Assembly (NCBI RefSeq): GCF_900117455.1
Contig: NZ_FPHO01000003.1
Coordinates: 1,516,501 to 1,580,500, forward strand
Source: Hyphomicrobium sp. CS1GBMeth3
GTDB taxonomy: Bacteria > Pseudomonadota > Alphaproteobacteria > Rhizobiales > Hyphomicrobiaceae
Direction of reading: 5' to 3'
DNA: 64,000 nucleotides
Numbering within the stretch: the first letter of the stretch is position 1; each line of letters begins with the position of its first letter. The notes under the pieces were generated by a model. That model was given only the letters and a program-made list of their open reading frames with translations, was not told where the DNA came from and made no database searches. Made by a program: the position numbers and the translations under genes. This document shows, one piece after another, positions 1 through 64,000 of the stretch.

Positions 1-229
1 AGACCGCCACCGGACGGCTCGCCGGGGCGGGCTCAAGGAAAGTGCGCCAGGAGACGCGTTCGATATAGGCCATGGCGAGCGCCAGCAACGTCAGCGCGGG
101 CAGAACGAAGACCGTCGAGCGACCGGCAATGACATTGGAGGTAGCAGCGATCAGGAACAGCGTGCCGACGACATGGTCGGAAAGCGGGATGCGGCTTTTC
201 TCTTGGGCATCGACCGGCATGACAGACAT
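1..229 (-). CDS. N-terminus of a polytopic membrane protein (cut by window edge)
   Basis: The reading frame is open from an ATG at 229 to the window edge and codes for at least 76 residues. GGAG lies about 11 nt before the ATG. After about 18 polar residues come two hydrophobic stretches (roughly residues 20-34 and 41-56) with a short charged loop, the usual start of a polytopic membrane protein. It begins 25 nt after the glycosyltransferase-like gene ending at 255, so the two are probably co-transcribed. An O-antigen ligase or polymerase-type protein would fit next to polysaccharide genes, but too little is present to assign a family. A second in-frame ATG at 220 is possible. Confidence 0.55.
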   Translation of the reverse strand, partial: MSVMPVDAQEKSRIPLSDHVVGTLFLIAATSNVIAGRSTVFVLPALTLLALAMAYIERVSWRTFLEPAPASRPVAV

Positions 230-254
230 TCCGCATGCACTCCCGAAATCGAGC

Positions 255-989
255 TTATCGCCAGTGCTCCCGAATCCAGGGAGTCGGTCGCACATGTTTG
301 TAAATCTTTTTGTACCATTGCGCCGGCCACCGACCATCGCGCGCTTCGTCCGGATCTGGTTTTCCTGTGAAACAAACGACCTTGGTTCCGGCGGGCAGCG
401 GCGTGGTCAGGAAGAAGTTCAGCGGCCACCTCGGTAGCAGCGAGTGCTTGAAGCTCACGCACCACGCGGCAGGCCAATAGCGCATCTCCTTGATCGAGCG
501 AGAGATATAGGTCTGCGAATTCGGGAAGGCTGCGAGGATCGACTCGGGATCGCGCGCGAGATTTTCGTAGAGGTAGGGGTGCGATCCGACCCGGAACCTG
601 TAGACCGAGGTGTTGCCGATTTTCGACCCCGGCTGTGTCCAGTTCTCGATTACGCAGAATGTCGCGTCCGGAGCATAATCAAAAAACTCGTCGATCGAGC
701 CCGTGATGACGACGTCGAGGTCCATGAAAAGCACGTCCCCGGAAATCCCCTCAAGCTGCGGGCGCCAGAGCCCGATCTTGCGCCACGGCTTGTTCCGTAC
801 CCGCTCGGGAAGCACAAGCTCCGGAATGGGATAGCAGGCAACCGCCGGGTCGACGCCTTCGGCGTTATCCGTATAGCAGACGAGCCGCGTATCCCGCTTG
901 CTGTTGCGGCGGATCATCGACCAGAGCGAATTGACATAGTCCGAGGGATAACGATCGCCCCATTTCATGCAGATGATTGTTTGCTGCAT
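255..989 (-). CDS. Glycosyltransferase-like protein (DXD-type nucleotide-sugar fold)
   Basis: The protein is 244 residues and begins directly in a beta-strand/Trp-rich segment without a signal peptide, so it should be cytosolic. Around residues 88-96 it has MDLDVVITGS. The D-L-D acts as the DXD metal/nucleotide-sugar motif seen in GT-A glycosyltransferases. The Trp- and Tyr-rich C-terminal half (KEMRYWPAAW, then a basic end) resembles hypothetical glycosyltransferases of rhizobial polysaccharide loci. Donor and acceptor cannot be told from the sequence. The ATG at 989 has only a weak ribosome site. The gene precedes the partial membrane protein on the same strand, and a second DXD-type protein lies divergently at 1352, which suggests a small surface-glycan locus. 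Confidence 0.7.
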   Translation of the reverse strand: MQQTIICMKWGDRYPSDYVNSLWSMIRRNSKRDTRLVCYTDNAEGVDPAVACYPIPELVLPERVRNKPWRKIGLWRPQLEGISGDVLFMDLDVVITGSIDEFFDYAPDATFCVIENWTQPGSKIGNTSVYRFRVGSHPYLYENLARDPESILAAFPNSQTYISRSIKEMRYWPAAWCVSFKHSLLPRWPLNFFLTTPLPAGTKVVCFTGKPDPDEARDGRWPAQWYKKIYKHVRPTPWIREHWR

Positions 990-1298
990 AGCGTCCGATG
1001 GGGCCTCTCGTTGTTTCCGCGCAAAACCGCATATCGGCTTGTAGGAACGCCGGCGCGGGCAGGGTAACCCCGTTCCGTGTGACGTCGCCGTCGGTCAGTT
1101 TCAATCCCCTCGCGCGGTGTGAGGTGCGCTTTGGCCGGTTCATAGAACAGCGCCCCTCCGCAGGCAACCCGGCCCAGGTTGGTAGGCCCGCCAAAGCCGG
1201 ATTAACCGTCGCACCACCCCCCGGCCTAGCCCAAAAAAGTCGTTGAATACCCGCAACGCTCGGGTAGACCTTGCGGGCCCGCCTGAGGAGACGGGAGG

Positions 1299-1323
1299 GA
1301 GGCCTCCGCCCGTCGGAGGCCTC
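1299..1323. repeat. 10-bp perfect inverted repeat in the 990-1351 gap
   Basis: GAGGCCTCCG (1299-1308) and CGGAGGCCTC (1314-1323) are separated by CCCGT. The hairpin would sit in the 5' leader of the gene starting at 1352, ending 28 nt before its ATG. No T-run follows, so it is not a classical terminator. The rest of the 362-nt divergent gap 990-1351 shows no convincing gene. It must hold the promoters for both flanking glycosyltransferase-like genes, but I could not assign -35/-10 boxes. Confidence 0.5.
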
Positions 1324-1351
1324 GGCATGTGAACGTTACGAGGAGTGCGGC

Positions 1352-1984
1352 ATGGTTGGAGACGTTGGGGACATCGTCAGCGTCGACGGCGGCACCCCGC
1401 CGTACGTGGTGGTCGGGTTCTTCACGCCGAACTATCGCCCCCTCGCCCAAAATCTGGCGAGAGACCTCGCCGAAACAGGAAATCCGTACCATCTGATCGC
1501 CCGCGAGAAGGGCAGCGCCACGTGGCGCAACGTCGTGCACTGGAAGCCCGAGATCGTGCTTGAGGCCATGGACCTCTACCCGCAGTCGAGCATCATTCTG
1601 CTCGATGCGGATTCCTCGGTGCGCGGCTCGCTCGCGCCCGCCCTGGATTTCACCGGCGACATCTCCGCCCGCGCCAAGCTGCGGCTGACCAACCACATCT
1701 GGCCGTTCCGCCAGAAGACGGTGCTGCACATCTCCTCCCGCAGCATGGTCTTCCGGCCGAACGAGCGTGTGCGAAAGTTCCTCGCCGACTGGCGTGATGA
1801 ATTGCGCACGGCGCCCTACCATCAGGGCGGCTGCGAGATGGCCATGCGCTTCGTGATCATGCGCTCAATCGGGCTGGCCTTCTGCCCGATGGACCCGCGG
1901 TACTCCGGCCTCGAAGTGGACCAGGCCCCGGGCGACGCCGTGGTCGTGCACTCGAGCGCGAGCCGTACCGCCGGCCGCAATTAG
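1352..1984 (+). CDS. Glycosyltransferase-like protein (DXD motif)
   Basis: The protein is 210 residues and starts at the ATG preceded by AGGAG 8 nt upstream. The frame stays open further upstream but without a better start. The core has VVVGFFTPNY near residue 20 and ILLDADSSVRG near residues 88-98. The D-A-D fits a DXD sugar-nucleotide/metal motif in a GT-A-like fold. There is no signal peptide or membrane segment. It shares only the general fold with the minus-strand protein at 255-989 and is divergent from it. Substrate unknown; polysaccharide or glycoprotein glycan synthesis is inferred from neighbours, including the FkbM methyltransferase 150 nt downstream. Confidence 0.65.
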   Translation: MVGDVGDIVSVDGGTPPYVVVGFFTPNYRPLAQNLARDLAETGNPYHLIAREKGSATWRNVVHWKPEIVLEAMDLYPQSSIILLDADSSVRGSLAPALDFTGDISARAKLRLTNHIWPFRQKTVLHISSRSMVFRPNERVRKFLADWRDELRTAPYHQGGCEMAMRFVIMRSIGLAFCPMDPRYSGLEVDQAPGDAVVVHSSASRTAGRN

Positions 1985-2134
1985 TCAGCCGAGCCGAAAG
2001 AAACAACTGCAAATCAATTAATTATCGTGCCACCCAATTTAACGGGGGATCACCTGGCCGCGTCCCGTTGACACCCGCGACGGCGCCCGTGCTCCGGCGT
2101 ATCATGTCGGTACAATCGCGGAAGGGGACCCCGC

Positions 2135-2962
2135 ATGGAAGTGGTGAAGGCATGGGGCGAATGCCGGCCGCGCGGATCGGCTGCGCTCGCATTCGCCGCA
2201 CTCAAGTATCGCGTCGTGCACGGCGCGCTCAAGAAGCCCGTATACAGGTTCATCCAGCGGCGGTGCCCGGCGCAGGACGTCGAGTTCGACGGCCTCAAGC
2301 TGCGCTGTCACATAGCCGACAACGGCCCGGAGCGCTTCGTGATTTTCCCGGAGCGCCGCGCCGCTTGGGACGCGCTTGAGCTGAGTGTCGGCGGCCTTGA
2401 GCCCGGCGATGTCTTCGTCGATGTCGGCGCCAATTTCGGCCTCTACTCCGCTATGGCGGCCAAGAGAGTGGGGCCGTCCGGACGCGTCGTCGCCATCGAG
2501 CCGCATCCCGAGCTGATCCGGCGGTTGAAGTTCAACATCAACGCTAACGGCTTCGACAACGTGACGTTTTTCGAAGCGGCGGTCGGCGCCGACCCGGGAG
2601 AAGCCACTCTCTACGTCAACACATCGAGTTTTGCGGAATCAAGCCTCGTCGCCGAAGGCCCCAATACGCGGGCCGCTTTGCGCGCGACGCCCGTTCCCGT
2701 CCGCACGCTGCATGAGATCGTCGAGACCGCGGGGCTAACCCGCATAGATTCCTTGAAAATCGACATTGAAGGCTATGAGGACCGGGCACTCGTGCCCTTC
2801 CTGGACACGGCCCCACGACATTTGTGGCCCCGGCGCGTTCTTGTGGAGACGATCCACACCCGCGACTGGGCGACGGATTGCGTGGCCCGCTTCCTGGCCG
2901 GCGGCTACGTCCTGGAGCGCGAGACCAAAAGCGATGCGCTGCTCGTGCGCCCGCCTGGCTGA
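2135..2962 (+). CDS. FkbM-family SAM-dependent methyltransferase
   Basis: The protein is 275 residues. Motif I for S-adenosylmethionine binding is FVDVGANFGLYS (about residues 93-104), followed by VVAIEPHPE after motif I and SLKIDIEGYE in the C-terminal half, all typical of FkbM methyltransferases. These usually O-methylate sugars in polysaccharides, glycolipids or natural products. The ATG at 2135 has a GGAAGGGG ribosome site. The AT-rich stretch around 2010-2040 is the likely promoter. The genomic setting next to two glycosyltransferase-like genes supports methylation of a cell-surface sugar, but the acceptor is unknown. Confidence 0.85.
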   Translation: MEVVKAWGECRPRGSAALAFAALKYRVVHGALKKPVYRFIQRRCPAQDVEFDGLKLRCHIADNGPERFVIFPERRAAWDALELSVGGLEPGDVFVDVGANFGLYSAMAAKRVGPSGRVVAIEPHPELIRRLKFNINANGFDNVTFFEAAVGADPGEATLYVNTSSFAESSLVAEGPNTRAALRATPVPVRTLHEIVETAGLTRIDSLKIDIEGYEDRALVPFLDTAPRHLWPRRVLVETIHTRDWATDCVARFLAGGYVLERETKSDALLVRPPG

Positions 2963-2968
2963 GGCCGC

Positions 2969-3017
2969 ACCAAACCTGTCGCAGCTTCGCGGCCACACGG
3001 CGCGAGACATGTTTGGT
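2969..3017 (+). terminator. Possible terminator after the FkbM gene
   Basis: ACCAAACCTGTC (2969-2980) pairs with GACATGTTTGGT (3006-3017) with one mismatch in 12 bp, and AAATTTCC follows. It lies just after the stop codon at 2962. The loop is long (25 nt) and the T-run short, so this may be a weak terminator or an mRNA-end stabiliser. Confidence 0.35.
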
Positions 3018-3175
3018 AAATTTCCTCGCGCGGCCTTGCGGCTGCCTGCATCTCCAAGCAAAACCAAGGAACTGTGAGGCGGTGAGCGTGGCCGGGCAAC
3101 CCTAGGCCACGCACGGCTAGGTCAGCATAATCTCGACCGCTGAGTGGGGCTGCTTCTTCCAGACGGGATCATTCC

Positions 3176-4387
3176 ATGTCTCTTGGTGCGCGTGCGTTCG
3201 TGTTCTTGGTTTACCTGGGGCTCGGGGCATCCTTCATCGCCGTACCGGCGGTGCTGGTCTGGGAGTTCGGTCCCGAGAAGGCCATGACCTTCGCCACCTT
3301 CGACAGCCATCTGTTCTTGTTCTTCCCGACTCTCGGTCTCGTCGCGCTCGCGGCGTTCTATCTGCCATCGTGCGCCTTCGTGGACATGTACTGGCGCCAC
3401 GTCCGTTTCGGCTTCCTGCGCTTTCTGGTCGGGCTCGTCGTCATTGGCGCCGCTGCCGCCCACATCGCGTTCGGCCTCTCGGCCAATCCGCACCGCTCGG
3501 TCTGGGACCTCAAGCCGGAAACCCTCGCCGCCGACAAGAGTGAGCCCGTAGAGTGCGGAGATGCGGCGCGGCCGTGCGAGCGCATCGCGCTGATCGACGG
3601 CGTTACGAACCTGCGCGAGGTGAGCCAGCGCCGCCTCGGCGTGCGCGAGTTCTACCGGTCATGTCAGCCCGAGCCGCTGATCGAGAGCGCCGACACCGAA
3701 GAGGCAAAGCGCTTCTGTTTCGCCTCGACGCCGTTGTCCGCAAGCCCGGTGCTGAGCACCGACGCCGAGTGCTGCCGCGCACAGCAGCGCTTTCAATCGA
3801 CCATCGACAATCTGTATCTCGACCCCGGGCATCAGTCCGTCACCGGGCGCATTCACAAGCTGCTTCTGCCCGGCAAGGTGTTCTTTCTGTTCATCTTGCT
3901 TGCCATCAGCATTCTTTTGACCCTGCGCCATTCCGGCGTGAAGCGACATTATCCGGAGCGGATCGGTCGCATCGAGATCGGCGTGCTGGTCGGCGCCGCG
4001 GCCATGATCTTTTTCCCGCTGATGAGCCAGGCCTACGTGCAGTCGGCGGATGCGCTGTTCGGCGTCCAGCAGCGAGGCGGTTTCCGCTCGATCGTGCCGC
4101 TGATGAGCTTTCTGTTCGGCGCCTGGGCGATGCTGCTGCTCTTGTTCTCGTTCCGCCAGCACGATCAGGACCTTGAGCTGGCGGCCAAGCTCGCAGGCGT
4201 CGCGGCGAGCACGATCGCCGTGTTCAAGTACGACATCCTGGTGTCGATTATCGTCCGCTACCTGGGCTCCGGAGCCAACGAGCTGTCGGTGCTGCTCGTG
4301 ATCGGGTTGGCGCTGGCGGCTGTGGTCGTGCTGCTGTCTCCATTGGCGCGGCGGCCCAGCAGGCAAACACAAACAAACCCTATCTAA
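3176..4387 (+). CDS. Integral membrane protein of unknown function
   Basis: The protein is 403 residues. Three hydrophobic helices come first (about residues 6-28, 45-66 and 77-99). A soluble loop of roughly 130 residues follows, with at least seven cysteines including a C-C pair (DAECCRAQ). Four or five more helices then run to the C-terminus. The cysteine-rich loop between helices 3 and 4 is probably periplasmic and may carry disulfides. I recognise no family or catalytic motif. The start is an ATG with no strong ribosome site. It stands alone: fkbM is 213 nt upstream and the phasin gene converges on it 53 nt downstream. Confidence 0.7.
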   Translation: MSLGARAFVFLVYLGLGASFIAVPAVLVWEFGPEKAMTFATFDSHLFLFFPTLGLVALAAFYLPSCAFVDMYWRHVRFGFLRFLVGLVVIGAAAAHIAFGLSANPHRSVWDLKPETLAADKSEPVECGDAARPCERIALIDGVTNLREVSQRRLGVREFYRSCQPEPLIESADTEEAKRFCFASTPLSASPVLSTDAECCRAQQRFQSTIDNLYLDPGHQSVTGRIHKLLLPGKVFFLFILLAISILLTLRHSGVKRHYPERIGRIEIGVLVGAAAMIFFPLMSQAYVQSADALFGVQQRGGFRSIVPLMSFLFGAWAMLLLLFSFRQHDQDLELAAKLAGVAASTIAVFKYDILVSIIVRYLGSGANELSVLLVIGLALAAVVVLLSPLARRPSRQTQTNPI

Positions 4388-4440
4388 CCGGCCGCGCGCG
4401 CACGCGCCGGGCAAGGCCGATCAGCGATGGAGACTATGCT

Positions 4441-4839
4441 TTAGTGGCGGATATCCGCTTGCACGTCGTCCAATTGAGACTTGATCACGCTTGCTGTTTC
4501 ATCAGCGAGCTTCTGGTTCAGCCGCGCAAAGTACTGGAACTCGGCTTGATACTGCTGTTGCGCCCGCTGGAAGAAGTCAGAGTAGGCGGCAAACAGATCC
4601 TGCACCGTCTTGCATTCCATGAAACGTTGCGAGGCAGCCAGATCCTCGTTCAAGCGCCGGTTGACGAACCCAAGCCACTCGTTGTTCGCCTTTGAAACTT
4701 GCTCCAGGAACCGGCCGTTGAGCTCGGTCATCGCGGCGAACATCGGACGGTTGATGTTCAGCCAAGCTTCAAATGAACCGAGCGCGGCGGACTTGTCCAA
4801 GCCCTGGTCGGCTAGCGATCTTGACGCACTTGCATTCAT
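4441..4839 (-). CDS. Phasin family protein
   Basis: The protein is 132 residues from the ATG at 4839, which has GGAGGAG 6 nt upstream; the in-frame GTG further out overlaps that ribosome site and is rejected. It is an all-helical, Gln/Ala-rich protein. FLEQVSKANNEWLGF, a repeated Phe heptad pattern and QRAQQQYQAEFQYF resemble phasin_2 proteins, which coat polyhydroxyalkanoate granules or bind their surface. It probably supports carbon storage. A perfect TTGAT-N4-ATCAA box centred 99 nt upstream of the start suggests control by an FNR/FixK-type oxygen regulator. Confidence 0.75.
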   Translation of the reverse strand: MNASASRSLADQGLDKSAALGSFEAWLNINRPMFAAMTELNGRFLEQVSKANNEWLGFVNRRLNEDLAASQRFMECKTVQDLFAAYSDFFQRAQQQYQAEFQYFARLNQKLADETASVIKSQLDDVQADIRH

Positions 4840-4931
4840 GGTACGCTCCTCCACCAGTGTTCGTTTTTCGACACGTGATCCAAAGCATGCAATGCCGAAG
4901 CGCTATTTCGTCTGCAGCCGGACTATGGCGC

Positions 4932-4945
4932 TTGATTCCGATCAA
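4932..4945. promoter_or_regulatory. FNR/FixK-type binding box
   Basis: TTGATTCCGATCAA is a perfect match to the TTGAT-N4-ATCAA consensus of CRP/FNR-family oxygen regulators (FixK, FnrN, Anr). It lies in the 495-nt gap 4840-5334, centred 99 nt from the phasin start and 396 nt from the SDR start. If it sits at -41.5 of a class II promoter for the phasin gene, transcription would begin near 4897. No obvious gene fills the rest of the gap. Confidence 0.6.
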
Positions 4946-5334
4946 GCTTCGGCTTCCAGAAGTTCTTTGCAAATGCCCAACGCCTTCGGTTGGTTGCATC
5001 GTCGCAAACGGATCGGTTCGATGTCGTACGCGACGCCCGTAAATTGGCACCTTCCCGTAGCGAAGGCATCTGCTCCCGCCGCATCAGCGAGCCTCTCTAC
5101 TGTTGCGCCGCGCGGTGCGGGGCGCCTCAACCTTTCTAAGTTATCCACAAGATCCGGGCGCATTTTGGACGCTCGAGCGCCACGCATCGGGCTCTCGAAT
5201 TCTAGGCGAGAACCAGAAGCTTCCGCCGGAATTGTTCATTTTGATATTCAGAATCAAAGCCGTCCCATTGTGAGATTTCGAAAGAATTCCATGCCGAAAA
5301 CAAATGGCGCACGCGCAGCCGCGAAAGTCCCCAC

Positions 5335-6222
5335 ATGTTGCATACCTTGAGCGCCGTCGCCGACCGCTGGATTGCCCGCCGCGTCTCGCCGGAGCCGGAA
5401 GCCCTTGCCGCTGTTGAGGGTTTGACGCCCACGGTTATCATCACGGGCGGCTCGCGCGGCATAGGTCGTGCGATTGCCGGTGAATTCGCCCGCGCTGGAC
5501 GTGCTGTGTTTCTTATCGCGCGTGAGCCAGGTCCCGTCGAGGCGGCCGCCCTCGAGATCGCGCGCACCACCGGCGTCCGCGCCGTACCGCTCGCACTCGA
5601 CGTGACGCTGCCCGACGCTCCTCAGCGCATCGACGCTGCGCTCGCAGAAGCGGGCCTCTACGCGGACGTGCTCGTGAACAACGCAGGGGTCGGGCTGTCG
5701 GGTGTCTTCGTCGATCAGCCGGGCGCGGGCATCGAGGATCTGATCGCGCTCAACATCACCGCGACGAGCCGGCTGATGCACCACGCATTGCCGCCGATGC
5801 TGGCGCGCGGACGCGGCGGCATTCTGAACGTTGCTTCGCTTGGCGGCCTCGTTCCGGGCCCATACCAGGCCGCCTACTACGCCAGCAAAGCTTATCTCGT
5901 CTCGCTGACGGAGGCGGTGGCCTTCGAGGCGCGCGGGCGCGGTGTGCGCATCACCGCCGTAGCGCCTGGTCCCGTCGACACGCGGTTTCATCGCGCCATG
6001 CACGCCGACGACGCTCTCTATCGCACGGTACTGCCGTCGCAAGGCGCAGAGGCCGTCGCACGCAGCGCCTATCGCGGCTTCATGCTGGGGCGAAGGCTGA
6101 TCGTGCCGGGGCTCGTCCCGACCGTTGCGGCCGTCTCGGTGAAGCTTCTGCCGCATGCGCTGACCGTGCCGATCGTCGGCACGCTGCTGGGCACGCGCAC
6201 GCCACCCGGCGCGCCAAAGTAA
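5335..6222 (+). CDS. Short-chain dehydrogenase/reductase (SDR)
   Basis: The protein is 295 residues and a classical SDR. The nucleotide-binding TGGSRGIG is near residues 38-45, NNAGVG near 116-121 and the catalytic pair YYASK near 180-184, with an upstream Ser in NVASLGG. An extra N-terminal stretch of about 30 residues precedes the Rossmann fold, and the C-terminus has a hydrophobic segment (LIVPGLVPTVAAVSVKLLPHA) that may associate with membrane. This layout is common in SDRs annotated as acyl-lipid or ketone reductases (DltE/YqjQ-like). Substrate unknown. The ribosome site is weak. Confidence 0.85.
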   Translation: MLHTLSAVADRWIARRVSPEPEALAAVEGLTPTVIITGGSRGIGRAIAGEFARAGRAVFLIAREPGPVEAAALEIARTTGVRAVPLALDVTLPDAPQRIDAALAEAGLYADVLVNNAGVGLSGVFVDQPGAGIEDLIALNITATSRLMHHALPPMLARGRGGILNVASLGGLVPGPYQAAYYASKAYLVSLTEAVAFEARGRGVRITAVAPGPVDTRFHRAMHADDALYRTVLPSQGAEAVARSAYRGFMLGRRLIVPGLVPTVAAVSVKLLPHALTVPIVGTLLGTRTPPGAPK

Positions 6223-6421
6223 ATATTCGTAAACCGATGAAGCGGCGCTGCGTTTGCAGAGTTGAAACGATTTCGCGCTTTAATCGCGATGGCGCCAGGG
6301 AATTGGTCCAGCGTACCTTGGTGTGAAGCGGCGGCCTGACGGGAGTACGGCTCTCGATAGGCTGCCGCCACTGTTTTGAGGGAAGCGTTATCCAAGTGTC
6401 CGGGCGCGCGCCGCGCAGGCC

Positions 6422-6628
6422 TCAGGCGGCACCCTTCTTCTTTGCGACTTCCTTGGCGAGCTTGTCGACGAGCGTCTTATCAATCTTCGGCGGCCGCCGG
6501 CTGATCGGCCGATCGGGGCCTTTGTCCTCGCCGATCGCGAGCGCATCGCTGGCCGGAAACGTCGCTTCCAGCGCCTCGTCGAGTTCCTGCTCGAGCTCCG
6601 CCTTCTTTCTCTTATCGATCGTCGTCAT
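6422..6628 (-). CDS. Small conserved charged protein
   Basis: The protein is 68 residues, very Lys/Glu-rich, with LEQELDEALEATFPASDALA near the N-terminus. This acidic signature occurs in many short alphaproteobacterial proteins of unknown role. There is no signal peptide or membrane segment, and a Lys-rich tail ends it. GGGAGGA lies 9 nt before the ATG, which supports translation. It converges with the SDR gene and is followed on the minus strand by no visible terminator. Function unknown. Confidence 0.7.
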   Translation of the reverse strand: MTTIDKRKKAELEQELDEALEATFPASDALAIGEDKGPDRPISRRPPKIDKTLVDKLAKEVAKKKGAA

Positions 6629-6707
6629 CTAGAGCGGTCCTCCCTTTAAATGAGAGCATTATGAAACGCGCGAGCGGGAGCGGCGGTTCCTGGCGCCGCA
6701 GGACCGT

Positions 6708-6739
6708 GAAAAAGCCCATCCGCGGTAAACGGATGGGCT
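6708..6739 (-). terminator. Rho-independent terminator of the DUF883-like gene
   Basis: On the minus strand a perfect 10-bp stem (AGCCCATCCG/CGGATGGGCT, 6713-6739) with a 7-nt loop is followed by five T residues (6708-6712). It lies 33 nt after the stop at 6772. The + side also has a T-rich flank (CTTCTTTT), so it could work in both directions. Confidence 0.85.
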
Positions 6740-6771
6740 CTTCTTTTCCGCCTTGGGGACGGCTTACGGAT

Positions 6772-7119
6772 TTAGATGCGGCGGCGAAGCGCGCGGTAGC
6801 CGGGCTCCACGTAGTCCGAGACGCGGCTCAGAAGATCGGTGTCGCGGCGCCCTGACGACATCTTCCAGAGCGCGCCGATCGCACATGCGGCAACCACGAC
6901 GGCACCGATCGCGACATAGGGCTGCTCGCGCACGAAACGCTTGGTGGCAGCGAACGCGTCCTCGGCTGTTTCACCTGCGGCTCTCAGCGCTTTCTCGCCT
7001 TCGCGTGCCGCGGTTTCGGCTGCTTCGCCGGCCTTCTGCCGCAGCTTATGAACGGCTTCATTGGCTTCGCGGGCACGCTGTTCGGCAGCGTTCTGATAGG
7101 ATTCATACGATTGGGCCAT
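6772..7119 (-). CDS. ElaB/YqjD/DUF883-like membrane-anchored protein
   Basis: The protein is 115 residues. Residues 1-65 form an Ala/Glu/Lys-rich amphipathic helix, a possible coiled coil. A single transmembrane segment follows (QPYVAIGAVVVAACAIGALW, about 67-86), then a basic tail. This is the build of the ElaB/YqjD family, tail-anchored inner-membrane proteins that bind ribosomes in enterobacteria and are often stress-induced. AGGAG precedes the ATG. A clear terminator follows, so it is a single-gene unit. Confidence 0.7.
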   Translation of the reverse strand: MAQSYESYQNAAEQRAREANEAVHKLRQKAGEAAETAAREGEKALRAAGETAEDAFAATKRFVREQPYVAIGAVVVAACAIGALWKMSSGRRDTDLLSRVSDYVEPGYRALRRRI

Positions 7120-7390
7120 GTGCGGCTCCTTATTCTTAGCGAGGAATCGAGGATTTCGGAGACCGAACGCGCCTCTGACGGGTTTCGTTCCGGCCCCCCC
7201 CTGGCTGCCGGCTCCGCGTGGCGGCCAGGGGAACCTTAGCTTGCACCGGCGGCACGCTGCTTATATGCGGACGCCTTGGTCGAACGGGATGAGCGGATAG
7301 CATGCAAATTCTCGCCATTGCCGACATTAAACAACGCAAGCGGTACCCGCACGGCGACGACACGTTATCGTCAAATATGGGGCGTGCCGA

Positions 7391-7624
7391 ATGACCTTCG
7401 AGCACAAGCTCATCGTTGCCTGCACTGTGATGGCGACCGCCCTGCTCTACTTCGCTCTCGCCTATATCAACGAGCGTAAGCTGACCGCGGAGATCTGTGC
7501 CTACATCCATCGGCAAGTCATCGTGCTGCCGTATGGCGCGCGAAGCAACGAAGCGCCGTACGGGCTGGAACACGTTTACAACCGATGTGTGCAGTCAAAC
7601 GCGATCAGCCCGCAACGGCGCTGA
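7391..7624 (+). CDS. Possible small membrane protein
   Basis: The frame codes for 77 residues, with an N-terminal hydrophobic segment (LIVACTVMATALLYFALAYI, about residues 7-26) and a basic/polar tail with two cysteines. The ribosome site is poor. No family is recognised. It is kept because the hydrophobic N-terminus and polar remainder look like a real single-pass protein, but it could be a chance frame. The gap 7120-7390 upstream holds only a GC-rich hairpin (CCCCTGGC at 7198-7205 with GCCAGGGG at 7224-7231). Confidence 0.35.
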   Translation: MTFEHKLIVACTVMATALLYFALAYINERKLTAEICAYIHRQVIVLPYGARSNEAPYGLEHVYNRCVQSNAISPQRR

Positions 7625-7763
7625 ATCCGGTGGGCCGAGGCGCGCTATCGTAGCGGCTTGAAGCTCGATCAAAATGTGCATGTTCGAGGACTTTCCTCGA
7701 ACCGGAATCTCCGCACGCGGTTGGCGTGGCGGCTGCGCGCAACAATCGACAAAAAAAGATCGC

Positions 7764-7805
7764 GCCGCGAGCAGGGCTCGAACCCGTGACGCCGTCAAAC
7801 GACGG
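7764..7805 (-). pseudogene. Degenerate tRNA 3'-half (possible att site)
   Basis: Read on the minus strand, this has a T-arm with GGGTTCGAGCCC and an anticodon-arm-like CCGTC/GACGG, but no 5' half that could form an acceptor stem. Its first 34 nt match the 3' half of the intact tRNA-Thr at 9465-9498 at 29 positions, in the same orientation. A run of seven T follows on the minus strand, as after a tRNA gene. This is a fragment, not a functional tRNA. Confidence 0.6.
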
Positions 7806-7844
7806 AATTCAAACGAACCCGAAGGCGGAGCATGAATTCAGAAG

Positions 7845-8084
7845 CTAAGAGTCTTCGCCCTCTCCGAAGCCACTGCCGTTTGCGGTGTTCAGCACCCCGA
7901 AATCTTGCGAGCGCGAACCATCGAGAACTTGCCCTGTGCGAGCCGCGGCGAGGCCGCGTTTCAGCAACTCGCGAACGGCCGAAGCTCGTGTCGGCAGGCG
8001 GTTGGCGAAGCGAAAATCATCTATGGCCCGAAGCTCTTCCGGGCCGAGCATGACCTGAAGACGCTCCTCTCTGGCAGCGTTCAT
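7845..8084 (-). CDS. Ribbon-helix-helix domain protein (CopG/antitoxin-like)
   Basis: The protein is 79 residues. The first 50 residues fit a ribbon-helix-helix DNA-binding fold: a beta-strand segment ERLQVMLGPEEL, then helix AIDDFRFANR and helix SAVRELLKRGL. This is common in small repressors and antitoxins. The C-terminal 28 residues are polar and probably disordered. GGAG lies 10 nt before the ATG. No toxin gene adjoins it. A 13-bp palindrome 25 nt upstream of its start is a candidate operator. It lies inside the segment bounded by the tRNA-Thr gene and its partial copy. Confidence 0.75.
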   Translation of the reverse strand: MNAAREERLQVMLGPEELRAIDDFRFANRLPTRASAVRELLKRGLAAARTGQVLDGSRSQDFGVLNTANGSGFGEGEDS

Positions 8085-8108
8085 GACACGTACTCCGTAT
8101 GCATTCTT

Positions 8109-8121
8109 ACTAATAATTAGT
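8109..8121. promoter_or_regulatory. Palindromic candidate operator ACTAAT-A-ATTAGT
   Basis: A perfect 13-bp dyad lies 25 nt upstream of the start of the RHH gene, in the AT-rich divergent promoter region 8085-8240. Size and position suit autoregulation by an RHH dimer pair. This is inference from position only. Confidence 0.4.
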
Positions 8122-8190
8122 CAGTTGCCAAATAGTTGCAAAGGTAGCGGCGTGAGCCGTTTGAATGGTACGCGACACCACCGCAGAATG

Positions 8191-8204
8191 ATTGGCTAAC
8201 CAAT
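8191..8204. promoter_or_regulatory. Second dyad ATTGG-CTAA-CCAAT
   Basis: A 14-nt inverted repeat lies 37 nt upstream of the ATG at 8241, in the same divergent intergenic region as the ACTAATAATTAGT dyad but with a different sequence. It may be an operator for the receiver-like gene. Confidence 0.3.
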
Positions 8205-8240
8205 TGTGGACGCAGAGAATTTGTTTAAAGAAAGGGGGTG

Positions 8241-8675
8241 ATGAATAGAACGCAGGAAACGGCGATCATGCCGCCCGCTAACGCGGGAAATGCGATAGCG
8301 CGCCCTCGTATCTTTGTCCTGAAGGATGATCCGACGCGCTCGCTGAACGTTATCGACACCTGCCGCGAACTCGGGTGCGATATCGTGGGGCCCGAACGGA
8401 ATCTTTCCCCGCATGTGATGGAGCTGGCAAGCAACGCCCACGTCGATGTCGCCGTGGTGCAGTTGGTGCTTCAAAACACCAGTTGCGACCCGGTCATCTG
8501 GGCGTTTCTGGACCGGGGTGTGCCGGTGCTGATTTGCAGCGCGCTGATGGCGAACGCGGTGAGGCGGACGTATCCGGGAGCGGAAGTGCTACGCGAGCGA
8601 TACTCTCGAGAGGAGCTGTGCCTAGCCTTGAACCGGCTCCTTCTATCTTCAGAAAGGTCCCGCGCGCTTGCATAG
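8241..8675 (+). CDS. Degenerate response-regulator receiver (pseudoreceiver)
   Basis: The protein is 144 residues with no output domain. The pattern RIFVLKDD...LGCDIVGP...DVAVVQLVL...GVPVLICSA...LRERYSREEL follows the single-domain receivers of alphaproteobacteria, which typically read RILVVEDE...DAALLDVNL...KPYSREEL. The acidic pair at residues 29-30 is kept. The phosphate-accepting Asp is replaced by Gln (Q74), and the conserved Lys near the end is replaced by Glu. It therefore should not be phosphorylated and may act by protein-protein binding. The start is the ATG after AAGGGGGTG; the GTG just upstream is also possible. Confidence 0.65.
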   Translation: MNRTQETAIMPPANAGNAIARPRIFVLKDDPTRSLNVIDTCRELGCDIVGPERNLSPHVMELASNAHVDVAVVQLVLQNTSCDPVIWAFLDRGVPVLICSALMANAVRRTYPGAEVLRERYSREELCLALNRLLLSSERSRALA

Positions 8676-8717
8676 TCGCACGAGGGGATTGAATATTTCG
8701 CGCCGCGGACCGGCCGG

Positions 8718-8897
8718 ATGCATGTGAGCGAGGCGCTTAGTGTGCACGCCGATGCGCAAAGACTATGGGCGTCCCAATACGAAGTGCTGGAAGCGGGCAA
8801 AAAGCGGTGTGTTGCAGGAAGCGAAACCGGTATTGGAAAGGCCCTGCAGGAGAACTTTGCCAACCGTGGATTGATTAGCTGGCTCGCATATTCCTGA
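8718..8897 (+). CDS. Possible 59-residue protein
   Basis: A short frame lies in the gap between the pseudoreceiver and the EF-hand gene. It runs from ATG 8718 to TGA 8895-8897 and encodes a mixed-charge peptide with one Cys and no signal or membrane segment. There is no clear ribosome site and no family. It is listed because otherwise this 245-nt gap is empty; it may be spurious. Confidence 0.25.
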   Translation: MHVSEALSVHADAQRLWASQYEVLEAGKKRCVAGSETGIGKALQENFANRGLISWLAYS

Positions 8898-8920
8898 AGG
8901 GCCTGTCCCCGTCGGGTGTA

Positions 8921-9229
8921 TTAGTCGGCGGGCGCGTTTTTGCCGGAGGCGCCTTCGCCGGCTCCCGTCGTAGCGGTGCTCTTGATGAGGCCTTGGTTGC
9001 AGGCGTTGCGGAACTCATCCTGCTCAAGGGTCATATCTCCGTCGGGATTCACCGCGTCGAAATCGGTGACATATTCTGCGGCAGCGCTCTTGGAGAGCTT
9101 GCCGTCCGCGGAGGCGGCCTGCATCCAGAGCGCGTCGCACTCGGCTTGGGCAAGTTTCTGGCCGGTCTCTGCATAAGCGGTGCTGGCCATTGCCAGGACC
9201 AACGCGGAGGCAACGATTGTTATTTTCAT
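8921..9229 (-). CDS. Secreted small EF-hand-like protein
   Basis: The protein is 102 residues. An N-terminal signal peptide of about 20 residues ends with AYA. The mature part has two cysteines, and the loop NPDGDMTLEQDE (about residues 61-72) places N, D, D, T and E at EF-hand ligand positions 1, 3, 5, 7 and 12. A single calcium-binding loop in the periplasm is plausible. AGGAGA lies before the ATG. Function unknown. It ends the small-gene zone next to tRNA-Thr. Confidence 0.7.
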   Translation of the reverse strand: MKITIVASALVLAMASTAYAETGQKLAQAECDALWMQAASADGKLSKSAAAEYVTDFDAVNPDGDMTLEQDEFRNACNQGLIKSTATTGAGEGASGKNAPAD

Positions 9230-9460
9230 TGTACGTCTCCTCTCAAGCCACTTGGGGCAATATCATAACCCGGAACAAATGGGGGGGTTCCGGAGGAGGC
9301 GCTGGCACAAAGATCGAGTGTTCTGCAGCCGGCCTGGTCGTTCCAGTCGCGGACGAAAGCCCACGGGCTGCGGAATTTGCGAGCACATCTCGCTGAGGCG
9401 AATGAATTTGAAGCCTCACCGCTCAAGCAGGCTGTCGAAATGAGGAATCGTCGAAAGCTG

Positions 9461-9536
9461 TGGTGCCGCAAACAGGACTCGAACCTGTGACCCCGTCATT
9501 ACGAATGACGTGCTCTACCAACTGAGCTATTGCGGC
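9461..9536 (-). tRNA. tRNA-Thr (anticodon CGT)
   Basis: On the minus strand the sequence folds as a complete cloverleaf: acceptor GCCGCAA/TTGCGGC, D-arm with AGTTGGTAG, anticodon stem CGTCA/TGACG with loop TTCGTAA, T-arm with GTTCGAG, discriminator A and encoded CCA (9461-9463). Anticodon CGT reads ACG (Thr). Confidence 0.95.
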
Positions 9537-9736
9537 TTTGCCGTCGGCTGGAGGCCTAGGCCCCTGCGGCGCGCCTTGATAGGCCGAATCCGCCCCCCGT
9601 TCAAGCGTCACTTGAAGGCGCGACAACCGTCCGTCCCTCGGGCACCGCCGCTCCGGGAGTCTAGGGAACCGCCCTTGGGTGCCAATACGTTATGGGTCCG
9701 ACCCCAAAGCGCCGGGTACCAGGAGGGGGACAAGTC

Positions 9737-9994
9737 ATGACGTCGCGGGACCCCATTCTGAACGATCTCATTTTGCGCATGCGCCAGCCCATCAACATCC
9801 AGGATGTGGCCGAGGAAGACGCCTTGCGCATCATGGTACGGCTCGGGCTTTCGCACCCCGTGACGCTGGCGGCCGCCATGAAGATCGTTGCCTCCGAAAT
9901 AGGCCACGGCCGTCTGCGCGAGATTGAAGCCACGGCGCGGGCGCTGCACGCTAAGCTGCTGCGCCGGCACGAGGAGCCTGGCACGCGGCAATAA
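9737..9994 (+). CDS. Small hypothetical protein
   Basis: The protein is 85 residues from ATG 9737 with a strong AGGAGGGGGA ribosome site. It is helical, with an acidic patch (DVAEEDALRIM) and a basic C-terminal half. There is no signal peptide or membrane segment and I recognise no family. The helix-rich pattern with spaced hydrophobics could be a small DNA- or protein-binding unit. The 200 nt upstream, between tRNA-Thr and this gene, shows no other feature. Confidence 0.6.
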   Translation: MTSRDPILNDLILRMRQPINIQDVAEEDALRIMVRLGLSHPVTLAAAMKIVASEIGHGRLREIEATARALHAKLLRRHEEPGTRQ

Positions 9995-10038
9995 GGACCG
10001 GACCACTATAGCCCCCCACCCAGAGTGCGGTGATCGCC

Positions 10039-10707
10039 CTAGAGCTGCCAGACGGACGTGCGCTTGATCTCGGCATCCTCGAGCTCGCGCGTCACCGGCA
10101 CTTGGTATTCCGCCGCCAGCGTGAAGCGGCCGGCAGGAAAATAGCTGCGCTTGGGATCGCCGATCAGAACCCGCGCGCCGGCCGCGGCGGCCTTCTCGAT
10201 ATAGGCTGTGACGCGCGCCGCGAGCTCCCGCTCGTAGAAGAGATCGCCGACCAGCACGACGTTTGCCGGGCGCGGCTCCTGCGCCAGGAGATCGTCGCGT
10301 GTCACGTCTATGGTGACACCATTGCGCGCGGCATTCACGTGAACGGCGGCAAGTGCCAGCGGGTCGATGTCGGCGGCGAGCACGTGTGCAGCCCCGGCTT
10401 GTTTGGCCGCAATCGCGGTAAGCCCCGAGCCCGAGCCGAGGTCGATCACCGAGACTCCGGTCGTGATCTCGGGATTGTCGAGCAGATAGCGCGCGAGCGC
10501 CTGTCCACCGGCCCAGGCGAAGGCCCAGTAGGGCGGTGGCACGTTCATCTCGCCGAGTTCATCCTCGGTCTTCTGCCAGATCGGCAGGCTTTCCTCGGCA
10601 AGATGCAGCACGACCTCCGGCACCAGCGGCGGCGCGAGCGGTCGCGTATTGGCGACGATGAAGGCTTCGGCTGCGTGAGGATCGTCAGGATCGAGCGCCG
10701 GGCTCAT
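10039..10707 (-). CDS. Class I methyltransferase, ETFB lysine methyltransferase (METTL20)-like
   Basis: The protein is 222 residues. SAM motif I is [15 protein letters not shown] (about residues 87-101) with an acidic loop ADIDPLAL. In place of an amino-methyltransferase NPPY it has [10 protein letters not shown], close to the GD-F-YDE signature of ETFB lysine methyltransferases. Those methylate lysines next to the recognition loop of electron-transfer flavoprotein beta and tune electron transfer from acyl-CoA and related dehydrogenases. The start overlaps the stop of the EVE gene (ATGA), so the two are translationally coupled. A PrmA-like ribosomal role is the main alternative. Confidence 0.65.
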
Positions 10708-11144
10708 GTCTTATTCACGCGCTTTGTCGAAGAGAGTCCGCCCATGCGGCAGACCTCCTTCCATTCCGCCTCCGTCACGGGCTGCACGGAAAGCCGGAAG
10801 GATTTGACGAGAGACATTTCCGCAAGCCGCGGGTTGACCTTGACGTCGACGAGCGTAACGGGCCGCGGCAGGCGCTCGAGCGCACGCACATCGACGCACT
10901 GCCATTTGCCGGTATCGTCGCTCGGATCGGGATGCGCCAGAGCGATCACCTCGCAGATGCCGACGATCTCCTTGCCGATATTCGAATGGTAGAAGAAGCA
11001 GAGATCGCCGAGCTTCATCGCCTTCATGTTGTTGCGCGCGGTGAAATTGCGCACGCCCGTCCACGGCTCGCCCTTGGCACCCTTGGCGGTGAGGTCGTCC
11101 CAGGAAAATGCGTCAGGCTCGGATTTCAGCAGCCAATAGGCCAT
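10704..11144 (-). CDS. EVE domain protein
   Basis: The protein is 146 residues, a stand-alone EVE (PUA-like) domain. Recognisable parts are [16 protein letters not shown] at the N-terminus, [27 protein letters not shown] and ITGIC-like IVGICEVI. Family members bind modified bases in DNA or RNA, for example 5-methylcytosine derivatives. It overlaps the methyltransferase gene by 4 nt downstream and follows gpsA with an 80-nt gap on the same strand. Confidence 0.9.
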
Positions 11145-11222
11145 CGCGGGCTCGTTCTGGGTTTGAGTTCGGACGCCACCTTACGCCATTCGGGCTCCGC
11201 CTCAAGCGCAGAGGGAGGGCGA

Positions 11223-12224
11223 TCAATCCTCGGCCTTGAACGGGCGATTCATGAGGCCGCTGATGGCGTCGTCCACTGTCACGCGGCCTTCCAGCACGGC
11301 GTGCACGGCCTCGGTGATGGGCATCTCGATACCAAGCTGCTCTGCGAGCTGCATCACCACGGCGGCCGTATAGACTCCTTCGGTCACAGAGACGCGCTTC
11401 CCAAGCACGGCATCGAGCGTTTCGCCCTGACCGAGCGCGCGCCCAAGGCTCATGTTGCGTGACTGCGGGCTGCTGCACGTCAGCACGAGATCGCCAAGCC
11501 CGGAGAGCCCCATCATCGTTGCCGGCCGCGCGCCACGCGCATGGCCGAGACGACGCATCTCGGCAAATCCGCGCGTCACGAGCGCAGCGTGCGCACTCGC
11601 ACCGAGCCCTTTTCCATCGACGATGCCGGCCGCGATCGCGAGCACGTTTTTTAACGCGCCGCCAAGCTCGACGCCCACCACGTCATCCGACCAGTAAAGG
11701 CGAATCTGAGATCCACCAAGGTCTTCGGCAAGACATTCGCCGAGCGCCTCATCGTGACAAGCAATGGTCAAGGCGGCCGGAAGTCCGCGGGCCACGTCCG
11801 CTGCGAAACTCGGTCCCGAAAGCACGGCGAGCGTCGCCTCCGGCAGTGTTTCGGCTACGACGTCGCTCATCAGCTTTCCGGTCGTCCGCTCGATGCCCTT
11901 GGCGCAAACGATGACGGGCTGCTCGGAGCGGATATGGGGAGAAAGCTCGCGCGTCACCGCACGCACGTGCTGCGCCGGACAGACGAGCAGCAACGCGTCG
12001 GCGTCCGCACACGCCTTGAGATCGTCGGTCGCGGAGAGCCTCGGATCGAGCGCCACGCCGGGCAGGAACGCGCGATTGACGTGCCGCGTCGCGATATCCG
12101 AGACGGTCTCGGGTTCGCGCGCCCAGAGCACGACGCCGCGCCCGGCGAGCGTCAGCGTCTGCGCGAGCGCCGTCCCCCACGCGCCGCCGCCGATCACGCC
12201 GATGCGGTCTATCGTCAACGGCAT
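11223..12224 (-). CDS. gpsA: Glycerol-3-phosphate dehydrogenase [NAD(P)+]
   Basis: The protein is 333 residues, the usual GpsA length. It reduces dihydroxyacetone phosphate to sn-glycerol-3-phosphate for phospholipid synthesis. The N-terminal Rossmann motif is IGVIGGGAWGTALA. VCAKGIE, LSGPSFAADVARG and the C-terminal ELGGALKNVLAIAAGIVDG with the catalytic Lys are all present. The start is the ATG at 12224 with GGAGGAGG upstream; an upstream in-frame start near 12266 would overlap the tsaD stop region and lacks a ribosome site. tsaD lies 46 nt upstream, a conserved alphaproteobacterial pair. Confidence 0.96.
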   Translation of the reverse strand: MPLTIDRIGVIGGGAWGTALAQTLTLAGRGVVLWAREPETVSDIATRHVNRAFLPGVALDPRLSATDDLKACADADALLLVCPAQHVRAVTRELSPHIRSEQPVIVCAKGIERTTGKLMSDVVAETLPEATLAVLSGPSFAADVARGLPAALTIACHDEALGECLAEDLGGSQIRLYWSDDVVGVELGGALKNVLAIAAGIVDGKGLGASAHAALVTRGFAEMRRLGHARGARPATMMGLSGLGDLVLTCSSPQSRNMSLGRALGQGETLDAVLGKRVSVTEGVYTAAVVMQLAEQLGIEMPITEAVHAVLEGRVTVDDAISGLMNRPFKAED

Positions 12225-12270
12225 CGTGCGCCCTCCTCCGGCGAAGATTGAGCCCTGCGGCGCCATACAT

Positions 12271-13371
12271 TCATGCTTTCACCCCCGCGCCGATAGCGGC
12301 CGGCGCCTCGGGATCGAGAGGCCAGCGCGGTTTTGGCGCAAAGTCGAGACCGTCGACAAGGCCCCGCGCCAGCCGTTCCGCACCGGCCCAGGCGATCATG
12401 GCGGCATTATCGGTACAGAGTGCGGCAGGCGGCACGGCGAGCGCAAAGCCGCGTGCGTGCGCGAGCCGCGCCAATGCGGCGGCGATGCTCTTGTTCGCCG
12501 CGACGCCGCCCGCGACGGTCAGCACACGCGGCGCGCCGTGCTCGAAGGCGCTCTCCGAAAGGTCCATCGCGCGCGACAAGCGATCGATGACGATGTCGCA
12601 AACGGCGGCTTCGAAGGCGGCGCAGAGATCGGCGACGTCTTTGTCGCTGAGCGGCGCAATCGCCTCGGCGCGCTGCCGCAATGCCGTCTTGAGGCCCGCA
12701 AGCGAGAAGTGCGGTTCGGCACGTCCGAGCATCGGACGCGGCAGCGGAAAGCGCTTGGCATCGCCGCGCTGCGCGGCGCGTTCCACCTCCGGTCCGCCGG
12801 GATAGCCGAGCCCGAGCAGCTTCGCAGTCTTGTCGAAGGCCTCTCCGATGGCGTCGTCGATGGTGGTGCCGATGCGGCGATAGCGCCCGACGCCCTCGAC
12901 AAGCAACGTTTGCGTATGCCCGCCCGAAACCAGCAGCAGGAGATAGGGTGGCGGAACCCCATCCGTGAGCCCGACCGTCAGCGCATGCGCTTCGAGATGA
13001 TTGATGGCGAGAAACGGCTTGTCCGCCGCCAGCGCCAGCGTCTTGCCTGTCACCAGCCCAACGACGAGCCCGCTATTGAGCCCAGGGCCAGCCGTTGCCG
13101 CAACGCCCGAGAGATCGAAGAGCGAAACGCCGGCCTCCGACAGAGCCGCACCCAGCAGCGTATCGAGGCATTCGACGTGCGCGCGCGCGGCGATCTCCGG
13201 CACGACGCCGCCGTAAGGGCGGTGCTCGGCGAGCTGCGAGCGCACGACATTCGACAAGATGCACCCGCGCGCTGGCCCGTCGCGGGCCACGACGGCGGCC
13301 GCCGTCTCATCGCAGCTCGTCTCGATGCCGAGGATCAGCAGCGGCTCCCCGCCCGCATGTCCGGCGGCCAT
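12271..13371 (-). CDS. tsaD: tRNA N6-adenosine threonylcarbamoyltransferase
   Basis: The protein is 366 residues, an ASKHA-fold protein that transfers threonylcarbamoyl from TC-AMP to A37 of ANN-decoding tRNAs. It shows [15 protein letters not shown] at the N-terminus, the metal-binding pair in [17 protein letters not shown], and a C-terminal nucleotide-binding [11 protein letters not shown] and [12 protein letters not shown] 13371 is directly preceded by an in-frame GTG. It is first in a tsaD-gpsA transcription unit and divergent from hemC. Confidence 0.96.
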
Positions 13372-13476
13372 CACGCACGCCTCCCTTGCACAAGAGAGCC
13401 GGCACTCACCACCTTATGAGGAAGCCCACACTCCGGCCCGCGCCGCAGCGCCGGAAAATCGGAGGCAAGCCGCCGC

Positions 13477-13512
13477 GATACCCCGACCGTCATCCCGGCG
13501 CAGGCCGGTATC
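13477..13512. repeat. REP-like intergenic palindrome
   Basis: GATACC...GGTATC encloses CCGGCGCAGGCCGG with CGTCATCCCGGCGCAGG inside. This resembles the dispersed GTCATCCCGGCGCAGG-type palindromes common between genes of GC-rich alphaproteobacteria. It lies in the 274-nt divergent gap between tsaD and hemC, which otherwise shows only promoter-type sequence. Confidence 0.5.
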
Positions 13513-13645
13513 AGGAAACGCGGAAAATGGAATGCAGCCGTGCGGCTTGGCTGAAGCATTAACTGGACCGGATGATCGGGCGCGGGCGCGATTTGCGTTC
13601 GATTGCGGAGGCGGGCATTAATGGCGCCGCCCGCCGCGGAGCACC

Positions 13646-14602
13646 GTGGCCCTAACACTTGGAGCCCTTGACTTGCAAGCTCGCACCCTTCGCATTGGCA
13701 CACGCGGCTCGCCGCTGGCGCTGGCCCAGGCCCATGAGGTGCGCGGCCGCCTGATGGCCGCCCACGGCCTGCCCGAGGAGGCCTTCGAGATCCGAGTCTA
13801 CAAGACCACGGGCGACACGATCCAGGATCGCCCGCTGGCGGAAGTCGGCGGCAAAGGCCTGTTTACCAAGGAGATCGAGGAGGCTCTGCTGGCCCGCGAA
13901 GTCGATCTCGCGGTGCATTCGATGAAGGACATGCAGACCGTGCTGCCGGACGGTCTCGGCATTGGCGCCGTGCTGCCGCGCGAGGATGTGCGCGATGCCT
14001 TTATCTCGCTGGCATATGCGTCCCTTGCAGCACTTCCCGAGGGCGCCGTGGTCGGCACGTCAAGCTTGCGCCGTCAGGCCCAGGTCAAGCGCATTCGCCC
14101 CGATCTCAAGGTCGTGGGCTTCCGCGGCAACGTGCAGACGCGGCTGCGCAAGCTGGCCGACGGCGTCGCTGATGCAACATTGCTCGCCTGCGCCGGGCTC
14201 AATCGCCTCGGCATGGCGGACCGCATCACGGCCCCGATCGAAACCGAAGATGTGCTGCCGGCCGTGGCCCAGGGCGCTATCGCCGTCGAGATCCGCGAGG
14301 ATGATACCGAAACCGCCCGCCTGATCGCACTTTTGAACCACGAGCCGACAGCGCTCTGCGTCACGGCCGAGCGCGCTTTTCTGACGCGTCTCGAAGGTTC
14401 CTGCCGCACACCGATCGCCGGCCTCGCCGAGATCAACGGCGACACCTTGCGCTTCCGTGGCAAGGTCTTCTCACCCGACGGCGAGCGCGGCTTTGATATC
14501 GAGCGCGAGGGCCCAGTCGGATCGGCAGCGGCGCTCGGCACGACCGCGGCGGACGCACTTATCGAGCTCGGGGCCGAAACTCTTCTTCCGCAGTCCGCCT
14601 GA
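13646..14602 (+). CDS. hemC: Porphobilinogen deaminase (hydroxymethylbilane synthase)
   Basis: The protein is 318 residues. It polymerises four porphobilinogens to hydroxymethylbilane in heme and corrin synthesis. Motifs are LRIGTRGSPLALAQA, EVDLAVHSMKDMQT, SSLRRQAQVK and LEGSCRTPIA, whose Cys carries the dipyrromethane cofactor. The start may be GTG 13646 (GGAG upstream), or a downstream TTG near 13673 if the N-terminus is shorter. It is divergent from tsaD and overlaps hemD by one base, so it heads a hemC-hemD-Mic60-hemY operon. Confidence 0.96.
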   Translation: MALTLGALDLQARTLRIGTRGSPLALAQAHEVRGRLMAAHGLPEEAFEIRVYKTTGDTIQDRPLAEVGGKGLFTKEIEEALLAREVDLAVHSMKDMQTVLPDGLGIGAVLPREDVRDAFISLAYASLAALPEGAVVGTSSLRRQAQVKRIRPDLKVVGFRGNVQTRLRKLADGVADATLLACAGLNRLGMADRITAPIETEDVLPAVAQGAIAVEIREDDTETARLIALLNHEPTALCVTAERAFLTRLEGSCRTPIAGLAEINGDTLRFRGKVFSPDGERGFDIEREGPVGSAAALGTTAADALIELGAETLLPQSA

Positions 14603-15330
14603 TGCACATCTTGATGACGAGACCGGAGTCCGGGCCTGAGCCCGACCCGCTGCGTGACGCACTGAGGGCCGCCGGCCACCGCATCATGCAGGCGCCACTG
14701 CTGTCGGTGACCCTCACGGGAACCATGCCGTCCCTGGAAGGTGCCCAGGCTCTGATCGCAACCAGCCGCAACGGCCTGCGCGCGGTGGCGCCGGTTCCCG
14801 GTGCCGCGCTGGAGCTGCCGATATTCGCCGTCGGGCCGGGAACGGCCGCCCTCGCACGCCGCCTCGGCTTCCGCCGCGTCATCGAGGGGCCGGGCACCGG
14901 CGCCGAGCTGGCGGAGGTGATCCGCACCGAAGCTGATCCTGTCGCCGGAGCGCTGATACATCTCGCGGGCGATACGCTGGCCTTCGATCTCAAGAGCGCG
15001 TTGGCGCCGCTCGGTTTCGAGGTGCGGACCGAAACCGTTTACCGGACGGAAACAGCGCCCGCGCTTCCGACCGAGGTCGCCGATACACTGCGCCGAGACG
15101 AATTGGACGCCGTCTTGCTCATGTCACCGCGTACAGCCAGAGTTTACGCGGAGTTAGTGGCTGACCCGTCCCTTGCGGCAGCCGCCCGGCGCCTGCGGCA
15201 CTTCTGCCTGTCCGAGGCTGTCGCGGGGGAACTCACGCCGCTGGGCCCCGTTAGCGTTACCGTCGCCCGGTTGCCTAACTCGCAAGAAATGCTTGCCCTC
15301 ATCGCCCGCGAGGCGCCAGACTCACCCTAG
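14602..15330 (+). CDS. hemD: Uroporphyrinogen-III synthase
   Basis: The protein is 242 residues. It closes and rearranges hydroxymethylbilane to uroporphyrinogen III. The family is poorly conserved, but the opening HILMTRPESGPEPDPLRDAL, ALIATSRNGLRA, FAVGPGTAALARRLGF and LLMSPRTARVYAEL are typical. The start codon shares a base with the hemC stop (TGATG), which couples translation. Position after hemC and before the COG4223 gene supports the call. Confidence 0.93.
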   Translation: MHILMTRPESGPEPDPLRDALRAAGHRIMQAPLLSVTLTGTMPSLEGAQALIATSRNGLRAVAPVPGAALELPIFAVGPGTAALARRLGFRRVIEGPGTGAELAEVIRTEADPVAGALIHLAGDTLAFDLKSALAPLGFEVRTETVYRTETAPALPTEVADTLRRDELDAVLLMSPRTARVYAELVADPSLAAAARRLRHFCLSEAVAGELTPLGPVSVTVARLPNSQEMLALIAREAPDSP

Positions 15331-15382
15331 GTCCCGCCTTGCCCCCGAGGCCGGCCGCCAAGCCCCTGGAGACCCTGCTCCC

Positions 15383-17116
15383 ATGATCGATAAGCCCGAT
15401 CCCGCGAAGGATGCTGGCCGCGGCGACGCGGCGGGTGCCAAGCGCCCGCACGCAACCTTGGATCTCAAGGCAACCGAGGTGAAGCCGGCCGCCACATCGG
15501 AAACGCCGGCTGCCGACAAGAGCGCGTCTGCCGCGAGCCCTGCAACAAAGCCGGCCGCGTCCGCGTCGTCCTCCTCTGCGGCCGCAGCTTCGAGCGCGTC
15601 GCCTGCAGCGACCGCATCGTCGGCATCTTCGCCTGGCGGGAAGCCCGCCGGCTCTGCGGACGCGACTTCCAAGCACTCTCAGCCGGGCAGCACGCCGAAG
15701 CAGGAGCCTGCGTCAAAACCGGCGCTGAAAGCGCCTGCCACGGCCGCGAGCGGCGGTGGCAGTTTCCTTTCGCACCTCGCGGCGGGCGTGATCGGCGGCG
15801 CGCTCGTCTATGCAGGCGCGGCGTTCCTCGGTCCCGACTGGCTGCCGACAGCCGGCAGCGAGAGCGTGTCCAGTCTCGCCACGCGCATTTCGGCGCTCGA
15901 GCAAGTGCCGCGCCAGAGCGCGGACATCGCAGCCATCAACGCCAAGCTCGGCGACGCCGAGGCCCGCCTCGCCAAGCTCGGCGACGCCGAGGCCCGCCTC
16001 GCCAAGCTCGACGAGCTGGAGCGCAACGTCGCGGCGCTGAGCGACGCGCAGCGCACGCTGGAAACTGAGACCAAGTCGCTGAGCGCCGCCGCTCAACAAG
16101 GTGACGCGGCTGCGAGCGGCGAGCGGCTGGCAAAGCTCGAAGAGCAGCTCAGGTTGATCGCTTCCGGCAACGGAGGAGCGAGCGGCGGCACCCAGCATCT
16201 CGCCGCCGTCACGACCAAGATCACCGATGTGGAGGCCGCCGTCGCTTCCGCGCGCCAGGCGGCGGAGGCCGCGACGCTGCGCCTTGAGCGCGAGCTGTCC
16301 CAGATCCGCACCGATCAGGCCCGCAGCACGCAGCGTGTGGACACATCCCGCGCCGATGTGGACCGCCTTGGGGCCTCGGTTGAAGCGGTCAAGGAGGAGA
16401 CCACACGGCTCTCGGGCTCGCTCGGCGAGCTCAGAAGCTCGGTCGATTCGCAGTTGAAGGCGTTCGCCAAGCCTGCCGACGTGACGGCTGCCGTTGGCCC
16501 GGTCAACAGCAAGCTCGCCGAGCTTGAGCAGAACGTGCAGACCGTGGTCCAGAGCGAGCAGAGCCGGCGGCAGGATGCCGAACGTATCGTGCTCTCGCTT
16601 GAGCTTTCCAACCTGAAGCGCGCGCTCGACCGCGGCCAGGGCTCCGCCTACGCGGCAGAGCTGGAGGAGGTGCGCAAGGCCTCCACAGGTCAGCTCGATC
16701 TCGCGCCGCTCGAGCGCTTCAAGGAGACGGGCGTTGCCACGCTCCCCGAGCTCAAGGCGGAGTTCCGTCCGCTCATCAATGCCGTGCTCGACGCCGACGT
16801 CGAGCCGGCCGATGGCTCGGTGCTCGACCGGCTGCTGGCCGGCGCCAAAACCGTCGTACGCGTCCGCAAGGTCAGCCACGACGCCAATGACACCAGCACC
16901 GAGGCGATCGTCTCGCGCATCGAAGCAGCGCTCGACGCCGGCCGCCTCAATGACGTGATCACGCAAGCCAACGCGCTGCCGCAACGCGCGCGCATCCCGA
17001 TGGAGGATTGGTTGATCAAGGTCACCGCGCGCGACACCGTCGACCGTGCCATCGCCGATGTGGAAGGCCGTCTCAAGGCCTCCCTGTCCGGCGCCCCGGC
17101 CCCCGCCCAGAATTGA
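15383..17116 (+). CDS. Mic60/mitofilin-like inner-membrane protein (COG4223, formerly HemX-like)
   Basis: The protein is 577 residues from ATG 15383. The first ~125 residues are Ala/Pro/Ser/Lys-rich and disordered in the cytoplasm. One transmembrane helix follows (FLSHLAAGVIGGALVYAGAAFLG), then a long coiled coil (about residues 160-400) and a globular C-terminal part in the periplasm. This is the layout of alphaproteobacterial Mic60, the homologue of the mitochondrial crista-junction protein; it bends membranes and, in methanotrophs and phototrophs, shapes intracytoplasmic membranes. It lies between hemD and hemY. Within the coiled coil the segment AKLGDAEARL is exactly duplicated. Confidence 0.85.
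   Translation: MIDKPDPAKDAGRGDAAGAKRPHATLDLKATEVKPAATSETPAADKSASAASPATKPAASASSSSAAAASSASPAATASSASSPGGKPAGSADATSKHSQPGSTPKQEPASKPALKAPATAASGGGSFLSHLAAGVIGGALVYAGAAFLGPDWLPTAGSESVSSLATRISALEQVPRQSADIAAINAKLGDAEARLAKLGDAEARLAKLDELERNVAALSDAQRTLETETKSLSAAAQQGDAAASGERLAKLEEQLRLIASGNGGASGGTQHLAAVTTKITDVEAAVASARQAAEAATLRLERELSQIRTDQARSTQRVDTSRADVDRLGASVEAVKEETTRLSGSLGELRSSVDSQLKAFAKPADVTAAVGPVNSKLAELEQNVQTVVQSEQSRRQDAERIVLSLELSNLKRALDRGQGSAYAAELEEVRKASTGQLDLAPLERFKETGVATLPELKAEFRPLINAVLDADVEPADGSVLDRLLAGAKTVVRVRKVSHDANDTSTEAIVSRIEAALDAGRLNDVITQANALPQRARIPMEDWLIKVTARDTVDRAIADVEGRLKASLSGAPAPAQN
15941..16000 (+). repeat. Perfect 30-bp tandem duplication inside the Mic60 gene
   Basis: 15941-15970 and 15971-16000 are identical and the first 10 nt recur at 16001. 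The duplication adds ten residues (AKLGDAEARL), almost three helical turns, to the coiled coil in frame. Perfect identity suggests a recent slippage event. Confidence 0.95.
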
Positions 17117-17130
17117 GAGGACCGCGAGCG

Positions 17131-18780
17131 ATGACGCGTCTCGTCCTGTTTCTCGTCGGGGTCCTTCTGCTGGCCAGCGGTCTCGCATGGCTGGCCGATC
17201 GCCCCGGCTCTCTGTTGATCACGTGGCAGGGCTACGAGATCGAGACCAGCGTCTTCCGCGCGGTCGTGATTTTCGCCGTGCTGATCGGCGCCGCGCTGCT
17301 CGTCTGGAGCTTGCTGAGCCAGATCTGGTCCAGCCCCGCCGCGGTGAGCCATTTCCTCACACGTCGCCGCCAGCGCCGTGGCCTCGACGCGCTCTCCTCG
17401 GGCATGATCGCCATTGGCGCCGGCGACCGCGCCACCGCCACGCGCTATGCGGTCCAGGCGCGCAAATCGCTGCCCAACGAGCCGCTGACGCATCTCCTGC
17501 GCGCCCAGGCCGCGCAGCTTTCCGGCGACAAGGCCACCGCGCGGCGCATCTTCGAAGCCATGCTTGCCGCTCCTGACACCGAGCAGCTCGGACTGCGCGG
17601 ACTGTTCCTCGAAGCCGGCCGCGAGGGCGAGACGGAAGCGCAGCGCCAGTTCGCCGAGCGGGCGTTGAAGCTCAATCCAAAGCTCTCCTGGCCGGTCGAG
17701 GCCCTGTTCGCCATCCAATGCAAGGCGGGCGACTGGGCCGGCGCGCTGGAGACGCTGGCGCTCGCCAAGCGCTATGGCCATGTGGAGCGGCCGGATGCGG
17801 ATCGCCGTCGCGCGGTGCTGCTCGCCGCCCAGGCCCAGGCACTCGAGGAGGAAGATCCCGAAAGGGCTCTGACGCTGGCGCTCGAGGCGCACGGGCTCGC
17901 CCCCTCCCTCATTCCGGCTGCGGCGGTTGCGGGGCGCCTGTTGGCTGCGCGTGGAAACACGCCGCGCGCCGCCAAGATCATGCAGAAAACGTGGGTCAAA
18001 TCCCCGCATCCGGAACTCGCGACCGCCTATGCCTATGCGCGCATCGGCGACAGCCCGCGCGACCGGCTCGACCGCGTGAAGCACCTGTTCACGCTGAACC
18101 CCATGTCGATCGAAAGCTCCATCGCCGTGGCTGTGGCCGCGATCGAGGCCCGAGACTACGACGAAGCGCGCCGCATCCTGCAGCCGTTCCTGGATCAGGG
18201 GCTGACGCGGCGGGTCGCGGCGCTCATGGCCCGCGTCGAGGCCGAGGAGAACGGCGACAAGGGCAAGGCGCGCGAGTGGCTCGCCCGCGCCGCCACAGCG
18301 CCGCGCGATGCGGCGTGGATTGCCGACGGCGTCATCTCGGATCGCTGGGCACCTGTCTCGCCGGTCACGGGCAAGATCGATTCCTTCGAATGGCGCGTGC
18401 CGGCGGACGAGGTCGAGGACGAGGGCCGTATCCTTGGCGCCGAGCTCACCGAGTTCATCGCCTCGAGCGAGCCTGAAACGGTGATCGTCAAAGCAGAGGT
18501 CGTCGCCGTCGCAAACGATCAGAAATCCAAGAAGACGGAGGACCTACCCGCCGCGTCGGAGGCCGAACCCGTTGCGCAGGCGGCGCCTGCTCCGAAAGCC
18601 GCGACTGCTGTCGCCGACAACGCCGCTGCGCCCTCTCCGGCGTCACCAAAGCCGGCCTCGCGCGCACCCGAGCGCTCCCGGCCCGTCGAGGAACCTCGTA
18701 TCTTCACGCCGCCCCGCGCCCCTGACGACCCCGGTCCCGAACCCGACGAGACACCGGACATTCGGAACGCGAGCGCCTAG
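17131..18780 (+). CDS. hemY: HemY-like TPR inner-membrane protein
   Basis: The protein is 549 residues from ATG 17131. Two transmembrane helices open it (about residues 3-20 and 40-64, HemY_N domain). TPR-like helical repeats fill residues ~90-400, and a Pro/Ala-rich disordered tail takes the last ~100. HemY proteins of this type sit with the heme genes and are thought to bind or organise the pathway; they are not the protoporphyrinogen oxidase of the same name. The tail is longer than in enterobacteria, as usual in alphaproteobacteria. It is the last gene of the hem operon. Confidence 0.88.
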   Translation: MTRLVLFLVGVLLLASGLAWLADRPGSLLITWQGYEIETSVFRAVVIFAVLIGAALLVWSLLSQIWSSPAAVSHFLTRRRQRRGLDALSSGMIAIGAGDRATATRYAVQARKSLPNEPLTHLLRAQAAQLSGDKATARRIFEAMLAAPDTEQLGLRGLFLEAGREGETEAQRQFAERALKLNPKLSWPVEALFAIQCKAGDWAGALETLALAKRYGHVERPDADRRRAVLLAAQAQALEEEDPERALTLALEAHGLAPSLIPAAAVAGRLLAARGNTPRAAKIMQKTWVKSPHPELATAYAYARIGDSPRDRLDRVKHLFTLNPMSIESSIAVAVAAIEARDYDEARRILQPFLDQGLTRRVAALMARVEAEENGDKGKAREWLARAATAPRDAAWIADGVISDRWAPVSPVTGKIDSFEWRVPADEVEDEGRILGAELTEFIASSEPETVIVKAEVVAVANDQKSKKTEDLPAASEAEPVAQAAPAPKAATAVADNAAAPSPASPKPASRAPERSRPVEEPRIFTPPRAPDDPGPEPDETPDIRNASA

Positions 18781-18843
18781 TTGGTCTGTCTGTTCTTTGG
18801 GCGGCTGGACGGGGTGTCGCAGATTTGGGCAGAAGATCCCTGC

Positions 18844-18857
18844 CTGATCCGGATCAA
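18844..18857. promoter_or_regulatory. FNR/FixK-like box upstream of acs
   Basis: CTGATCCGGATCAA matches 9 of 10 consensus bases of TTGAT-N4-ATCAA and is centred 92 nt upstream of the acs start. The distance is similar to that of the perfect box before the phasin gene (99 nt). It lies in the 162-nt gap after hemY. Confidence 0.4.
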
Positions 18858-18942
18858 TTCGACCAAGGGGCAAGTTGTGGCTAGCTGGCTATTGGTCCCA
18901 TAATGTAGCCAGAACAATAAACGATCTCCGGGAGGACTATCG

Positions 18943-20895
18943 ATGTCGGATAAGATTTATCCCGTCCCGCCCGCGTGGGCGAGCCGCGCATGGCTCGACA
19001 ACGCTAAATACAAGGCTCTGTATGAGCGCTCGGTCACCGATCCCGAGGGTTTCTGGGCTGAGAACGGCCGGCGGGTCGACTGGATCAAGCCGTACACCAA
19101 GGTCAAGAGCACGACGTTCGGCCCGGATGACGTTTCGATCAAATGGTTCGAGGACGGCACGCTGAACGTTGCCGCCAACTGCGTCGATCGCCATCTCGCG
19201 ACGCGCGCCGACCAGGTGGCCATCATCTGGGAAGGTGACGACCCGACCGAGGATGCCGCCATCACCTATCGCCAGCTGCACGAGCGCGTGTCGCGCTTTG
19301 CCAACGTGCTGAAGGCGCACGGCGTGAAGAAAGGCGACCGCGTCACGATCTATCTGCCGATGATCCCGGAGGCCGCCTACGCCATGCTGGCTGCGGCCCG
19401 CATCGGCGCCATTCATTCTGTGGTGTTCGCCGGCTTCTCGCCCGATAGCCTCGCCGGCCGCGTCGAGGACGCGGGTTCGAAGTTCATCATCACCGCCGAC
19501 GAAGGCCTGCGTGGCGGCAAGACTGTGCCGCTTAAGAAGAACACCGACGAAGCTCTGAAGCGCTGCGCCGAGGGCGATGAGAAGGTTCTCGTCGTGCGCC
19601 GCACCGGCAATCCCATTTCATGGACCGGTGGCCGAGACCTGTGGCTGCACGAGGAGATGGAGAAGGTCTCGGCCGACTGTCCGCCGGAAGAGGTGAATGC
19701 CGAGGATCCGCTCTTTATCCTCTATACGTCGGGCTCGACGGGCAAGCCGAAGGGCGTTGTACACACGACGGGCGGCTACCTCGTCTACGCGGCGATGACG
19801 CACCAGTACGTGTTCGACTATCACGACGGTGATATCTACTGGTGCACGGCCGACGTCGGCTGGGTCACTGGCCACAGCTACATCGTCTATGGTCCGCTCG
19901 CCAACGGCGGCACCACGCTGATGTTCGAGGGCGTGCCCACCTATCCCACAGCCTCGCGTTTCTGGAGCGTCGTCGACAAGTGGAAGGTGAACACGTTCTA
20001 CACGGCACCGACCGCGATCCGCTCGCTCATGGGAGCCGGCGACGACCTCGTGAAGCGCACCGATCGCTCGTCGCTGCGTCTGCTGGGAAGCGTCGGCGAG
20101 CCGATCAATCCCGAGGCGTGGGAATGGTACTACCACGTCGTCGGCGAGGAGCGCTGCCCGATCGTCGACACTTGGTGGCAGACCGAGACCGGCGGTATTC
20201 TCATCACGCCGTTGCCTGGCGCCATCGCGCAGAAGCCCGGCTCCGCGACGCTGCCGTTCTTCGGCGTGCAGCCCGCCCTCGTCGATGACAAGGGCACGGT
20301 CCTCGAAGGTGCTGCGCAAGGCAACCTCGTGCTGCTCGACAGCTGGCCGGGCCAGGCACGCACGCTTTACGGCGACCACGACCGCTTTGTGCAGACCTAC
20401 TTCAGTACGTATCCAGGCACCTACTTCACGGGTGACGGATGCCGGCGCGACGAGGACGGGTATTACTGGATCACGGGCCGCGTCGACGACGTGATCAACG
20501 TCTCCGGCCACCGCATGGGCACCGCCGAGGTCGAGAGCGCGCTCGTTGCGCACCCGAAGGTCGCGGAAGCCGCCGTCGTCGGCTACCCGCACGATCTCAA
20601 GGGCCAGGGCATCTATTGCTACGTGACGCTGATCTCCGGTGAGCAGCCGTCGGAAGAGCTGCGCAAGGAGCTGGTGCTGCACGTGCGCCGTGAGATCGGC
20701 CCCATCGCCTCGCCGGACGTAGTGCAGTTCGCGCCGGGACTTCCGAAGACGCGTTCGGGCAAGATCATGCGCCGCATCCTGCGCAAGATTGCCGAGGACG
20801 AGTTCGGCAGCCTCGGCGACACGTCCACGCTGGCTGATCCGACCGTCGTCGACGACCTGATCTCGAACCGGCAGAACCGCAAGGCGGCAAGCTAA
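18943..20895 (+). CDS. acs: Acetyl-CoA synthetase
   Basis: The protein is 650 residues, full length for AMP-forming Acs. It activates acetate to acetyl-CoA through acetyl-AMP. The N-terminal ACAS_N segment, the P-loop [19 protein letters not shown], the core WWQTETGG, and the C-terminal [11 protein letters not shown] whose Lys is the usual site of regulatory acetylation are all present. GGGAGG precedes the ATG. It is a single-gene unit with a strong terminator. In a methylotroph it allows growth on, or scavenging of, acetate. Confidence 0.97.
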
Positions 20896-20919
20896 GACGA
20901 TCGTCACATAAAGCGCAGC

Positions 20920-20952
20920 GCCCTCGCTCGCCGAGCGAGTGAGGGCTTTTTT
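20920..20952 (+). terminator. Terminator after acs
   Basis: GCCCTCGCTCGC (20920-20931) pairs with GCGAGTGAGGGC (20935-20946) with one G-T wobble, followed by six T. It lies between acs and the convergent M3 peptidase gene. Confidence 0.9.
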
Positions 20953-20957
20953 GCGCG

Positions 20958-23030
20958 TTAAGTAAGGCCGCGCTTGCGCAGGAGGCCTTCGACCTCGGGC
21001 GGCCGGCCGCGGAACGCCACGTATGCATCCAGCGCATCCTGCTTGTTTCCGGCGGCGTAGATGTGCGTCTTGAGCTTGGTCGCCGTGCGCTTGTCGAACA
21101 CGTTGCCCGTCTCGACGAAAGCCGCGAATGCATCCGCGTCCATGACCTCGGACCAGAGATAGCTGTAGTAGCCGGCCGCATAGCCGCCGATGATGTGCTG
21201 GAAATGCGGGATGCGGTGGCGCGGCACGATCTCCGCCGGCATGCCGATGCGTGCCAGCACCTCGCTCTCGAACGCATCGACATCGAGCCCGGCCGTATCG
21301 GAGAGCGAATGCAGCTCGAGGTCGAGCAGCGTCGACGCCGTGTACTCCACTGTCGCGAAGCCCTGGTTGAAGGTGCGCGCCGCCTCGAGCTGGTCGAGCA
21401 GCCGCTGCGGCATCGATTTTCCCGTCTCCGCATGCAACGCAAAGCGCTTCAGAACTTCCGGCCGCGACAGCCAGTGCTCGTAGAGCTGCGACGGCAGCTC
21501 TACGAAGTCCTGCAGCACGTTGGTCATGGCGAGCGACGGATAGGTCACGTCGGACAAGAGGCCGTGCAACCCGTGGCCCAGCTCGTGGAACAGCGTCCGC
21601 GCATCGTCAAACGAGAGCAGCGTCGGCGTGCCGGGCGCGCCGCGCGCCACGCTCATGACGTTGACGACGATGGGGCGTACATTGCCGGCGAGCTTCTGCT
21701 GCGTACGGTAGGACGACATCCAGGCGCCGGAGCGCTTGGATGGGCGCGCATAGTAGTCGCCGTAGAAAAGCCCGACGTGCTCGCCGGCTTTCGTCTTCAC
21801 CTCCCACGCGCGCACGTCCGGATGATAGACGGGAACGTCGTCACGCTCATCGAACACCAGCCCGAATAGGCGTCCAGCCGTGTTGAAGGCGGCTTCAAGA
21901 ACGTTCTCGAGCTTGAGATACGAGCGCACCTCCGCCTCGTCGAGATCGTAGCGTGCCTTGCGTTCTTTCTCGGCGTAATAGCGCCAGTCCCACGCTGCGA
22001 TCTTGGCGTTGTCGCCGCCCGCCCGCGCGCGCGCCTGCAACGCATCGCGCTCGGCGCGCGCACTCCTGAGCGCCGCGGGCCATACTTTGTCGAGAAGCTT
22101 GCGCACTTCGGCGGACGTGCGCGCCATGGTGTCGTCGAGCGCATAAGCCGCGAAGGTGTCGAAACCGAGCAGGCGCGCAAGCTCCGCGCGCAGTTCCATG
22201 ATGCGCACGGTGATCTTGCGGTTGTCGGTGGCGCCGCCGAGCTCGCCGCGCTTGATCCAGGCCTTGAAGGCCTCCTCGCGCAGATCGCGCCGCGAGGAAA
22301 ATTGCAGGAACGGCTCGACGCTCGACCGCGCGAGCGTAATCGCATGCCTGCCGGGTTTTCCGAGTTCGATGGCAGCCTGCGCGGCCGCGGCACGGACAGT
22401 GTCGGGCAAGCCGGCGAGATCGCGCTCGCCGTCGAGGATCAAATGCCAAGCCTGTTCGTCGGCGAGAACATTCTGCGTGAACTGGGTGCCGAGCGTCGCC
22501 AGCTCCGTATTGATTTCGGCAATGCGCTTGCGCGCCTTGGCATCGAGCTTTGCGCCGGCGCGCACGAAGCTCTTGTAGGTGCGTTCGAGGAGCCGCAGAG
22601 CTTCGGCATCGAGGTCGAGCTCCTCGCGGCGCCCGTAATGATCGGCAATGCGCAGGAACAGGCGCCGATTGAGCAGAAGCGCGCTCTGGTGCTTCGCGAG
22701 CTTCGGCGCCATGTCGCGCTCGACCGCCTGCAAAGCTTCATTAGTGTCGGCGCTCGCGAGGTTGAAGAAGACGTCCGCCACTTTGCTCAGCAGCGTGCCG
22801 CTCTTCTCCAAGGCGATGATCGTGTTGGCGAAGGTCGGCTTCGCCGTGCGTGAGGCGATCTCCGCGATCTCGCGCCGGTGCACGGCTAAGGCCTGGGCGA
22901 ACGCAGGCTTGAAATGCTGCGGTTTGATCAAATGGAACGGGGGCACCTTGAACGGCGTCCGCCAAGGCGCGAGCAACGGGTTCTGCCGGGTCTTGGTTGC
23001 CGCTGTCTTTGCGCCGCTCTTGTTCGCCAT
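20958..23030 (-). CDS. M3 family zinc metallopeptidase (peptidyl-dipeptidase Dcp / oligopeptidase A type)
   Basis: The protein is 690 residues. The thermolysin-like zinc site FHELGHGLHGLL is near residue 470, with the downstream Glu in DFVELPSQLYEHW. FYGDYYARPSKRSGAWM and GYAAGYYSYLWSEVMDADAF near the C-terminus are typical of the M3A subfamily. It degrades short peptides in the cytoplasm; there is no signal peptide. ATG 23030 has an in-frame GTG directly before it. It converges with acs. Confidence 0.92.
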   Translation of the reverse strand: MANKSGAKTAATKTRQNPLLAPWRTPFKVPPFHLIKPQHFKPAFAQALAVHRREIAEIASRTAKPTFANTIIALEKSGTLLSKVADVFFNLASADTNEALQAVERDMAPKLAKHQSALLLNRRLFLRIADHYGRREELDLDAEALRLLERTYKSFVRAGAKLDAKARKRIAEINTELATLGTQFTQNVLADEQAWHLILDGERDLAGLPDTVRAAAAQAAIELGKPGRHAITLARSSVEPFLQFSSRRDLREEAFKAWIKRGELGGATDNRKITVRIMELRAELARLLGFDTFAAYALDDTMARTSAEVRKLLDKVWPAALRSARAERDALQARARAGGDNAKIAAWDWRYYAEKERKARYDLDEAEVRSYLKLENVLEAAFNTAGRLFGLVFDERDDVPVYHPDVRAWEVKTKAGEHVGLFYGDYYARPSKRSGAWMSSYRTQQKLAGNVRPIVVNVMSVARGAPGTPTLLSFDDARTLFHELGHGLHGLLSDVTYPSLAMTNVLQDFVELPSQLYEHWLSRPEVLKRFALHAETGKSMPQRLLDQLEAARTFNQGFATVEYTASTLLDLELHSLSDTAGLDVDAFESEVLARIGMPAEIVPRHRIPHFQHIIGGYAAGYYSYLWSEVMDADAFAAFVETGNVFDKRTATKLKTHIYAAGNKQDALDAYVAFRGRPPEVEGLLRKRGLT

Positions 23031-23555
23031 CACGCGCCTCGCTTAATCTCAGGGAGAGGCAATCGATAGCGGAACCCCATGCGAAAGACAAAGGGCCGGT
23101 TCGCACCGACCCCTTGCCCGAGACGAGAGCAACAATGGGAAGCGTGGCCCCGCCCGACAACCAAGCCCTGACCGGACTGGGGGCTTGGGGGACCCGGTCA
23201 GCCAAGGCAGCCGAGCGGAGGTCAACAGATACGAGTCTGATGCTGCATCGGGGCGGACACGCGGCAGCCAAGCGACGTCATTCCGGCGGCACGAAGGATT
23301 TTCTGTGCCGCTGGAGTTGTCGTCGAAGGATGGAAAAGAATGGGCCCGGTCCAGGGAGATGGCCTCGGATGGGGGCTTGGGGCTTATCCGAAGGCTGGGG
23401 ATGGACCGGGCCAATCGCTAATGAAAACCATCATACGGGCCAATGGGGCCCGGCGAGGGAGGTATTGTGGCGGTGCTGTGAAATCTTTGAACCGCGACCG
23501 CTTGAAAAAATACGAGGCCGGCGCGATCATAAACGATAGCAGCAGGGAGGCGCCC
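23031..23555. other. 525-nt divergent gap with twin G-rich-loop hairpins
   Basis: There is no convincing gene between the M3 peptidase and DUF2794. Two hairpins stand out. CTGACCGG/CCGGTCAG (23168-23175, 23194-23201) encloses a loop with GGGGGCTTGGGG. A longer one has outer stem GGCCCGGTCCA/TGGACCGGGCC (23343-23353, 23402-23412) and inner stem TCGGAT/ATCCGA (23365-23370, 23386-23391), with the same 12-mer in its loop. Both could form in a leader of the DUF2794 mRNA or in a separate small RNA. No known RNA family was recognised. Confidence 0.4.
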
Positions 23556-23960
23556 TTGAGCGAATCCGACCCCATACGTTTCCGCCCGCCCGACACGGGC
23601 GCTTCGCCACGGCCTCGCACGCAGCTTAGCCTGGCCTCCTCGGCTCAATCCCGCAGCATCACCCATCCGGTCGTCACGTTCGACCGCGCTGAGCTCGACG
23701 CTATCCTTGCGGTCTACGCGCGCAAGGTGGCAGCCGGCGAGTGGCGCGACTACGCCCTCCAGATGGGGCGGGAGAAAGCCGTATTCGCCATCTTCCAGCG
23801 CGCGTCGGAGTATCCGCTGTTCCGCGTCGAAAAATGCCCGCGGCTGGCCCGCAGGCAAGGCGAGTACAGCGTTGTGCTGCGCAGCGGCGTCATCCTGAAG
23901 CGCGGCCACGAGTTGGCGCGCGTGCTCGCCGCCTGCGAGAGCGTGAAGCTCAGCCACTAG
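23556..23960 (+). CDS. DUF2794 family protein
   Basis: The protein is 134 residues and starts at TTG 23556, which has GGGAGG 5 nt upstream; the frame is open further 5' but reads as low-complexity non-coding sequence. The conserved body is VTFDRAELDAILAVYARKVAAGEWRDYAL, followed by GREKAVFAIFQRASEYPLFRVEK and GVILKRGHELARVL. DUF2794 is widespread in alphaproteobacteria and of unknown function. A bidirectional terminator separates it from the convergent BI-1 gene. Confidence 0.85.
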   Translation: MSESDPIRFRPPDTGASPRPRTQLSLASSAQSRSITHPVVTFDRAELDAILAVYARKVAAGEWRDYALQMGREKAVFAIFQRASEYPLFRVEKCPRLARRQGEYSVVLRSGVILKRGHELARVLAACESVKLSH

Positions 23961-24000
23961 GGCCAAGGCCGGCTGAGGACACTCACGGCGCCCAAACGAA

Positions 24001-24032
24001 AAGGGCCTCGCGGTGAGCGAGGCCCTTCGTTT
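24001..24032. terminator. Bidirectional terminator between DUF2794 and the BI-1 gene
   Basis: An 11-bp perfect stem AAGGGCCTCGC/GCGAGGCCCTT (24001-24011 and 24017-24027) has a 5-nt loop. T-rich sequence follows on the + side (CGTTTCTC), and on the minus side TTTTCGTTT follows. Confidence 0.85.
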
Positions 24033-24052
24033 CTCTTGGACGGGTATCCGTC

Positions 24053-24826
24053 TTACTCGCGGTCGCCGAGCAGCGTCAGCAGGTTGACGAACAGGCCCAC
24101 GAAGTCCTGGTAGAGCGACAGGGCGCCGAGGATAGAAGCCTTGGCGGCCGCCTCGGCATTGCCGGCGACCTCGTAGTAGACGTCCTTGATGCGCTGCGTG
24201 TCGTAGGCCGTGAGGCCGGCGAACACGAGCACGCCGATGACCGAGATCGCAAACTGCATAGCGCTCGACTGCATGAAGATGTTCACGACCGCGGCGATGA
24301 TGACGCCGATCAGGCCCATGAACAGGAACGAGCCCCAGCCCGAGATGTCACGCTTCGTCGTGTAGCCCCAGACGCTGAGGGCCGCGAAGGTGGCCGCCGT
24401 GATGAAGAACACGTTGGCGATCGAGCTGCCGGTGTAGACGAGCAGCAGCGACGACAGCGACGCACCGACCAGCGCGGCGTAGATCCAGAACGAGGTCTGG
24501 GCGGCCGCCGGGCTCATCGAGCTGGCACGGAAGGCGAAGAAAAACACGAACGCGATCGGAGCCAGGAAGAGCAGCCAGCGGAGCGGGCTCGTGTAGAGCG
24601 CGACGCCGAATGCGGTCAGCGCTTGGCCGTTCGGCAACGTGGCGGCGGCGGACGCCGGGTCAGTGGTAACGGCCATTGAATAGATCAGGTAGGCGACGAT
24701 GCCGGTCAGGGCGACGCCGGCCGCCATGTAATTGTAAACGCCCAGCATGTACGCGCGCAGACCTTCGTCGACATCGGCGCGGCCGACGGTCGTCGATTGC
24801 GAATATCTGCTGTCAAACTGTGCCAT
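24053..24826 (-). CDS. Bax inhibitor-1/YccA family membrane protein
   Basis: The protein is 257 residues from ATG 24826. Seven transmembrane segments follow a ~25-residue soluble N-terminus. LTAYDTQRIKDVYYEV in the sixth-seventh helix region and the final LYQDFVGLFVNLLTLLG are hallmarks of the family. BI-1 proteins are calcium-leak channels or stress-adaptation factors; in bacteria they interact with FtsH and membrane proteins. The upstream in-frame extension to 24907 is poor in conservation and lies inside the probable leader. Confidence 0.92.
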   Translation of the reverse strand: MAQFDSRYSQSTTVGRADVDEGLRAYMLGVYNYMAAGVALTGIVAYLIYSMAVTTDPASAAATLPNGQALTAFGVALYTSPLRWLLFLAPIAFVFFFAFRASSMSPAAAQTSFWIYAALVGASLSSLLLVYTGSSIANVFFITAATFAALSVWGYTTKRDISGWGSFLFMGLIGVIIAAVVNIFMQSSAMQFAISVIGVLVFAGLTAYDTQRIKDVYYEVAGNAEAAAKASILGALSLYQDFVGLFVNLLTLLGDRE

Positions 24827-24939
24827 AGTGTTCTGAGTCCCCTTAAAGACTTCTAGCGCAAACCGAATTTGCCCAGGGCATGTTGGATCAGGTGCAGTCC
24901 TTTTCAAGGCACGTCCTGATCACCGGGCACTTAGCGGCT

Positions 24940-24968
24940 TATATAGGTCAATTCGGTCAGAATGTTAA
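24940..24968 (-). promoter_or_regulatory. Sigma70-like promoter of the BI-1 gene
   Basis: On the minus strand TTAACA (24963-24968) and TATATA (24940-24945) are 17 bp apart. The 5' leader would be about 105 nt. Assigned by eye. Confidence 0.4.
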
Positions 24969-25042
24969 TGTGGATTGTCCCTTAGGGTCCAGCGAAATAC
25001 TTAGGGTAATTTACCGAGTGAAAAGAAGAAGCGTGCGAACAA

Positions 25043-27631
25043 CTAGCCCGACCTGAGTATGGCGGCGGGTCTCGCTCGGAGCACGGCCCAGGTTCCGAGC
25101 GAGCCGAATAGCAGCACGAGCCCGATCGCCAGCGCCAACGCCCGGGTCACCGCTTCGACGCTGAAGGTGAACGGGATCCGCATCACCTGTTCGACGGCGA
25201 TCCAGGCAGCAAGAGCCCCGAGTCCGGATGCGAACGCCCCCGCGATGAGCGCGAGCAGCAGGTATTCGAGCACGTGGGACGTCAGCACGCGCCGGCGCGT
25301 GGCCCCCAGCACCTTGAGCACGACCGCTTCGAGAATGCGCCGGCGCTGAGCCGTGGCCAGCGCACCGGCGAGCACGAGCGCGCCCGCGATCAGGGTCACA
25401 GCCCCGGCAACCCGGATCGCCACCATCACCTTCTCGAAAATGGCCGTAACGGCATTGAGCGCGTCTTTGACCCGGATGACGGTGACCGACGGGAAAGCCT
25501 TGCCGATCGCCCGGCCGAGCCCGGCTTCGGTCTCCGTGGCAACACCGTCCGGCAGGCTGACGGTTGCCAGCAGATTGTGTGGCGCGGCCCGCAGCGCGTT
25601 CGACGAGAACACCATGACGAAGTTGAGCCTCAGGCTTTCCCACTTCACCTCGCGCAAGTTGGCGATGCGCGCCGTGAGATTGCGCCCCAGCACATTGACG
25701 GTTACCTCGTCGCCGATTCCGACACCGAGGTGGCCTGCAAGATCGCGCTCGAAGGAGACGAGCGGCTCGCCGGCATAGTCCGCGGGCCACCAATCGCCCT
25801 CGACCAGCGTCGATCCCTCCGGCAGCGTATCCGCATAGGTAATGCCACGGTCGCCGTTGAGCACCCACTGCGCCTCAGCCGGCGGCTTGATCTCTTCCAC
25901 CTTGCGGCCCTTGAGCGTGACGAGCCGCCCGCGCAACATGGGCGCCTCGACGACGTGCGCGCCGGGCGCCGCCTGCTCCACGACGCGGATGAGATTTTGC
26001 GCCTCCGGCCTCGGCACATCGAGCAGGAAGTGGCTTGGGGCCTTCTGCGGCAGGCGGCTCGTCAATTCGTTGACGAGCGACGCATCGGCGAGCGCCACTG
26101 CAACCAGAAGAGAAAGCCCGGCGCCGAGCGAGATGACGACCGAGCGCGTGAGTCCGCCGGGCGCACCGAGGTTGCCGATCGCGAGCGACAGCTCCGGCCA
26201 CCTGGGCCGCGGCACCCTCCGGGCAAAATTCGTGACCAGCGTGCCGAGCCCGGTGAAGACCAGAAATACGAGAACCAGCGCGCCACAGAAATAGACCGCG
26301 ATGCGCAGCGATTCCGCCATCGCAAGGACGAAACCGAGCAGCGTCACCGCGATGAGCGCTGTCGCCACGATGACGCCGCGCCGTGGCCAGATACGTTCCG
26401 GCGCCACCTCGTCGCGAAACAGCACGCTAGGCTTGATCAGCTCGGCGCGCCCCAGCGGCCACAGCGTGAACAAAAGCGCCACCAGTAATCCATAGGTAAC
26501 GCTCGCCAGAATGCTCCCCGCGGAATACGTGAGATCCGCCTTGATCGGCAGCTGGTCTCCGTAGGCTGAGATCAGGAAATATGGCGCCGCAAGGCCGACC
26601 GCGAGCCCGATCACAACGCCGATCAGCGCAATGACCAGCACCTGAATCAGGAATATCGAAAGAACGACGCGGCTGGTGGCGCCGACGGTCTTCATCGTGG
26701 CAATGACGTTGCGCCGCCGGTCGATGAACGTCGCAACCGCATTCGCAATGCCGACGCCGCCCACAAGCAGCGAAGCAAGGCCGAGGAAGGTCAGGAACTG
26801 GCGCAGGCGATCGAGCGTGCGGGTCACCTGGGGTGAGGGGTCGCGCCGGTCGGCCATGACGAAGCCCGATTCCGAAAGCTCCGCTTTCGCGACGCTGCGG
26901 AACTGCGCGAGATCGATTGCCCGTCCGGCGGAATCCGGGTCGAGCTTTACCGCGTAGCGCCAGCGCGCGAGCGTGCCCGGCTGCACCAGCTCGGATTTCT
27001 CAAGCGTCGCGTGCGAGACGAACACGCGCGGCCCGTAGGTCAGACGATCGGCAACCGCGTCAGGCTCGGAGACGAGCGTTGCCATCACCGTGGCCTCGGT
27101 CTCGCCGATCCGCATCTTGTCGCCGATCTTGAGGCCGAGCTGGCTCAGGAGCACGGGATCGGCAACGGCTCCGTCGGGTGCGGCCATCGCTTCGGCGAAT
27201 GGCGCGCCCTTGACATCGACGGCTCCCGCGAGCGGATAGGCGCCGTCCACCGCCTTGATTTCGACAAGTGCCTGCTCTTCGCCGTCGAGCCGGCGCGCCA
27301 TCGTCCTGAGCGTCGCCTGCTCGCTGACGCGGCCGTGCGCTTCGATCCATTTGCGCTCCGCATCCGTGGCGCGGGTATGCATGCGCGAGAATGTGGCATC
27401 GCCGCCGAGGATGATCTCACCCTGCCGCTCGAAACCGGCGGTAAGTGCATCAGAAAGCGAGCTGACCGTCGCGATGACGGCGACGCCGAGCGCGACGCAC
27501 GCCATGAAAATGTAGAAGCCGTGCAGACCGGCGCGCAGCTCTTTGAGCGCGATTCCGAGAAGGCGCGAAACCGCCAGGCCCGATCGCGTACGCGAGCCCG
27601 CGATGTCAATGTCGGTCGTCGCGGTCGTCAT
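25043..27631 (-). CDS. FtsX-like ABC exporter permease (YbbP type)
   Basis: The protein is 862 residues. It has two FtsX-type domains, each with transmembrane helices, a large periplasmic domain and hydrophobic core segments (for example SLLVGGVGIANAVATFIDRRR and GALVLAGALATAQRRRILEAVVLKVLG). This is the ten-helix layout of the MacB-like YbbP/LolC group, which move lipids or hydrophobic molecules or release lipoproteins from the inner membrane. Its start overlaps the stop of the ATPase gene by 4 nt (ATGA). The TesA-like hydrolase gene is divergent from the pair, a widely conserved arrangement. Confidence 0.92.
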   Translation of the reverse strand: MTTATTDIDIAGSRTRSGLAVSRLLGIALKELRAGLHGFYIFMACVALGVAVIATVSSLSDALTAGFERQGEIILGGDATFSRMHTRATDAERKWIEAHGRVSEQATLRTMARRLDGEEQALVEIKAVDGAYPLAGAVDVKGAPFAEAMAAPDGAVADPVLLSQLGLKIGDKMRIGETEATVMATLVSEPDAVADRLTYGPRVFVSHATLEKSELVQPGTLARWRYAVKLDPDSAGRAIDLAQFRSVAKAELSESGFVMADRRDPSPQVTRTLDRLRQFLTFLGLASLLVGGVGIANAVATFIDRRRNVIATMKTVGATSRVVLSIFLIQVLVIALIGVVIGLAVGLAAPYFLISAYGDQLPIKADLTYSAGSILASVTYGLLVALLFTLWPLGRAELIKPSVLFRDEVAPERIWPRRGVIVATALIAVTLLGFVLAMAESLRIAVYFCGALVLVFLVFTGLGTLVTNFARRVPRPRWPELSLAIGNLGAPGGLTRSVVISLGAGLSLLVAVALADASLVNELTSRLPQKAPSHFLLDVPRPEAQNLIRVVEQAAPGAHVVEAPMLRGRLVTLKGRKVEEIKPPAEAQWVLNGDRGITYADTLPEGSTLVEGDWWPADYAGEPLVSFERDLAGHLGVGIGDEVTVNVLGRNLTARIANLREVKWESLRLNFVMVFSSNALRAAPHNLLATVSLPDGVATETEAGLGRAIGKAFPSVTVIRVKDALNAVTAIFEKVMVAIRVAGAVTLIAGALVLAGALATAQRRRILEAVVLKVLGATRRRVLTSHVLEYLLLALIAGAFASGLGALAAWIAVEQVMRIPFTFSVEAVTRALALAIGLVLLFGSLGTWAVLRARPAAILRSG

Positions 27632-28323
27632 GCAGCCACCACGGGGTATTCGTCAGCTATGATCTTGCCGTCGGCCATGCGGATCGTGCGCTCGCATTGC
27701 TGAGCTAGGCGTTCATCGTGCGTCACCATGACCAACGTGGCGCCGCTCTTGCGCTTGAGGCCGAACAGGAGATCGACGACTTGCCGACCGGTGTTGCCGT
27801 CGAGATTACCGGTGGGCTCGTCCGCGAGCAGGAGCTTCGGTTGCGGGGCGAGCGCCCGCGCCAGCGCCACGCGCTGCTGCTCGCCGCCTGAAAGCTGAGC
27901 CGGAAAATGATCGATGCGCACGCCGAGCCCGACGTCCGAAAGCAACGTCCGCGCCCGCTCGCGTGCATTCGCATGCCCCGCGAATTCCAGCGGCAACGCC
28001 ACGTTCTCGAGCGCCGTCATGGTCGGGATCAGATGGAACGATTGGAAGACGATACCGATGTCTTCCCCGCGGGTCAGCGCCATGCGGTCTTCGTCGAGAG
28101 CATTGAAATCGCGCCCGGCAACGTGCACATCCCCGCTAGTGGCTCGTTCCAACCCGGCAAGGACCATGAGCAAGGACGTCTTTCCTGAGCCTGATGGCCC
28201 GACGATGGCAAGCGACTGTCCGCGCGCCACATCGAGGCTGATACCTTTGAGGATCTCGACCAGGCCGGCGCGGCTTTCGAGGTTGAGCCGGACGTCGGTC
28301 AGTTGGATGATCGGCTGGGGCAC
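27628..28323 (-). CDS. ABC transporter ATPase (YbbA/LolD type)
   Basis: The protein is 231 residues from GTG 28323, which has GGAG 8 nt upstream; the longer frame to 28395 starts at a TTG without support. Walker A is GPSGSGKTS, the signature LSGGEQQRVALARAL, Walker B LLLADEPTGNLD and the H-loop VTHD. It energises the FtsX-like permease encoded next to it. Partner periplasmic factor and cargo are unknown. The neighbouring TesA-like esterase suggests a lipid or acyl substrate. Confidence 0.94.
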   Translation of the reverse strand: MPQPIIQLTDVRLNLESRAGLVEILKGISLDVARGQSLAIVGPSGSGKTSLLMVLAGLERATSGDVHVAGRDFNALDEDRMALTRGEDIGIVFQSFHLIPTMTALENVALPLEFAGHANARERARTLLSDVGLGVRIDHFPAQLSGGEQQRVALARALAPQPKLLLADEPTGNLDGNTGRQVVDLLFGLKRKSGATLVMVTHDERLAQQCERTIRMADGKIIADEYPVVAA

Positions 28324-28399
28324 GAGGAAAGGCTCCGTATGGGGCGCAAAATCGCGAACGGGCGGGTGCAACAGTGTCGAAGCGCGGTGAGGCAAAAAA

Positions 28400-29098
28400 A
28401 TGAAGGCAAAGCAGGGTGCTTCGACCTTCCTCCGTCACATGGTGAGATGGATGGCACTCGTCAACCTCTGGCTCGCGGCCAGTGTTGGCGGCGCGATGGC
28501 TGCTGATGAGGCAGCGCCCGTGCGCATCGTCGCCTTCGGCGACAGTCTGACCGCGGGCTACATGCTTGCCCCGAGCGAAGCCTTTCCTGAGCAACTTGCC
28601 AAAGCGTTGAAGGCGAAGGGCCACGCGGTCGAGATCGCAAATGCTGGCGTTTCGGGCGACACGACGGCAGCCGGCCTCGAGCGCTTCGATTGGGCCATCC
28701 CCGAGGGAACCGAGGCTGTAATCGTTGAGCTTGGCGCCAACGACGCCTTGCGCGGCATCGATCCCGACGTGACGCGCGCCAACCTCGACACGATCCTCAC
28801 TAAGATCCGTGGACGAAACATCGACGTGCTGATCGCCGGCATGAGGGCGCCGAAGAACTACGGCAAGGATTACGAGGTGCGCTACGAGAGCATCTTCAGC
28901 GACCTCGCCGAGAAGCACGGCGCCCTGCTCTATCCGTTCTTCCTTGAAGGTGTTGCCATGGATGCCAAGCTCAACATGCAGGACGGCCTGCACCCGACCG
29001 GCCCCGGCGTCGGCGTCATCGTCGAGGGCATCCTGCACAAGGTCGAGGAGCTGATCGGCCGCGTGCGCGAGCGGCGCACCGACGCCTCGAAATCCTGA
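28400..29098 (+). CDS. tesA: Periplasmic SGNH/GDSL hydrolase (TesA-like arylesterase)
   Basis: The protein is 232 residues. A signal peptide of about 35 residues ends near AMAADEA. Block I is IVAFGDSLTAGY with the nucleophile Ser, block II AGVSGDTTAAG, block III ELGANDALRG and block V DGLHPTGPGV with the catalytic Asp-x-x-His. TesA-type enzymes hydrolyse acyl-CoA, lysophospholipids and aryl esters in the periplasm. It is divergent from the ybbA-ybbP-like exporter genes, a conserved linkage, and is followed by the RNA ligase gene. Confidence 0.93.
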   Translation: MKAKQGASTFLRHMVRWMALVNLWLAASVGGAMAADEAAPVRIVAFGDSLTAGYMLAPSEAFPEQLAKALKAKGHAVEIANAGVSGDTTAAGLERFDWAIPEGTEAVIVELGANDALRGIDPDVTRANLDTILTKIRGRNIDVLIAGMRAPKNYGKDYEVRYESIFSDLAEKHGALLYPFFLEGVAMDAKLNMQDGLHPTGPGVGVIVEGILHKVEELIGRVRERRTDASKS

Positions 29099-29113
29099 TT
29101 GGGATCAATTGCC

Positions 29114-29677
29114 ATGCCGCGCCTCTTCACCGGCATTCCGCTGCCGCCGTCGCTGGCTGAAAGGCTTGCCGACTTTGCGATGCCGCTCGCGGGCGCGCGC
29201 TGGATCGAGCCCGAGAACATGCACATCACGCTGCGCTTCGCGGGCGACATCGACAATCCGACGGCGGATGCGTTCCATGCGGCACTCGCCTCCATTGACG
29301 AGCCCGCCTTCGAGCTGCGTCTCGCGGGCTTCGGGGCCTTCGGCGGCCAGCAGCCGCGCTCGTTGTGGGCGGGGGTAGCGGACAACCCTTGGCTCGACGC
29401 GCTCGCGCGCGCCAACGATCGCGCCGCCCGTAACGCCGGCCTCAAGCCCGAGAAGCACTCGTTTCGCCCGCATGTGACGCTGGCGCGTTTGAAGGGCACT
29501 CGTCCCGAGGCGGTCGCGCGGGCGCTGGGAGCGCTCGGTGCTTTCACCAGCCCGCCGTTTCAGGTCGAGAGCTTCGCGCTGCTCTCCTCACGCCCGAAAG
29601 TCGGCGGCGGCCCGTATGTCGTGGAGGACACGTTCCAGCTCCGCGGCGGCGACTACGCCGGCAACTGGACTGGCTGA
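29114..29677 (+). CDS. thpR: RNA 2',3'-cyclic phosphodiesterase (2'-5' RNA ligase family)
   Basis: The protein is 187 residues. The two HxTx motifs of the 2H phosphoesterase fold are MHITLRF (about residues 36-42) and HVTLAR (about 124-129). FTGIPLP at the N-terminus is typical. It opens 2',3'-cyclic phosphates on RNA; its cellular role is unclear. ATG 29114 has only a weak ribosome site, 15 nt after the tesA stop, so the two genes are probably co-transcribed. Confidence 0.92.
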   Translation: MPRLFTGIPLPPSLAERLADFAMPLAGARWIEPENMHITLRFAGDIDNPTADAFHAALASIDEPAFELRLAGFGAFGGQQPRSLWAGVADNPWLDALARANDRAARNAGLKPEKHSFRPHVTLARLKGTRPEAVARALGALGAFTSPPFQVESFALLSSRPKVGGGPYVVEDTFQLRGGDYAGNWTG

Positions 29678-29847
29678 CATTTTGGGCTCTTCGCCATTGG
29701 CTGTGCGGTGAGGGCCCTGCACGAGTTTCGAAGCATTCGGGAAATCGGTCCCGGATCCCGCCCCACCAGGAGGACGGGAATTGCGCGCGCAGGCCAGCCG
29801 ACTGGGCTATAGAACACGAACCACAAGCCCGGGATGGGGGACACGCC

Positions 29848-31236
29848 GTGCAGGATACCGCAGCTGAAACGGGGGTGCAGAAGCCGGCCCCGCTGCGCGC
29901 CCTCGTCTCCTGGGTGCTCTTCGACTGGGCCGCGCAGCCCTATTACACGCTCGTCCTGACGTTTCTGTTCGCGCCGTACTTCGCCAACGCCGTCGCGCCG
30001 ACACCGGCCGATGGCCAAGCGCTGTGGGGCTACGCAGCAGCGGCGGCTGGCGTGCTCATCGCGCTCGGCAGCCCATTCCTCGGCGCCGTCGCGGATGGCC
30101 GGGGACGGCGCAAGCCCTGGATGGCGCTGTTCTCGCTCCTGCTTGTCGGCGCTCTCGCCTTGCTGTGGTTCGCGGTGCCCGGCGCCGACACGACGACGAT
30201 CGCCCTCGTCCTTATCGCCTTCGTCATCGCGACGGCGATGGCCGAGTTCACGACCGTTTTCACCAACGCAATCATGCCGAGCCTCGTCCCCGCGAGCCAG
30301 CTCGGACGCTTGTCTGGCACGGGCTGGGCGGTCGGCTATGCCGGCGGACTCCTGAGCCTCGCCGTCATGGCAGGTTTAGTGGTGGCGGACCCTAACACGG
30401 GTCGCACGTTGCTCGGTATCGAGCCGGTGCTGGCGCTCGACTCCGCTGCGCGCGAGGGTGACCGCCTCGTCGGTCCATTCGCAGCGCTTTGGTACGCGCT
30501 GTTCATGATCCCGTTCTTCCTGTTCGTTCCCGACAGGCGGCCCGAGGTGCGCCTTGCCTCGGCGCGTCCGCCGCTGACCGAGCTGTGGGAGACGATCCGC
30601 GGGTTGCCGTCTGATCGCGATATGCTGCTGTTTCTCGTGGCACGCATGCTCTATGCGGACGGACTGGCCGCCATCTTCGCCTTCGGCGGCATCTACGGCG
30701 CGGCGGTATTCGGCTGGGGCGCGATGGAGCTAGGGCTGTTCGGCATCGTGCTGACGTTGACCGGCGTGTTCGGCGCGCTGATCGGCGGCGTGCTGGATGA
30801 CCGCGTCGGCTCGAAAACGGTCATCATCGTCTCGCTGTTGCTGCTGCTCGTCGGCGCTTTCGGAATCCTGTCGGTCGATCGCGAGCACGTGCTGTTCGTG
30901 AGCGAGGTTACGCCGAAGGAGGCCGGCTCCGCGCCATTCTCGTCCGCGGGCGAGCGCGTGTTCCTCCTCTTCGCGACCATCGTCGGTCTCGTCGCCGCGC
31001 CGGTGCAGGCGGCGAGTCGCGCGCTTCTCGCGCGCCTCGCGCCGCCCGAGAAGATGACGCAGTACTTCGGTCTGTTCGCCTTCTCCGGCAAAGTGACCGC
31101 GTTCCTGGCGCCGTTGCTCGTTGCCATCGTCACGCAGGTATCGAGCAGCCAGCGCATCGGCATGGCCTCGATCGCCGTATTCCTGATCGCTGGCTTGGTC
31201 CTGATGCTTGGCGTCCGCACACGTTCGCGCGGTTAG
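29848..31236 (+). CDS. MFS transporter, UMF1/Atg22-like
   Basis: The protein is 462 residues with about twelve transmembrane helices. The opening LVSWVLFDWAAQPYYTLVLTF and the motif GAVADGRGRRKPWM match the UMF1 (vacuole effluxer Atg22-like) family of major facilitator proteins. A ~60-residue loop between helices 6 and 7 contains the ELWETIRGLP segment. The substrate of bacterial members is unknown; amino acids are exported by the yeast homologue. The start is GTG 29848 with a G-rich ribosome site. Confidence 0.9.
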   Translation: MQDTAAETGVQKPAPLRALVSWVLFDWAAQPYYTLVLTFLFAPYFANAVAPTPADGQALWGYAAAAAGVLIALGSPFLGAVADGRGRRKPWMALFSLLLVGALALLWFAVPGADTTTIALVLIAFVIATAMAEFTTVFTNAIMPSLVPASQLGRLSGTGWAVGYAGGLLSLAVMAGLVVADPNTGRTLLGIEPVLALDSAAREGDRLVGPFAALWYALFMIPFFLFVPDRRPEVRLASARPPLTELWETIRGLPSDRDMLLFLVARMLYADGLAAIFAFGGIYGAAVFGWGAMELGLFGIVLTLTGVFGALIGGVLDDRVGSKTVIIVSLLLLLVGAFGILSVDREHVLFVSEVTPKEAGSAPFSSAGERVFLLFATIVGLVAAPVQAASRALLARLAPPEKMTQYFGLFAFSGKVTAFLAPLLVAIVTQVSSSQRIGMASIAVFLIAGLVLMLGVRTRSRG

Positions 31237-31239
31237 CCG

Positions 31240-31755
31240 TCATTTCTCGGCATCGCCGCGTCTGGCGACCATGAACCATGCCGGTCCACTCTGTGGGTCA
31301 TGCCACACGCTCTGCCACCGAAAGCCGGCCTTCTCGTAGGCGCGCACGGCCCGTTCGTTCCTGACCGATGGAAAGACGCAAACGGCGACCGCAAGCGTCG
31401 TCGCGAACACCTCGTCGCGCAAGAGCCGCAGCGCCACCTGTCCGACTCCCTTGCCGCGATGCTTCTCCGTCGCAACGAAGAGATCGAGGTCCCACGTGCC
31501 GGGCTCAAGCTCGTCGGGAAGGTTGTCACCCCACAGCGTCGCGTCGACCGCGTGGGCGTATCCAACAGGCTCGCCGTCGGCCTCAATGAGACGGCAGATC
31601 GCGTGCTCGGCCCCGAGTGCCAGATTGACCTCCGCTTCCGTCGCCGTGACTGGTCCCCACCAGTCCTGAATATCTGGTCGTGCAAGCCAGCGGCGGATGA
31701 GGGTGAAATCGGCGCGCGTCGCCGGCCGCAGCGTGATGCGCGGGGCCTCGGCCAT
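31240..31755 (-). CDS. GNAT acetyltransferase (AacA4/IucB-like)
   Basis: The protein is 171 residues with a complete GNAT fold: [25 protein letters not shown] at the N-terminus, [22 protein letters not shown] holding the acetyl-CoA loop (R/Q-x-x-G-x-G/A as RGKGVG), and [14 protein letters not shown]. It resembles the aminoglycoside 6'-acetyltransferase/siderophore group, but the real acceptor is unknown. Its ATG shares one base with the purH stop codon, so it is translated from the purH transcript. Confidence 0.88.
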
Positions 31756-33338
31756 CAGTGCCGGAAGTGGCGCATGCCGGTCAGCACCATCGCGAGACCG
31801 GCTTCGTCCGCGGCGCGGATCACCTCCTCGTCGCGCAGCGATCCGCCCGGCTGGATGACCGCCCTGGCCCCGGCTTCCGCCGCCGAAAGCAGTCCGTCCG
31901 CGAACGGGAAAAACGCATCCGAGGCAACCGCCGAGCCCTTGATGTCGAGCCCGGCCATCTCGGCCTTGATCGCAGCGATGCGCGAGGAATTGACCCGGCT
32001 CATTTGCCCGGCGCCGATGCCGATCGTCGCGCCGTCCTTCGCGTAGACGATGGCGTTCGACTTGACGAACTTCGCCACCTTCCAGGCGAACAACAGATCC
32101 GCCATCTCCGCCGGCGTCGGCTGCCGCTTGCTGACCACTTGCAGGCCCTCGTAGAGCGCGAGGTCCGCATCCTGCACGAGAAGGCCGCCCGCCACAGTGC
32201 GCGCGTCGAGACGCGGCGTCGCCGCCAGCGGCCAGGCGCCGGTGACGAGCAGGCGCACGTTCTTCTTGGTCGCAATTGCGTCCTTGGCGTCGTCCGTCAC
32301 CGACGGCGCCAGAATGACCTCGACGAACTGCCGCTCCACGATCTTGGCCGCCGTGGCGCCGTCCAGTTCACGGTTGAAGGCGATGATGCCACCAAAGGCA
32401 GACTCTGGATCCGTGCGATAGGCGAGGTCGTAGGCGTCGCTGATCGTATCGGCTTCCGCCACGCCGCACGGGTTGGCGTGCTTGACGATGACGCATGCCG
32501 CCTTGTCGGAGAACGATTTTACGCACTCGAGCGCCGCGTCGCTGTCGCCGATGTTGTTGTAGGACAGCTCCTTGCCGAGGAGCTGGCGCGCGCCCGCAAC
32601 GGTGCCGGGCTCGGCATCGCGCGCCACATAGAACGCGCCCTTCTGATGCGGGTTCTCGCCGTAGCGCATGTCGATCGCCTTGCGGTATTGCAACGAGAAC
32701 GTTGGCGGGAAGCCAGTCGCCGAGCCGTCCTCGCTATTCGCGACAGCACCGAGCCAATTGCTGATCGCGCCATCGTATGCCGCCGTCCGTGCATAGGCTT
32801 TCGCCGCCATGCGCTTGCGGAACGCGGGTGTCGTCTTGCCGCTGTTGGCGCGCATCTCGGCGAGCAAGGCGTCGTAGTCAGCCCTGTCGACGATCACCGT
32901 CACCGAGGCGTGGTTCTTGGCCGCGGCGCGGATCATGGCCGGCCCGCCGATGTCGATGTTCTCGACGCAATCGTCGAACGAGGCACCCTTCGCGAGCGTC
33001 TCCTCGAATGGATAGAGGTTGACCACAAGCAGGTCGATGGCGGCGATGCCGTGCTCCTCGGCTGCTGCGATATGCTCGGCGTTGCCACGCACGGCGAGCA
33101 GGCCGCCGTGGATTGCCGGGTGCAGCGTCTTCACGCGCCCGTCGAGCATCTCGGGAAAGCCCGTGACGTCCGCCACGTCCTGGACGGCAAACCCGGCGCC
33201 CTTGAGCTTCGCAGCCGTGCCGCCCGTCGAGATCAGCGTCACGTTCCACTCGGCAAGCGCGTGAGCGAGGTCATCGAGGCCGGTCTTGTCCGAGAGCGAG
33301 ATTAGCGCGCGCCGGATTCTCGGATTGGGGTCTTTCAT
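31755..33338 (-). CDS. purH: Bifunctional AICAR formyltransferase/IMP cyclohydrolase
   Basis: The protein is 527 residues from ATG 33338 (GGGAAG upstream). It catalyses the last two steps of de novo IMP synthesis using 10-formyl-tetrahydrofolate. The N-terminal MGS-like cyclohydrolase part shows [11 protein letters not shown] and [11 protein letters not shown]. The C-terminal transformylase shows [10 protein letters not shown] and [10 protein letters not shown]. It is co-directional with rsmB and the heparinase-like gene, with GNAT downstream in the same unit. In a methylotroph the folate C1 pool links this step to one-carbon metabolism. Confidence 0.97.
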
Positions 33339-33366
33339 GGGGCGTCTTCCCTTGAACGCTTTTGTC

Positions 33367-35079
33367 TTATGTCTGATGGCCGTCCTGGCCCTCAAGGACC
33401 CAGCGGACTTCGGTCTCGCCGAATGTCGCGCCGCGCGCCACGATCTGTAGCGAACGCCGCGGCCCTGCGGAATCGGCAAAATAGGTACTTTCCTCAATGG
33501 CGAGCCGCGCGCCCTCGAGGCTTAACCACCAGGTCTCCCCATTTGCGAGTTCGATGATGGCGATGCTGGGGTTGTCTCCCCGGCGGCAGCGCACGGCCGG
33601 GTGCAGGTGGAAATGGATCGAGAACGGGATGTCCTGGCGGAGCCGCAACGTCCCGCTGCTGCCGGCCAGTCGGTCGATCCCGAGCAGCCGGCCCCCGGTC
33701 GGCGACAGCGCCAGCGTCCGGCGATGCACCAGGCCGAAGCGGCGCACGTAGCCGTCATGCTGCGCCGTGACCTCGAGGGAGCCGTCGTGCGCCTCGAGCC
33801 TGTGAGAGACCTCGTCCGGGAAGCGGATCGGCGGCCCGCCGACCAGCTCTTCGAGCGATCTGTGCCGGATCAGCTTCGATGACGACTTCTCACCGAGGCA
33901 GAGCGTGTTGTGGCTGGCGGTAGCGCGCGACGCGGCCCGCCATTCCGCATTGGCGGACGAGGGCGCGCCACCGTTGACGAGCATAAGAGACGTGCCGACG
34001 CTGAGCTCGAACGAGAGGCAGCCCGCGTGCGCTTCCGCCGCAGACTCGAGTGGCGGCGGCTGGCCTGCGTCGAGGATCAGGATCGAGGTACCGCGCTCAA
34101 GCCGCACGTACTTGGAAGCGGGCGCACTGACGGGGATCACGCCAGGGTTGTCGTCATAGACGAGAACGGTTGCAAGCCCGGCGGGCGAGGCGACGCCCAT
34201 GCCGTTGAAGCGCGCCAGCATGCCGTCGCCCATGCGCATGTACTTCAACATCCCGAGCATGGCTTTGAGAGCGCGCGCAAACTGTGGCGGCGTGGTGCGG
34301 CTGCGCGCGGCGAAGCATTGGCCAAGCGGCAGAAGATCAAGGATCAACTCGACCAGGATGCCGGGATTGCGCCCGATGTGTCCGCCGTCCGGCAGGATCT
34401 GCCGCTCGAGCTCGCCGACGAACAGCTTCTCCGTCTCCGGCACCTGCCCCTCGTGTCCCGAGATGCAGAGCTGCGAAAGCAGGAGCGCCAGCAGAGAGAC
34501 GAGCCTTGGATAGCCGCTCGGGCTCGAGCGCCAGCCCGCAGCCAGCCGCACGAGCTGGATGCCGATGCTTTCCGTGATGATCTCGTAGGTGTCGGGGTCC
34601 GCATCCTCGAGCAGAAGGCTCGAATGCGAAATCCAGGAGATCAGCCGCCGCCCCGTGACATGCGGCTCCCACGCAATGCCCCCGCCCCCGCGATGGCGCA
34701 TGGCCCACTCCGACGCGAGAAGCTGCGCCATCTCGCGCGCCTCGGGGCGGTCCACCGCGTCCAGATGTCGAAGCCAGGCGAAGCCGTGCAGTGCCCGCTC
34801 CCAGCCCTGGCTTGGCGGTACGATGTCGAACGGCGAGACATCGTCCGCAAGCGCCACCGCCCCGGCCAATCCGAAGTGGCCGACTTCGACCTCATCCCAG
34901 AAGCTCGGATCGGCGGTCCTCAGATCCTGCGGCACGATGAGAAGCTGCTCGGCCGAGGACGCACCGAATTGCCAGCGGAACGGCGGGGAGTAGAGCACGG
35001 ACGAAATCGCCTCGCGCCGCAGACGGTCTGCAGCGAGATGCGTAATGCGAATGCGTTCCGAGATCTTGAGGCGCGCCAT
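33367..35079 (-). CDS. Heparinase II/III family protein
   Basis: The protein is 570 residues. The C-terminal third has the heparinase II/III-like beta fold ([33 protein letters not shown]), and the N-terminal part is an alpha/alpha toroid. There is no convincing signal peptide. The family cleaves uronic-acid polysaccharides by beta-elimination, but the copy that always sits beside purH and rsmB in alphaproteobacteria has no proven substrate. It ends 29 nt before purH starts and begins 91 nt after rsmB ends. Confidence 0.88.
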
Positions 35080-35169
35080 GCTTCTCCGGGCCGAGTGAGG
35101 TGCTATCCGGCCGTCTTTAGAACGGGAATGGTAGCATGCCGAGGGCCGTCCTCAATCGACCCCATGGAC

Positions 35170-36543
35170 TTATGAGTGTGCATAGTCGGCCCCCTGCCGC
35201 GCGAGGCGTGCGGCATAAAACCCATCCATTCCCGACAGCTCGGGCTCTGCATGCGGCAGATGGAAAGGCAGCGTCCTGAGGTCGCCCTCGGGCGTGATCC
35301 AGGCCGCGTCGATCCCGGCTTCTCCCGGCGCGATCGGCAAACGGACGAAGTCGGGGTTCGCGCTAAGGAATTTCGCGATCTGGCGCTCGCCTTCCTCGGG
35401 CTCGAGCGAGCAGACACAGTAGACGAGCCGTCCACCCGGGCGGACGAGCTGCGCGGCTTTGTCGAGCAGGCCCTCCTGCAGAGCGACGCGCTGCGAGGTG
35501 TCGTCCTTGCGCCTCAAGTGCAGGATGTCAGGGTGGCGGCGGATGGTGCCGGTGGCGCTGCAGGGAGCATCGAGCAGCACGCCGTCGAAAAGCCGCTCCG
35601 GCTCCCAGGCGCGCAGGTCCGCTTCGACCACATCCGCTTCAAGCTTGAGCCGCGCCAGGTTCTCCTTGAGCCGGCTGAGTCGGGCCGGCGACTGGTCAAC
35701 CGCCGTGACAATCGCGCCGGCCGCGGCCAGCTCGGCGGTCTTGCCGCCCGGCGCCGCGCAAAGATCGGCGATCTCCTGTCCCGCGGCCGGCTCGAGCAGG
35801 CGCACCGGCAGCGCCGCGCCGGCGTCCTGCACCCACCACGCGCCGTCTCCATAGCCCGGCAACGCCTCGACGCGGCCCGCATCCGCGCGGCTGAGCCGGA
35901 TCGTGCCCGTTGCGAGCAAGTGACCTCCGAGCCGTTCGGCCCACGCGCCGGCCTCGGCCTTGGCGGAAAGATCGAGCGGCGCCTCGGTGAGCGACGCGGC
36001 GGCGATCTCGCGCGCGGTCTCGTCGCCATAGGCTTCGCGCCAGCGCGCCAGCAGCCAATCCGGAACGTTGCAGGCGACGGGGTCGAGCCCCGTCAGAAGC
36101 TCCTTGCCCTCGGTCGAGACGCGCCGCAGCACGGCATTGGTCAGCCGGTCGAAGCGGCGCGCCTTCGGGTCGGCACGGCTGAGATCGACGGCAAGGCTGA
36201 TGGCGGCGTGCGGAGGCGTCTCGAGGATCAGGAGCTGCGCCGAAGCCGACAGCAGGATCGGCACCAGGCTGCCGCTGTCGGGCGGCGTCTTCGTAAGGAA
36301 CGAGGAGACGACAGACTCGAGCTCGCCCCTCCGCCGCAGCACGGTCATCACGAGGAGGCGCGCGAACGCCCTGTCGCGGGACTCGAGCGGTCCCACCTTG
36401 CCGATGGCCGCATCGAAGGCGTCGTCGAGCGGGCGCCCCCGCTCGAGGATCGAGACGAGGCACGCCACCGCGGCCGCCCGGGCGGCATAGCCCGAAGGTT
36501 TGGAAGGTGGCGCTGGGCGCTTTGGGCGGCGCGGAGGCGGCAT
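35170..36543 (-). CDS. rsmB: 16S rRNA m5C methyltransferase (RsmB/Sun type)
   Basis: The protein is 457 residues. An N-terminal NusB-like helical domain (about residues 20-160) is followed by the Rossmann methyltransferase: SAM motif DLCAAPGGKTAELA, motif IV LLDAPCSATG and motif VI YCVCSLEPEEGE, each of the last two carrying a catalytic Cys. It methylates C967-type cytosine in 16S rRNA. First gene of a rsmB-heparinase-purH-GNAT unit. Confidence 0.94.
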   Translation of the reverse strand: MPPPRRPKRPAPPSKPSGYAARAAAVACLVSILERGRPLDDAFDAAIGKVGPLESRDRAFARLLVMTVLRRRGELESVVSSFLTKTPPDSGSLVPILLSASAQLLILETPPHAAISLAVDLSRADPKARRFDRLTNAVLRRVSTEGKELLTGLDPVACNVPDWLLARWREAYGDETAREIAAASLTEAPLDLSAKAEAGAWAERLGGHLLATGTIRLSRADAGRVEALPGYGDGAWWVQDAGAALPVRLLEPAAGQEIADLCAAPGGKTAELAAAGAIVTAVDQSPARLSRLKENLARLKLEADVVEADLRAWEPERLFDGVLLDAPCSATGTIRRHPDILHLRRKDDTSQRVALQEGLLDKAAQLVRPGGRLVYCVCSLEPEEGERQIAKFLSANPDFVRLPIAPGEAGIDAAWITPEGDLRTLPFHLPHAEPELSGMDGFYAARLARQGADYAHS

Positions 36544-36707
36544 GAGGCGTTCACCAAAGGTTAGGAGGGTTGCTGCCAGTTACGCTATCCCCGCGTCGGG
36601 GACAACGGCGGCAGTCCGAAGCCAGACTTTCCGATGCATCCAGTGAACCATCCGGCGGTCCGCGGCTTGCCCTGCCGGGCCTTCACCCCTAAGAACGGCC
36701 TTCCCTG

Positions 36708-36743
36708 GCGCCCTTTCCCCGCTCGCGGGAAAGGCCGGGGCGC
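36708..36743. repeat. Intergenic palindrome before hisZ
   Basis: CTTTCCC...GGGAAAG (36713-36719, 36727-36733) lies inside GCGCC...GGCGC. The type is a GC-rich dispersed palindrome in which a run of TTCCC meets its complement. The 296-nt gap 36544-36839 otherwise contains only the hisZ leader. A short frame through it starting ATG-CAT at about 36633 has just three His codons and no clear attenuator fold, so I do not call a his attenuator. Confidence 0.4.
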
Positions 36744-36839
36744 GAAGGGCGGCCTCTTGAGCCCACAACCATCCTTCGCCCACTGATCCGACCACGTGCT
36801 CAGGCCAAGGGCACGTGGGCACGAGTCGAGGACCTCTCC

Positions 36840-38018
36840 ATGGCCGCCGAGACGGCGAAACAATTCGAGGCCTTGGAAGCCTGCGCGCAGACGCTGCTCG
36901 GGGTGTTCACGCGCGCCGGCTACGAGGCCGTGTCTCCGGCCATCATCCAGCCCGCCAGCGTCTTCCTGGACGTGGTCGGCGAGCGCCTGCGCGCCCGCAC
37001 CTACGTCTTCACCGACCTCGATGGCGACGAGCTGTGCATGCGCCCCGATATTACGGTGCCGACCTGCCGTCTGCACATCGAGCGCCATCCCTCGGGGAAC
37101 GTCCCCGCCAGATACAGCTACAACGGGCCGGCATTCCGCTTTCAGCCGCAAGGCAGCGGTCGTGCCCATACGCGCGAGTTCCGCCAGACCGGCATCGAGG
37201 CTTTCGGCGAGGCCAACCGCGAGCGCGCCGAGGCCGAGATCGTCGCCACCGTCATCACCGGGCTCGAAGCCGCAGGGCTCTCCTCCTATCAGTTGCGCTT
37301 CGGCGACCTGGGACTCATGAGCGCCATCCTGCGGGCCGCCGACATGCCGTCGCGCTGGCGCCGGCGGCTGCTGCATCTTTTCTGGCATCCGGATGCTTTC
37401 AAGGCGGAGCTGCGCCGGCTGACGACGGAACCCGGCGCGCCGGCTGCTGACATTCCAAAGCCGTTGCGCGACGCGATCGATCCCGACAATCCCGAGACCG
37501 CGGAGCCCGCCGTCATCAGCTATCTTGAGGAGAACGGCATCGAATCCATTGGCGCGCGCACGACGGCTGAGATCGCCGAGAACCTGCTCGGCCGCGTGGA
37601 GGATGCGCGCTCCGAGCCTCTGCCGGCCAAGACCGCGCAATTGATCGCGAGCTATGTGGCGATCATCGCGCCCGCGCGTGCGTCCGTCCGCCGTATTCGC
37701 GAACTCGCGACGTTGATGGGCATCAACGTCGAGGCGGCGATCGGTGCCCACGAATGGCGGCTCGAGCTGATGGCGCGTGCCGGCGTCGATCTCGACCAGG
37801 CCGAGTTCTCGGCCGACTTCGGCCGCGCGCTCGAATACTACACGGGCTTCGTGTTCGAGGTCGTGACGCCGGAGCTTGGTCGCAAAAGCCCCATTGCGGG
37901 CGGCGGCCGCTACGATCACCTGCTGAAAGCTGTCGGTGCCGCAGAGGACGTGCCCGCCGTCGGCGCTGCCGTGCACACGGATCGCGTCCTCGCCGCCTTG
38001 AACGGAGGCGCCTCCTGA
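36840..38018 (+). CDS. hisZ: ATP phosphoribosyltransferase regulatory subunit
   Basis: The protein is 392 residues, a histidyl-tRNA synthetase-like protein without synthetase activity that forms the hetero-octamer with short-form His[46 protein letters not shown] and the C-terminal [14 protein letters not shown] are class II synthetase remnants. GAGGA lies before the ATG. The stop overlaps the hisG start. Confidence 0.93.
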
Positions 38019-38716
38019 TGTCCGAAAAATTGATCCTCGGCGTGCCGTCGAAAGGCCGTCTCATGGAGCAGACGCAGGAAGCGTTCGCGGTGGCCGGCCT
38101 CACGTTGCGCAAGACCGGCAATGCCCGCGGCTATCGCGGCGAGATCGTCGAATTGCCCGACATCGACGTGGCCTTCGTGTCGGCCTCCGAAATTGCCTGG
38201 CACCTGAAGACCGGCCGCGTGCACCTCGGTATTACCGGCGAGGATCTGGTCAACGAGCAGATGTCGGATGCCGCCACGCGCGTGACGTTCCTGCGCAAGC
38301 TCGGCTTCGGCCATGCCGATGTTGTCGTAGCCGTGCCGAATTGCTGGGTCGACGTGCATACGATGGCCGATCTGGCGGAGATCGCGCTGCCGTTTCGCCG
38401 CGCCCACGGCCGCTGGTACCGCGTCGCCACCAAGTATCTGAACCTAACACGTCGCTTCTTCGCTGCGCGCGGCGTCACCGACTACCGCATCATCGAAAGC
38501 CTCGGCGCAACCGAAGGCACGCCGGCGGCTGGCACGGCCGAGCTGATCGTAGACATCACGACCACGGGCACGACGCTCAAGGCCAACGGTCTCAGGATTC
38601 TCGATGACGGCCTGATCCTGCGCTCCGAGGCGAGCCTCATCGCATCCAACGTCGCTACGTGGACACCTCCTGTTCGATCCGTGATGGAAGAGATCGCCGC
38701 CCTGATGACGGCTTAA
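38018..38716 (+). CDS. hisG: ATP phosphoribosyltransferase, short form
   Basis: The protein is 232 residues, lacking the C-terminal regulatory domain of the long form, so it needs HisZ. It condenses ATP with PRPP in the first step of histidine synthesis. [12 protein letters not shown] at the N-terminus, GITGEDLV and the PRPP loop around [18 protein letters not shown] are clear. The start overlaps the hisZ stop (TGATG). Confidence 0.95.
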
Positions 38717-38823
38717 CGCTCCAGCGGTGCGCTTCACTAGCGCGCCGGGGGAGACGGGTCACATTCAGGCCGGCTTCATGCGCGAGCCATAAGCCAGCTC
38801 GGAAAACAGAGGTGAGATCGACG

Positions 38824-39102
38824 ATGTCCGCACTGCGTATCGTGGCCCTGGGATGCGTCACGGCCGCCTTTGGCGCGGCATCGATGCGCGGTGCCGAAGC
38901 ACAGGCAAATTGTGACACCTACGGCAAGCTCGCGCTACGCCAGCAGCAGGAGAACGTCGAGTTGAAATGCGGGTTCACCGGACCGCAATGGGCACCCGAC
39001 CTCAAAGCGCATGTCGCGTGGTGCGCTGGCGTTGGTCCTGACCGATGGAAAGCGGAGCTTCAAGCTCGCCAGCTGCAGCTCGACGCCTGCAAGGCGAAGT
39101 AA
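38824..39102 (+). CDS. Small secreted cysteine-containing protein
   Basis: The protein is 92 residues. A signal peptide of about 27 residues ends AEAQA. The mature part holds four Cys with surrounding Trp (LKCGFTGPQW, AWCAGVGPDRW), likely two disulfides in the periplasm. GAGGTGA precedes the ATG. Similar short proteins are common and uncharacterised in Hyphomicrobiales. It follows hisG by 107 nt and is probably separate. Confidence 0.65.
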   Translation: MSALRIVALGCVTAAFGAASMRGAEAQANCDTYGKLALRQQQENVELKCGFTGPQWAPDLKAHVAWCAGVGPDRWKAELQARQLQLDACKAK

Positions 39103-39149
39103 GCAGGTCCACGAGGCGCATTTGCTGCTCGGCGCTCCGCATCATCCGC

Positions 39150-39191
39150 GAAAAATTTAAGGGCGAGCCCCGCCAGCGCGGAACTCGCCCT
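39150..39191 (-). terminator. Terminator after the DUF1150 gene
   Basis: On the minus strand AGGGCGAG/CTCGCCCT (39160-39167, 39184-39191) forms an 8-bp stem followed by TTAAATTTTT. It lies 25 nt downstream of the DUF1150 stop and ends the Hsp20-DUF1150 unit. Confidence 0.75.
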
Positions 39192-39215
39192 CGTAAATCT
39201 CGCCTGATCCAGCGC

Positions 39216-39503
39216 TTAGTGCACGCTGGCGATCTCGAGCTCGCCATCCATGGCGTGGCTGAGAGCCGCCTGGCGCGTATCCGTCAGCGCGATCGGCGTG
39301 CCGTCAGCTGCGTGAAGTGCGAACAGATTGATGCCGCGCGGCAGATCTTCGATCGCCGGAAACATCTCCAGCGCTTCGTCGGAGGACATCGTCTTGATGT
39401 AAGCCACCTGCCCACCACCGAGCCTTGCGAGCTCGATCTCGCTCATCACGGGAGCGACCACAGGCTGCGCCTTCGAGCGCCGCTTCGTTGTATTCTCTTT
39501 CAT
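39216..39503 (-). CDS. DUF1150 family protein
   Basis: The protein is 95 residues from ATG 39503 with GGAGGAG upstream. The conserved core is ELARLGGGQVAYIKTMSSDEALEMFP and FALHAADGTPIALTDTRQAA. DUF1150 almost always follows a small heat-shock gene in alphaproteobacteria, as here, so a role in protein-aggregate handling or heat response is inferred; its mechanism is unknown. Confidence 0.88.
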   Translation of the reverse strand: MKENTTKRRSKAQPVVAPVMSEIELARLGGGQVAYIKTMSSDEALEMFPAIEDLPRGINLFALHAADGTPIALTDTRQAALSHAMDGELEIASVH

Positions 39504-39680
39504 GACGCAACTCCTCCTCTCTCGAGGTATTCCAACGTCATGGTAACGAGGCAGGCACCGAATTTCCTTCGCTACCTCACACCATGATCTTACGATTCGA
39601 TACGCTTGGCTGTAGCGGACAGGCACCTAAGCGAGACGAATCAATCGCCTTCAGGGTTCACTTAGCGTCGAATCGACGCA

Positions 39681-40112
39681 TCAATCCGAACCGGTACCGA
39701 TCTCGATCTTTCGTACAAGCCGATGTGGCTCATGCCGGACGAGATCGATCGCAAGCAGCCCGTTCGAAAGATCCGCCGACTGAACCTCGATGCCATCCGC
39801 CAGCACGAATGTCCTCGTGAACTGGCGCGCCGCGATCCCGCGATAGAGATACTCGCGCGATTTGTCGTCCTGTTGGCGTCCGCGCACGGAGAGCTGATTG
39901 TCCTCGACCACGATCTCCAGCTGATCGCGGGTAAAACCCGCGAGCGCGATCGTGATGCGCAGCTTGTCCTTGCCGCTTTCTGAAGCGGCCACGCGCTCGA
40001 TATTGTACGGAGGGTAACCCTCGTTGCCGCCCTTGCCCGTGCGGTCGATGAGACGCTCGATCTCCTCGAAGCCCAGAAGCAGCGGGTTGGACAGCACTGA
40101 TAGCCTGCTCAT
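39681..40112 (-). CDS. Small heat-shock protein Hsp20 (IbpA-like)
   Basis: The protein is 143 residues with an alpha-crystallin domain in the middle (YNIERVAASESGKDKLRITIALAGF to FVLADGIEVQSADLSNGLLAIDL). The C-terminal IEI is the I-x-I tail motif that drives oligomerisation. ATP-independent holdase. The leader contains CGAAAGGGCTTTCG directly upstream of the ATG, a tiny stem placing the ribosome site in its loop; I do not see a complete ROSE thermometer. DUF1150 follows after 177 nt. Confidence 0.92.
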   Translation of the reverse strand: MSRLSVLSNPLLLGFEEIERLIDRTGKGGNEGYPPYNIERVAASESGKDKLRITIALAGFTRDQLEIVVEDNQLSVRGRQQDDKSREYLYRGIAARQFTRTFVLADGIEVQSADLSNGLLAIDLVRHEPHRLVRKIEIGTGSD

Positions 40113-40281
40113 GACAGCGAAAGCCCTTTCGATAAGCGACCTTCTTTCTACTTAAACGCGGCGGTACCAAGTCAGATCACCGCCTGCCGGCCCCCGAAGG
40201 GCTCCGGTTTATGAACGAAATATGGGATGAGTAGAGCGCTGTTCAAGCGGCAGGCTGGCTGAGGCACCTGGTACGAATGGC

Positions 40282-41052
40282 CTAGGCTTGGGCAGCCCGC
40301 TGCGGCTCCAGAACGGCCCGGAGCAGCGTCGCCTTGCGTTCGAGGTGCCGCGTCACCTCGTCGAGCCGCGCCGGATCCTGGAAGCGCCCTCCGATGGCGG
40401 CGAGCAGCACACGTTTGAGTTCGTCCAGCGTGCCGCGCAGCGCGCCTTCCGTGCACGCCAGCGTTTCGGCAACAAGCTCGGCGGGATCGCGTCCGGGAAG
40501 CGCCACCCCGCGCGCGGGACGGGTCCACCGGACCGGTTTGCCGGCTGTGATGAAGCGGCCGTAGGCTGACATCACGTAGCGGCCGAGCTCGGTGAGCACG
40601 ATGGTCGCGCGCGGCGCCCGCCCGCCCTCGTGAGGCGCCGTCAGCCCGGCCCGACTGAGAGACAGCGCCGCCCGACGCCGCGCCGCGCTGAGCGAGCGCG
40701 ACATGCCGGGCTCGGTTACGGCGAGCGGTGCGCCTGCGGTCGCGGCTGCGATCAAAATTTCGCGCTCGCGCTGCCCGAGGCGGAGTCGGCGCAGACTGTC
40801 GTGCCCGCCTTCGAAGGCCGTCCGGCACTGCCCGCAAGGCGCCAGCGCCCGGAGCCAAGCGCAGGCGTCGTCGCCTGCCGGCGTGAGGTGGCTGAAGAGC
40901 CGGCTGAGTGCGGGGCAGGCCGCCCCGGTATGGGGGCAAACGAGCGCCGCCGGCACCACATTGAGGGTGGCCGGAAAAGTAGCCGGACTTTCCGGCACCA
41001 GACGATGCAGCGTGTCTGCAACGGCTGATGCCTTTGGCACGATCTGATGCAC
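40282..41052 (-). CDS. Unknown protein with Cys cluster and winged-helix-like middle
   Basis: The protein is 256 residues from GTG 41052 (GGCGGGG upstream). The N-terminal third has CPHTGAACPAL and CGQCRTAF, giving five Cys that could bind zinc. The middle (about residues 90-165) reads as a winged helix: GQREREILIAAAT, a recognition-like helix SLSAARRRAALSLSRAGL, and a wing ATIVLTELGRYVMSAYG. The C-terminal ~60 residues are helical and may dimerise. No family recognised. It may be a DNA-binding regulator. The nested palindrome at 41093-41208 lies immediately upstream of it. The longer overlapping minus-strand frame is Arg/Ala-rich shadow. Confidence 0.65.
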   Translation of the reverse strand: MHQIVPKASAVADTLHRLVPESPATFPATLNVVPAALVCPHTGAACPALSRLFSHLTPAGDDACAWLRALAPCGQCRTAFEGGHDSLRRLRLGQREREILIAAATAGAPLAVTEPGMSRSLSAARRRAALSLSRAGLTAPHEGGRAPRATIVLTELGRYVMSAYGRFITAGKPVRWTRPARGVALPGRDPAELVAETLACTEGALRGTLDELKRVLLAAIGGRFQDPARLDEVTRHLERKATLLRAVLEPQRAAQA

Positions 41053-41092
41053 GTCCCCGCCTCTGACGCCTCGAATGGCACAGTTCGTTACG

Positions 41093-41208
41093 ACCCTGTG
41101 GCACCAGACGATTCAGCGGGCGCTGCATCGGCAAGTGCCGGGCACAAAACGATATGATGAGTCAGAGGTTTACTGGCATTTGCTGATGCGGAGCTTGTGC
41201 CACAGGGT
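41093..41208 (+). other. 116-nt nested palindrome (candidate structured RNA or MITE-like element)
   Basis: The outer arms ACCCTGTGGCAC (41093-41104) and GTGCCACAGGGT (41197-41208) are perfect complements. Inside, GCATCGGCAAGTGCC (41125-41139) pairs with GGCATTTGCTGATGC (41175-41189) over 15 bp with two G-T pairs. The apical loop is 35 nt. As + strand RNA both exceptions are G-U wobbles; as minus-strand RNA they would be A-C mismatches. It lies between the glyoxalase stop and the start of the 40282-41052 gene, both on the minus strand. No T-run follows. Confidence 0.6.
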
Positions 41209-41221
41209 GAATGGGTGCGCC

Positions 41222-41617
41222 CTATCGGAAGCGTCCGCTTTTCTCCAGCATCTCGATCTTGTACCCGTCCGGATCCTCGATGAAGAAGAACCGGCCGAAC
41301 GGCTTGCCGTCGTGCGTCATCTGCTTGATATCTTTAGGGGAATATCCGAGCGCCGCGATCCGCTCCCGCTCCGCTTCCAGGTTGTCGACGACGAAGGCGA
41401 TATGTCCGTACCCGTTGCCAAGGTCGTAAGGCTCAGTCCGGCCCTTGTTGACCGTCAGCTCCACCTCGAAGTCGGCCTCCGGGCTGCGAAGGTAAATGAG
41501 AGTGAAGTCGGGAAAGTCCACCCGCTCGGCGATCGAAAGCCCGAATACTTGACTATAGAACGCGACGCTCTTCGCCTCGTTCAGAACCCGCACCATCGAA
41601 TGGATGGCCTTCGCCAT
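41222..41617 (-). CDS. gloA: Lactoylglutathione lyase (glyoxalase I), VOC fold
   Basis: The protein is 131 residues. It isomerises the glutathione-methylglyoxal hemithioacetal to S-lactoylglutathione. SMVRVLNEAKSVAFYSQVFGL, ELTVNKG, NGYGHIAFVVDNLEAE and FFIEDPDGYKIEMLE contain the four metal ligands of the VOC family (His, Glu, His, Glu). AGGGAGGAC precedes the ATG. It is divergent from pccB. Confidence 0.85.
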   Translation of the reverse strand: MAKAIHSMVRVLNEAKSVAFYSQVFGLSIAERVDFPDFTLIYLRSPEADFEVELTVNKGRTEPYDLGNGYGHIAFVVDNLEAERERIAALGYSPKDIKQMTHDGKPFGRFFFIEDPDGYKIEMLEKSGRFR

Positions 41618-41766
41618 GTCGTCCTCCCTCTCGGCGGTTCCGCCGCAGGGCCACAGCCCTGCGTCCGTAGCGCCGTCTCTCCTTTATTGGCTGGCCGAGG
41701 GGCCCTGTGCTATCCCCACGCCAGCCATAGCCAATCACCGGACATCTACATACGGGGAACGTCTCA

Positions 41767-43299
<1,533 letters not shown>

Positions 43300-43430
43300 G
43301 CTGCGGCCGCTAACCGACCTGCCCGAACAATTCCGCACGCTTCGCCTCAAGACAGCCCAATCTCGGCGCTAGAAGCAACGCGTGCGGGCTGTCGAATAAC
43401 TTGCGGGGGCTGTCTCGAAGGGTGGGGGCC

Positions 43431-43664
43431 TTGAAGCTGCATCAGTTCGAAATGCATGGCGTCGGTCGGGCAGTGCTCGTCCACATCGTGCTGGGCGACA
43501 ACGAGGCCGATCTTGCCGCGTCCCGGCAATGGCTGGAGGCCACCGTCGAGGTCCCGGTAAAGGGCACGATGGACGAGGATGGCCTCAGGACGGCGGCCAT
43601 GACGTTCCTGCGCGATACGCTGAACGCGGAGATTGCAGCCCTCAGAAGCGGCCCGCTCGGCTAG
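43431..43664 (+). CDS. Small hypothetical protein after pccB
   Basis: The protein is 77 residues if started at TTG 43431, which has GGTGGGGG upstream; ATG 43452 is the alternative. The sequence is ordinary mixed alpha/beta (GRAVLVHIVLGDNEADLAAS, EVPVKGTMDEDGLRT) and its third-base GC matches neighbours. No family recognised. It follows pccB by about 130 nt and may be on its transcript. Confidence 0.5.
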   Translation: MKLHQFEMHGVGRAVLVHIVLGDNEADLAASRQWLEATVEVPVKGTMDEDGLRTAAMTFLRDTLNAEIAALRSGPLG

Positions 43665-43867
43665 CCAAGACATTCCGAAATATCTTTGAAGTTTGCGCCC
43701 GCTCTCCGCGCAAGAGCCGGGCTGATCGCCTTCCTTCCGGTCATATACGTACTATTGTTCACGGAGGAACGTCCCGGTAAGCTCATGCCGTTCAGGAGCT
43801 GAAACGGGGCCGCGCGTCACCCAAGGATGACGTGCGCCCAAATGTGGGACCGGAGCCGTCTAGATCT

Positions 43868-44719
43868 ATGACCAACATAAGGTCGCATGAGCGACCTGCG
43901 TGCGAGGTGTGCCTGCGTTCCGGGACCACGCTCGTGAAGAAGTACACGCGCGGCCCGTGGCCCGTCGTGGCGTGCAGCGCGTGCGGATTCGTGTACCTGG
44001 GCCGCGTACCGGACTACGAGGATTTGTCCGTCACGCTGGCTTGGGAGAAGCAGCATGCCGAGGAGAAGGAGCGGCGCAAGAAGACCAACAAGCTCGCCCG
44101 CTTCGATGCGCTAACGCGTTTCCGCTTGAAGCTCGGCAAGCTTGTCGACCGCGCGCGCCACAAGCGCGCCGTTGTCATGAGCGACCGCGTGCTCGAGATC
44201 GGCTGCGGGGGCGGAACGCGAATTCCTCCGGGGCCGACGCCCTATGGCATCGAGATCAGCAAGGGCCTCTACGAACGCGCGCGCCCCATTTTTGGGGCTC
44301 GTGGTGGGACTGTCTATCACGAGCCCGCCACCACGGGCATCGAGCGCTTTCCGGAGAGTTTCTTCGACAGCATCATTATGCGCAGCTACCTCGAGCACGA
44401 GGCACAGCCGCGCCTGATCCTCGAGCGAGCCTTCGCGCGCCTAAAACCGGGCGGCAAGATCGTGCTGCGCTCACCGAACTACAACTCGATCAATCGGCAC
44501 ATCATGGGCTCGGAATGGTGCGGCTTCCGCTTCCCCGACCACGTCAATTATTTCACACCGCGATCGCTCGGTGCGTTGGCGCGGAGCATTGGCTACGAGT
44601 TCCGCTGGAAGAACTGGATGTCGCTGTTCGACGATAATTTGATCGTTGAGCTGCGTAAGCCCCAACAGGCGCGGAACAAGCAGGACCTTGCACACGCCGA
44701 GAGCTCCGCGGTGCCTTGA
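43868..44719 (+). CDS. SAM-dependent methyltransferase with N-terminal zinc-knuckle-like pair
   Basis: The protein is 283 residues from ATG 43868; GTG 43832 in the same frame is the alternative. CEVC near residue 11 and CSAC near residue 37 form two CxxC pairs likely to bind zinc, as in methyltransferases of nucleotide-sugar or polysaccharide loci. Motif I is VLEIGCGGGTRIPP, then FFDSIIMRSYLEHEAQPR and LKPGGKIVLRSPN. The class resembles methyltransferase type 11/12 proteins acting on glycan building blocks. It converges with the acyltransferase gene 4 nt away. Confidence 0.85.
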   Translation: MTNIRSHERPACEVCLRSGTTLVKKYTRGPWPVVACSACGFVYLGRVPDYEDLSVTLAWEKQHAEEKERRKKTNKLARFDALTRFRLKLGKLVDRARHKRAVVMSDRVLEIGCGGGTRIPPGPTPYGIEISKGLYERARPIFGARGGTVYHEPATTGIERFPESFFDSIIMRSYLEHEAQPRLILERAFARLKPGGKIVLRSPNYNSINRHIMGSEWCGFRFPDHVNYFTPRSLGALARSIGYEFRWKNWMSLFDDNLIVELRKPQQARNKQDLAHAESSAVP

Positions 44720-44723
44720 GCTG

Positions 44724-46724
44724 TTAGTGAGGGCGGAGGTCGGGGAGTGCGGCGTACCGCGCAAGATATGCCGCGCCCAGAGCATTGAGATGGCCGCGGT
44801 CGCGATAGAGCAGCACCTCGTCCTTGAAGGCGCTGCACAGGGCTTCGGTGCAGAGCAGAGCGCGCATGTCGAGAAAGAAAACGTCGTCGGCAGCGACGTC
44901 GATCGCCTCCACGACGTGCTGATAGGTGCCGAGCATGCTGTCGACGTAGTCGCGCGATAGTGCGCAATCGACCTCTTCCGTGTCGTTGCGTGCCGCCTCC
45001 GCCAGGCACCGCAGCGAGAACGTTGTGAAGTGCGGCACCTGTCCGATGATGAGCACTTTGATCCCTCGCTTGCGGAAGATCTCGACAGTCGCCGTGACGA
45101 ACGCGTCGAAGTTCGGCGCGGCGCCGAGCTTCGTGTGATCGGCCACGCGGTTCGTGGAAAGGCTGCCGTAGTTGCTCCAGGCCCAGGACAGGATCGCGAT
45201 CTTGAGGCCCGGGTTGCGCTCGAGGAACTTCAGGATTGTCTCCTGATACCGCGCGCACGTTTCCTCGAGTGAGGCCGCGCGGCCGTAAGCGACCCCGATC
45301 AGCGGCGCGCAGGAGCTCTGCGTCACCTGCCGCCCCGCGAGCCCTGCGTGGCCGGCGAGCTGGGCGACCATGGGCACGAAATGATCGGCATTTGAATCGC
45401 CGAACACGGCGATATCGTAGGACGCATCCTTCTCGAGCGCGTGCCCGAACGTGCAGTGCCGCGTATTCCGGAAGGCCAGCTCGTACCCGTCGCAGTCCGT
45501 GCGCAGCGGGTTTCCTTCCGACGCCGCGTGATAGACCTGATAAGCCGGGCCATCGAGCCGCTGCGGAAGGCCGCGTGCCGCGATGCCGGCACCCGCAATC
45601 AGGGAGAAGGCGCAGGAAACGGCAACCGTGCGGCTGAAAAGCCGGGACGGAGCCATATCGTAAAGACCGAGACGTCGCGTCAGCGCTTGCTCGACCAGCA
45701 GCCAGGAGAGCGCTGCGAGAGCGAGACCGGCAGCGACGAGCACGGCGGCTTCCGCCGCATCCGGGGCGCGGCCAAGCCAGTAGGTCGCGAAGGCGAGCAG
45801 TGGCCAGTGATAGAGATAGATCGAGTAGCTCATCTTGCCGGTGACCACGACCGGCCCGAGCGAAAGCAACCGCGAGACGGGTGTTGGCCCGAACAGACCC
45901 GCCCCGATCAGCAGCACCGAGCCGATGACCACCGGCATGGCCGAAAGTCCGGGGAACGGTATCCCCGCGTGAAGCATGCTCGCCGAGCCGGCGACGAGAC
46001 CGAGGCCCGTGAGCTCTAGGGCGGTGCGCACCGGTGCGGAGCGCAGCGTGAGCAGCGGTGCGCCGAGCGCCAGCGCCGCGCCCGCGAGCAACTCGAACGC
46101 GCGCGAGAATGGAAGATAGAAAGCAAGGGTTGGATCGCTCGCCGCGGCGTAAGTCGCGTGCGCGAGCGATAAGCCCGCAAGCGCTAGCGTCACGACGATG
46201 ACGGACCGGCGCGTGACGAGACGCCGGAAAATGAGAAGCAGGATGAGCGGCCACGTCAGATAGAACTGGTCCTCGACCGCGAGCGACCACATGTGCAGCA
46301 GGGGCGCCTCTGCCGACGGCGCATCGAAATACCCAGAGTTGAAGTAGAAGTAGATGTTCGCCGTCATCGTCCAGACAGCGAGCAGGCTTTGGCTGTAAGT
46401 GACGAGCGCGTCCGGCATCAAAAGGAGTGTCGCGACCATGGTGACGAGGACGCAACAAACGAGCGCTGCGGGAATGAGACGGCGTGCGCGACGTCCCAAA
46501 AACGCCGCGAATGAGAAGCGCCCCTCCTCCATTTCCAGGAATATCTGCCGTGTGATGATAAACCCGGAAATAACGAAGAACACATCGACGCCGACGAAGC
46601 CGCCCGGCAACGCGGCCGGCCAGGCGTGAAAAGCCACGACGAGCGCCACCGCCAGGGCGCGCAGGCCATCGACATGAGGCAGGTAGGAAGATTGCCCGGA
46701 TTGGGGGCACGGCTGATGAGTCAC
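44724..46724 (-). CDS. O-acyltransferase (OafA/YrhL) fused to a C-terminal SGNH domain
   Basis: The protein is 666 residues. An acyltransferase-3 domain with about ten transmembrane helices takes residues 1-370 (HVDGLRALAVALVVAFHAWP, GGFVGVDVFFVISGFIIT, WSLAVEDQFYLTWPL). A periplasmic SGNH domain follows (IAVFGDSNADHFVPM, then YRDRGHLNALGA supplying the catalytic Asp/His region). Such two-part enzymes move acetyl groups across the inner membrane and onto lipopolysaccharide O-antigen or other surface glycans. The start is GTG 46724 without a strong ribosome site. Confidence 0.92.
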   Translation of the reverse strand: MTHQPCPQSGQSSYLPHVDGLRALAVALVVAFHAWPAALPGGFVGVDVFFVISGFIITRQIFLEMEEGRFSFAAFLGRRARRLIPAALVCCVLVTMVATLLLMPDALVTYSQSLLAVWTMTANIYFYFNSGYFDAPSAEAPLLHMWSLAVEDQFYLTWPLILLLIFRRLVTRRSVIVVTLALAGLSLAHATYAAASDPTLAFYLPFSRAFELLAGAALALGAPLLTLRSAPVRTALELTGLGLVAGSASMLHAGIPFPGLSAMPVVIGSVLLIGAGLFGPTPVSRLLSLGPVVVTGKMSYSIYLYHWPLLAFATYWLGRAPDAAEAAVLVAAGLALAALSWLLVEQALTRRLGLYDMAPSRLFSRTVAVSCAFSLIAGAGIAARGLPQRLDGPAYQVYHAASEGNPLRTDCDGYELAFRNTRHCTFGHALEKDASYDIAVFGDSNADHFVPMVAQLAGHAGLAGRQVTQSSCAPLIGVAYGRAASLEETCARYQETILKFLERNPGLKIAILSWAWSNYGSLSTNRVADHTKLGAAPNFDAFVTATVEIFRKRGIKVLIIGQVPHFTTFSLRCLAEAARNDTEEVDCALSRDYVDSMLGTYQHVVEAIDVAADDVFFLDMRALLCTEALCSAFKDEVLLYRDRGHLNALGAAYLARYAALPDLRPH

Positions 46725-47065
46725 GTGGCGAACCGGGCTACTGGCAACGGTGAGTTGATCGAGAACAAGATCATCTTAGGTGGTGCATTACACTATGGCG
46801 TTGCCTGCACGTCTATTCGCGCGCTCCGGCTCGCAGGAACCATGGACGTAGGAGCGGAGTTGCACAAGAGATGGCGATGATGCCTTCAATTGCATGTCGC
46901 ACGCTCATGGCGGATCAACGAACGTTGCAGCGCGAAAAAAGTCCGCCCACAGACATGTCTTGTCATCGTCAAACTGAGAGCCAATTAATGTGATCCGGAA
47001 GTGCTGGGATCCGTAGTACACTAAAGCACATCAGCCGGGACCAACTAGTGAAAGGAAAATAAGCC
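46725..47065. other. 341-nt intergenic region, no gene seen
   Basis: The region is divergent between the acyltransferase and the His/Tyr-rich secreted protein. The last 100 nt are AT-rich. TTGTCA near 46959 with AATTAA 17 nt downstream is a possible promoter for the gene at 47066. No convincing frame or stable hairpin was found. Confidence 0.4.
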
Positions 47066-47383
47066 ATGCGAAAGCTGATCGCTATGGCCGTGCTAGGGGC
47101 TAGCGCAGCGCTTTTCTCCGTTGCAACGACTGCTCCCGCTCAGGCTGTGACCGCAGCAGGCGCGGGAATAGCAAAGTCGGCGGCTCCGGGAGAGAGTGCC
47201 GTTCAGGAAGTGCGCAAGCGGCGCTGGAAGCGGCATCGCCACTACCACCGCCATCGGTACCATCGCCACCGCCACTGGCACGGGCGTCGTTATTATCGGC
47301 CGTACTATTACGGTGGGTATTATCCGTATTACTACCGGCCGTACCGCCGTCGTCCTCGCATCGGCATCTACTTCGGCATCTAA
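47066..47383 (+). CDS. Secreted His/Tyr/Arg-rich small protein
   Basis: The protein is 105 residues. A signal peptide of about 27 residues ends APAQA. A short Ala/Gly linker leads to a tail made almost only of His, Arg, Tyr and Trp (HRHYHRHRYHRHRHWHGRR, then YYRPYYYGGYYPYYYRPYRR). At least ten His could bind metals; Tyr/Arg stretches suggest association with polyanions or the cell surface. AAAGGAAAA precedes the ATG. A strong terminator follows. Similar proteins are common in Hyphomicrobiales and uncharacterised. Confidence 0.8.
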   Translation: MRKLIAMAVLGASAALFSVATTAPAQAVTAAGAGIAKSAAPGESAVQEVRKRRWKRHRHYHRHRYHRHRHWHGRRYYRPYYYGGYYPYYYRPYRRRPRIGIYFGI

Positions 47384-47404
47384 AGTAGACCGGTTTCGAT
47401 AACG

Positions 47405-47438
47405 AAACGGCTGCGGGTCCCCACCCGCAGCCGTTTTT
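47405..47438 (+). terminator. Strong rho-independent terminator
   Basis: A 14-bp perfect stem AAACGGCTGCGGGT/ACCCGCAGCCGTTT (47405-47418, 47423-47436) with CCCC loop has five T overlapping its end. It terminates the His/Tyr-rich protein gene. Confidence 0.95.
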
Positions 47439-47559
47439 CTGTGTAAGCCCTTTGGCGCCGTAAACGCACCGGATTGTTTCCGCGTGGCGCCGTCCCACGA
47501 CATTGAAATGGCCTTCTCGGTTGTTATGTACCTTCGGCTCGGGCATCGGAGGGATACAC

Positions 47560-48111
47560 GTGCAGATCCGTGACACATCGGATGGCTATGGTATCGTGAG
47601 CCGTCTGTTTCATTGGCTCATGGCGTTGGCAATCGTTGCCATGTTCGCGCTCGGCCTTTGGATGGTCGGCCTCGATTACTACAGCCCCTATTACCATTCT
47701 GCCCCGAGCCTTCACAAAAGCGTCGGTATTGTTTTGCTAATCGCTCTGGCTTTGCGCTTCGGCTGGCGCCTGTCGAGCGTGAAGCCCGACGAGGAAGACC
47801 TGACGCCGTTCGAGCGATCCGCCGCGCGTCTCGTGCATTGGGGTTTTTATCCGTTGCTCCTCGCCCTCTTGGTGAGCGGCTATCTCATCTCCACGGCTGA
47901 TGGACGTCCGATCGAAGTGTTCGGCCTCTTTAGCGTCCCTTCACCGGGTGAGAACAAGGGCCTCGAAGACACGGCCGGCGCCGTGCACACGTGGCTTTCT
48001 TACGCCGTGATCGCGCTGGCTGCAGTTCATGCTGCCGCTGCCATCAAGCATCATGTCTTTGACGGTGGCCGCAGCCTGTCGCGCATGTGGTCCGGTCCGC
48101 GGAAGATCTGA
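47560..48111 (+). CDS. Cytochrome b561 family protein
   Basis: The protein is 183 residues from GTG 47560, with GGAGGG upstream. Four transmembrane helices carry His residues placed for two b hemes: LFHWLMALAIV, SLHKSVGIVLL, RLVHWGFYPLLL and AAAIKHHVF. These act as quinol- or superoxide-linked electron carriers. The YceI gene follows 30 nt later, a conserved pair; YceI binds isoprenoid quinones, so the two likely act together at the membrane. Confidence 0.9.
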   Translation: MQIRDTSDGYGIVSRLFHWLMALAIVAMFALGLWMVGLDYYSPYYHSAPSLHKSVGIVLLIALALRFGWRLSSVKPDEEDLTPFERSAARLVHWGFYPLLLALLVSGYLISTADGRPIEVFGLFSVPSPGENKGLEDTAGAVHTWLSYAVIALAAVHAAAAIKHHVFDGGRSLSRMWSGPRKI

Positions 48112-48141
48112 TTATCACTCAATCTGCAAAGGAAAGAACTT

Positions 48142-48717
48142 ATGATACGTCGCCTCGCCCCCCTCGCTCTCGCGGCCGTGATCGCATGGCCTGCGGCTGC
48201 CCCCGCGGCCGACTATGCAATCGATTCCAAAGGCGCCCATGCTTCGATCAATTTCCGCATCAAGCATCTGGGCTTCAGCTGGCTGACCGGCCGCTTTGAT
48301 CGTTTTACCGGCACGTATAGCTACGACGAGAAGGCACCGGAAGCCTCGAAGGTCAGCGTCGAGATCGAGACGGCGAGCGTCAACTCCAACCACGCCGAGC
48401 GCGACAAGCATCTGCGCAATGCCGACTTCCTCGAGGTCGACAAGTTCCCGAAGGCCACCTTCGTCAGCAAGAAGGTCGAGCCGGCAGGCGATGGAATGGC
48501 CAAGATCATCGGAGACCTGACGCTGCGTGGCGTCACCAAGGAGGTCACGATTGACGCCGCGTTCGTGGGTGGCGGCGCGGATCCCTGGGGCGGCAACCGC
48601 ACGGGCTTCACGGGCACCACGCGCCTAGCGCTCGCCGATTACGGCATCACGTTCGACCTCGGACCGGCCTCGAAAGAGGTTGAGCTGTCACTCGAGGTGG
48701 AAGGCGTCCAGCAGTAG
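48142..48717 (+). CDS. YceI family periplasmic isoprenoid-binding protein
   Basis: The protein is 191 residues. A signal peptide of about 23 residues ends APAAD. The lipocalin-like barrel has ASINFRIKHLGFSWLTGRFDRFTG, NSNHAERDKHLRNADFLEVDKFPKATF and DLTLRGVTKEVTIDAAF, all conserved. YceI proteins bind polyisoprenoid/quinone chains. GGAAAGAA precedes the ATG. It is co-transcribed with the b561 gene and ends at a terminator. Confidence 0.94.
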   Translation: MIRRLAPLALAAVIAWPAAAPAADYAIDSKGAHASINFRIKHLGFSWLTGRFDRFTGTYSYDEKAPEASKVSVEIETASVNSNHAERDKHLRNADFLEVDKFPKATFVSKKVEPAGDGMAKIIGDLTLRGVTKEVTIDAAFVGGGADPWGGNRTGFTGTTRLALADYGITFDLGPASKEVELSLEVEGVQQ

Positions 48718-48737
48718 CTGCGAACCACGCACAGCAA

Positions 48738-48777
48738 AGCATCCGGCGGTCAGAGTTCGGCCGCCGGGTGCTTTTTT
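48738..48777 (+). terminator. Terminator after yceI
   Basis: AGCATCCGGCGGTC pairs with GGCCGCCGGGTGCT (48738-48751, 48759-48772) with G-T wobbles, followed by six T. It overlaps the last codon of the convergent permease gene. Confidence 0.9.
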
Positions 48778-50485
48778 ATTGCCGGTCACCGGCGCGTCCC
48801 GCGATCGTCCGGTGCAGCAGGAGCAGCGGCACGAGGCCTGCGAGCACGATGGTCAGCGCGCCAAGCGCGCCGCTCTCGATCTGCTCCAGCGCCGCGAACG
48901 CATAGACGTGTGTGGCAAGCGTCTCGAAGTTGAACGGACGCAGCAGCAGCGTCGTCGGCAGTTCCTTCAGCGCATCGACGAACACCAGGAGCCCGGCGGC
49001 GCCGAGCGCGGGCGCCAAGAGCGGCAGGTGAATGCGCCACAGCGCCGAGCCGGCCGTCTCGCCGAGCGCGCGTGCGGCCGCGTCGAGGTTTGGCGAGATG
49101 CGCTCTAGCCCGGCCTCGATTCCGCCGCGCGCGACCGCCAGGAAGCGGATCACATAAGCGTAGACGATGGCCGCCACCGAGCCCGAGAGGATGAGCCCAG
49201 TCGACACGCCGAGATAGGAGCGTGCCAAGGCGTCGACACCGTTGTCGAAGGCCGCCAGCGGAATGAGAACGCCGAGCGCCAGCACGGTGCCGGGAAGCGC
49301 GTAGCCGAACCCCGAGAATTGCGCCGCCGCGCGCGTGAATTGGGTCTTGGCCACCCGCGGCGCATAGCTCAGCAGGACACCGAGCATGACCGCGACCACG
49401 GAAGCGAGCGTCGCCAGATACATGCTGTTCCACGCCGCCTGCAGGAACCCGCCTTCGAGCGCGACCGAGACGTGGCCCACAGCAAACCGGGCGAGCACGA
49501 TGAACGGCACAACGAAGCCAGCGACGAACGGCAGCGCGCAGAGCCCCGCCGCTGCATAGCCACGCCAGCCCTCGATGTCCTGGAACGGAATGGCGCGGTA
49601 GCGTCCGGTCGTATGGTGCACTTTGGCGCCGCCGCGCGCGAGACGTTCGCCGATCAGCAACAGCATGATCAGGACCAGCAGCACGGTTGCGATCTGCGAG
49701 GCGCCGCCCAGGTTCGCGCGCTGTAGCCATGTCGTGTAAATGCTTGCCGACAGCGTCTCGACGCCAAGATGCTGCACGGCGCCGAGATCGTTCAGCGTCT
49801 CCATGGCGACGAGCGCGGCACCGGCCGCCAGCGCCGGCCGCGAGAGCGGCAGCGCAACCGACCAGAACGTTCCCATCGAGCTGCGCCCGAGGGTGCGCGC
49901 GACTTCGAGTGCGCAGACCGATTGCTGCACGAAGCTCGCCCGCGCCGCGAGATAGACATAAGGGTAGAGCACCGCCGACATGACGAACACCGCGCCGCCG
50001 AGCGAGCGAATGTCCGGGAACCAATAGTCGGCAGCGGTCCAGCCGAACAGCGAGCGCAGGCTGGTCTGCACGGGGCCGGCGAAGTCGAGCAGGTCGCCAT
50101 AGCAATAGGCGGCGATATAGGTCGGGATCGCGAGCGGCAGCACGAGCAGTCGGTCGAGCACCGCGCGCCCCGGGAAGCGGTACATGGTGACGAGCCACGC
50201 CGTGCCGGTCCCGGCGATGAGGGTCATGATGCCGGCGCCGAGCATGAGCAGCAGCGTCTGCCGCAATGTGACGGGCAGGACGTAGGCGAGAAGATGCGGC
50301 CAGTCGTTGGCGGAGGCCGTCGCCGCGAGGTAGAGCACGGCGATCACGGGCAGGCCGATAACGGCGAGCAACAGACCGGCCGTCAGGCTCCACCCGGGCG
50401 CATGCGAGCTGTCCCGAAATGCCTTCAGCGCGCGCTGCAGACTTTCGAACGACGTGCGGGGGGCGGTTGAGGTCGGAAGGCTCAT
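48776..50485 (-). CDS. fbpB: Ferric-iron ABC transporter permease (FbpB type)
   Basis: The protein is 569 residues, a fused permease of about twelve transmembrane helices in two halves. Each half carries an EAA-like cytoplasmic loop (EVARTLGRSSMGTFWSVALPLSRP and AAARALGETAGSALWRIHLPLL). That duplicated form is typical of FbpB/SfuB iron permeases. It should receive Fe(III) from the binding protein encoded at 51648-52703. No ATPase (fbpC) gene is adjacent in this window. Confidence 0.88.
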   Translation of the reverse strand: MSLPTSTAPRTSFESLQRALKAFRDSSHAPGWSLTAGLLLAVIGLPVIAVLYLAATASANDWPHLLAYVLPVTLRQTLLLMLGAGIMTLIAGTGTAWLVTMYRFPGRAVLDRLLVLPLAIPTYIAAYCYGDLLDFAGPVQTSLRSLFGWTAADYWFPDIRSLGGAVFVMSAVLYPYVYLAARASFVQQSVCALEVARTLGRSSMGTFWSVALPLSRPALAAGAALVAMETLNDLGAVQHLGVETLSASIYTTWLQRANLGGASQIATVLLVLIMLLLIGERLARGGAKVHHTTGRYRAIPFQDIEGWRGYAAAGLCALPFVAGFVVPFIVLARFAVGHVSVALEGGFLQAAWNSMYLATLASVVAVMLGVLLSYAPRVAKTQFTRAAAQFSGFGYALPGTVLALGVLIPLAAFDNGVDALARSYLGVSTGLILSGSVAAIVYAYVIRFLAVARGGIEAGLERISPNLDAAARALGETAGSALWRIHLPLLAPALGAAGLLVFVDALKELPTTLLLRPFNFETLATHVYAFAALEQIESGALGALTIVLAGLVPLLLLHRTIAGRAGDRQ

Positions 50486-50631
50486 CGGCAGCGACCATTG
50501 CGGGACGGTCCCGGCCCGTCAAGATCTTCCTGATTCCGGCAGTGAGCTTATCGCGCCCCGCGCCGGCAAGATCACGCACGTTGACGGCAAGCCCAGAGGT
50601 TTGCTTAATCGGCGCGCCATGCAGATGACCG

Positions 50632-50776
50632 CTTTCAATTTCGCTTCGACCTTCTTCCTGGCCTGACGGCCTTGCTCGCCCCGGCGAGCCGGAAGAGCGG
50701 CGCTTCGGCGCCTCAAGGTCAATTGCCAGCCCGGGTACCGCCGGCGCGGACCTGTTGGGTTGGCCGAAATTGAAAG
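50632..50776 (+). other. 145-nt candidate structured leader RNA
   Basis: CTTTCAATTTCG (50632-50643) and CGAAATTGAAAG (50765-50776) form a perfect 12-bp closing helix. Inside are hairpins GGCC-TGAC-GGCC (50660-50671), GCTCGC-CCCG-GCGAGC (50674-50689) and GGCGC-TTCG-GCGCC (50699-50712, a UUCG tetraloop). The 3' arm ends 6 nt before the ATG of the dioxygenase gene and includes its GAAAG ribosome-site region. The layout is riboswitch-like, but no known family was recognised. The remaining gap back to 50486 shows nothing else. Confidence 0.45.
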
Positions 50777-50782
50777 TAATCC

Positions 50783-51583
50783 ATGCCCAACTCATCTCAT
50801 GAAACGCGCGTGCTGAGCGACGCGCACGTCAGCGATTTCATCTCGAACGGTTTCGTTCGGATAGACGACGCCTTTCCGGCCGCGCTGGCGGAGGCTGCGC
50901 GCACCATCCTCTGGCGCGATATGGGGCTCGCCCCCGACGATCCTGCCGCCTGGACGAAGCCGGTGATCCGCCTGGGAATGTACAGCGCGGCGCCATTCGT
51001 TGAAGCAGCGAATACCCCGACGCTCGTGTCTGCCTACGACCGGCTCGTCGGTCACGGCCGCTGGTTGCCGCTCATGGCGATGGGCACGTTCCCGGTCCGC
51101 TTTCCATCGAGCGAACCTCCTGGCGACGATGGCTGGCACGTCGATATGAGCTTTGGAGACGAGCCGGATTTCATGGAGTGGCGCGCAAACGTCATGTCCA
51201 AGGGTCGCGCGCTGCTGATGCTTTTCCTGTTCTCAGACGTGGGAAAGAACGACGCGCCCACACGGATACGCAAAGGATCGCACATGGACGTCGCCCGCAT
51301 GCTCGCCCCGGAGGGCGCGGACGGGCTGACGTTGCGCGAACTCGTGGAGCGCCCGCCGGCAACGGAGACGAGAGAAGAGGTGCTTTCCGTCGGCGAGGCC
51401 GGAACGGTCTATCTGTGCCATCCGTTCCTCGTCCACGCGGCGCAGCCGCATCGGGGAACAGAGCCGCGCTTTCTGGCGCAGCCTCCGCTTTTGCCGCGCG
51501 GCGCGCTGCAGCTGGATCGCGCAGACGGCGCCTACGCACCGGTTGAGATTGCGATCCGGCAGGCGCTCGGCAACGGCGAGTGA
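50783..51583 (+). CDS. Phytanoyl-CoA dioxygenase (PhyH) family protein
   Basis: The protein is 266 residues, a putative Fe(II)/2-oxoglutarate oxygenase. The double-stranded beta-helix shows the ligand pair in WHVD (H119, D121) and a distal His/Arg in the HPFLVHAAQPHRGTEPRF stretch. The family hydroxylates varied small molecules; the substrate here is unknown. It sits on the opposite strand between the iron permease and iron-binding protein genes, so a link to siderophore or iron-ligand chemistry is possible but only inferred from position. Confidence 0.82.
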   Translation: MPNSSHETRVLSDAHVSDFISNGFVRIDDAFPAALAEAARTILWRDMGLAPDDPAAWTKPVIRLGMYSAAPFVEAANTPTLVSAYDRLVGHGRWLPLMAMGTFPVRFPSSEPPGDDGWHVDMSFGDEPDFMEWRANVMSKGRALLMLFLFSDVGKNDAPTRIRKGSHMDVARMLAPEGADGLTLRELVERPPATETREEVLSVGEAGTVYLCHPFLVHAAQPHRGTEPRFLAQPPLLPRGALQLDRADGAYAPVEIAIRQALGNGE

Positions 51584-51593
51584 CCTGAGCTAC

Positions 51594-51623
51594 AAAAAAG
51601 GGTGCCGGAGATTTCCGGCACCC
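51594..51623 (-). terminator. Terminator of the iron-binding protein gene
   Basis: On the minus strand GGGTGCCGGA/TCCGGCACCC (51600-51609, 51614-51623) forms a 10-bp stem followed by six T (51594-51599). It lies 25 nt after the stop at 51648 and separates this gene from fbpB. Confidence 0.92.
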
Positions 51624-51647
51624 TCACGAGTGTGTCATTTGTGCAGT

Positions 51648-52703
51648 TTAGGAGCTGGGCCCGGCGTCGAAGCGGACCTTGTCCACGAGTTCGGACGCCT
51701 TCTTGCGCAGCGTGGCGAACTCCGAAAGCGGGATGGAGTCGGGCTTCAGCTCACCCCAGCTCTTGACGAGATCCGAGGTCTTGGCCGTCGCGAGCACCGG
51801 GTACTCGCCATTGGCCTCGGCGTAGAGGCCCTGCGCCTCGGGCGAGACGAGATACTCGATGAGCTTCACCGCATTGTCGCGGTTCGGCGCGTGCGCGGCC
51901 AGCGCCGCACCCGAGACGTTGACGTGCGTGCCGCGGTCCGCCGCATTGGGGAACAGGATGCGCACCGATTCGGCCCAGGGCTTCTGGTCCGGGTTCTTGA
52001 GCATTGCGGCCATGTAATAGGTGTTGGCGATGGCGAGGTCGCAGAGCCCGGCGTGGATGTCGCGCACGCCTTCGCGGTCGCCGCCAGCGGGCTTGCGGGC
52101 CAGGTTATCGCGCAGGCCCGTGAGCCACGCCTCTGCCTTTTCCTCGCCGTCGTGGGCGATGATCGAGGCGATGAGCGCAATGTTGTAGGTGTGCTGGCCG
52201 GAGCGGACGCAGATCTTGCCCTTCCACTTGGGATCAGCGAGTTCCTCGTAGGTGATCTGGTCCTGCTTCACGCGCTCTTTAGAGGCGTAGACGACACGGG
52301 CCCGCTGCGTGAGCGCGAACCAGTGGCCCTCGGGATCGCGCAGCTTGGCATCGATCGCCTCGTCCAGCACCTTTGACTTGAGCGCCTGGGTGATGCCGGC
52401 GTCCTTGGCGCGGATGAGCAGGCCGGACTCCGGCGTCAGCACGATGTCGGCAGGGCTGTTGCGCCCTTCCTCGGTGATGCGCTCGATGAGGCCGTCCTTG
52501 GCATAGATCACATTGACCTTGATGCCGGTCTCTTTTTCGAAGGTCTTGAAGATCGGGTCGGTAAGGCCCGGCTCGCGATAGGAGTAGACGTTCACCTCTT
52601 CGGCGGCGCGCGCCGGTGCGGCAGGGCCAGCAAACGCGGCGAAAGAGAGCAGCAGCGCGAACGTAGAGGCCGCTGCGCGCGCGAACGGACGTGGGAGGAT
52701 CAT
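51648..52703 (-). CDS. fbpA: Ferric-iron ABC transporter substrate-binding protein
   Basis: The protein is 351 residues from ATG 52703 (GGAG 8 nt upstream; a second ATG at 52709 lies too close to it). A signal peptide of about 34 residues ends APARA. EEVNVYSYREPGL opens the mature protein, and the tandem Tyr in ANTYYMAAML matches the Fe(III)-phenolate ligands of FbpA. PLSEFATLRKKASELVDKV near the C-terminus is family-typical. It delivers Fe(III) to the FbpB-type permease. The minus-strand terminator means it is transcribed separately from fbpB. Confidence 0.92.
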   Translation of the reverse strand: MILPRPFARAAASTFALLLSFAAFAGPAAPARAAEEVNVYSYREPGLTDPIFKTFEKETGIKVNVIYAKDGLIERITEEGRNSPADIVLTPESGLLIRAKDAGITQALKSKVLDEAIDAKLRDPEGHWFALTQRARVVYASKERVKQDQITYEELADPKWKGKICVRSGQHTYNIALIASIIAHDGEEKAEAWLTGLRDNLARKPAGGDREGVRDIHAGLCDLAIANTYYMAAMLKNPDQKPWAESVRILFPNAADRGTHVNVSGAALAAHAPNRDNAVKLIEYLVSPEAQGLYAEANGEYPVLATAKTSDLVKSWGELKPDSIPLSEFATLRKKASELVDKVRFDAGPSS

Positions 52704-52917
52704 GAGCATGTCTCCAATAATCGGGGGTCAAGGTCCCGCTATCGGCTGGCCACCGCGAGGACGTGCCCCCGCGATCGCGCCTGCAAGACGCCCGCCCATA
52801 GAGCAGCACCCGGTAACTACGTCAAGAAAGTCAACAATTCGCCGGACGGACTGTCACACATTCGAAATTCTGTAATGTTCGTGGGCTGATCCGGGATCGG
52901 CGAGAGAGATCGGGCCG

Positions 52918-54036
52918 TTAGACCGGAATGACGTGATCGGCAGCGAACACGACGGACGCCGTCGTGCCCTGTCCGGGCGTGCTCGCGATGGTGAGCTTGC
53001 CGCCGTTGGCCTCGGCGAGCGCCCGCACCAGCGGCACGCCGAGACCCAGGCCGCCGCCTGCGCGCGGCCGATCGGAGCTGCCGCCTCCGGCCAGCAGTTG
53101 GGCGACCTCGTCCTCCGTCATGCCGGCCCCTGTGTCCGACACCGCGATGGTCAGCGGCCCCTCTCCACCGTAATGCGCCGCGACGGTAATCCGGCCACCG
53201 CGCTCGGTGAACTTCAGCGCATTAGTGACGAGGTTGAACACGATCTGGCGCAGGCTCGTCGCGTCGGCGATCAGATGCGGCAGCCTCGGCGTAAGCTCGA
53301 GCGAGAGCGCAAGGCCGGCGCGCTCGGCGAGAGGCGTGAGTTGGGATACGGCGGCACGCAGCACATCGTCGGGCGCGATCTCGGCAAAGACGAGCTGGCG
53401 TGCAGCATCGCCTTGATCCGCGGTCGCCCCGCCGTCGGCGAGCATCCGGTCGATCAGGCCGAGCGCGTGCTGCGCGCTGTCGAGGATATCGGACGCATAG
53501 CCGACGTAGCGGTCCGAGCCGAGGGGACCGAAACGCTCGTCTCTCATGATCTCGGCCGCGGCGGCAATTGCGCTGACAGGCGTCTTGAGCTCATGGGCGA
53601 GGCTGGCGCGAAGCGCACGGGGGACGGCGGGCGCTTGGGCGGCGACGCCAGGCGCGGCGTCCGGCTCCCGGCCGGAGCCCGTCTCCGCTTCGTCGAGAAC
53701 GGCAACTGTCGCGAGAACACGCGAGCCGTCGCGTCGCACCGAAACCCGGCACGGGCAGCCAAAAGCCCCGCCGCGCCCCCAAAACACCAGATGCTCGCGG
53801 GCACCTTCCGTTCCGGCGGAAAGCGCCCGCAGGCGGACGAGCGCCGGCATCGCCGCGTCGAGCGCTGGCGGCTGGCTCCCCTCTTCAAGCCCGAGAAGCG
53901 TCGCCCCGGAGGCATTGGCGGCCAGCACGCGCCCGCCTGCGACGTCGATCAGCCACACGGCAAGGCCGCCCTCGAGCTCGGACAAGGCCGACGAGGAGAG
54001 ATCTGTGGCGAACGCGATGACAGGACCATGGGCCAT
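52918..54036 (-). CDS. Soluble PAS-like sensor histidine kinase
   Basis: The protein is 372 residues with no transmembrane segment. Residues ~15-115 look like a PAS-type sensor (GGLAVWLIDVAGGRVLAANASGATLLGL, then GCPCRVSVRRDGSRVLATV). A HisKA domain follows with the H-box LAHELKTPVSAI (H148), then the HATPase with NLVTNALKFTERGG, DTGAGM and GGGLGLGVPLV. It follows the response regulator on the same strand 99 nt downstream, so it is the likely partner, as with FixL-FixJ. Its position beside the mxa genes suggests a role in methanol-oxidation control. Confidence 0.88.
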   Translation of the reverse strand: MAHGPVIAFATDLSSSALSELEGGLAVWLIDVAGGRVLAANASGATLLGLEEGSQPPALDAAMPALVRLRALSAGTEGAREHLVFWGRGGAFGCPCRVSVRRDGSRVLATVAVLDEAETGSGREPDAAPGVAAQAPAVPRALRASLAHELKTPVSAIAAAAEIMRDERFGPLGSDRYVGYASDILDSAQHALGLIDRMLADGGATADQGDAARQLVFAEIAPDDVLRAAVSQLTPLAERAGLALSLELTPRLPHLIADATSLRQIVFNLVTNALKFTERGGRITVAAHYGGEGPLTIAVSDTGAGMTEDEVAQLLAGGGSSDRPRAGGGLGLGVPLVRALAEANGGKLTIASTPGQGTTASVVFAADHVIPV

Positions 54037-54135
54037 GGTCGAAAGAGTAGCCGTCCTCGCACCTTGGCGCGAGGACCTTCGGCAATTTATGAGCAGAATA
54101 ACCGCGGCCTGGGAAGCAAGGGCTGGGCAACCCGC

Positions 54136-54819
54136 TCAATCCCGCCCGCGGCGCCCCGACGGCCCCGGCAGATGCTGGATGGCAATCCGCATCAGCTCCG
54201 GCAGGCTGCGTGCGCCGAGCTTCATCTTGATCTGCGACGTCGTGTTGGCGACCGTCTTGTAACTGATGTTGAGTTCTTCCGCGATCACGCCGTAGGACTT
54301 GCCCTCGGCGATGAGCGACAGCGTCTGCAACTCGCGCACGGTGAGCGCCTGCAGCGGGCTGGCGTTGAGTCGTGTTTCGCTGAAGGCGATTTCGGACGCC
54401 ACCTCATGGCTGAGATAGGGCCGCCCCTGCCGCACGGTGTTAAACGCTTTGAGGAACTCGTCCGACGGCGCATCCTTGAGCAGATAGCCGGTGGCGCCGG
54501 CTTCGAGCGCGCGGCGGATGATCATCGGATCGCTATGCATGCTGAGCACGAGGATCGGCGTCTTCTTGTCGTGCAACCGCAGCCGGCGCACGAATGACAG
54601 GCCACCGAGCGCAGCCGTCTTGATCGAGAGATCGACGATGATGACGTGCGGATGATGCGCGCGGTATTGCCGATATCCGTCCGCCAGCCCCGCCGCCTGC
54701 AGCACGCGCGCGATCTCCGCATCCTCGAGAATGCGCGCGCATCCCTGCAGCACGAACGGATGATCATCGATGATGAGCACGCGGAGCGGCTCGGCGCCTT
54801 GCATCATAGCTAGTCCCAT
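54136..54819 (-). CDS. LuxR/FixJ-type response regulator (MxaB/MoxX-like by context)
   Basis: The protein is 227 residues from ATG 54819. In-frame ATGs at 54807 and 54804 are alternatives. The receiver has VLIIDDHPF, the phospho-acceptor in VDLSIK (D63), LSMHSD and YLLKDA with the conserved Lys. The LuxR helix-turn-helix is LTVRELQTLSLIAEGKSYGVIAEELNISYKTVANTTSQIKMKLG (given in parts: LTVRELQ, GVIAEELNISYKTV). In other methylotrophs MxaB or MoxX of this type activates methanol dehydrogenase genes. Divergence from mxaF supports that role here. It lies 16 nt after the lipoprotein gene. Confidence 0.9.
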   Translation of the reverse strand: MGLAMMQGAEPLRVLIIDDHPFVLQGCARILEDAEIARVLQAAGLADGYRQYRAHHPHVIIVDLSIKTAALGGLSFVRRLRLHDKKTPILVLSMHSDPMIIRRALEAGATGYLLKDAPSDEFLKAFNTVRQGRPYLSHEVASEIAFSETRLNASPLQALTVRELQTLSLIAEGKSYGVIAEELNISYKTVANTTSQIKMKLGARSLPELMRIAIQHLPGPSGRRGRD

Positions 54820-54835
54820 AGTGTCTGGTCTTTCG

Positions 54836-55384
54836 TCACGATTTCGACCCGTAGCGAGCCTTGAGGGTTGCGAGCGCGTCCGCGCGTGATGCGCTGGCGG
54901 CTCGGAGATTGAAGTAGTATTGGCTGATCGAGCCGTAGCCTTCTGCCTGACCGACCTCTCCGCCGATGCCTGTCAGGCCATCGAGCACGACCGTGGCACC
55001 TTCGCTGAGCCCGATCTGATGCAGCATGGCTTCGACCTGCACGGAACGGTTCGCAATCATGCGCTCGCTCTCCCGATAGCGCTTGTGCGCCGTGGCGAGC
55101 AATTGGGCGATGCGCTGCACCTCGGGATCGCTGGCGAGCCGAGGCTGATCCTCTTCACGGCTGACGAGCCATTGCGCCGGACTGATCGGAGCAGCGACCT
55201 CGAGCCATTTAACCTTATGCGGCGCGTCCACGGCAGCTTCCTTGCGCGTGCCGTCGCGCGAGATCGGAGCTTCATCGCTGCACGCCGAGAGTCCAGTGAG
55301 TACGAGGCCCGAGAGGAGAACCAGGATGGCGACGCGAGCCGGGCGGTTTCTGCAAGCTGTGGCGTGATGATTGGTGAACTGCAT
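54836..55384 (-). CDS. Lipoprotein of the methanol-oxidation locus (MxaH-like by position)
   Basis: The protein is 182 residues from ATG 55384. The signal with lipobox LSAC (about residues 31-35, LTGLSAC) marks an envelope lipoprotein. The mature part has KVKWLEVAAPISPAQWLVSREE, a helical middle and the C-terminal SISQYYFNLRAASASRADALATLKARYG. In Methylorubrum extorquens mxaH lies just upstream of mxaB; here the lipoprotein precedes a response regulator in the same way, so MxaH is a fair guess but not proved by sequence. It is divergent from mxaF. Confidence 0.75.
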   Translation of the reverse strand: MQFTNHHATACRNRPARVAILVLLSGLVLTGLSACSDEAPISRDGTRKEAAVDAPHKVKWLEVAAPISPAQWLVSREEDQPRLASDPEVQRIAQLLATAHKRYRESERMIANRSVQVEAMLHQIGLSEGATVVLDGLTGIGGEVGQAEGYGSISQYYFNLRAASASRADALATLKARYGSKS

Positions 55385-55480
55385 GCCCGAGCCTTCTGTT
55401 GAATGCGTACGCAGCGCGAACGCACGCGCGACGCACGTAAAACGAAACACCACAAGACGACGCAATGCGGCGATCACAAT

Positions 55481-55499
55481 AACGTTACATCGTTACGTT
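55481..55499. promoter_or_regulatory. CGTTAC direct repeats between the lipoprotein gene and mxaF
   Basis: AACGTTACATCGTTACGTT contains CGTTAC twice, 8 nt apart, bounded by the inverted pair AACGT/ACGTT. It lies 97 nt upstream of the lipoprotein start and about 316 nt before mxaF in the 430-nt divergent region. It could be a response-regulator site. I could not assign the mxaF promoter with confidence. Confidence 0.35.
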
Positions 55500-55814
55500 T
55501 TTGCCCATTGCCTGAGCAAGCCCGGGTCGTTTGCAAAGTTGTCCCGTCGATGTCTGCCAGTTGGACTAAAGACGTCCTCGAATGTCGCGGTCTAGCGTGC
55601 GGCCACGGTTCAAGAAGCGTGACCGAGCAGGGCGGAACAAGCCTTTGACGGGCTAGCAGATCGGGGCCGTGGCCGTGATGGCGCCGGACGTGGTCGGGGC
55701 ACTCACGACAGTGGAAAGAGACAGACGACGCGAAGCGGCTGACGGGGGTAACGCCCGCAGTTTTTCGCGAACGATATGTCTCGGCCTTGGGATGGATAAC
55801 GCGAGGTTTTGGGA

Positions 55815-57695
55815 ATGAAGAAGCACCTGGGTACGGGGCTGCTGGCTGGCGCGTCTTGCGTCGCGCTGACGGTCGCCATGGCATCCTCCTCGTTCGCCAA
55901 CGACAAGCTCAATGAGCTGTCGAAGAGCAACGAGGCATGGGTCATGCCGGGCAAGAACTATAGCTCACAGAACTATAGCCCCAATACGCAGATCAACACC
56001 GAGAACGTGAAGCAGCTTCGCGCTGCCTGGTCGTTCTCGACCGGTCTGCTGCACGGGCATGAGGGAACGCCGCTGGTCGTAAATGGCGTCATGTACGTCC
56101 ACACCTCGTTCCCCAACAACACGTTCGCTCTCGATCTGAATGATCCGGGCCACATCCTGTGGCAGCACAAGCCGAAGCAGGATCCGGCTGCACGCTCGGT
56201 CGCTTGTTGCGACCTCGTCAACCGCGGTCTGGCCTACTGGCCGGGTGACGGCGACACGCCGCCGCTGATCATCAAGACCCAGCTCGACGCTCATCTCGTG
56301 GCGCTCAACGCCGAGACGGGTGAGGAGTACTGGAAGGTCGAGAACGGCGACATCAAGGTCGGCCAGACGCTGACCCAGGCGCCGTACGTGATCAAGGACC
56401 TCGCTCTCGTCGGTTCGTCCGGCGCCGAGCTCGGCGTTCGCGGCTACACGACGGCCTACAACGTCAAGACGGGCGAGCAGGTTTGGCGCGTCTACGCGAC
56501 CGGACCCGATGAGGACATCGGCCTCGCCGATGACTTCAACAGCGCCAACCCGCACTACGGCCAGAAGGGCCTTGGCACGGGCACCTGGGAAGGCGACGCC
56601 TGGAAGATCGGCGGCGGCACCAACTGGGGCTGGTACGCCTTTGACCCGGAGACGAACCTCTTCCATTACGGCTCGGGCAACCCGGCGCCGTGGAACGAGA
56701 CGATGCGTCCGGGCGACAACAAGTGGACGATGACCATCTGGGGTCGCGACGCAGACACTGGCAAGGCCAAGTTCGGCTACCAGAAGACGCCGCACGACGA
56801 GTGGGACTATGCCGGCGTCAACGTCATGATCCTCTCGGAGCAGACGGACAAGGAAGGCAAGAAGCGTAAGCTTCTGACGCACCCGGACCGTAACGGCATC
56901 GTCTACACCCTCGACCGGGAGAACGGCGACCTGATCTCGGCCAACAAGCTCGACGACACGGTCAACTGGGTGAAGCAGGTCGACCTGAAGACGGGTCTTC
57001 CGGTTCGCGATCCTGAGTTCGGCACGCGCATGGACCACAAGGGCAAGGAAATCTGCCCGTCGGCCATGGGCTACCACAACCAGGGCCACGACTCCTACGA
57101 TCCCACGAAGGAACTCTTCTTCATGGGCATCAACCACATCTGCATGGATTGGGAGCCCTTCATGCTTCCCTATCGTGCCGGCCAGTTTTTTGTCGGCGCC
57201 ACGCTGTGGATGTACCCGGGCCCGAAGGGCGATCGCCAGAACTACCTCGGCCTCGGTCAAATCAAGGCCTACAACGCGATCACCGGCGACTACAAGTGGG
57301 ACAAGATGGAGCGCTTCTCCGTCTGGGGCGGCACGCTTGCGACCGCTGGCAACCTGGTGTTCTACGGAACGCTGGACGGCTTCATCAAGGCCCGCAACTC
57401 CGACACCGGCGAGCTGCTTTGGAAGTACAAGCTTCCCTCGGGCGTGATCGGTCACCCGATGACGTATGAGCACAAGGGCACCCAGTACGTCGCCATCATG
57501 TACGGCGTCGGTGGCTGGCCGGGCGTTGGCCTCGTGTTCGACCTGCAGGATCCGACAGCCGGTCTCGGCGCGGTCGGCGCCTTCAAGAACCTCGCCAACT
57601 ACACCCAGATGGGTGGTGGCCTCCAGGTGTTCTCGCTTGATGGCAAGAACCCCTACTCCGAGGACATCAACGTCGGTGAGTACGAGAAGGGCTGA
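55815..57695 (+). CDS. mxaF: Methanol dehydrogenase large subunit
   Basis: The protein is 626 residues with a 28-residue signal peptide ending SFA; mature protein begins [10 protein letters not shown]. It is the PQQ quinoprotein that oxidises methanol to formaldehyde in the periplasm. The eight-bladed propeller has W motifs throughout. The vicinal disulfide is C131-C132 (mature 103-104, ACCDLVNRG). Calcium ligands fall at E205, N289 and the catalytic D331 (mature 177, 261, 303). Residue 333 is Ala (HDEWDYAG), where lanthanide XoxF enzymes have Asp, so this is the calcium enzyme. ATG 55815 is used; the TTG six bases upstream is unlikely. A large stem-loop follows. Confidence 0.98.
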
Positions 57696-57713
57696 TAAGG
57701 CCTGATCGAAAAA

Positions 57714-57759
57714 CGCCGCAGCGCCGAAATTCCGCTCCTCGGAAACAGGCGCTGCGGCG
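57714..57759 (+). other. Long stem-loop between mxaF and mxaJ
   Basis: CGCCGCAGCGCC (57714-57725) pairs with GGCGCTGCGGCG (57748-57759) over 12 bp. Inside, TTCCG/CGGAA (57730-57734, 57740-57744) closes a CTCCT loop. No T-run follows, so it should stabilise the 3' end of the mxaF mRNA rather than end transcription. The 166 nt from here to mxaJ are A-rich and hold no clear gene. Confidence 0.8.
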
Positions 57760-57925
57760 GACCGATCTCAAAACCAAAACGAAAGACGCGACCAAAGAGA
57801 CCAAGAGGCACACTTCGAAATGTCCACAAGGGTCGCGCAGAGCAAAAGCCGCAAGGCTCGGACTGAAGTCACGAGCAAAAGAAACGGCAAGCTCAAACCA
57901 CAAGAGGAAACCCAGGGTGAAAACG

Positions 57926-58798
57926 ATGAAGCGTCTAGCGTCCTCCCGCTTCTGCAAATTGGCCACCACGGTCGTGGCGCCGCTCCTTGCATGCGGCCTC
58001 CTCACCGGTAAAGCGTCGGCCCAAGACGATACGACATCGGATGTGCTGCGCATCTGCGCGGCTGCCGACGAACTCCCATTTTCCAACCGCGACGGTTCCG
58101 GTTTCGAGAACAAGATCGCGGTCGCACTTGCAGAGACCATGGGCCGCAAGCCGCAGTTCGTGTGGTTCTCGCGCCCCGGCATCTACATCATCCGCGACCA
58201 GCTCGATATGAAGATGTGCGACGTCGTGATGGGGCTCGATACGGGCGATCCGCGCGTTGCGACGACGAAGCCGTATTACCGTGCGCCATACGTCTTCATC
58301 CAGCGCAAGGACTCGAAGCTCGATATCAAGGACTGGAACAGTCCGGATCTCGCCAAGGCGAACAAGATCGGCTTCACGCCCGGCACGCCGGCCCAGATCA
58401 TGCTCGAGAAGATCGGTCTCTTCCGCGAGCACTTCAACTACATGCACTCGCTGACCAACTTCCAGGATCGGCGCAATAAGTTCACGCGCATTCCGCCGAC
58501 CCGCATGGTCAACGAGGTGGCCGACGGAACGGCGGACGTGGCCGTCAACTTCGCCCCCGAGGTCGCACGCTACGCGAAAGCGTCCGATCGGGTGAAGCTG
58601 ACGATCATCCCAGACAACAATGTGCGCAGCGACGGCGAGAAGGTGCCTCACCACTTCGACCAGTCCGTCGGCGTTCGCAAGGACGACACGGCCCTGCTCT
58701 CGGCGCTCGAGCTCGCGCTCGACAAGGCTAAGCCGAAGATCGAGGAGATCCTGAAGGATGAAGGGATCCCGCTCGTTGCGGGCCTCCCGAGATCATGA
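57926..58798 (+). CDS. mxaJ: MxaJ, periplasmic accessory protein of methanol dehydrogenase
   Basis: The protein is 290 residues from ATG 57926 (AGGGTG upstream). A signal peptide of about 32 residues ends ASA. The fold is a family-3 solute-binding protein: LRICAAADELPFSNRDGSGFENKIA, MKMCDVVMGLDTGDPRVATTKPYY and NEVADGTADVAVNFAPEVARY. MxaJ is needed for maturation or substrate delivery of MxaFI and can copurify with it; the bound ligand is unknown. Confidence 0.95.
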   Translation: MKRLASSRFCKLATTVVAPLLACGLLTGKASAQDDTTSDVLRICAAADELPFSNRDGSGFENKIAVALAETMGRKPQFVWFSRPGIYIIRDQLDMKMCDVVMGLDTGDPRVATTKPYYRAPYVFIQRKDSKLDIKDWNSPDLAKANKIGFTPGTPAQIMLEKIGLFREHFNYMHSLTNFQDRRNKFTRIPPTRMVNEVADGTADVAVNFAPEVARYAKASDRVKLTIIPDNNVRSDGEKVPHHFDQSVGVRKDDTALLSALELALDKAKPKIEEILKDEGIPLVAGLPRS

Positions 58799-58841
58799 GC
58801 TTCAAACGGAAAACACGAACAACAACGGGTTCGACTACAGG

Positions 58842-59426
58842 ATGAAGAAAAGAAAGTTCGGCTGGACTTCAGCACTGATCGTGAGCTGCGTACTGGCAAC
58901 TGGAAGCGTCGCGGCGGAATCGTTCCGCCACACAATCACTGGCGAGGACCTGAACGTACCGGAGTCCTCTCTTCCTGAGGGACGCGATTCCGAAGCCGCA
59001 AAGCACTTTCTCGAGACCGGCGTCAACCTCTACACAGAGGTACCGGGATGCTTTCCGAAAGGCGAGGAGATCTATCTGACCGCCTGCTCCGGCTGCCACG
59101 GCCATTACGGCGAAGGCAAGCTTGGTCCGGGTCTGGGAGACGCGTACTGGACCTACCCGAAGAACACGACGGACAAAGGTCTCTTTGAGACGATCTACGG
59201 CGGCGCCCAAGGTATGATGGGTCCCCACGCGGATCATTCCATCGACGACCTGCTGAAGCTCATCGCCTGGATTCGTCACATCTACTCGGGCGACGTTGCT
59301 GACGCGGACTGGCTGACGGAGGAGCAGAAGAAGAACTTCAAGCCGTTCAAGCCTGAAGAACACAAGCCAGCGGAAGGCGGCGAGCAGGTCGCCGACGCGG
59401 GCGAGTGCAAGGCATCCGCGCCATAG
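58842..59426 (+). CDS. mxaG: Cytochrome cL, electron acceptor of methanol dehydrogenase
   Basis: The protein is 194 residues. A signal peptide of about 25 residues ends VAA. One heme c site is CSGCH (C82, C85, H86). The Met ligand probably lies in GGAQGMMGPHADHS. The flanking YWTYPKNTTDKGLFETIYGG and DLLKLIAWIRHIYSGD are typical of cL. It accepts electrons singly from the reduced PQQ of MxaFI and passes them to a class I cytochrome c. The ribosome site is weak. Confidence 0.96.
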   Translation: MKKRKFGWTSALIVSCVLATGSVAAESFRHTITGEDLNVPESSLPEGRDSEAAKHFLETGVNLYTEVPGCFPKGEEIYLTACSGCHGHYGEGKLGPGLGDAYWTYPKNTTDKGLFETIYGGAQGMMGPHADHSIDDLLKLIAWIRHIYSGDVADADWLTEEQKKNFKPFKPEEHKPAEGGEQVADAGECKASAP

Positions 59427-59432
59427 CCGAAG

Positions 59433-59455
59433 GGCGCTCCTGCTGCGGGAGCGCC
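59433..59455 (+). other. Stem-loop between mxaG and mxaI
   Basis: GGCGCTCC (59433-59440) pairs with GGAGCGCC (59448-59455) around a TGCTGCG loop. It begins 7 nt after the mxaG stop. No T-run follows. It is the second of three intercistronic stem-loops in the operon. Confidence 0.7.
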
Positions 59456-59527
59456 ACCGGTGACGCGTGGATGACAAAGCGGATCAAACCGCTCGACGTG
59501 GAAGTTTTGGATTGGAGGAACTGACCC

Positions 59528-59818
59528 ATGAAGAAGTCTATTGTGACGCTCGCCGCCAGCGCGGTGATCCTCGCCGTTGGCACTGGCGTCGCCGGTGCGT
59601 ATGACGGAACGAAGTGCAAGGCGCCCGGCGATTGCTGGGAACCGAAGCCGGGCTACCCGGAGAAGGTCGCGGGCTCGAAGTACGACCCGAAGCATGACCC
59701 GAAGGAGCTCGCGAAGCAGCAGACCGCGCTCGACGCTCAGGACGAGCGCAACGCGCAGCGCGCCGCACACTTCAAGAAGACCGGCAAGTGGGTCTACGAC
59801 GTCAAGAAGATCCAGTAG
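59528..59818 (+). CDS. mxaI: Methanol dehydrogenase small subunit
   Basis: The protein is 96 residues. A 24-residue signal peptide ends VAGA; the mature 72-residue subunit begins YDGTKCKAPGDCWEPKPGYP, with the C30-C36 disulfide. A long Lys/Asp-rich helix then wraps around MxaF. Found only in MxaF-type enzymes, which agrees with the calcium site in mxaF. GGAGGA precedes the ATG. A terminator-like hairpin follows. Confidence 0.97.
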   Translation: MKKSIVTLAASAVILAVGTGVAGAYDGTKCKAPGDCWEPKPGYPEKVAGSKYDPKHDPKELAKQQTALDAQDERNAQRAAHFKKTGKWVYDVKKIQ

Positions 59819-59894
59819 TCGATCGGCGTTAGGTCTCCTCGGCTGCAGTGCCACGCTTGCAAGAGTGCTCTGCTTCCTCTCCGAGGGTTCTTGG

Positions 59895-59920
59895 GGTGCG
59901 GCTCAGGCCGCACCTCCTTT
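59895..59920 (+). terminator. Intra-operon terminator between mxaI and mxaR
   Basis: A perfect 8-bp stem GGTGCGGC/GCCGCACC (59895-59902, 59907-59914) with TCAG loop is followed by TCCTTTT. It is a moderately strong terminator 76 nt after mxaI and 43 nt before the mxaR start, so it probably attenuates rather than blocks transcription. Confidence 0.65.
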
Positions 59921-59962
59921 TGAACGAGGCGGCGGTTCGGCTCCGCAGGCCGCGAGGTAACA

Positions 59963-61015
59963 ATGCCGCACGACGATAAGATCGACTCCGGCGTTTCCGT
60001 CGGACGAAGCGACCTGTCCGAATGGCGCACGCGGGCCCAACGCTTCGAAGCCGAGATTGCAAAAGCGGTGGTTGGGCAGGAGCGCGTCATCCGCCTCTTG
60101 ACGATCGCACTTTTCGCGCGGGGACACGTGCTGCTCGAAGGTGACGTCGGCGTCGGCAAGACGACGCTGTTGCGCGCCGCAGCACGTTGTGTCGGTGGTG
60201 CCTACGAGCGCATCGAAGGCACCATCGACTTGATGCCCGGCGACCTGATCTATCACACCTATCTGGCCGAGGATGGCCGCCCTCGCGTCGAAGAGGGCCC
60301 CGTGTTGAGGGCCGGCGAGAATCTCGCCATCTTCTTCTTCAACGAGATCAACCGCGCCCGCCCGCAGGTGCACTCTCTGCTGCTCCGCCTGATGGCGGAG
60401 CGTAGCGTATCCGCTTTCAACCGCGAGTTTCGGTTCCCGCATCTCGTGGTCTTCGCCGACCGCAACCGCGTCGAGCGCGAGGAGACATTTGAGCTGCCGG
60501 CCGCCGCCCGCGACCGCTTCCTGATGGAAATCGCGATCACGACACCCACCGACGCGGAAGCCCGCCGCGCGCTCGCCTTCGATCCGCGTTTCCATGACGG
60601 CGACCGCCTGATCGGCGGGCTCGAGCCGAACATCCTCTCCTACGCCGAGCTGAATGACGTCGGGCATGCCATTCAGAGCGAGATCAAAACCAGCGAGGCG
60701 CTGGAGCGCTACGTGCTGGATCTCTGGCAGGCTGTGCGCAATCCGGCTGCCGGGGGCATCATGATCCCGGGCGTCGACACGCAGCGCCTCGTCGCCGCAG
60801 GCGCGAGCCCACGCGGCCTCTCCTACCTCGTGCGCGCCGCGCGCGTCGCGGCCTGGCTCGACGGCCGCAACATGGCCGTCCCCGAGGACGTACGCGCGGT
60901 GTTCTTCGAAACCATGGCGCATCGCATCTTCTTCGAACCGGTCTACGAGATGCGGCGCGAGATCATCGCGCGCGAGTTGATCGACGCGCTGTTCGAGACG
61001 GTTGCGGTGCCATGA
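59963..61015 (+). CDS. mxaR: MoxR-type AAA+ ATPase MxaR
   Basis: The protein is 350 residues. It has Walker A GDVGVGKT (60-67), sensor and arginine-finger region, and the AAA_lid domain at the C-terminus. The Walker B reads FFFNEIN, with Asn127 where most AAA+ ATPases have Asp before Glu128. It is a chaperone-like ATPase that works with VWA proteins MxaS and MxaC to activate methanol dehydrogenase, presumably including calcium insertion. The stop overlaps the mxaS start by 4 nt. Confidence 0.94.
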   Translation: MPHDDKIDSGVSVGRSDLSEWRTRAQRFEAEIAKAVVGQERVIRLLTIALFARGHVLLEGDVGVGKTTLLRAAARCVGGAYERIEGTIDLMPGDLIYHTYLAEDGRPRVEEGPVLRAGENLAIFFFNEINRARPQVHSLLLRLMAERSVSAFNREFRFPHLVVFADRNRVEREETFELPAAARDRFLMEIAITTPTDAEARRALAFDPRFHDGDRLIGGLEPNILSYAELNDVGHAIQSEIKTSEALERYVLDLWQAVRNPAAGGIMIPGVDTQRLVAAGASPRGLSYLVRAARVAAWLDGRNMAVPEDVRAVFFETMAHRIFFEPVYEMRREIIARELIDALFETVAVP

Positions 61016-61887
61016 GCGCCATGCCGAAGACGGCGGCGACGGTTCCGGTCGACCTGCCCTATCGGATCGTCTGGCGGAGCAGAGCCCTGCGACAGGGCAC
61101 GCACCGAAGCGTGCAGTCGGGCGCCGGAGGCCTGTTCCGCGATCTCGCGACGCTGCTCGAGTACAACGACCCACGCCGTATCGACCTGCGCCAAAGCCTA
61201 CGCGACCCGTTCGAGGCGCTGCATGTGCGCCGCTTCGAGGAGAAGAGCCAGATCGGCGTCGTCATGCTGCTTGACGTCTCGGGCTCGATGGGATTCCACG
61301 GCGCCGCACGCAAGATGGCCATCGCCGCCGACCTTGCTGAGGTCTTTGCGACGGCCGTGCGCCGGGCCGGCGATACCTTCGCGCTTTACGCCGCCGATGA
61401 GACGGTGCGCGAGGAGCTGTTCGTGCCCCCCACGCGTTCGCGCGTCGGCGAGGCGGACATGGTCGCGGCGTTGCGCGCCTACGTGCCCGAGCGCAAGGGG
61501 GCTGCGGGACTGATCGATGCCGCGCGCCGGATTGGGCGCCGGCGCAACCTGGTACTCGTCGTGTCGGATTTCCTGCTGCCCGAGGATCAACTCGCAACCC
61601 TGTTCGAGGAGCTTGCGGGCCACGACGTCGTTCCGATCCGCATCGCGGATTCACGCGAGAGCGCCAAGCTTCCCGCCTGGGGGCTCGTGGAGCTCGCCGA
61701 TCTCGAAACTGGCCGGCGGCGCCTCGTAGCCATGAGGCCTGCTTTGCGGGCGGAGTGGCAAAGGAGGTTCGAGGCCCGCCGGTCTCTTTTCCGCACGCTG
61801 GCTGCGCGCTACGGGCGCGAGCCGTTCGAGATCACCGATTCCATCGCATGGGATCGCCTCGGTGCTCATCTGGCCACGGGAGCCTGA
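61012..61887 (+). CDS. mxaS: MxaS, DUF58/VWA-like protein
   Basis: The protein is 291 residues. The DUF58/VWA domain carries the MIDAS motif in LLDVSGSMGF (D-x-S-x-S). FEALHVRRFEEKSQIGVVM precedes it and LVVSDFLLPEDQLATLF follows. Cytoplasmic. It is the usual MoxR partner in methanol dehydrogenase maturation. Translationally coupled to mxaR through ATGA. Confidence 0.93.
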   Translation: MSAMPKTAATVPVDLPYRIVWRSRALRQGTHRSVQSGAGGLFRDLATLLEYNDPRRIDLRQSLRDPFEALHVRRFEEKSQIGVVMLLDVSGSMGFHGAARKMAIAADLAEVFATAVRRAGDTFALYAADETVREELFVPPTRSRVGEADMVAALRAYVPERKGAAGLIDAARRIGRRRNLVLVVSDFLLPEDQLATLFEELAGHDVVPIRIADSRESAKLPAWGLVELADLETGRRRLVAMRPALRAEWQRRFEARRSLFRTLAARYGREPFEITDSIAWDRLGAHLATGA

Positions 61888-61890
61888 GAC

Positions 61891-62805
61891 ATGCGGCGCG
61901 CCGGCCTCGCTCTGTTGATGCTGGTGGGGCTCTCGGGGCGCTCGGCAGCCGAGGTGCGCGCCGTCCATACCATCGAGCCGCGCGCTTTCGGTTACTTCCT
62001 TGGCGATACGCTCGAGCGCGTCGTCGAGATCGAGACCGGTCCGGACGACGAGATCGTCCCGGCCTCGCTGCCGCGTACGGGGCCGTCCAACTACTGGCTC
62101 GAGGTGCGGGCCGTCGAGACGAGCTCCGAGCGCCACGGCGATGGCCGCCTGCACACGCTCAAGATCACGTACCAGACCTTCTACGCACCCATTGACCCGC
62201 GAAAGGTGACGATCCCCACCATGGACATCGGCATCCGCGGGCTGAACGGCAGCGAGACGGCGACGATTCCATCCTTCACGCTGATCACCTCGCCCATCCG
62301 TGAGATCTTCCCGGAGAAGAGCGGCGAGACGGCCGAGACCTTCCTGCGGCCGGATGCATCGGCTGAGCAGAGGCGCTCCGGCAGCCTGCGCACGGCAGCG
62401 CTTGGCGCCGCCGGCCTCTCCGCCCTGTTTCTTATCCTGCTCGCCCGCGATCTTGCGTGGTGGCCATTCCATACGCGCCCAACCCGGCCTTTCTCGCGCG
62501 CCGTGCGCGAGATCGGGCGCGCACTGGCCAAAGGCGGCGCGGATGGCTACCGGGGCGCGTTGCTCGCCATGCACCGCGCGTTTGATACCGCAGCCGGCCA
62601 CCGTCTGCTGGCGGCGGATCTCGATACCTTCCTCGCGGCACATCCCGAGCATGATGCGAGCCGTTCGCTCGTCGAGCGGTTCTTCGCCGCTTCGCGCGCC
62701 GTGTTCTTTGGCGAGGCGCCGCGCGAAGGCGAGACACAGCTGCCGCCGACAGAGCTCAAGGCGCTGGCCGCGACGCTTGCCCGTCAGGAAAGGGCAGCCA
62801 GATGA
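61891..62805 (+). CDS. mxaA: MxaA, membrane-bound methanol dehydrogenase assembly protein
   Basis: The protein is 304 residues. A signal sequence (about 1-20) leads to a periplasmic domain with YFLGDTLERVVEIETG and YWLEVRAVET. One transmembrane helix lies near residues 168-186 (AALGAAGLSALFLILLARD), then a cytoplasmic part. MxaA is required for calcium insertion in other methylotrophs. It starts 3 nt after mxaS and overlaps mxaC by 4 nt. Confidence 0.92.
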   Translation: MRRAGLALLMLVGLSGRSAAEVRAVHTIEPRAFGYFLGDTLERVVEIETGPDDEIVPASLPRTGPSNYWLEVRAVETSSERHGDGRLHTLKITYQTFYAPIDPRKVTIPTMDIGIRGLNGSETATIPSFTLITSPIREIFPEKSGETAETFLRPDASAEQRRSGSLRTAALGAAGLSALFLILLARDLAWWPFHTRPTRPFSRAVREIGRALAKGGADGYRGALLAMHRAFDTAAGHRLLAADLDTFLAAHPEHDASRSLVERFFAASRAVFFGEAPREGETQLPPTELKALAATLARQERAAR

Positions 62806-63806
62806 CGGATTTCGCCCTCACCACGCCGAGCGTGCTCTTTTTGTTGCCGTTGGCACTGCTACCGCTGCTCCTCTCGGCGCAGCGCCCGCAGAGCTATCCG
62901 TCCATCGATGGCATCGAGGCCGATCCTCTGTCGATCGTGTTCGATTGGGTGCTGCGCATTGCGGGCGCCATTGCCATCGCCGCGCTGATCCTCGGCATTG
63001 GCGGCTTGCACCGGCTTGGCCGCACCATCGAGAAGACGGGCGAGGGCGCCCACATGGTGCTGCTCATCGATCGCTCGTCGAGCATGGACAACACGTTCGC
63101 GGGACGGGCTCCCGAGGGTGGCGAGGAGAGCAAGTCTGCAGCCGCGCGCCGCCTGCTCAAGAACTTCGTCATTCACCGCGAGCACGATCTGGTGGGCGTC
63201 GCGGCGTTCTCGACCTCGCCGATGCACGTCTTGCCGATGACCGACCACAAGGAGGCCATCGCCGCCGCCGTTGATGCAATGGATCGCCCGGGTCTGGCGT
63301 TCACCAACGTCGGCCGTGGCCTGGCGCTCGCGCTTGATATCCATGAAGCCGATACGTCGCCTGCGGCGCGCGTCATTCTGCTGGTGTCGGACGGCGCAGC
63401 GGTCATCGACCGAAAGGTGCAGGACGCGCTGCGCGCCGCCTTCGCGCGCCGTCCGATGAACCTCTATTGGCTGTTCTTGCGCACCGAGGGCACGCCCGGC
63501 ATCTCGACGGTTCCAGGACCCGGCGAGGAGGATACGCCGCAGGCCATGCCTGAGCGCCATCTCGATAAGTTCTTCAAGTCGCTCGGCATCACGTATCGCG
63601 CCTTCGAGGCGGAGAACCCCGAAGCAATCGGCAACGCCATCGCCGAGATCGGCAAGCTCGAGCAGAGCCCGATCAAATACGAGGAGCGCATTCCGCAGGA
63701 GGATCTCAAAGCGCGCGCTTTCATCGTGGCGCTCTCAGCCCTGCTTGTGCTGCTCGCGGCCAAGCTGGCCGAGGTGCGCCTTGTCCCGTCAACGGAGGAC
63801 GCGTGA
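62802..63806 (+). CDS. mxaC: MxaC, VWA-domain membrane protein
   Basis: The protein is 334 residues. Hydrophobic helices near residues 10-25 and 48-66 flank the N-terminus, then a VWA domain with MIDAS LLIDRSSSMDN. A C-terminal transmembrane helix ([20 protein letters not shown]) ends it, as in BatA/BatB-like proteins. It works with MxaR, S, A, K and L in calcium-dependent assembly. The stop overlaps the next start by 1 nt. Confidence 0.93.
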   Translation: MTDFALTTPSVLFLLPLALLPLLLSAQRPQSYPSIDGIEADPLSIVFDWVLRIAGAIAIAALILGIGGLHRLGRTIEKTGEGAHMVLLIDRSSSMDNTFAGRAPEGGEESKSAAARRLLKNFVIHREHDLVGVAAFSTSPMHVLPMTDHKEAIAAAVDAMDRPGLAFTNVGRGLALALDIHEADTSPAARVILLVSDGAAVIDRKVQDALRAAFARRPMNLYWLFLRTEGTPGISTVPGPGEEDTPQAMPERHLDKFFKSLGITYRAFEAENPEAIGNAIAEIGKLEQSPIKYEERIPQEDLKARAFIVALSALLVLLAAKLAEVRLVPSTEDA

Positions 63807-64000
63807 TGCAGGCCGAGCAGCAAAGCACCCTGGCCCGCGTTCTCGCACCCGCGGCGCGTGCCTTGCGTAAGGTGCGCACGCTGGCACTCGCCACCGCCTT
63901 GATGGCCTCCGTCGCGGCCCTGGCGCTGCTGACGCTGCGCGTCAACGACGTCCGTCGCGACAACGACACCATCGCCGCCCTCAAGGCCGGCGATGACGTA
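63806..64000 (+). CDS. mxaK: MxaK-like protein, N-terminal part (cut by window edge)
   Basis: 65 codons are present before the window ends in frame. The ATG shares a base with the mxaC stop, with CGGAGGAC upstream. A basic N-terminus (~20 residues) is followed by one transmembrane helix (TLALATALMASVAALALLTLRV) and a polar region, the start expected for MxaK. The name rests mainly on gene order mxaFJGIRSACK. Confidence 0.75.
   Translation, partial: MQAEQQSTLARVLAPAARALRKVRTLALATALMASVAALALLTLRVNDVRRDNDTIAALKAGDDV

Follow-up and report, generated by a model that had tools for sequence, protein, structure and literature searches.

The window analysed here, a stretch of 64,000 nucleotides, contains a nested palindrome of 116 nt at 41093-41208, located between two minus-strand genes, one of the glyoxalase family (41617-41222) and one encoding a protein of 256 amino acids (41052-40282). 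Is this palindrome the mark of a structured RNA, a mobile element, or a place where a regulator binds? A sequence-only reading had described two concentric helices whose two imperfect inner pairs are G-U on the + strand, and both arm pairs are present as it claimed. The left outer arm is the exact reverse complement of the right one, and the inner arms form 15 pairs on the + strand, 13 Watson-Crick and two G-U. Folded as + strand RNA, positions 41080-41220 reach -65.3 kcal/mol (z -4.93; none of 200 shuffles does as well), and as minus strand RNA -44.4 kcal/mol (z -1.75; 9 of 200 shuffles do as well). The outer 12-bp repeat is by itself not rare in the window, where seven perfect 12-bp inverted repeats with a gap of at most 120 are found at five separate places, 41093-41208 included. 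A search at E 0.001 found the 116 bases only once in the genome they come from.

The two inner arms are opposite-strand copies of a nearly palindromic 15-bp motif, GCAWCRNNNNRTGCC, and eight copies of this motif are found at 40994-41189, around the GTG start of the 256-aa gene (Table 1). Relative to the GTG the array runs from about -137 to +58, about 195 bp in all, and extends beyond the palindrome into the coding sequence of the adjacent gene, where three of the sites are located. Two four-site sets can be distinguished, each with the orientations same, same, opposite, same, and corresponding sites of the two sets are 98, 105, 107 and 106 bp apart in the window's own genome. The two sets may be the result of an old tandem duplication. 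The second set extends over the ribosome-binding region and the start codon as far as codon 20.

Table 1. Features of the locus, ordered from the upstream neighbour to the coding sites. Distances are given relative to the GTG start; x/11 is the match to the motif; rank is that obtained with the relatives-trained matrix described in the text.
Feature	Position	Strand	Distance	Sequence	Remarks
Glyoxalase-family gene, upstream neighbour	41222-41617	-			ends 13 bases from the palindrome here
Right outer arm	41197-41208	+			adjoins a stretch that is shorter here than in relatives
Site 1	41175-41189	-	about -137	GCATCAGCAAATGCC	right inner arm; 11/11 in 7/7 genomes; rank 9
Site 2	41141-41155	-	about -102	ATATCGTTTTGTGCC	weakest own copy, 9/11; 10/11 in six relatives; rank 7
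Site 3	41125-41139	+	about -86	GCATCGGCAAGTGCC	opposite orientation; left inner arm; rank 10
Site 4	41100-41114	-	about -62	GAATCGTCTGGTGCC	GTGCC end within the left outer arm; rank 4
Left outer arm	41093-41104	+		ACCCTGTGGCAC	end of site 4 plus linker
Site 5	41077-41091	-	about -40	GTAACGAACTGTGCC	rank 12
Gene of the array	40282-41052	-			256 aa; GTG start; no Pfam match
Site 6	41036-41050	-	+2	GCATCAGATCGTGCC	first base is the last G of the GTG start; rank 2
Site 7	41018-41032	+	+20	GCAACGGCTGATGCC	opposite orientation; within coding sequence; rank 3
Site 8	40994-41008	-	+44	GCATCGTCTGGTGCC	within coding sequence; rank 1

A search for homologues in related genomes, as the sequence-only reading had proposed, located the locus in seven genomes of the same genus, the window's own included. 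The sites are occupied at matching positions, within 2 bp, in all seven; site 3 matches 11/11 in six of them and has decayed to 8/11 in G005. Over the 56 sites (8 x 7 genomes), C5 and G13 are fixed (56/56), G1, A3, T12, C14 and C15 are found in 53 to 55 and C2 in 44, the middle is variable, and positions 6 and 11 are purine-degenerate. In the alignments of the relatives the noncoding sites 1-5 retain the motif and the linkers between them diverge, and the inner arms are conserved as sequences without being conserved as a matched pair. The palindrome is thus most likely the look of the oppositely oriented sites 1 and 3, plus an outer repeat that belongs to the window's own genome.

The density of the sites was compared with controls. 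Each genome has 6 to 8 matches of at least 10/11 within 220 bp, whereas its shuffles average 0.07 to 0.16 (at most 3); this count is partly circular because the consensus was derived from those very sites. The 330 bp upstream hold no match of at least 10/11. A matrix built from 18 sites (the three coding sites in six relatives), with no window sequence in its training, was scanned over the 64-kb window, and the eight window sites rank 1, 2, 3, 4, 7, 9, 10 and 12 of 127,972 positions, with the reservations that the site frame had been picked using the consensus and that, to one decimal, ranks 10 to 12 share a score. The array itself is well supported, its binder a matter of inference.

Between sites 1 and 2, at 41159-41167, lies a block that reads CTYTGACTC in the orientation of the gene (CTCTGACTC here) and resembles a -35 box; the GAGTCA of its + strand is invariant in 7/7 genomes. 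No -10 box that would go with it was seen, and a promoter scan found no promoter.

The gene order around the array (a pccB-like carboxyltransferase, the glyoxalase, the 256-aa gene, hsp20, DUF1150 and hisG, the last named by eye from its sequence) is kept in all seven genomes as far as the contigs reach; locus L016, taken to be the G004 contig because length and protein agree, stands for G004 in the synteny and the locus alignment. Homologues of the 256-aa protein are encoded by seven of eight genomes of the genus (own included) and by seven of 103 genomes of the family, all seven belonging to this genus. In the six gene-carrying genomes that were searched, a motif pattern, GCAWCRNYWNRTGCC, forms clusters nowhere but at this locus, and G006, in which the gene was not detectable, has two isolated matches, against 13 in the reversed control. 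A strict two-site pattern, which misses the array-carrying G001, was found in four of 397 genomes of the order (controls 0 in the rows listed), in a survey that included only three of the eight genus genomes. The four are the window's own genome (both four-site sets), G007 (same locus), and G067 and G202 (single places), the match in G067 being within a long frame that by eye resembles gltX. The G067 and G202 regions, as well as a 26-bp blastn region in G058, contain at most three scattered motif matches in about 3 kb. Array and gene thus seem to occur as a pair, and this speaks for the gene's own product as binder.

What this product is can partly be read from a predicted structure. Pfam returned no family up to E 1 for the 256-aa protein, and no MarR model is among the families listed for the seven members; by sequence the protein is not a member of the MarR family, one of its domains resembling MarR in fold only. 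In the model, residues ~87-173 match MarR-type winged helices and are followed by two long C-terminal helices, so that the gene next to the array is predicted to encode a DNA-binding fold for which there is no sequence-family match. The list of structural matches includes TubR (4asn) and the pNOB8 centromere-binding protein (4rs8), and a Foldseek search with this model found no PDB match at or below E 0.001. Since the match list tests mainly residues 82-178, nothing is claimed on the remaining fold. The first 30 residues, predicted with low confidence (pLDDT 57-60 vs 85-98 elsewhere, in blocks of ten), are probably disordered. This model, built on the window protein plus 75 homologues selected by hand from the 120 listed (76 sequences), replaces an earlier one from seven sequences (pLDDT 62).

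In the alignment of 76 sequences, cysteines 39, 46, 73 and 76 each reach at least 90% conservation, and their spacing, C-x6-C ... C-x2-C, is as in small zinc-binding modules. A profile search yielded 132 homologous proteins. Among the 120 listed, none has a precomputed Pfam domain and the organism is named for three, all Hyphomicrobium sp.; among the homologues listed the names go no further than hypothetical protein. No title among the papers listed deals with the 256-aa protein or the 15-bp motif.

Taken together, several copies of one short motif are located at the putative promoter and start of the gene, and we consider it probable that the array is an autoregulatory operator cluster to which the gene's own product binds. 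The suggestion of a large operator for the adjacent winged-helix-like gene is supported, but the operator is larger than the palindrome and built differently. In this model the 256-aa product would bind the eight 15-bp sites, probably as a dimer held by the two long C-terminal helices. The bound product would occlude the promoter, the ribosome-binding site and the first codons, and the occlusion would control its own expression. The distance of ~105 bp between the two four-site sets, ten helical turns, would be favourable to cooperative binding or to looping. All of this, from protein binding and autoregulation to repression, dimerisation and looping, is inferred. A probable DNA motif and a probable binder can thus be named for a family whose listed names say no more than hypothetical protein, and with both named the function of the family becomes testable with one binding assay.

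Autoregulated winged-helix regulators of the MarR type have operators at their own promoter. The system described here resembles them in having a winged-helix fold and, around the promoter and start of the protein's own gene, nearly palindromic sites. It differs in the protein, which has no Pfam MarR match, an extra cysteine-containing N-terminal part and long C-terminal helices, and in the eight sites, arranged as two sets of four with three of them within the coding sequence. Autorepression of its own operon by an alphaproteobacterial regulator has a parallel in RepA, which is reported to autorepress its own repABC operon in an alphaproteobacterium (PMC4492784); RepA is unlike the present protein in being a plasmid ParA-type protein of another family, encoded in a replication operon.

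Eight promoter sites could serve any regulator, the encoded protein being the presumed one. The array could therefore be bound by a different, unlinked regulator, of which the adjacent gene is just a target, and we regard this as unlikely. In the window's own genome a first motif pattern had 22 matches, against 14 in the reversed control, and GCAWCRNYWNRTGCC had 15 against 4, with 11 of the 15 outside the array. These further matches would speak for a regulator acting elsewhere, but ten of the 11 are inside open frames of at least 645 bases (open frames, not proven genes). The eleventh, L053:601-615 (GCATCGTCAGATGCC), is an isolated, high-scoring copy ~180 bp upstream of a gene that by eye resembles a transporter, and the other seven genomes of the genus have no match to the region of this copy. 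The GCAWCRNYWNRTGCC search covered seven of the eight genus genomes (G004 left out). In the six other genomes the matches, those of the array among them, do not clearly exceed the reversed control (9/8, 7/11, 6/7, 3/11, 2/13 and 12/12, matches/control); of a wider regulator one would expect further targets. A wider regulon was rejected on these counts. From the relatives, nine matches outside the array were fetched (four in G002, five in G001). Near an unrelated motif match in G001, a 110-bp direct repeat with 90% identity is located at L060:63-280.

The coding part of the array bears a sign of constraint at the level of DNA, to judge from codon use. Site 7, which is on the strand opposite to the gene, spans codons 7-12. 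All seven genomes have GCA at codon 8 (GCA being 7% of Ala codons), codon 11 is GTT in 6/7 (11% of Val codons), and codon 9 is TCA in five of the six genomes that have Ser there (6% of Ser codons), the frequencies being those in the rest of the seven genes plus five window genes. Conserved columns other than Met and Trp number 95; in 12 of them all seven genomes use a single codon, and just one of these codons, GCA at codon 8, belongs to our list of nine rarer codons (for Ala, Val, Pro, Ser and His). The genomes compared are related and hence not independent. Here DNA sites seem to determine the choice of codons and residues in a protein tail that is probably disordered.

A more far-reaching speculation builds on the same observations. 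The protein may represent an uncharacterised cysteine-containing winged-helix family, limited on the present data to one Hyphomicrobium-type genus, with a double four-site nucleoprotein platform that reaches into the coding sequence. The first 20 residues would then be written mainly for the DNA sites, and the complex would exceed repression, for example by organising the locus. We find this doubtful, and hold it with little conviction.

Very unlikely is a centromere-like or iteron-like anchoring site, where the winged-helix protein would build a nucleoprotein complex and autoregulation would be a by-product. Plasmid centromeres, those of the TubR/tubC type and others, have winged-helix binders, and the present locus is like the TubR/tubC type in that short repeated sites are clustered next to the gene of a winged-helix protein. 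Unlike them, it is syntenic with ordinary chromosomal, housekeeping-type genes in 7/7 genomes, its sites have mixed orientations and reach into the gene, and no partner NTPase is found among the identified neighbours, about 38.0-43.3 kb. The direct neighbours are the glyoxalase-family gene and hsp20, not a partition NTPase or a replication gene. Furthermore, there is one cluster per genome by pattern, and no match on plasmids or viral contigs.

The strong + strand hairpin in the window's own genome had been read as a functional + strand RNA, with the strand bias of the wobble pairs as its signature. In the inner helix 81.4% of the cells pair over seven genomes, and the 15 inner pairs comprise 12 G-U, 5 A-C and 4 other non-Watson-Crick cells, as might be expected of such an RNA. 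The covariation check of the inner helix found none of 23 pairs with two-sided change, however, and 216 of 500 shuffles pair equally. At five arm positions in four relatives the + strand has A-C cells, which would be G-U if the minus strand is read. The bias is explained without an RNA because at the purine positions of the motif one copy has G and the other A, which becomes G opposite T once one copy is read backwards, and the two G-U pairs of the window fall at motif positions 6 and 11. In addition, the motif recurs at six further places outside the inner helix.

The outer helix seems more favourable to an RNA, with 4 of 500 shuffles reaching it and 7 of 12 pairs changed on both sides (own genome included). 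When arms were swapped between genomes, the proper matching was equalled in 185 of 5040 permutations with the own genome but in 183 of 720 without it, and by duplex energy in 130 of 5040 and 123 of 720. Without the own genome the outer arms match no better than swapped ones, so the outer match is essentially a peculiarity of the window's own genome. The covariation term of the consensus fold is unfavourable (+1.21), and Rfam had no match at gathering score near the element, the one sub-threshold match being to a miRNA (E 0.58). These covariation tests rest on seven sequences and have limited power. With neither helix kept by compensatory changes, the RNA claim is not supported, and we consider a structured + strand RNA highly improbable. 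The case illustrates that an inverted pair of protein sites with a purine-degenerate motif can mimic an RNA hairpin with strand-specific wobble pairs.

A reading of the HxxVP repeats as a conserved feature of the peptide, with the noncoding copies left over from a duplication of 5' coding sequence, is hardly credible. The upstream four-site set does resemble the coding set, and among 120 listed homologues 82 have HxxVPx[AS] (M allowed for V) within the first 60 residues and 63 have VP again 14 residues on, but site 7 lies on the other strand and falls on rare codons, the noncoding sites 1-5 keep the motif while the linkers diverge, and the peptide sits in the low-confidence N-terminus.

Several other identities were considered and set aside. 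A MITE, the other alternative of the sequence-only reading, should occur in several dispersed copies; there is one copy in the genome, and the orthologues are at the same syntenic place in all seven genomes. Association with other mobile elements was rejected, with no match in plasmids or viral contigs. As for an intrinsic terminator of the glyoxalase gene, two terminator-like sites are found in 40900-41850, neither of them in the palindrome, and the array lies farther from the glyoxalase gene in the relatives. A sigma-54 promoter was considered because GGCAY...GC resembles the -24/-12 boxes, and was rejected by eye, the spacing being one base too long for the consensus.

The full complementarity of the left and right outer arms is peculiar to the window's own genome, and we propose that this repeat arose by chance or was copied from a template. 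The glyoxalase gene is farther from site 1 in the six relatives than here. The gap between the array and the glyoxalase block (41200-41228) is 27 bases in the window, ~20 more than this in G002, ~80 in G007 and ~180-250 in G001, G003, G004 and G005. Since the genome-specific outer arm is located at this junction, the rearrangement behind the length difference, or template switching, may be its source.
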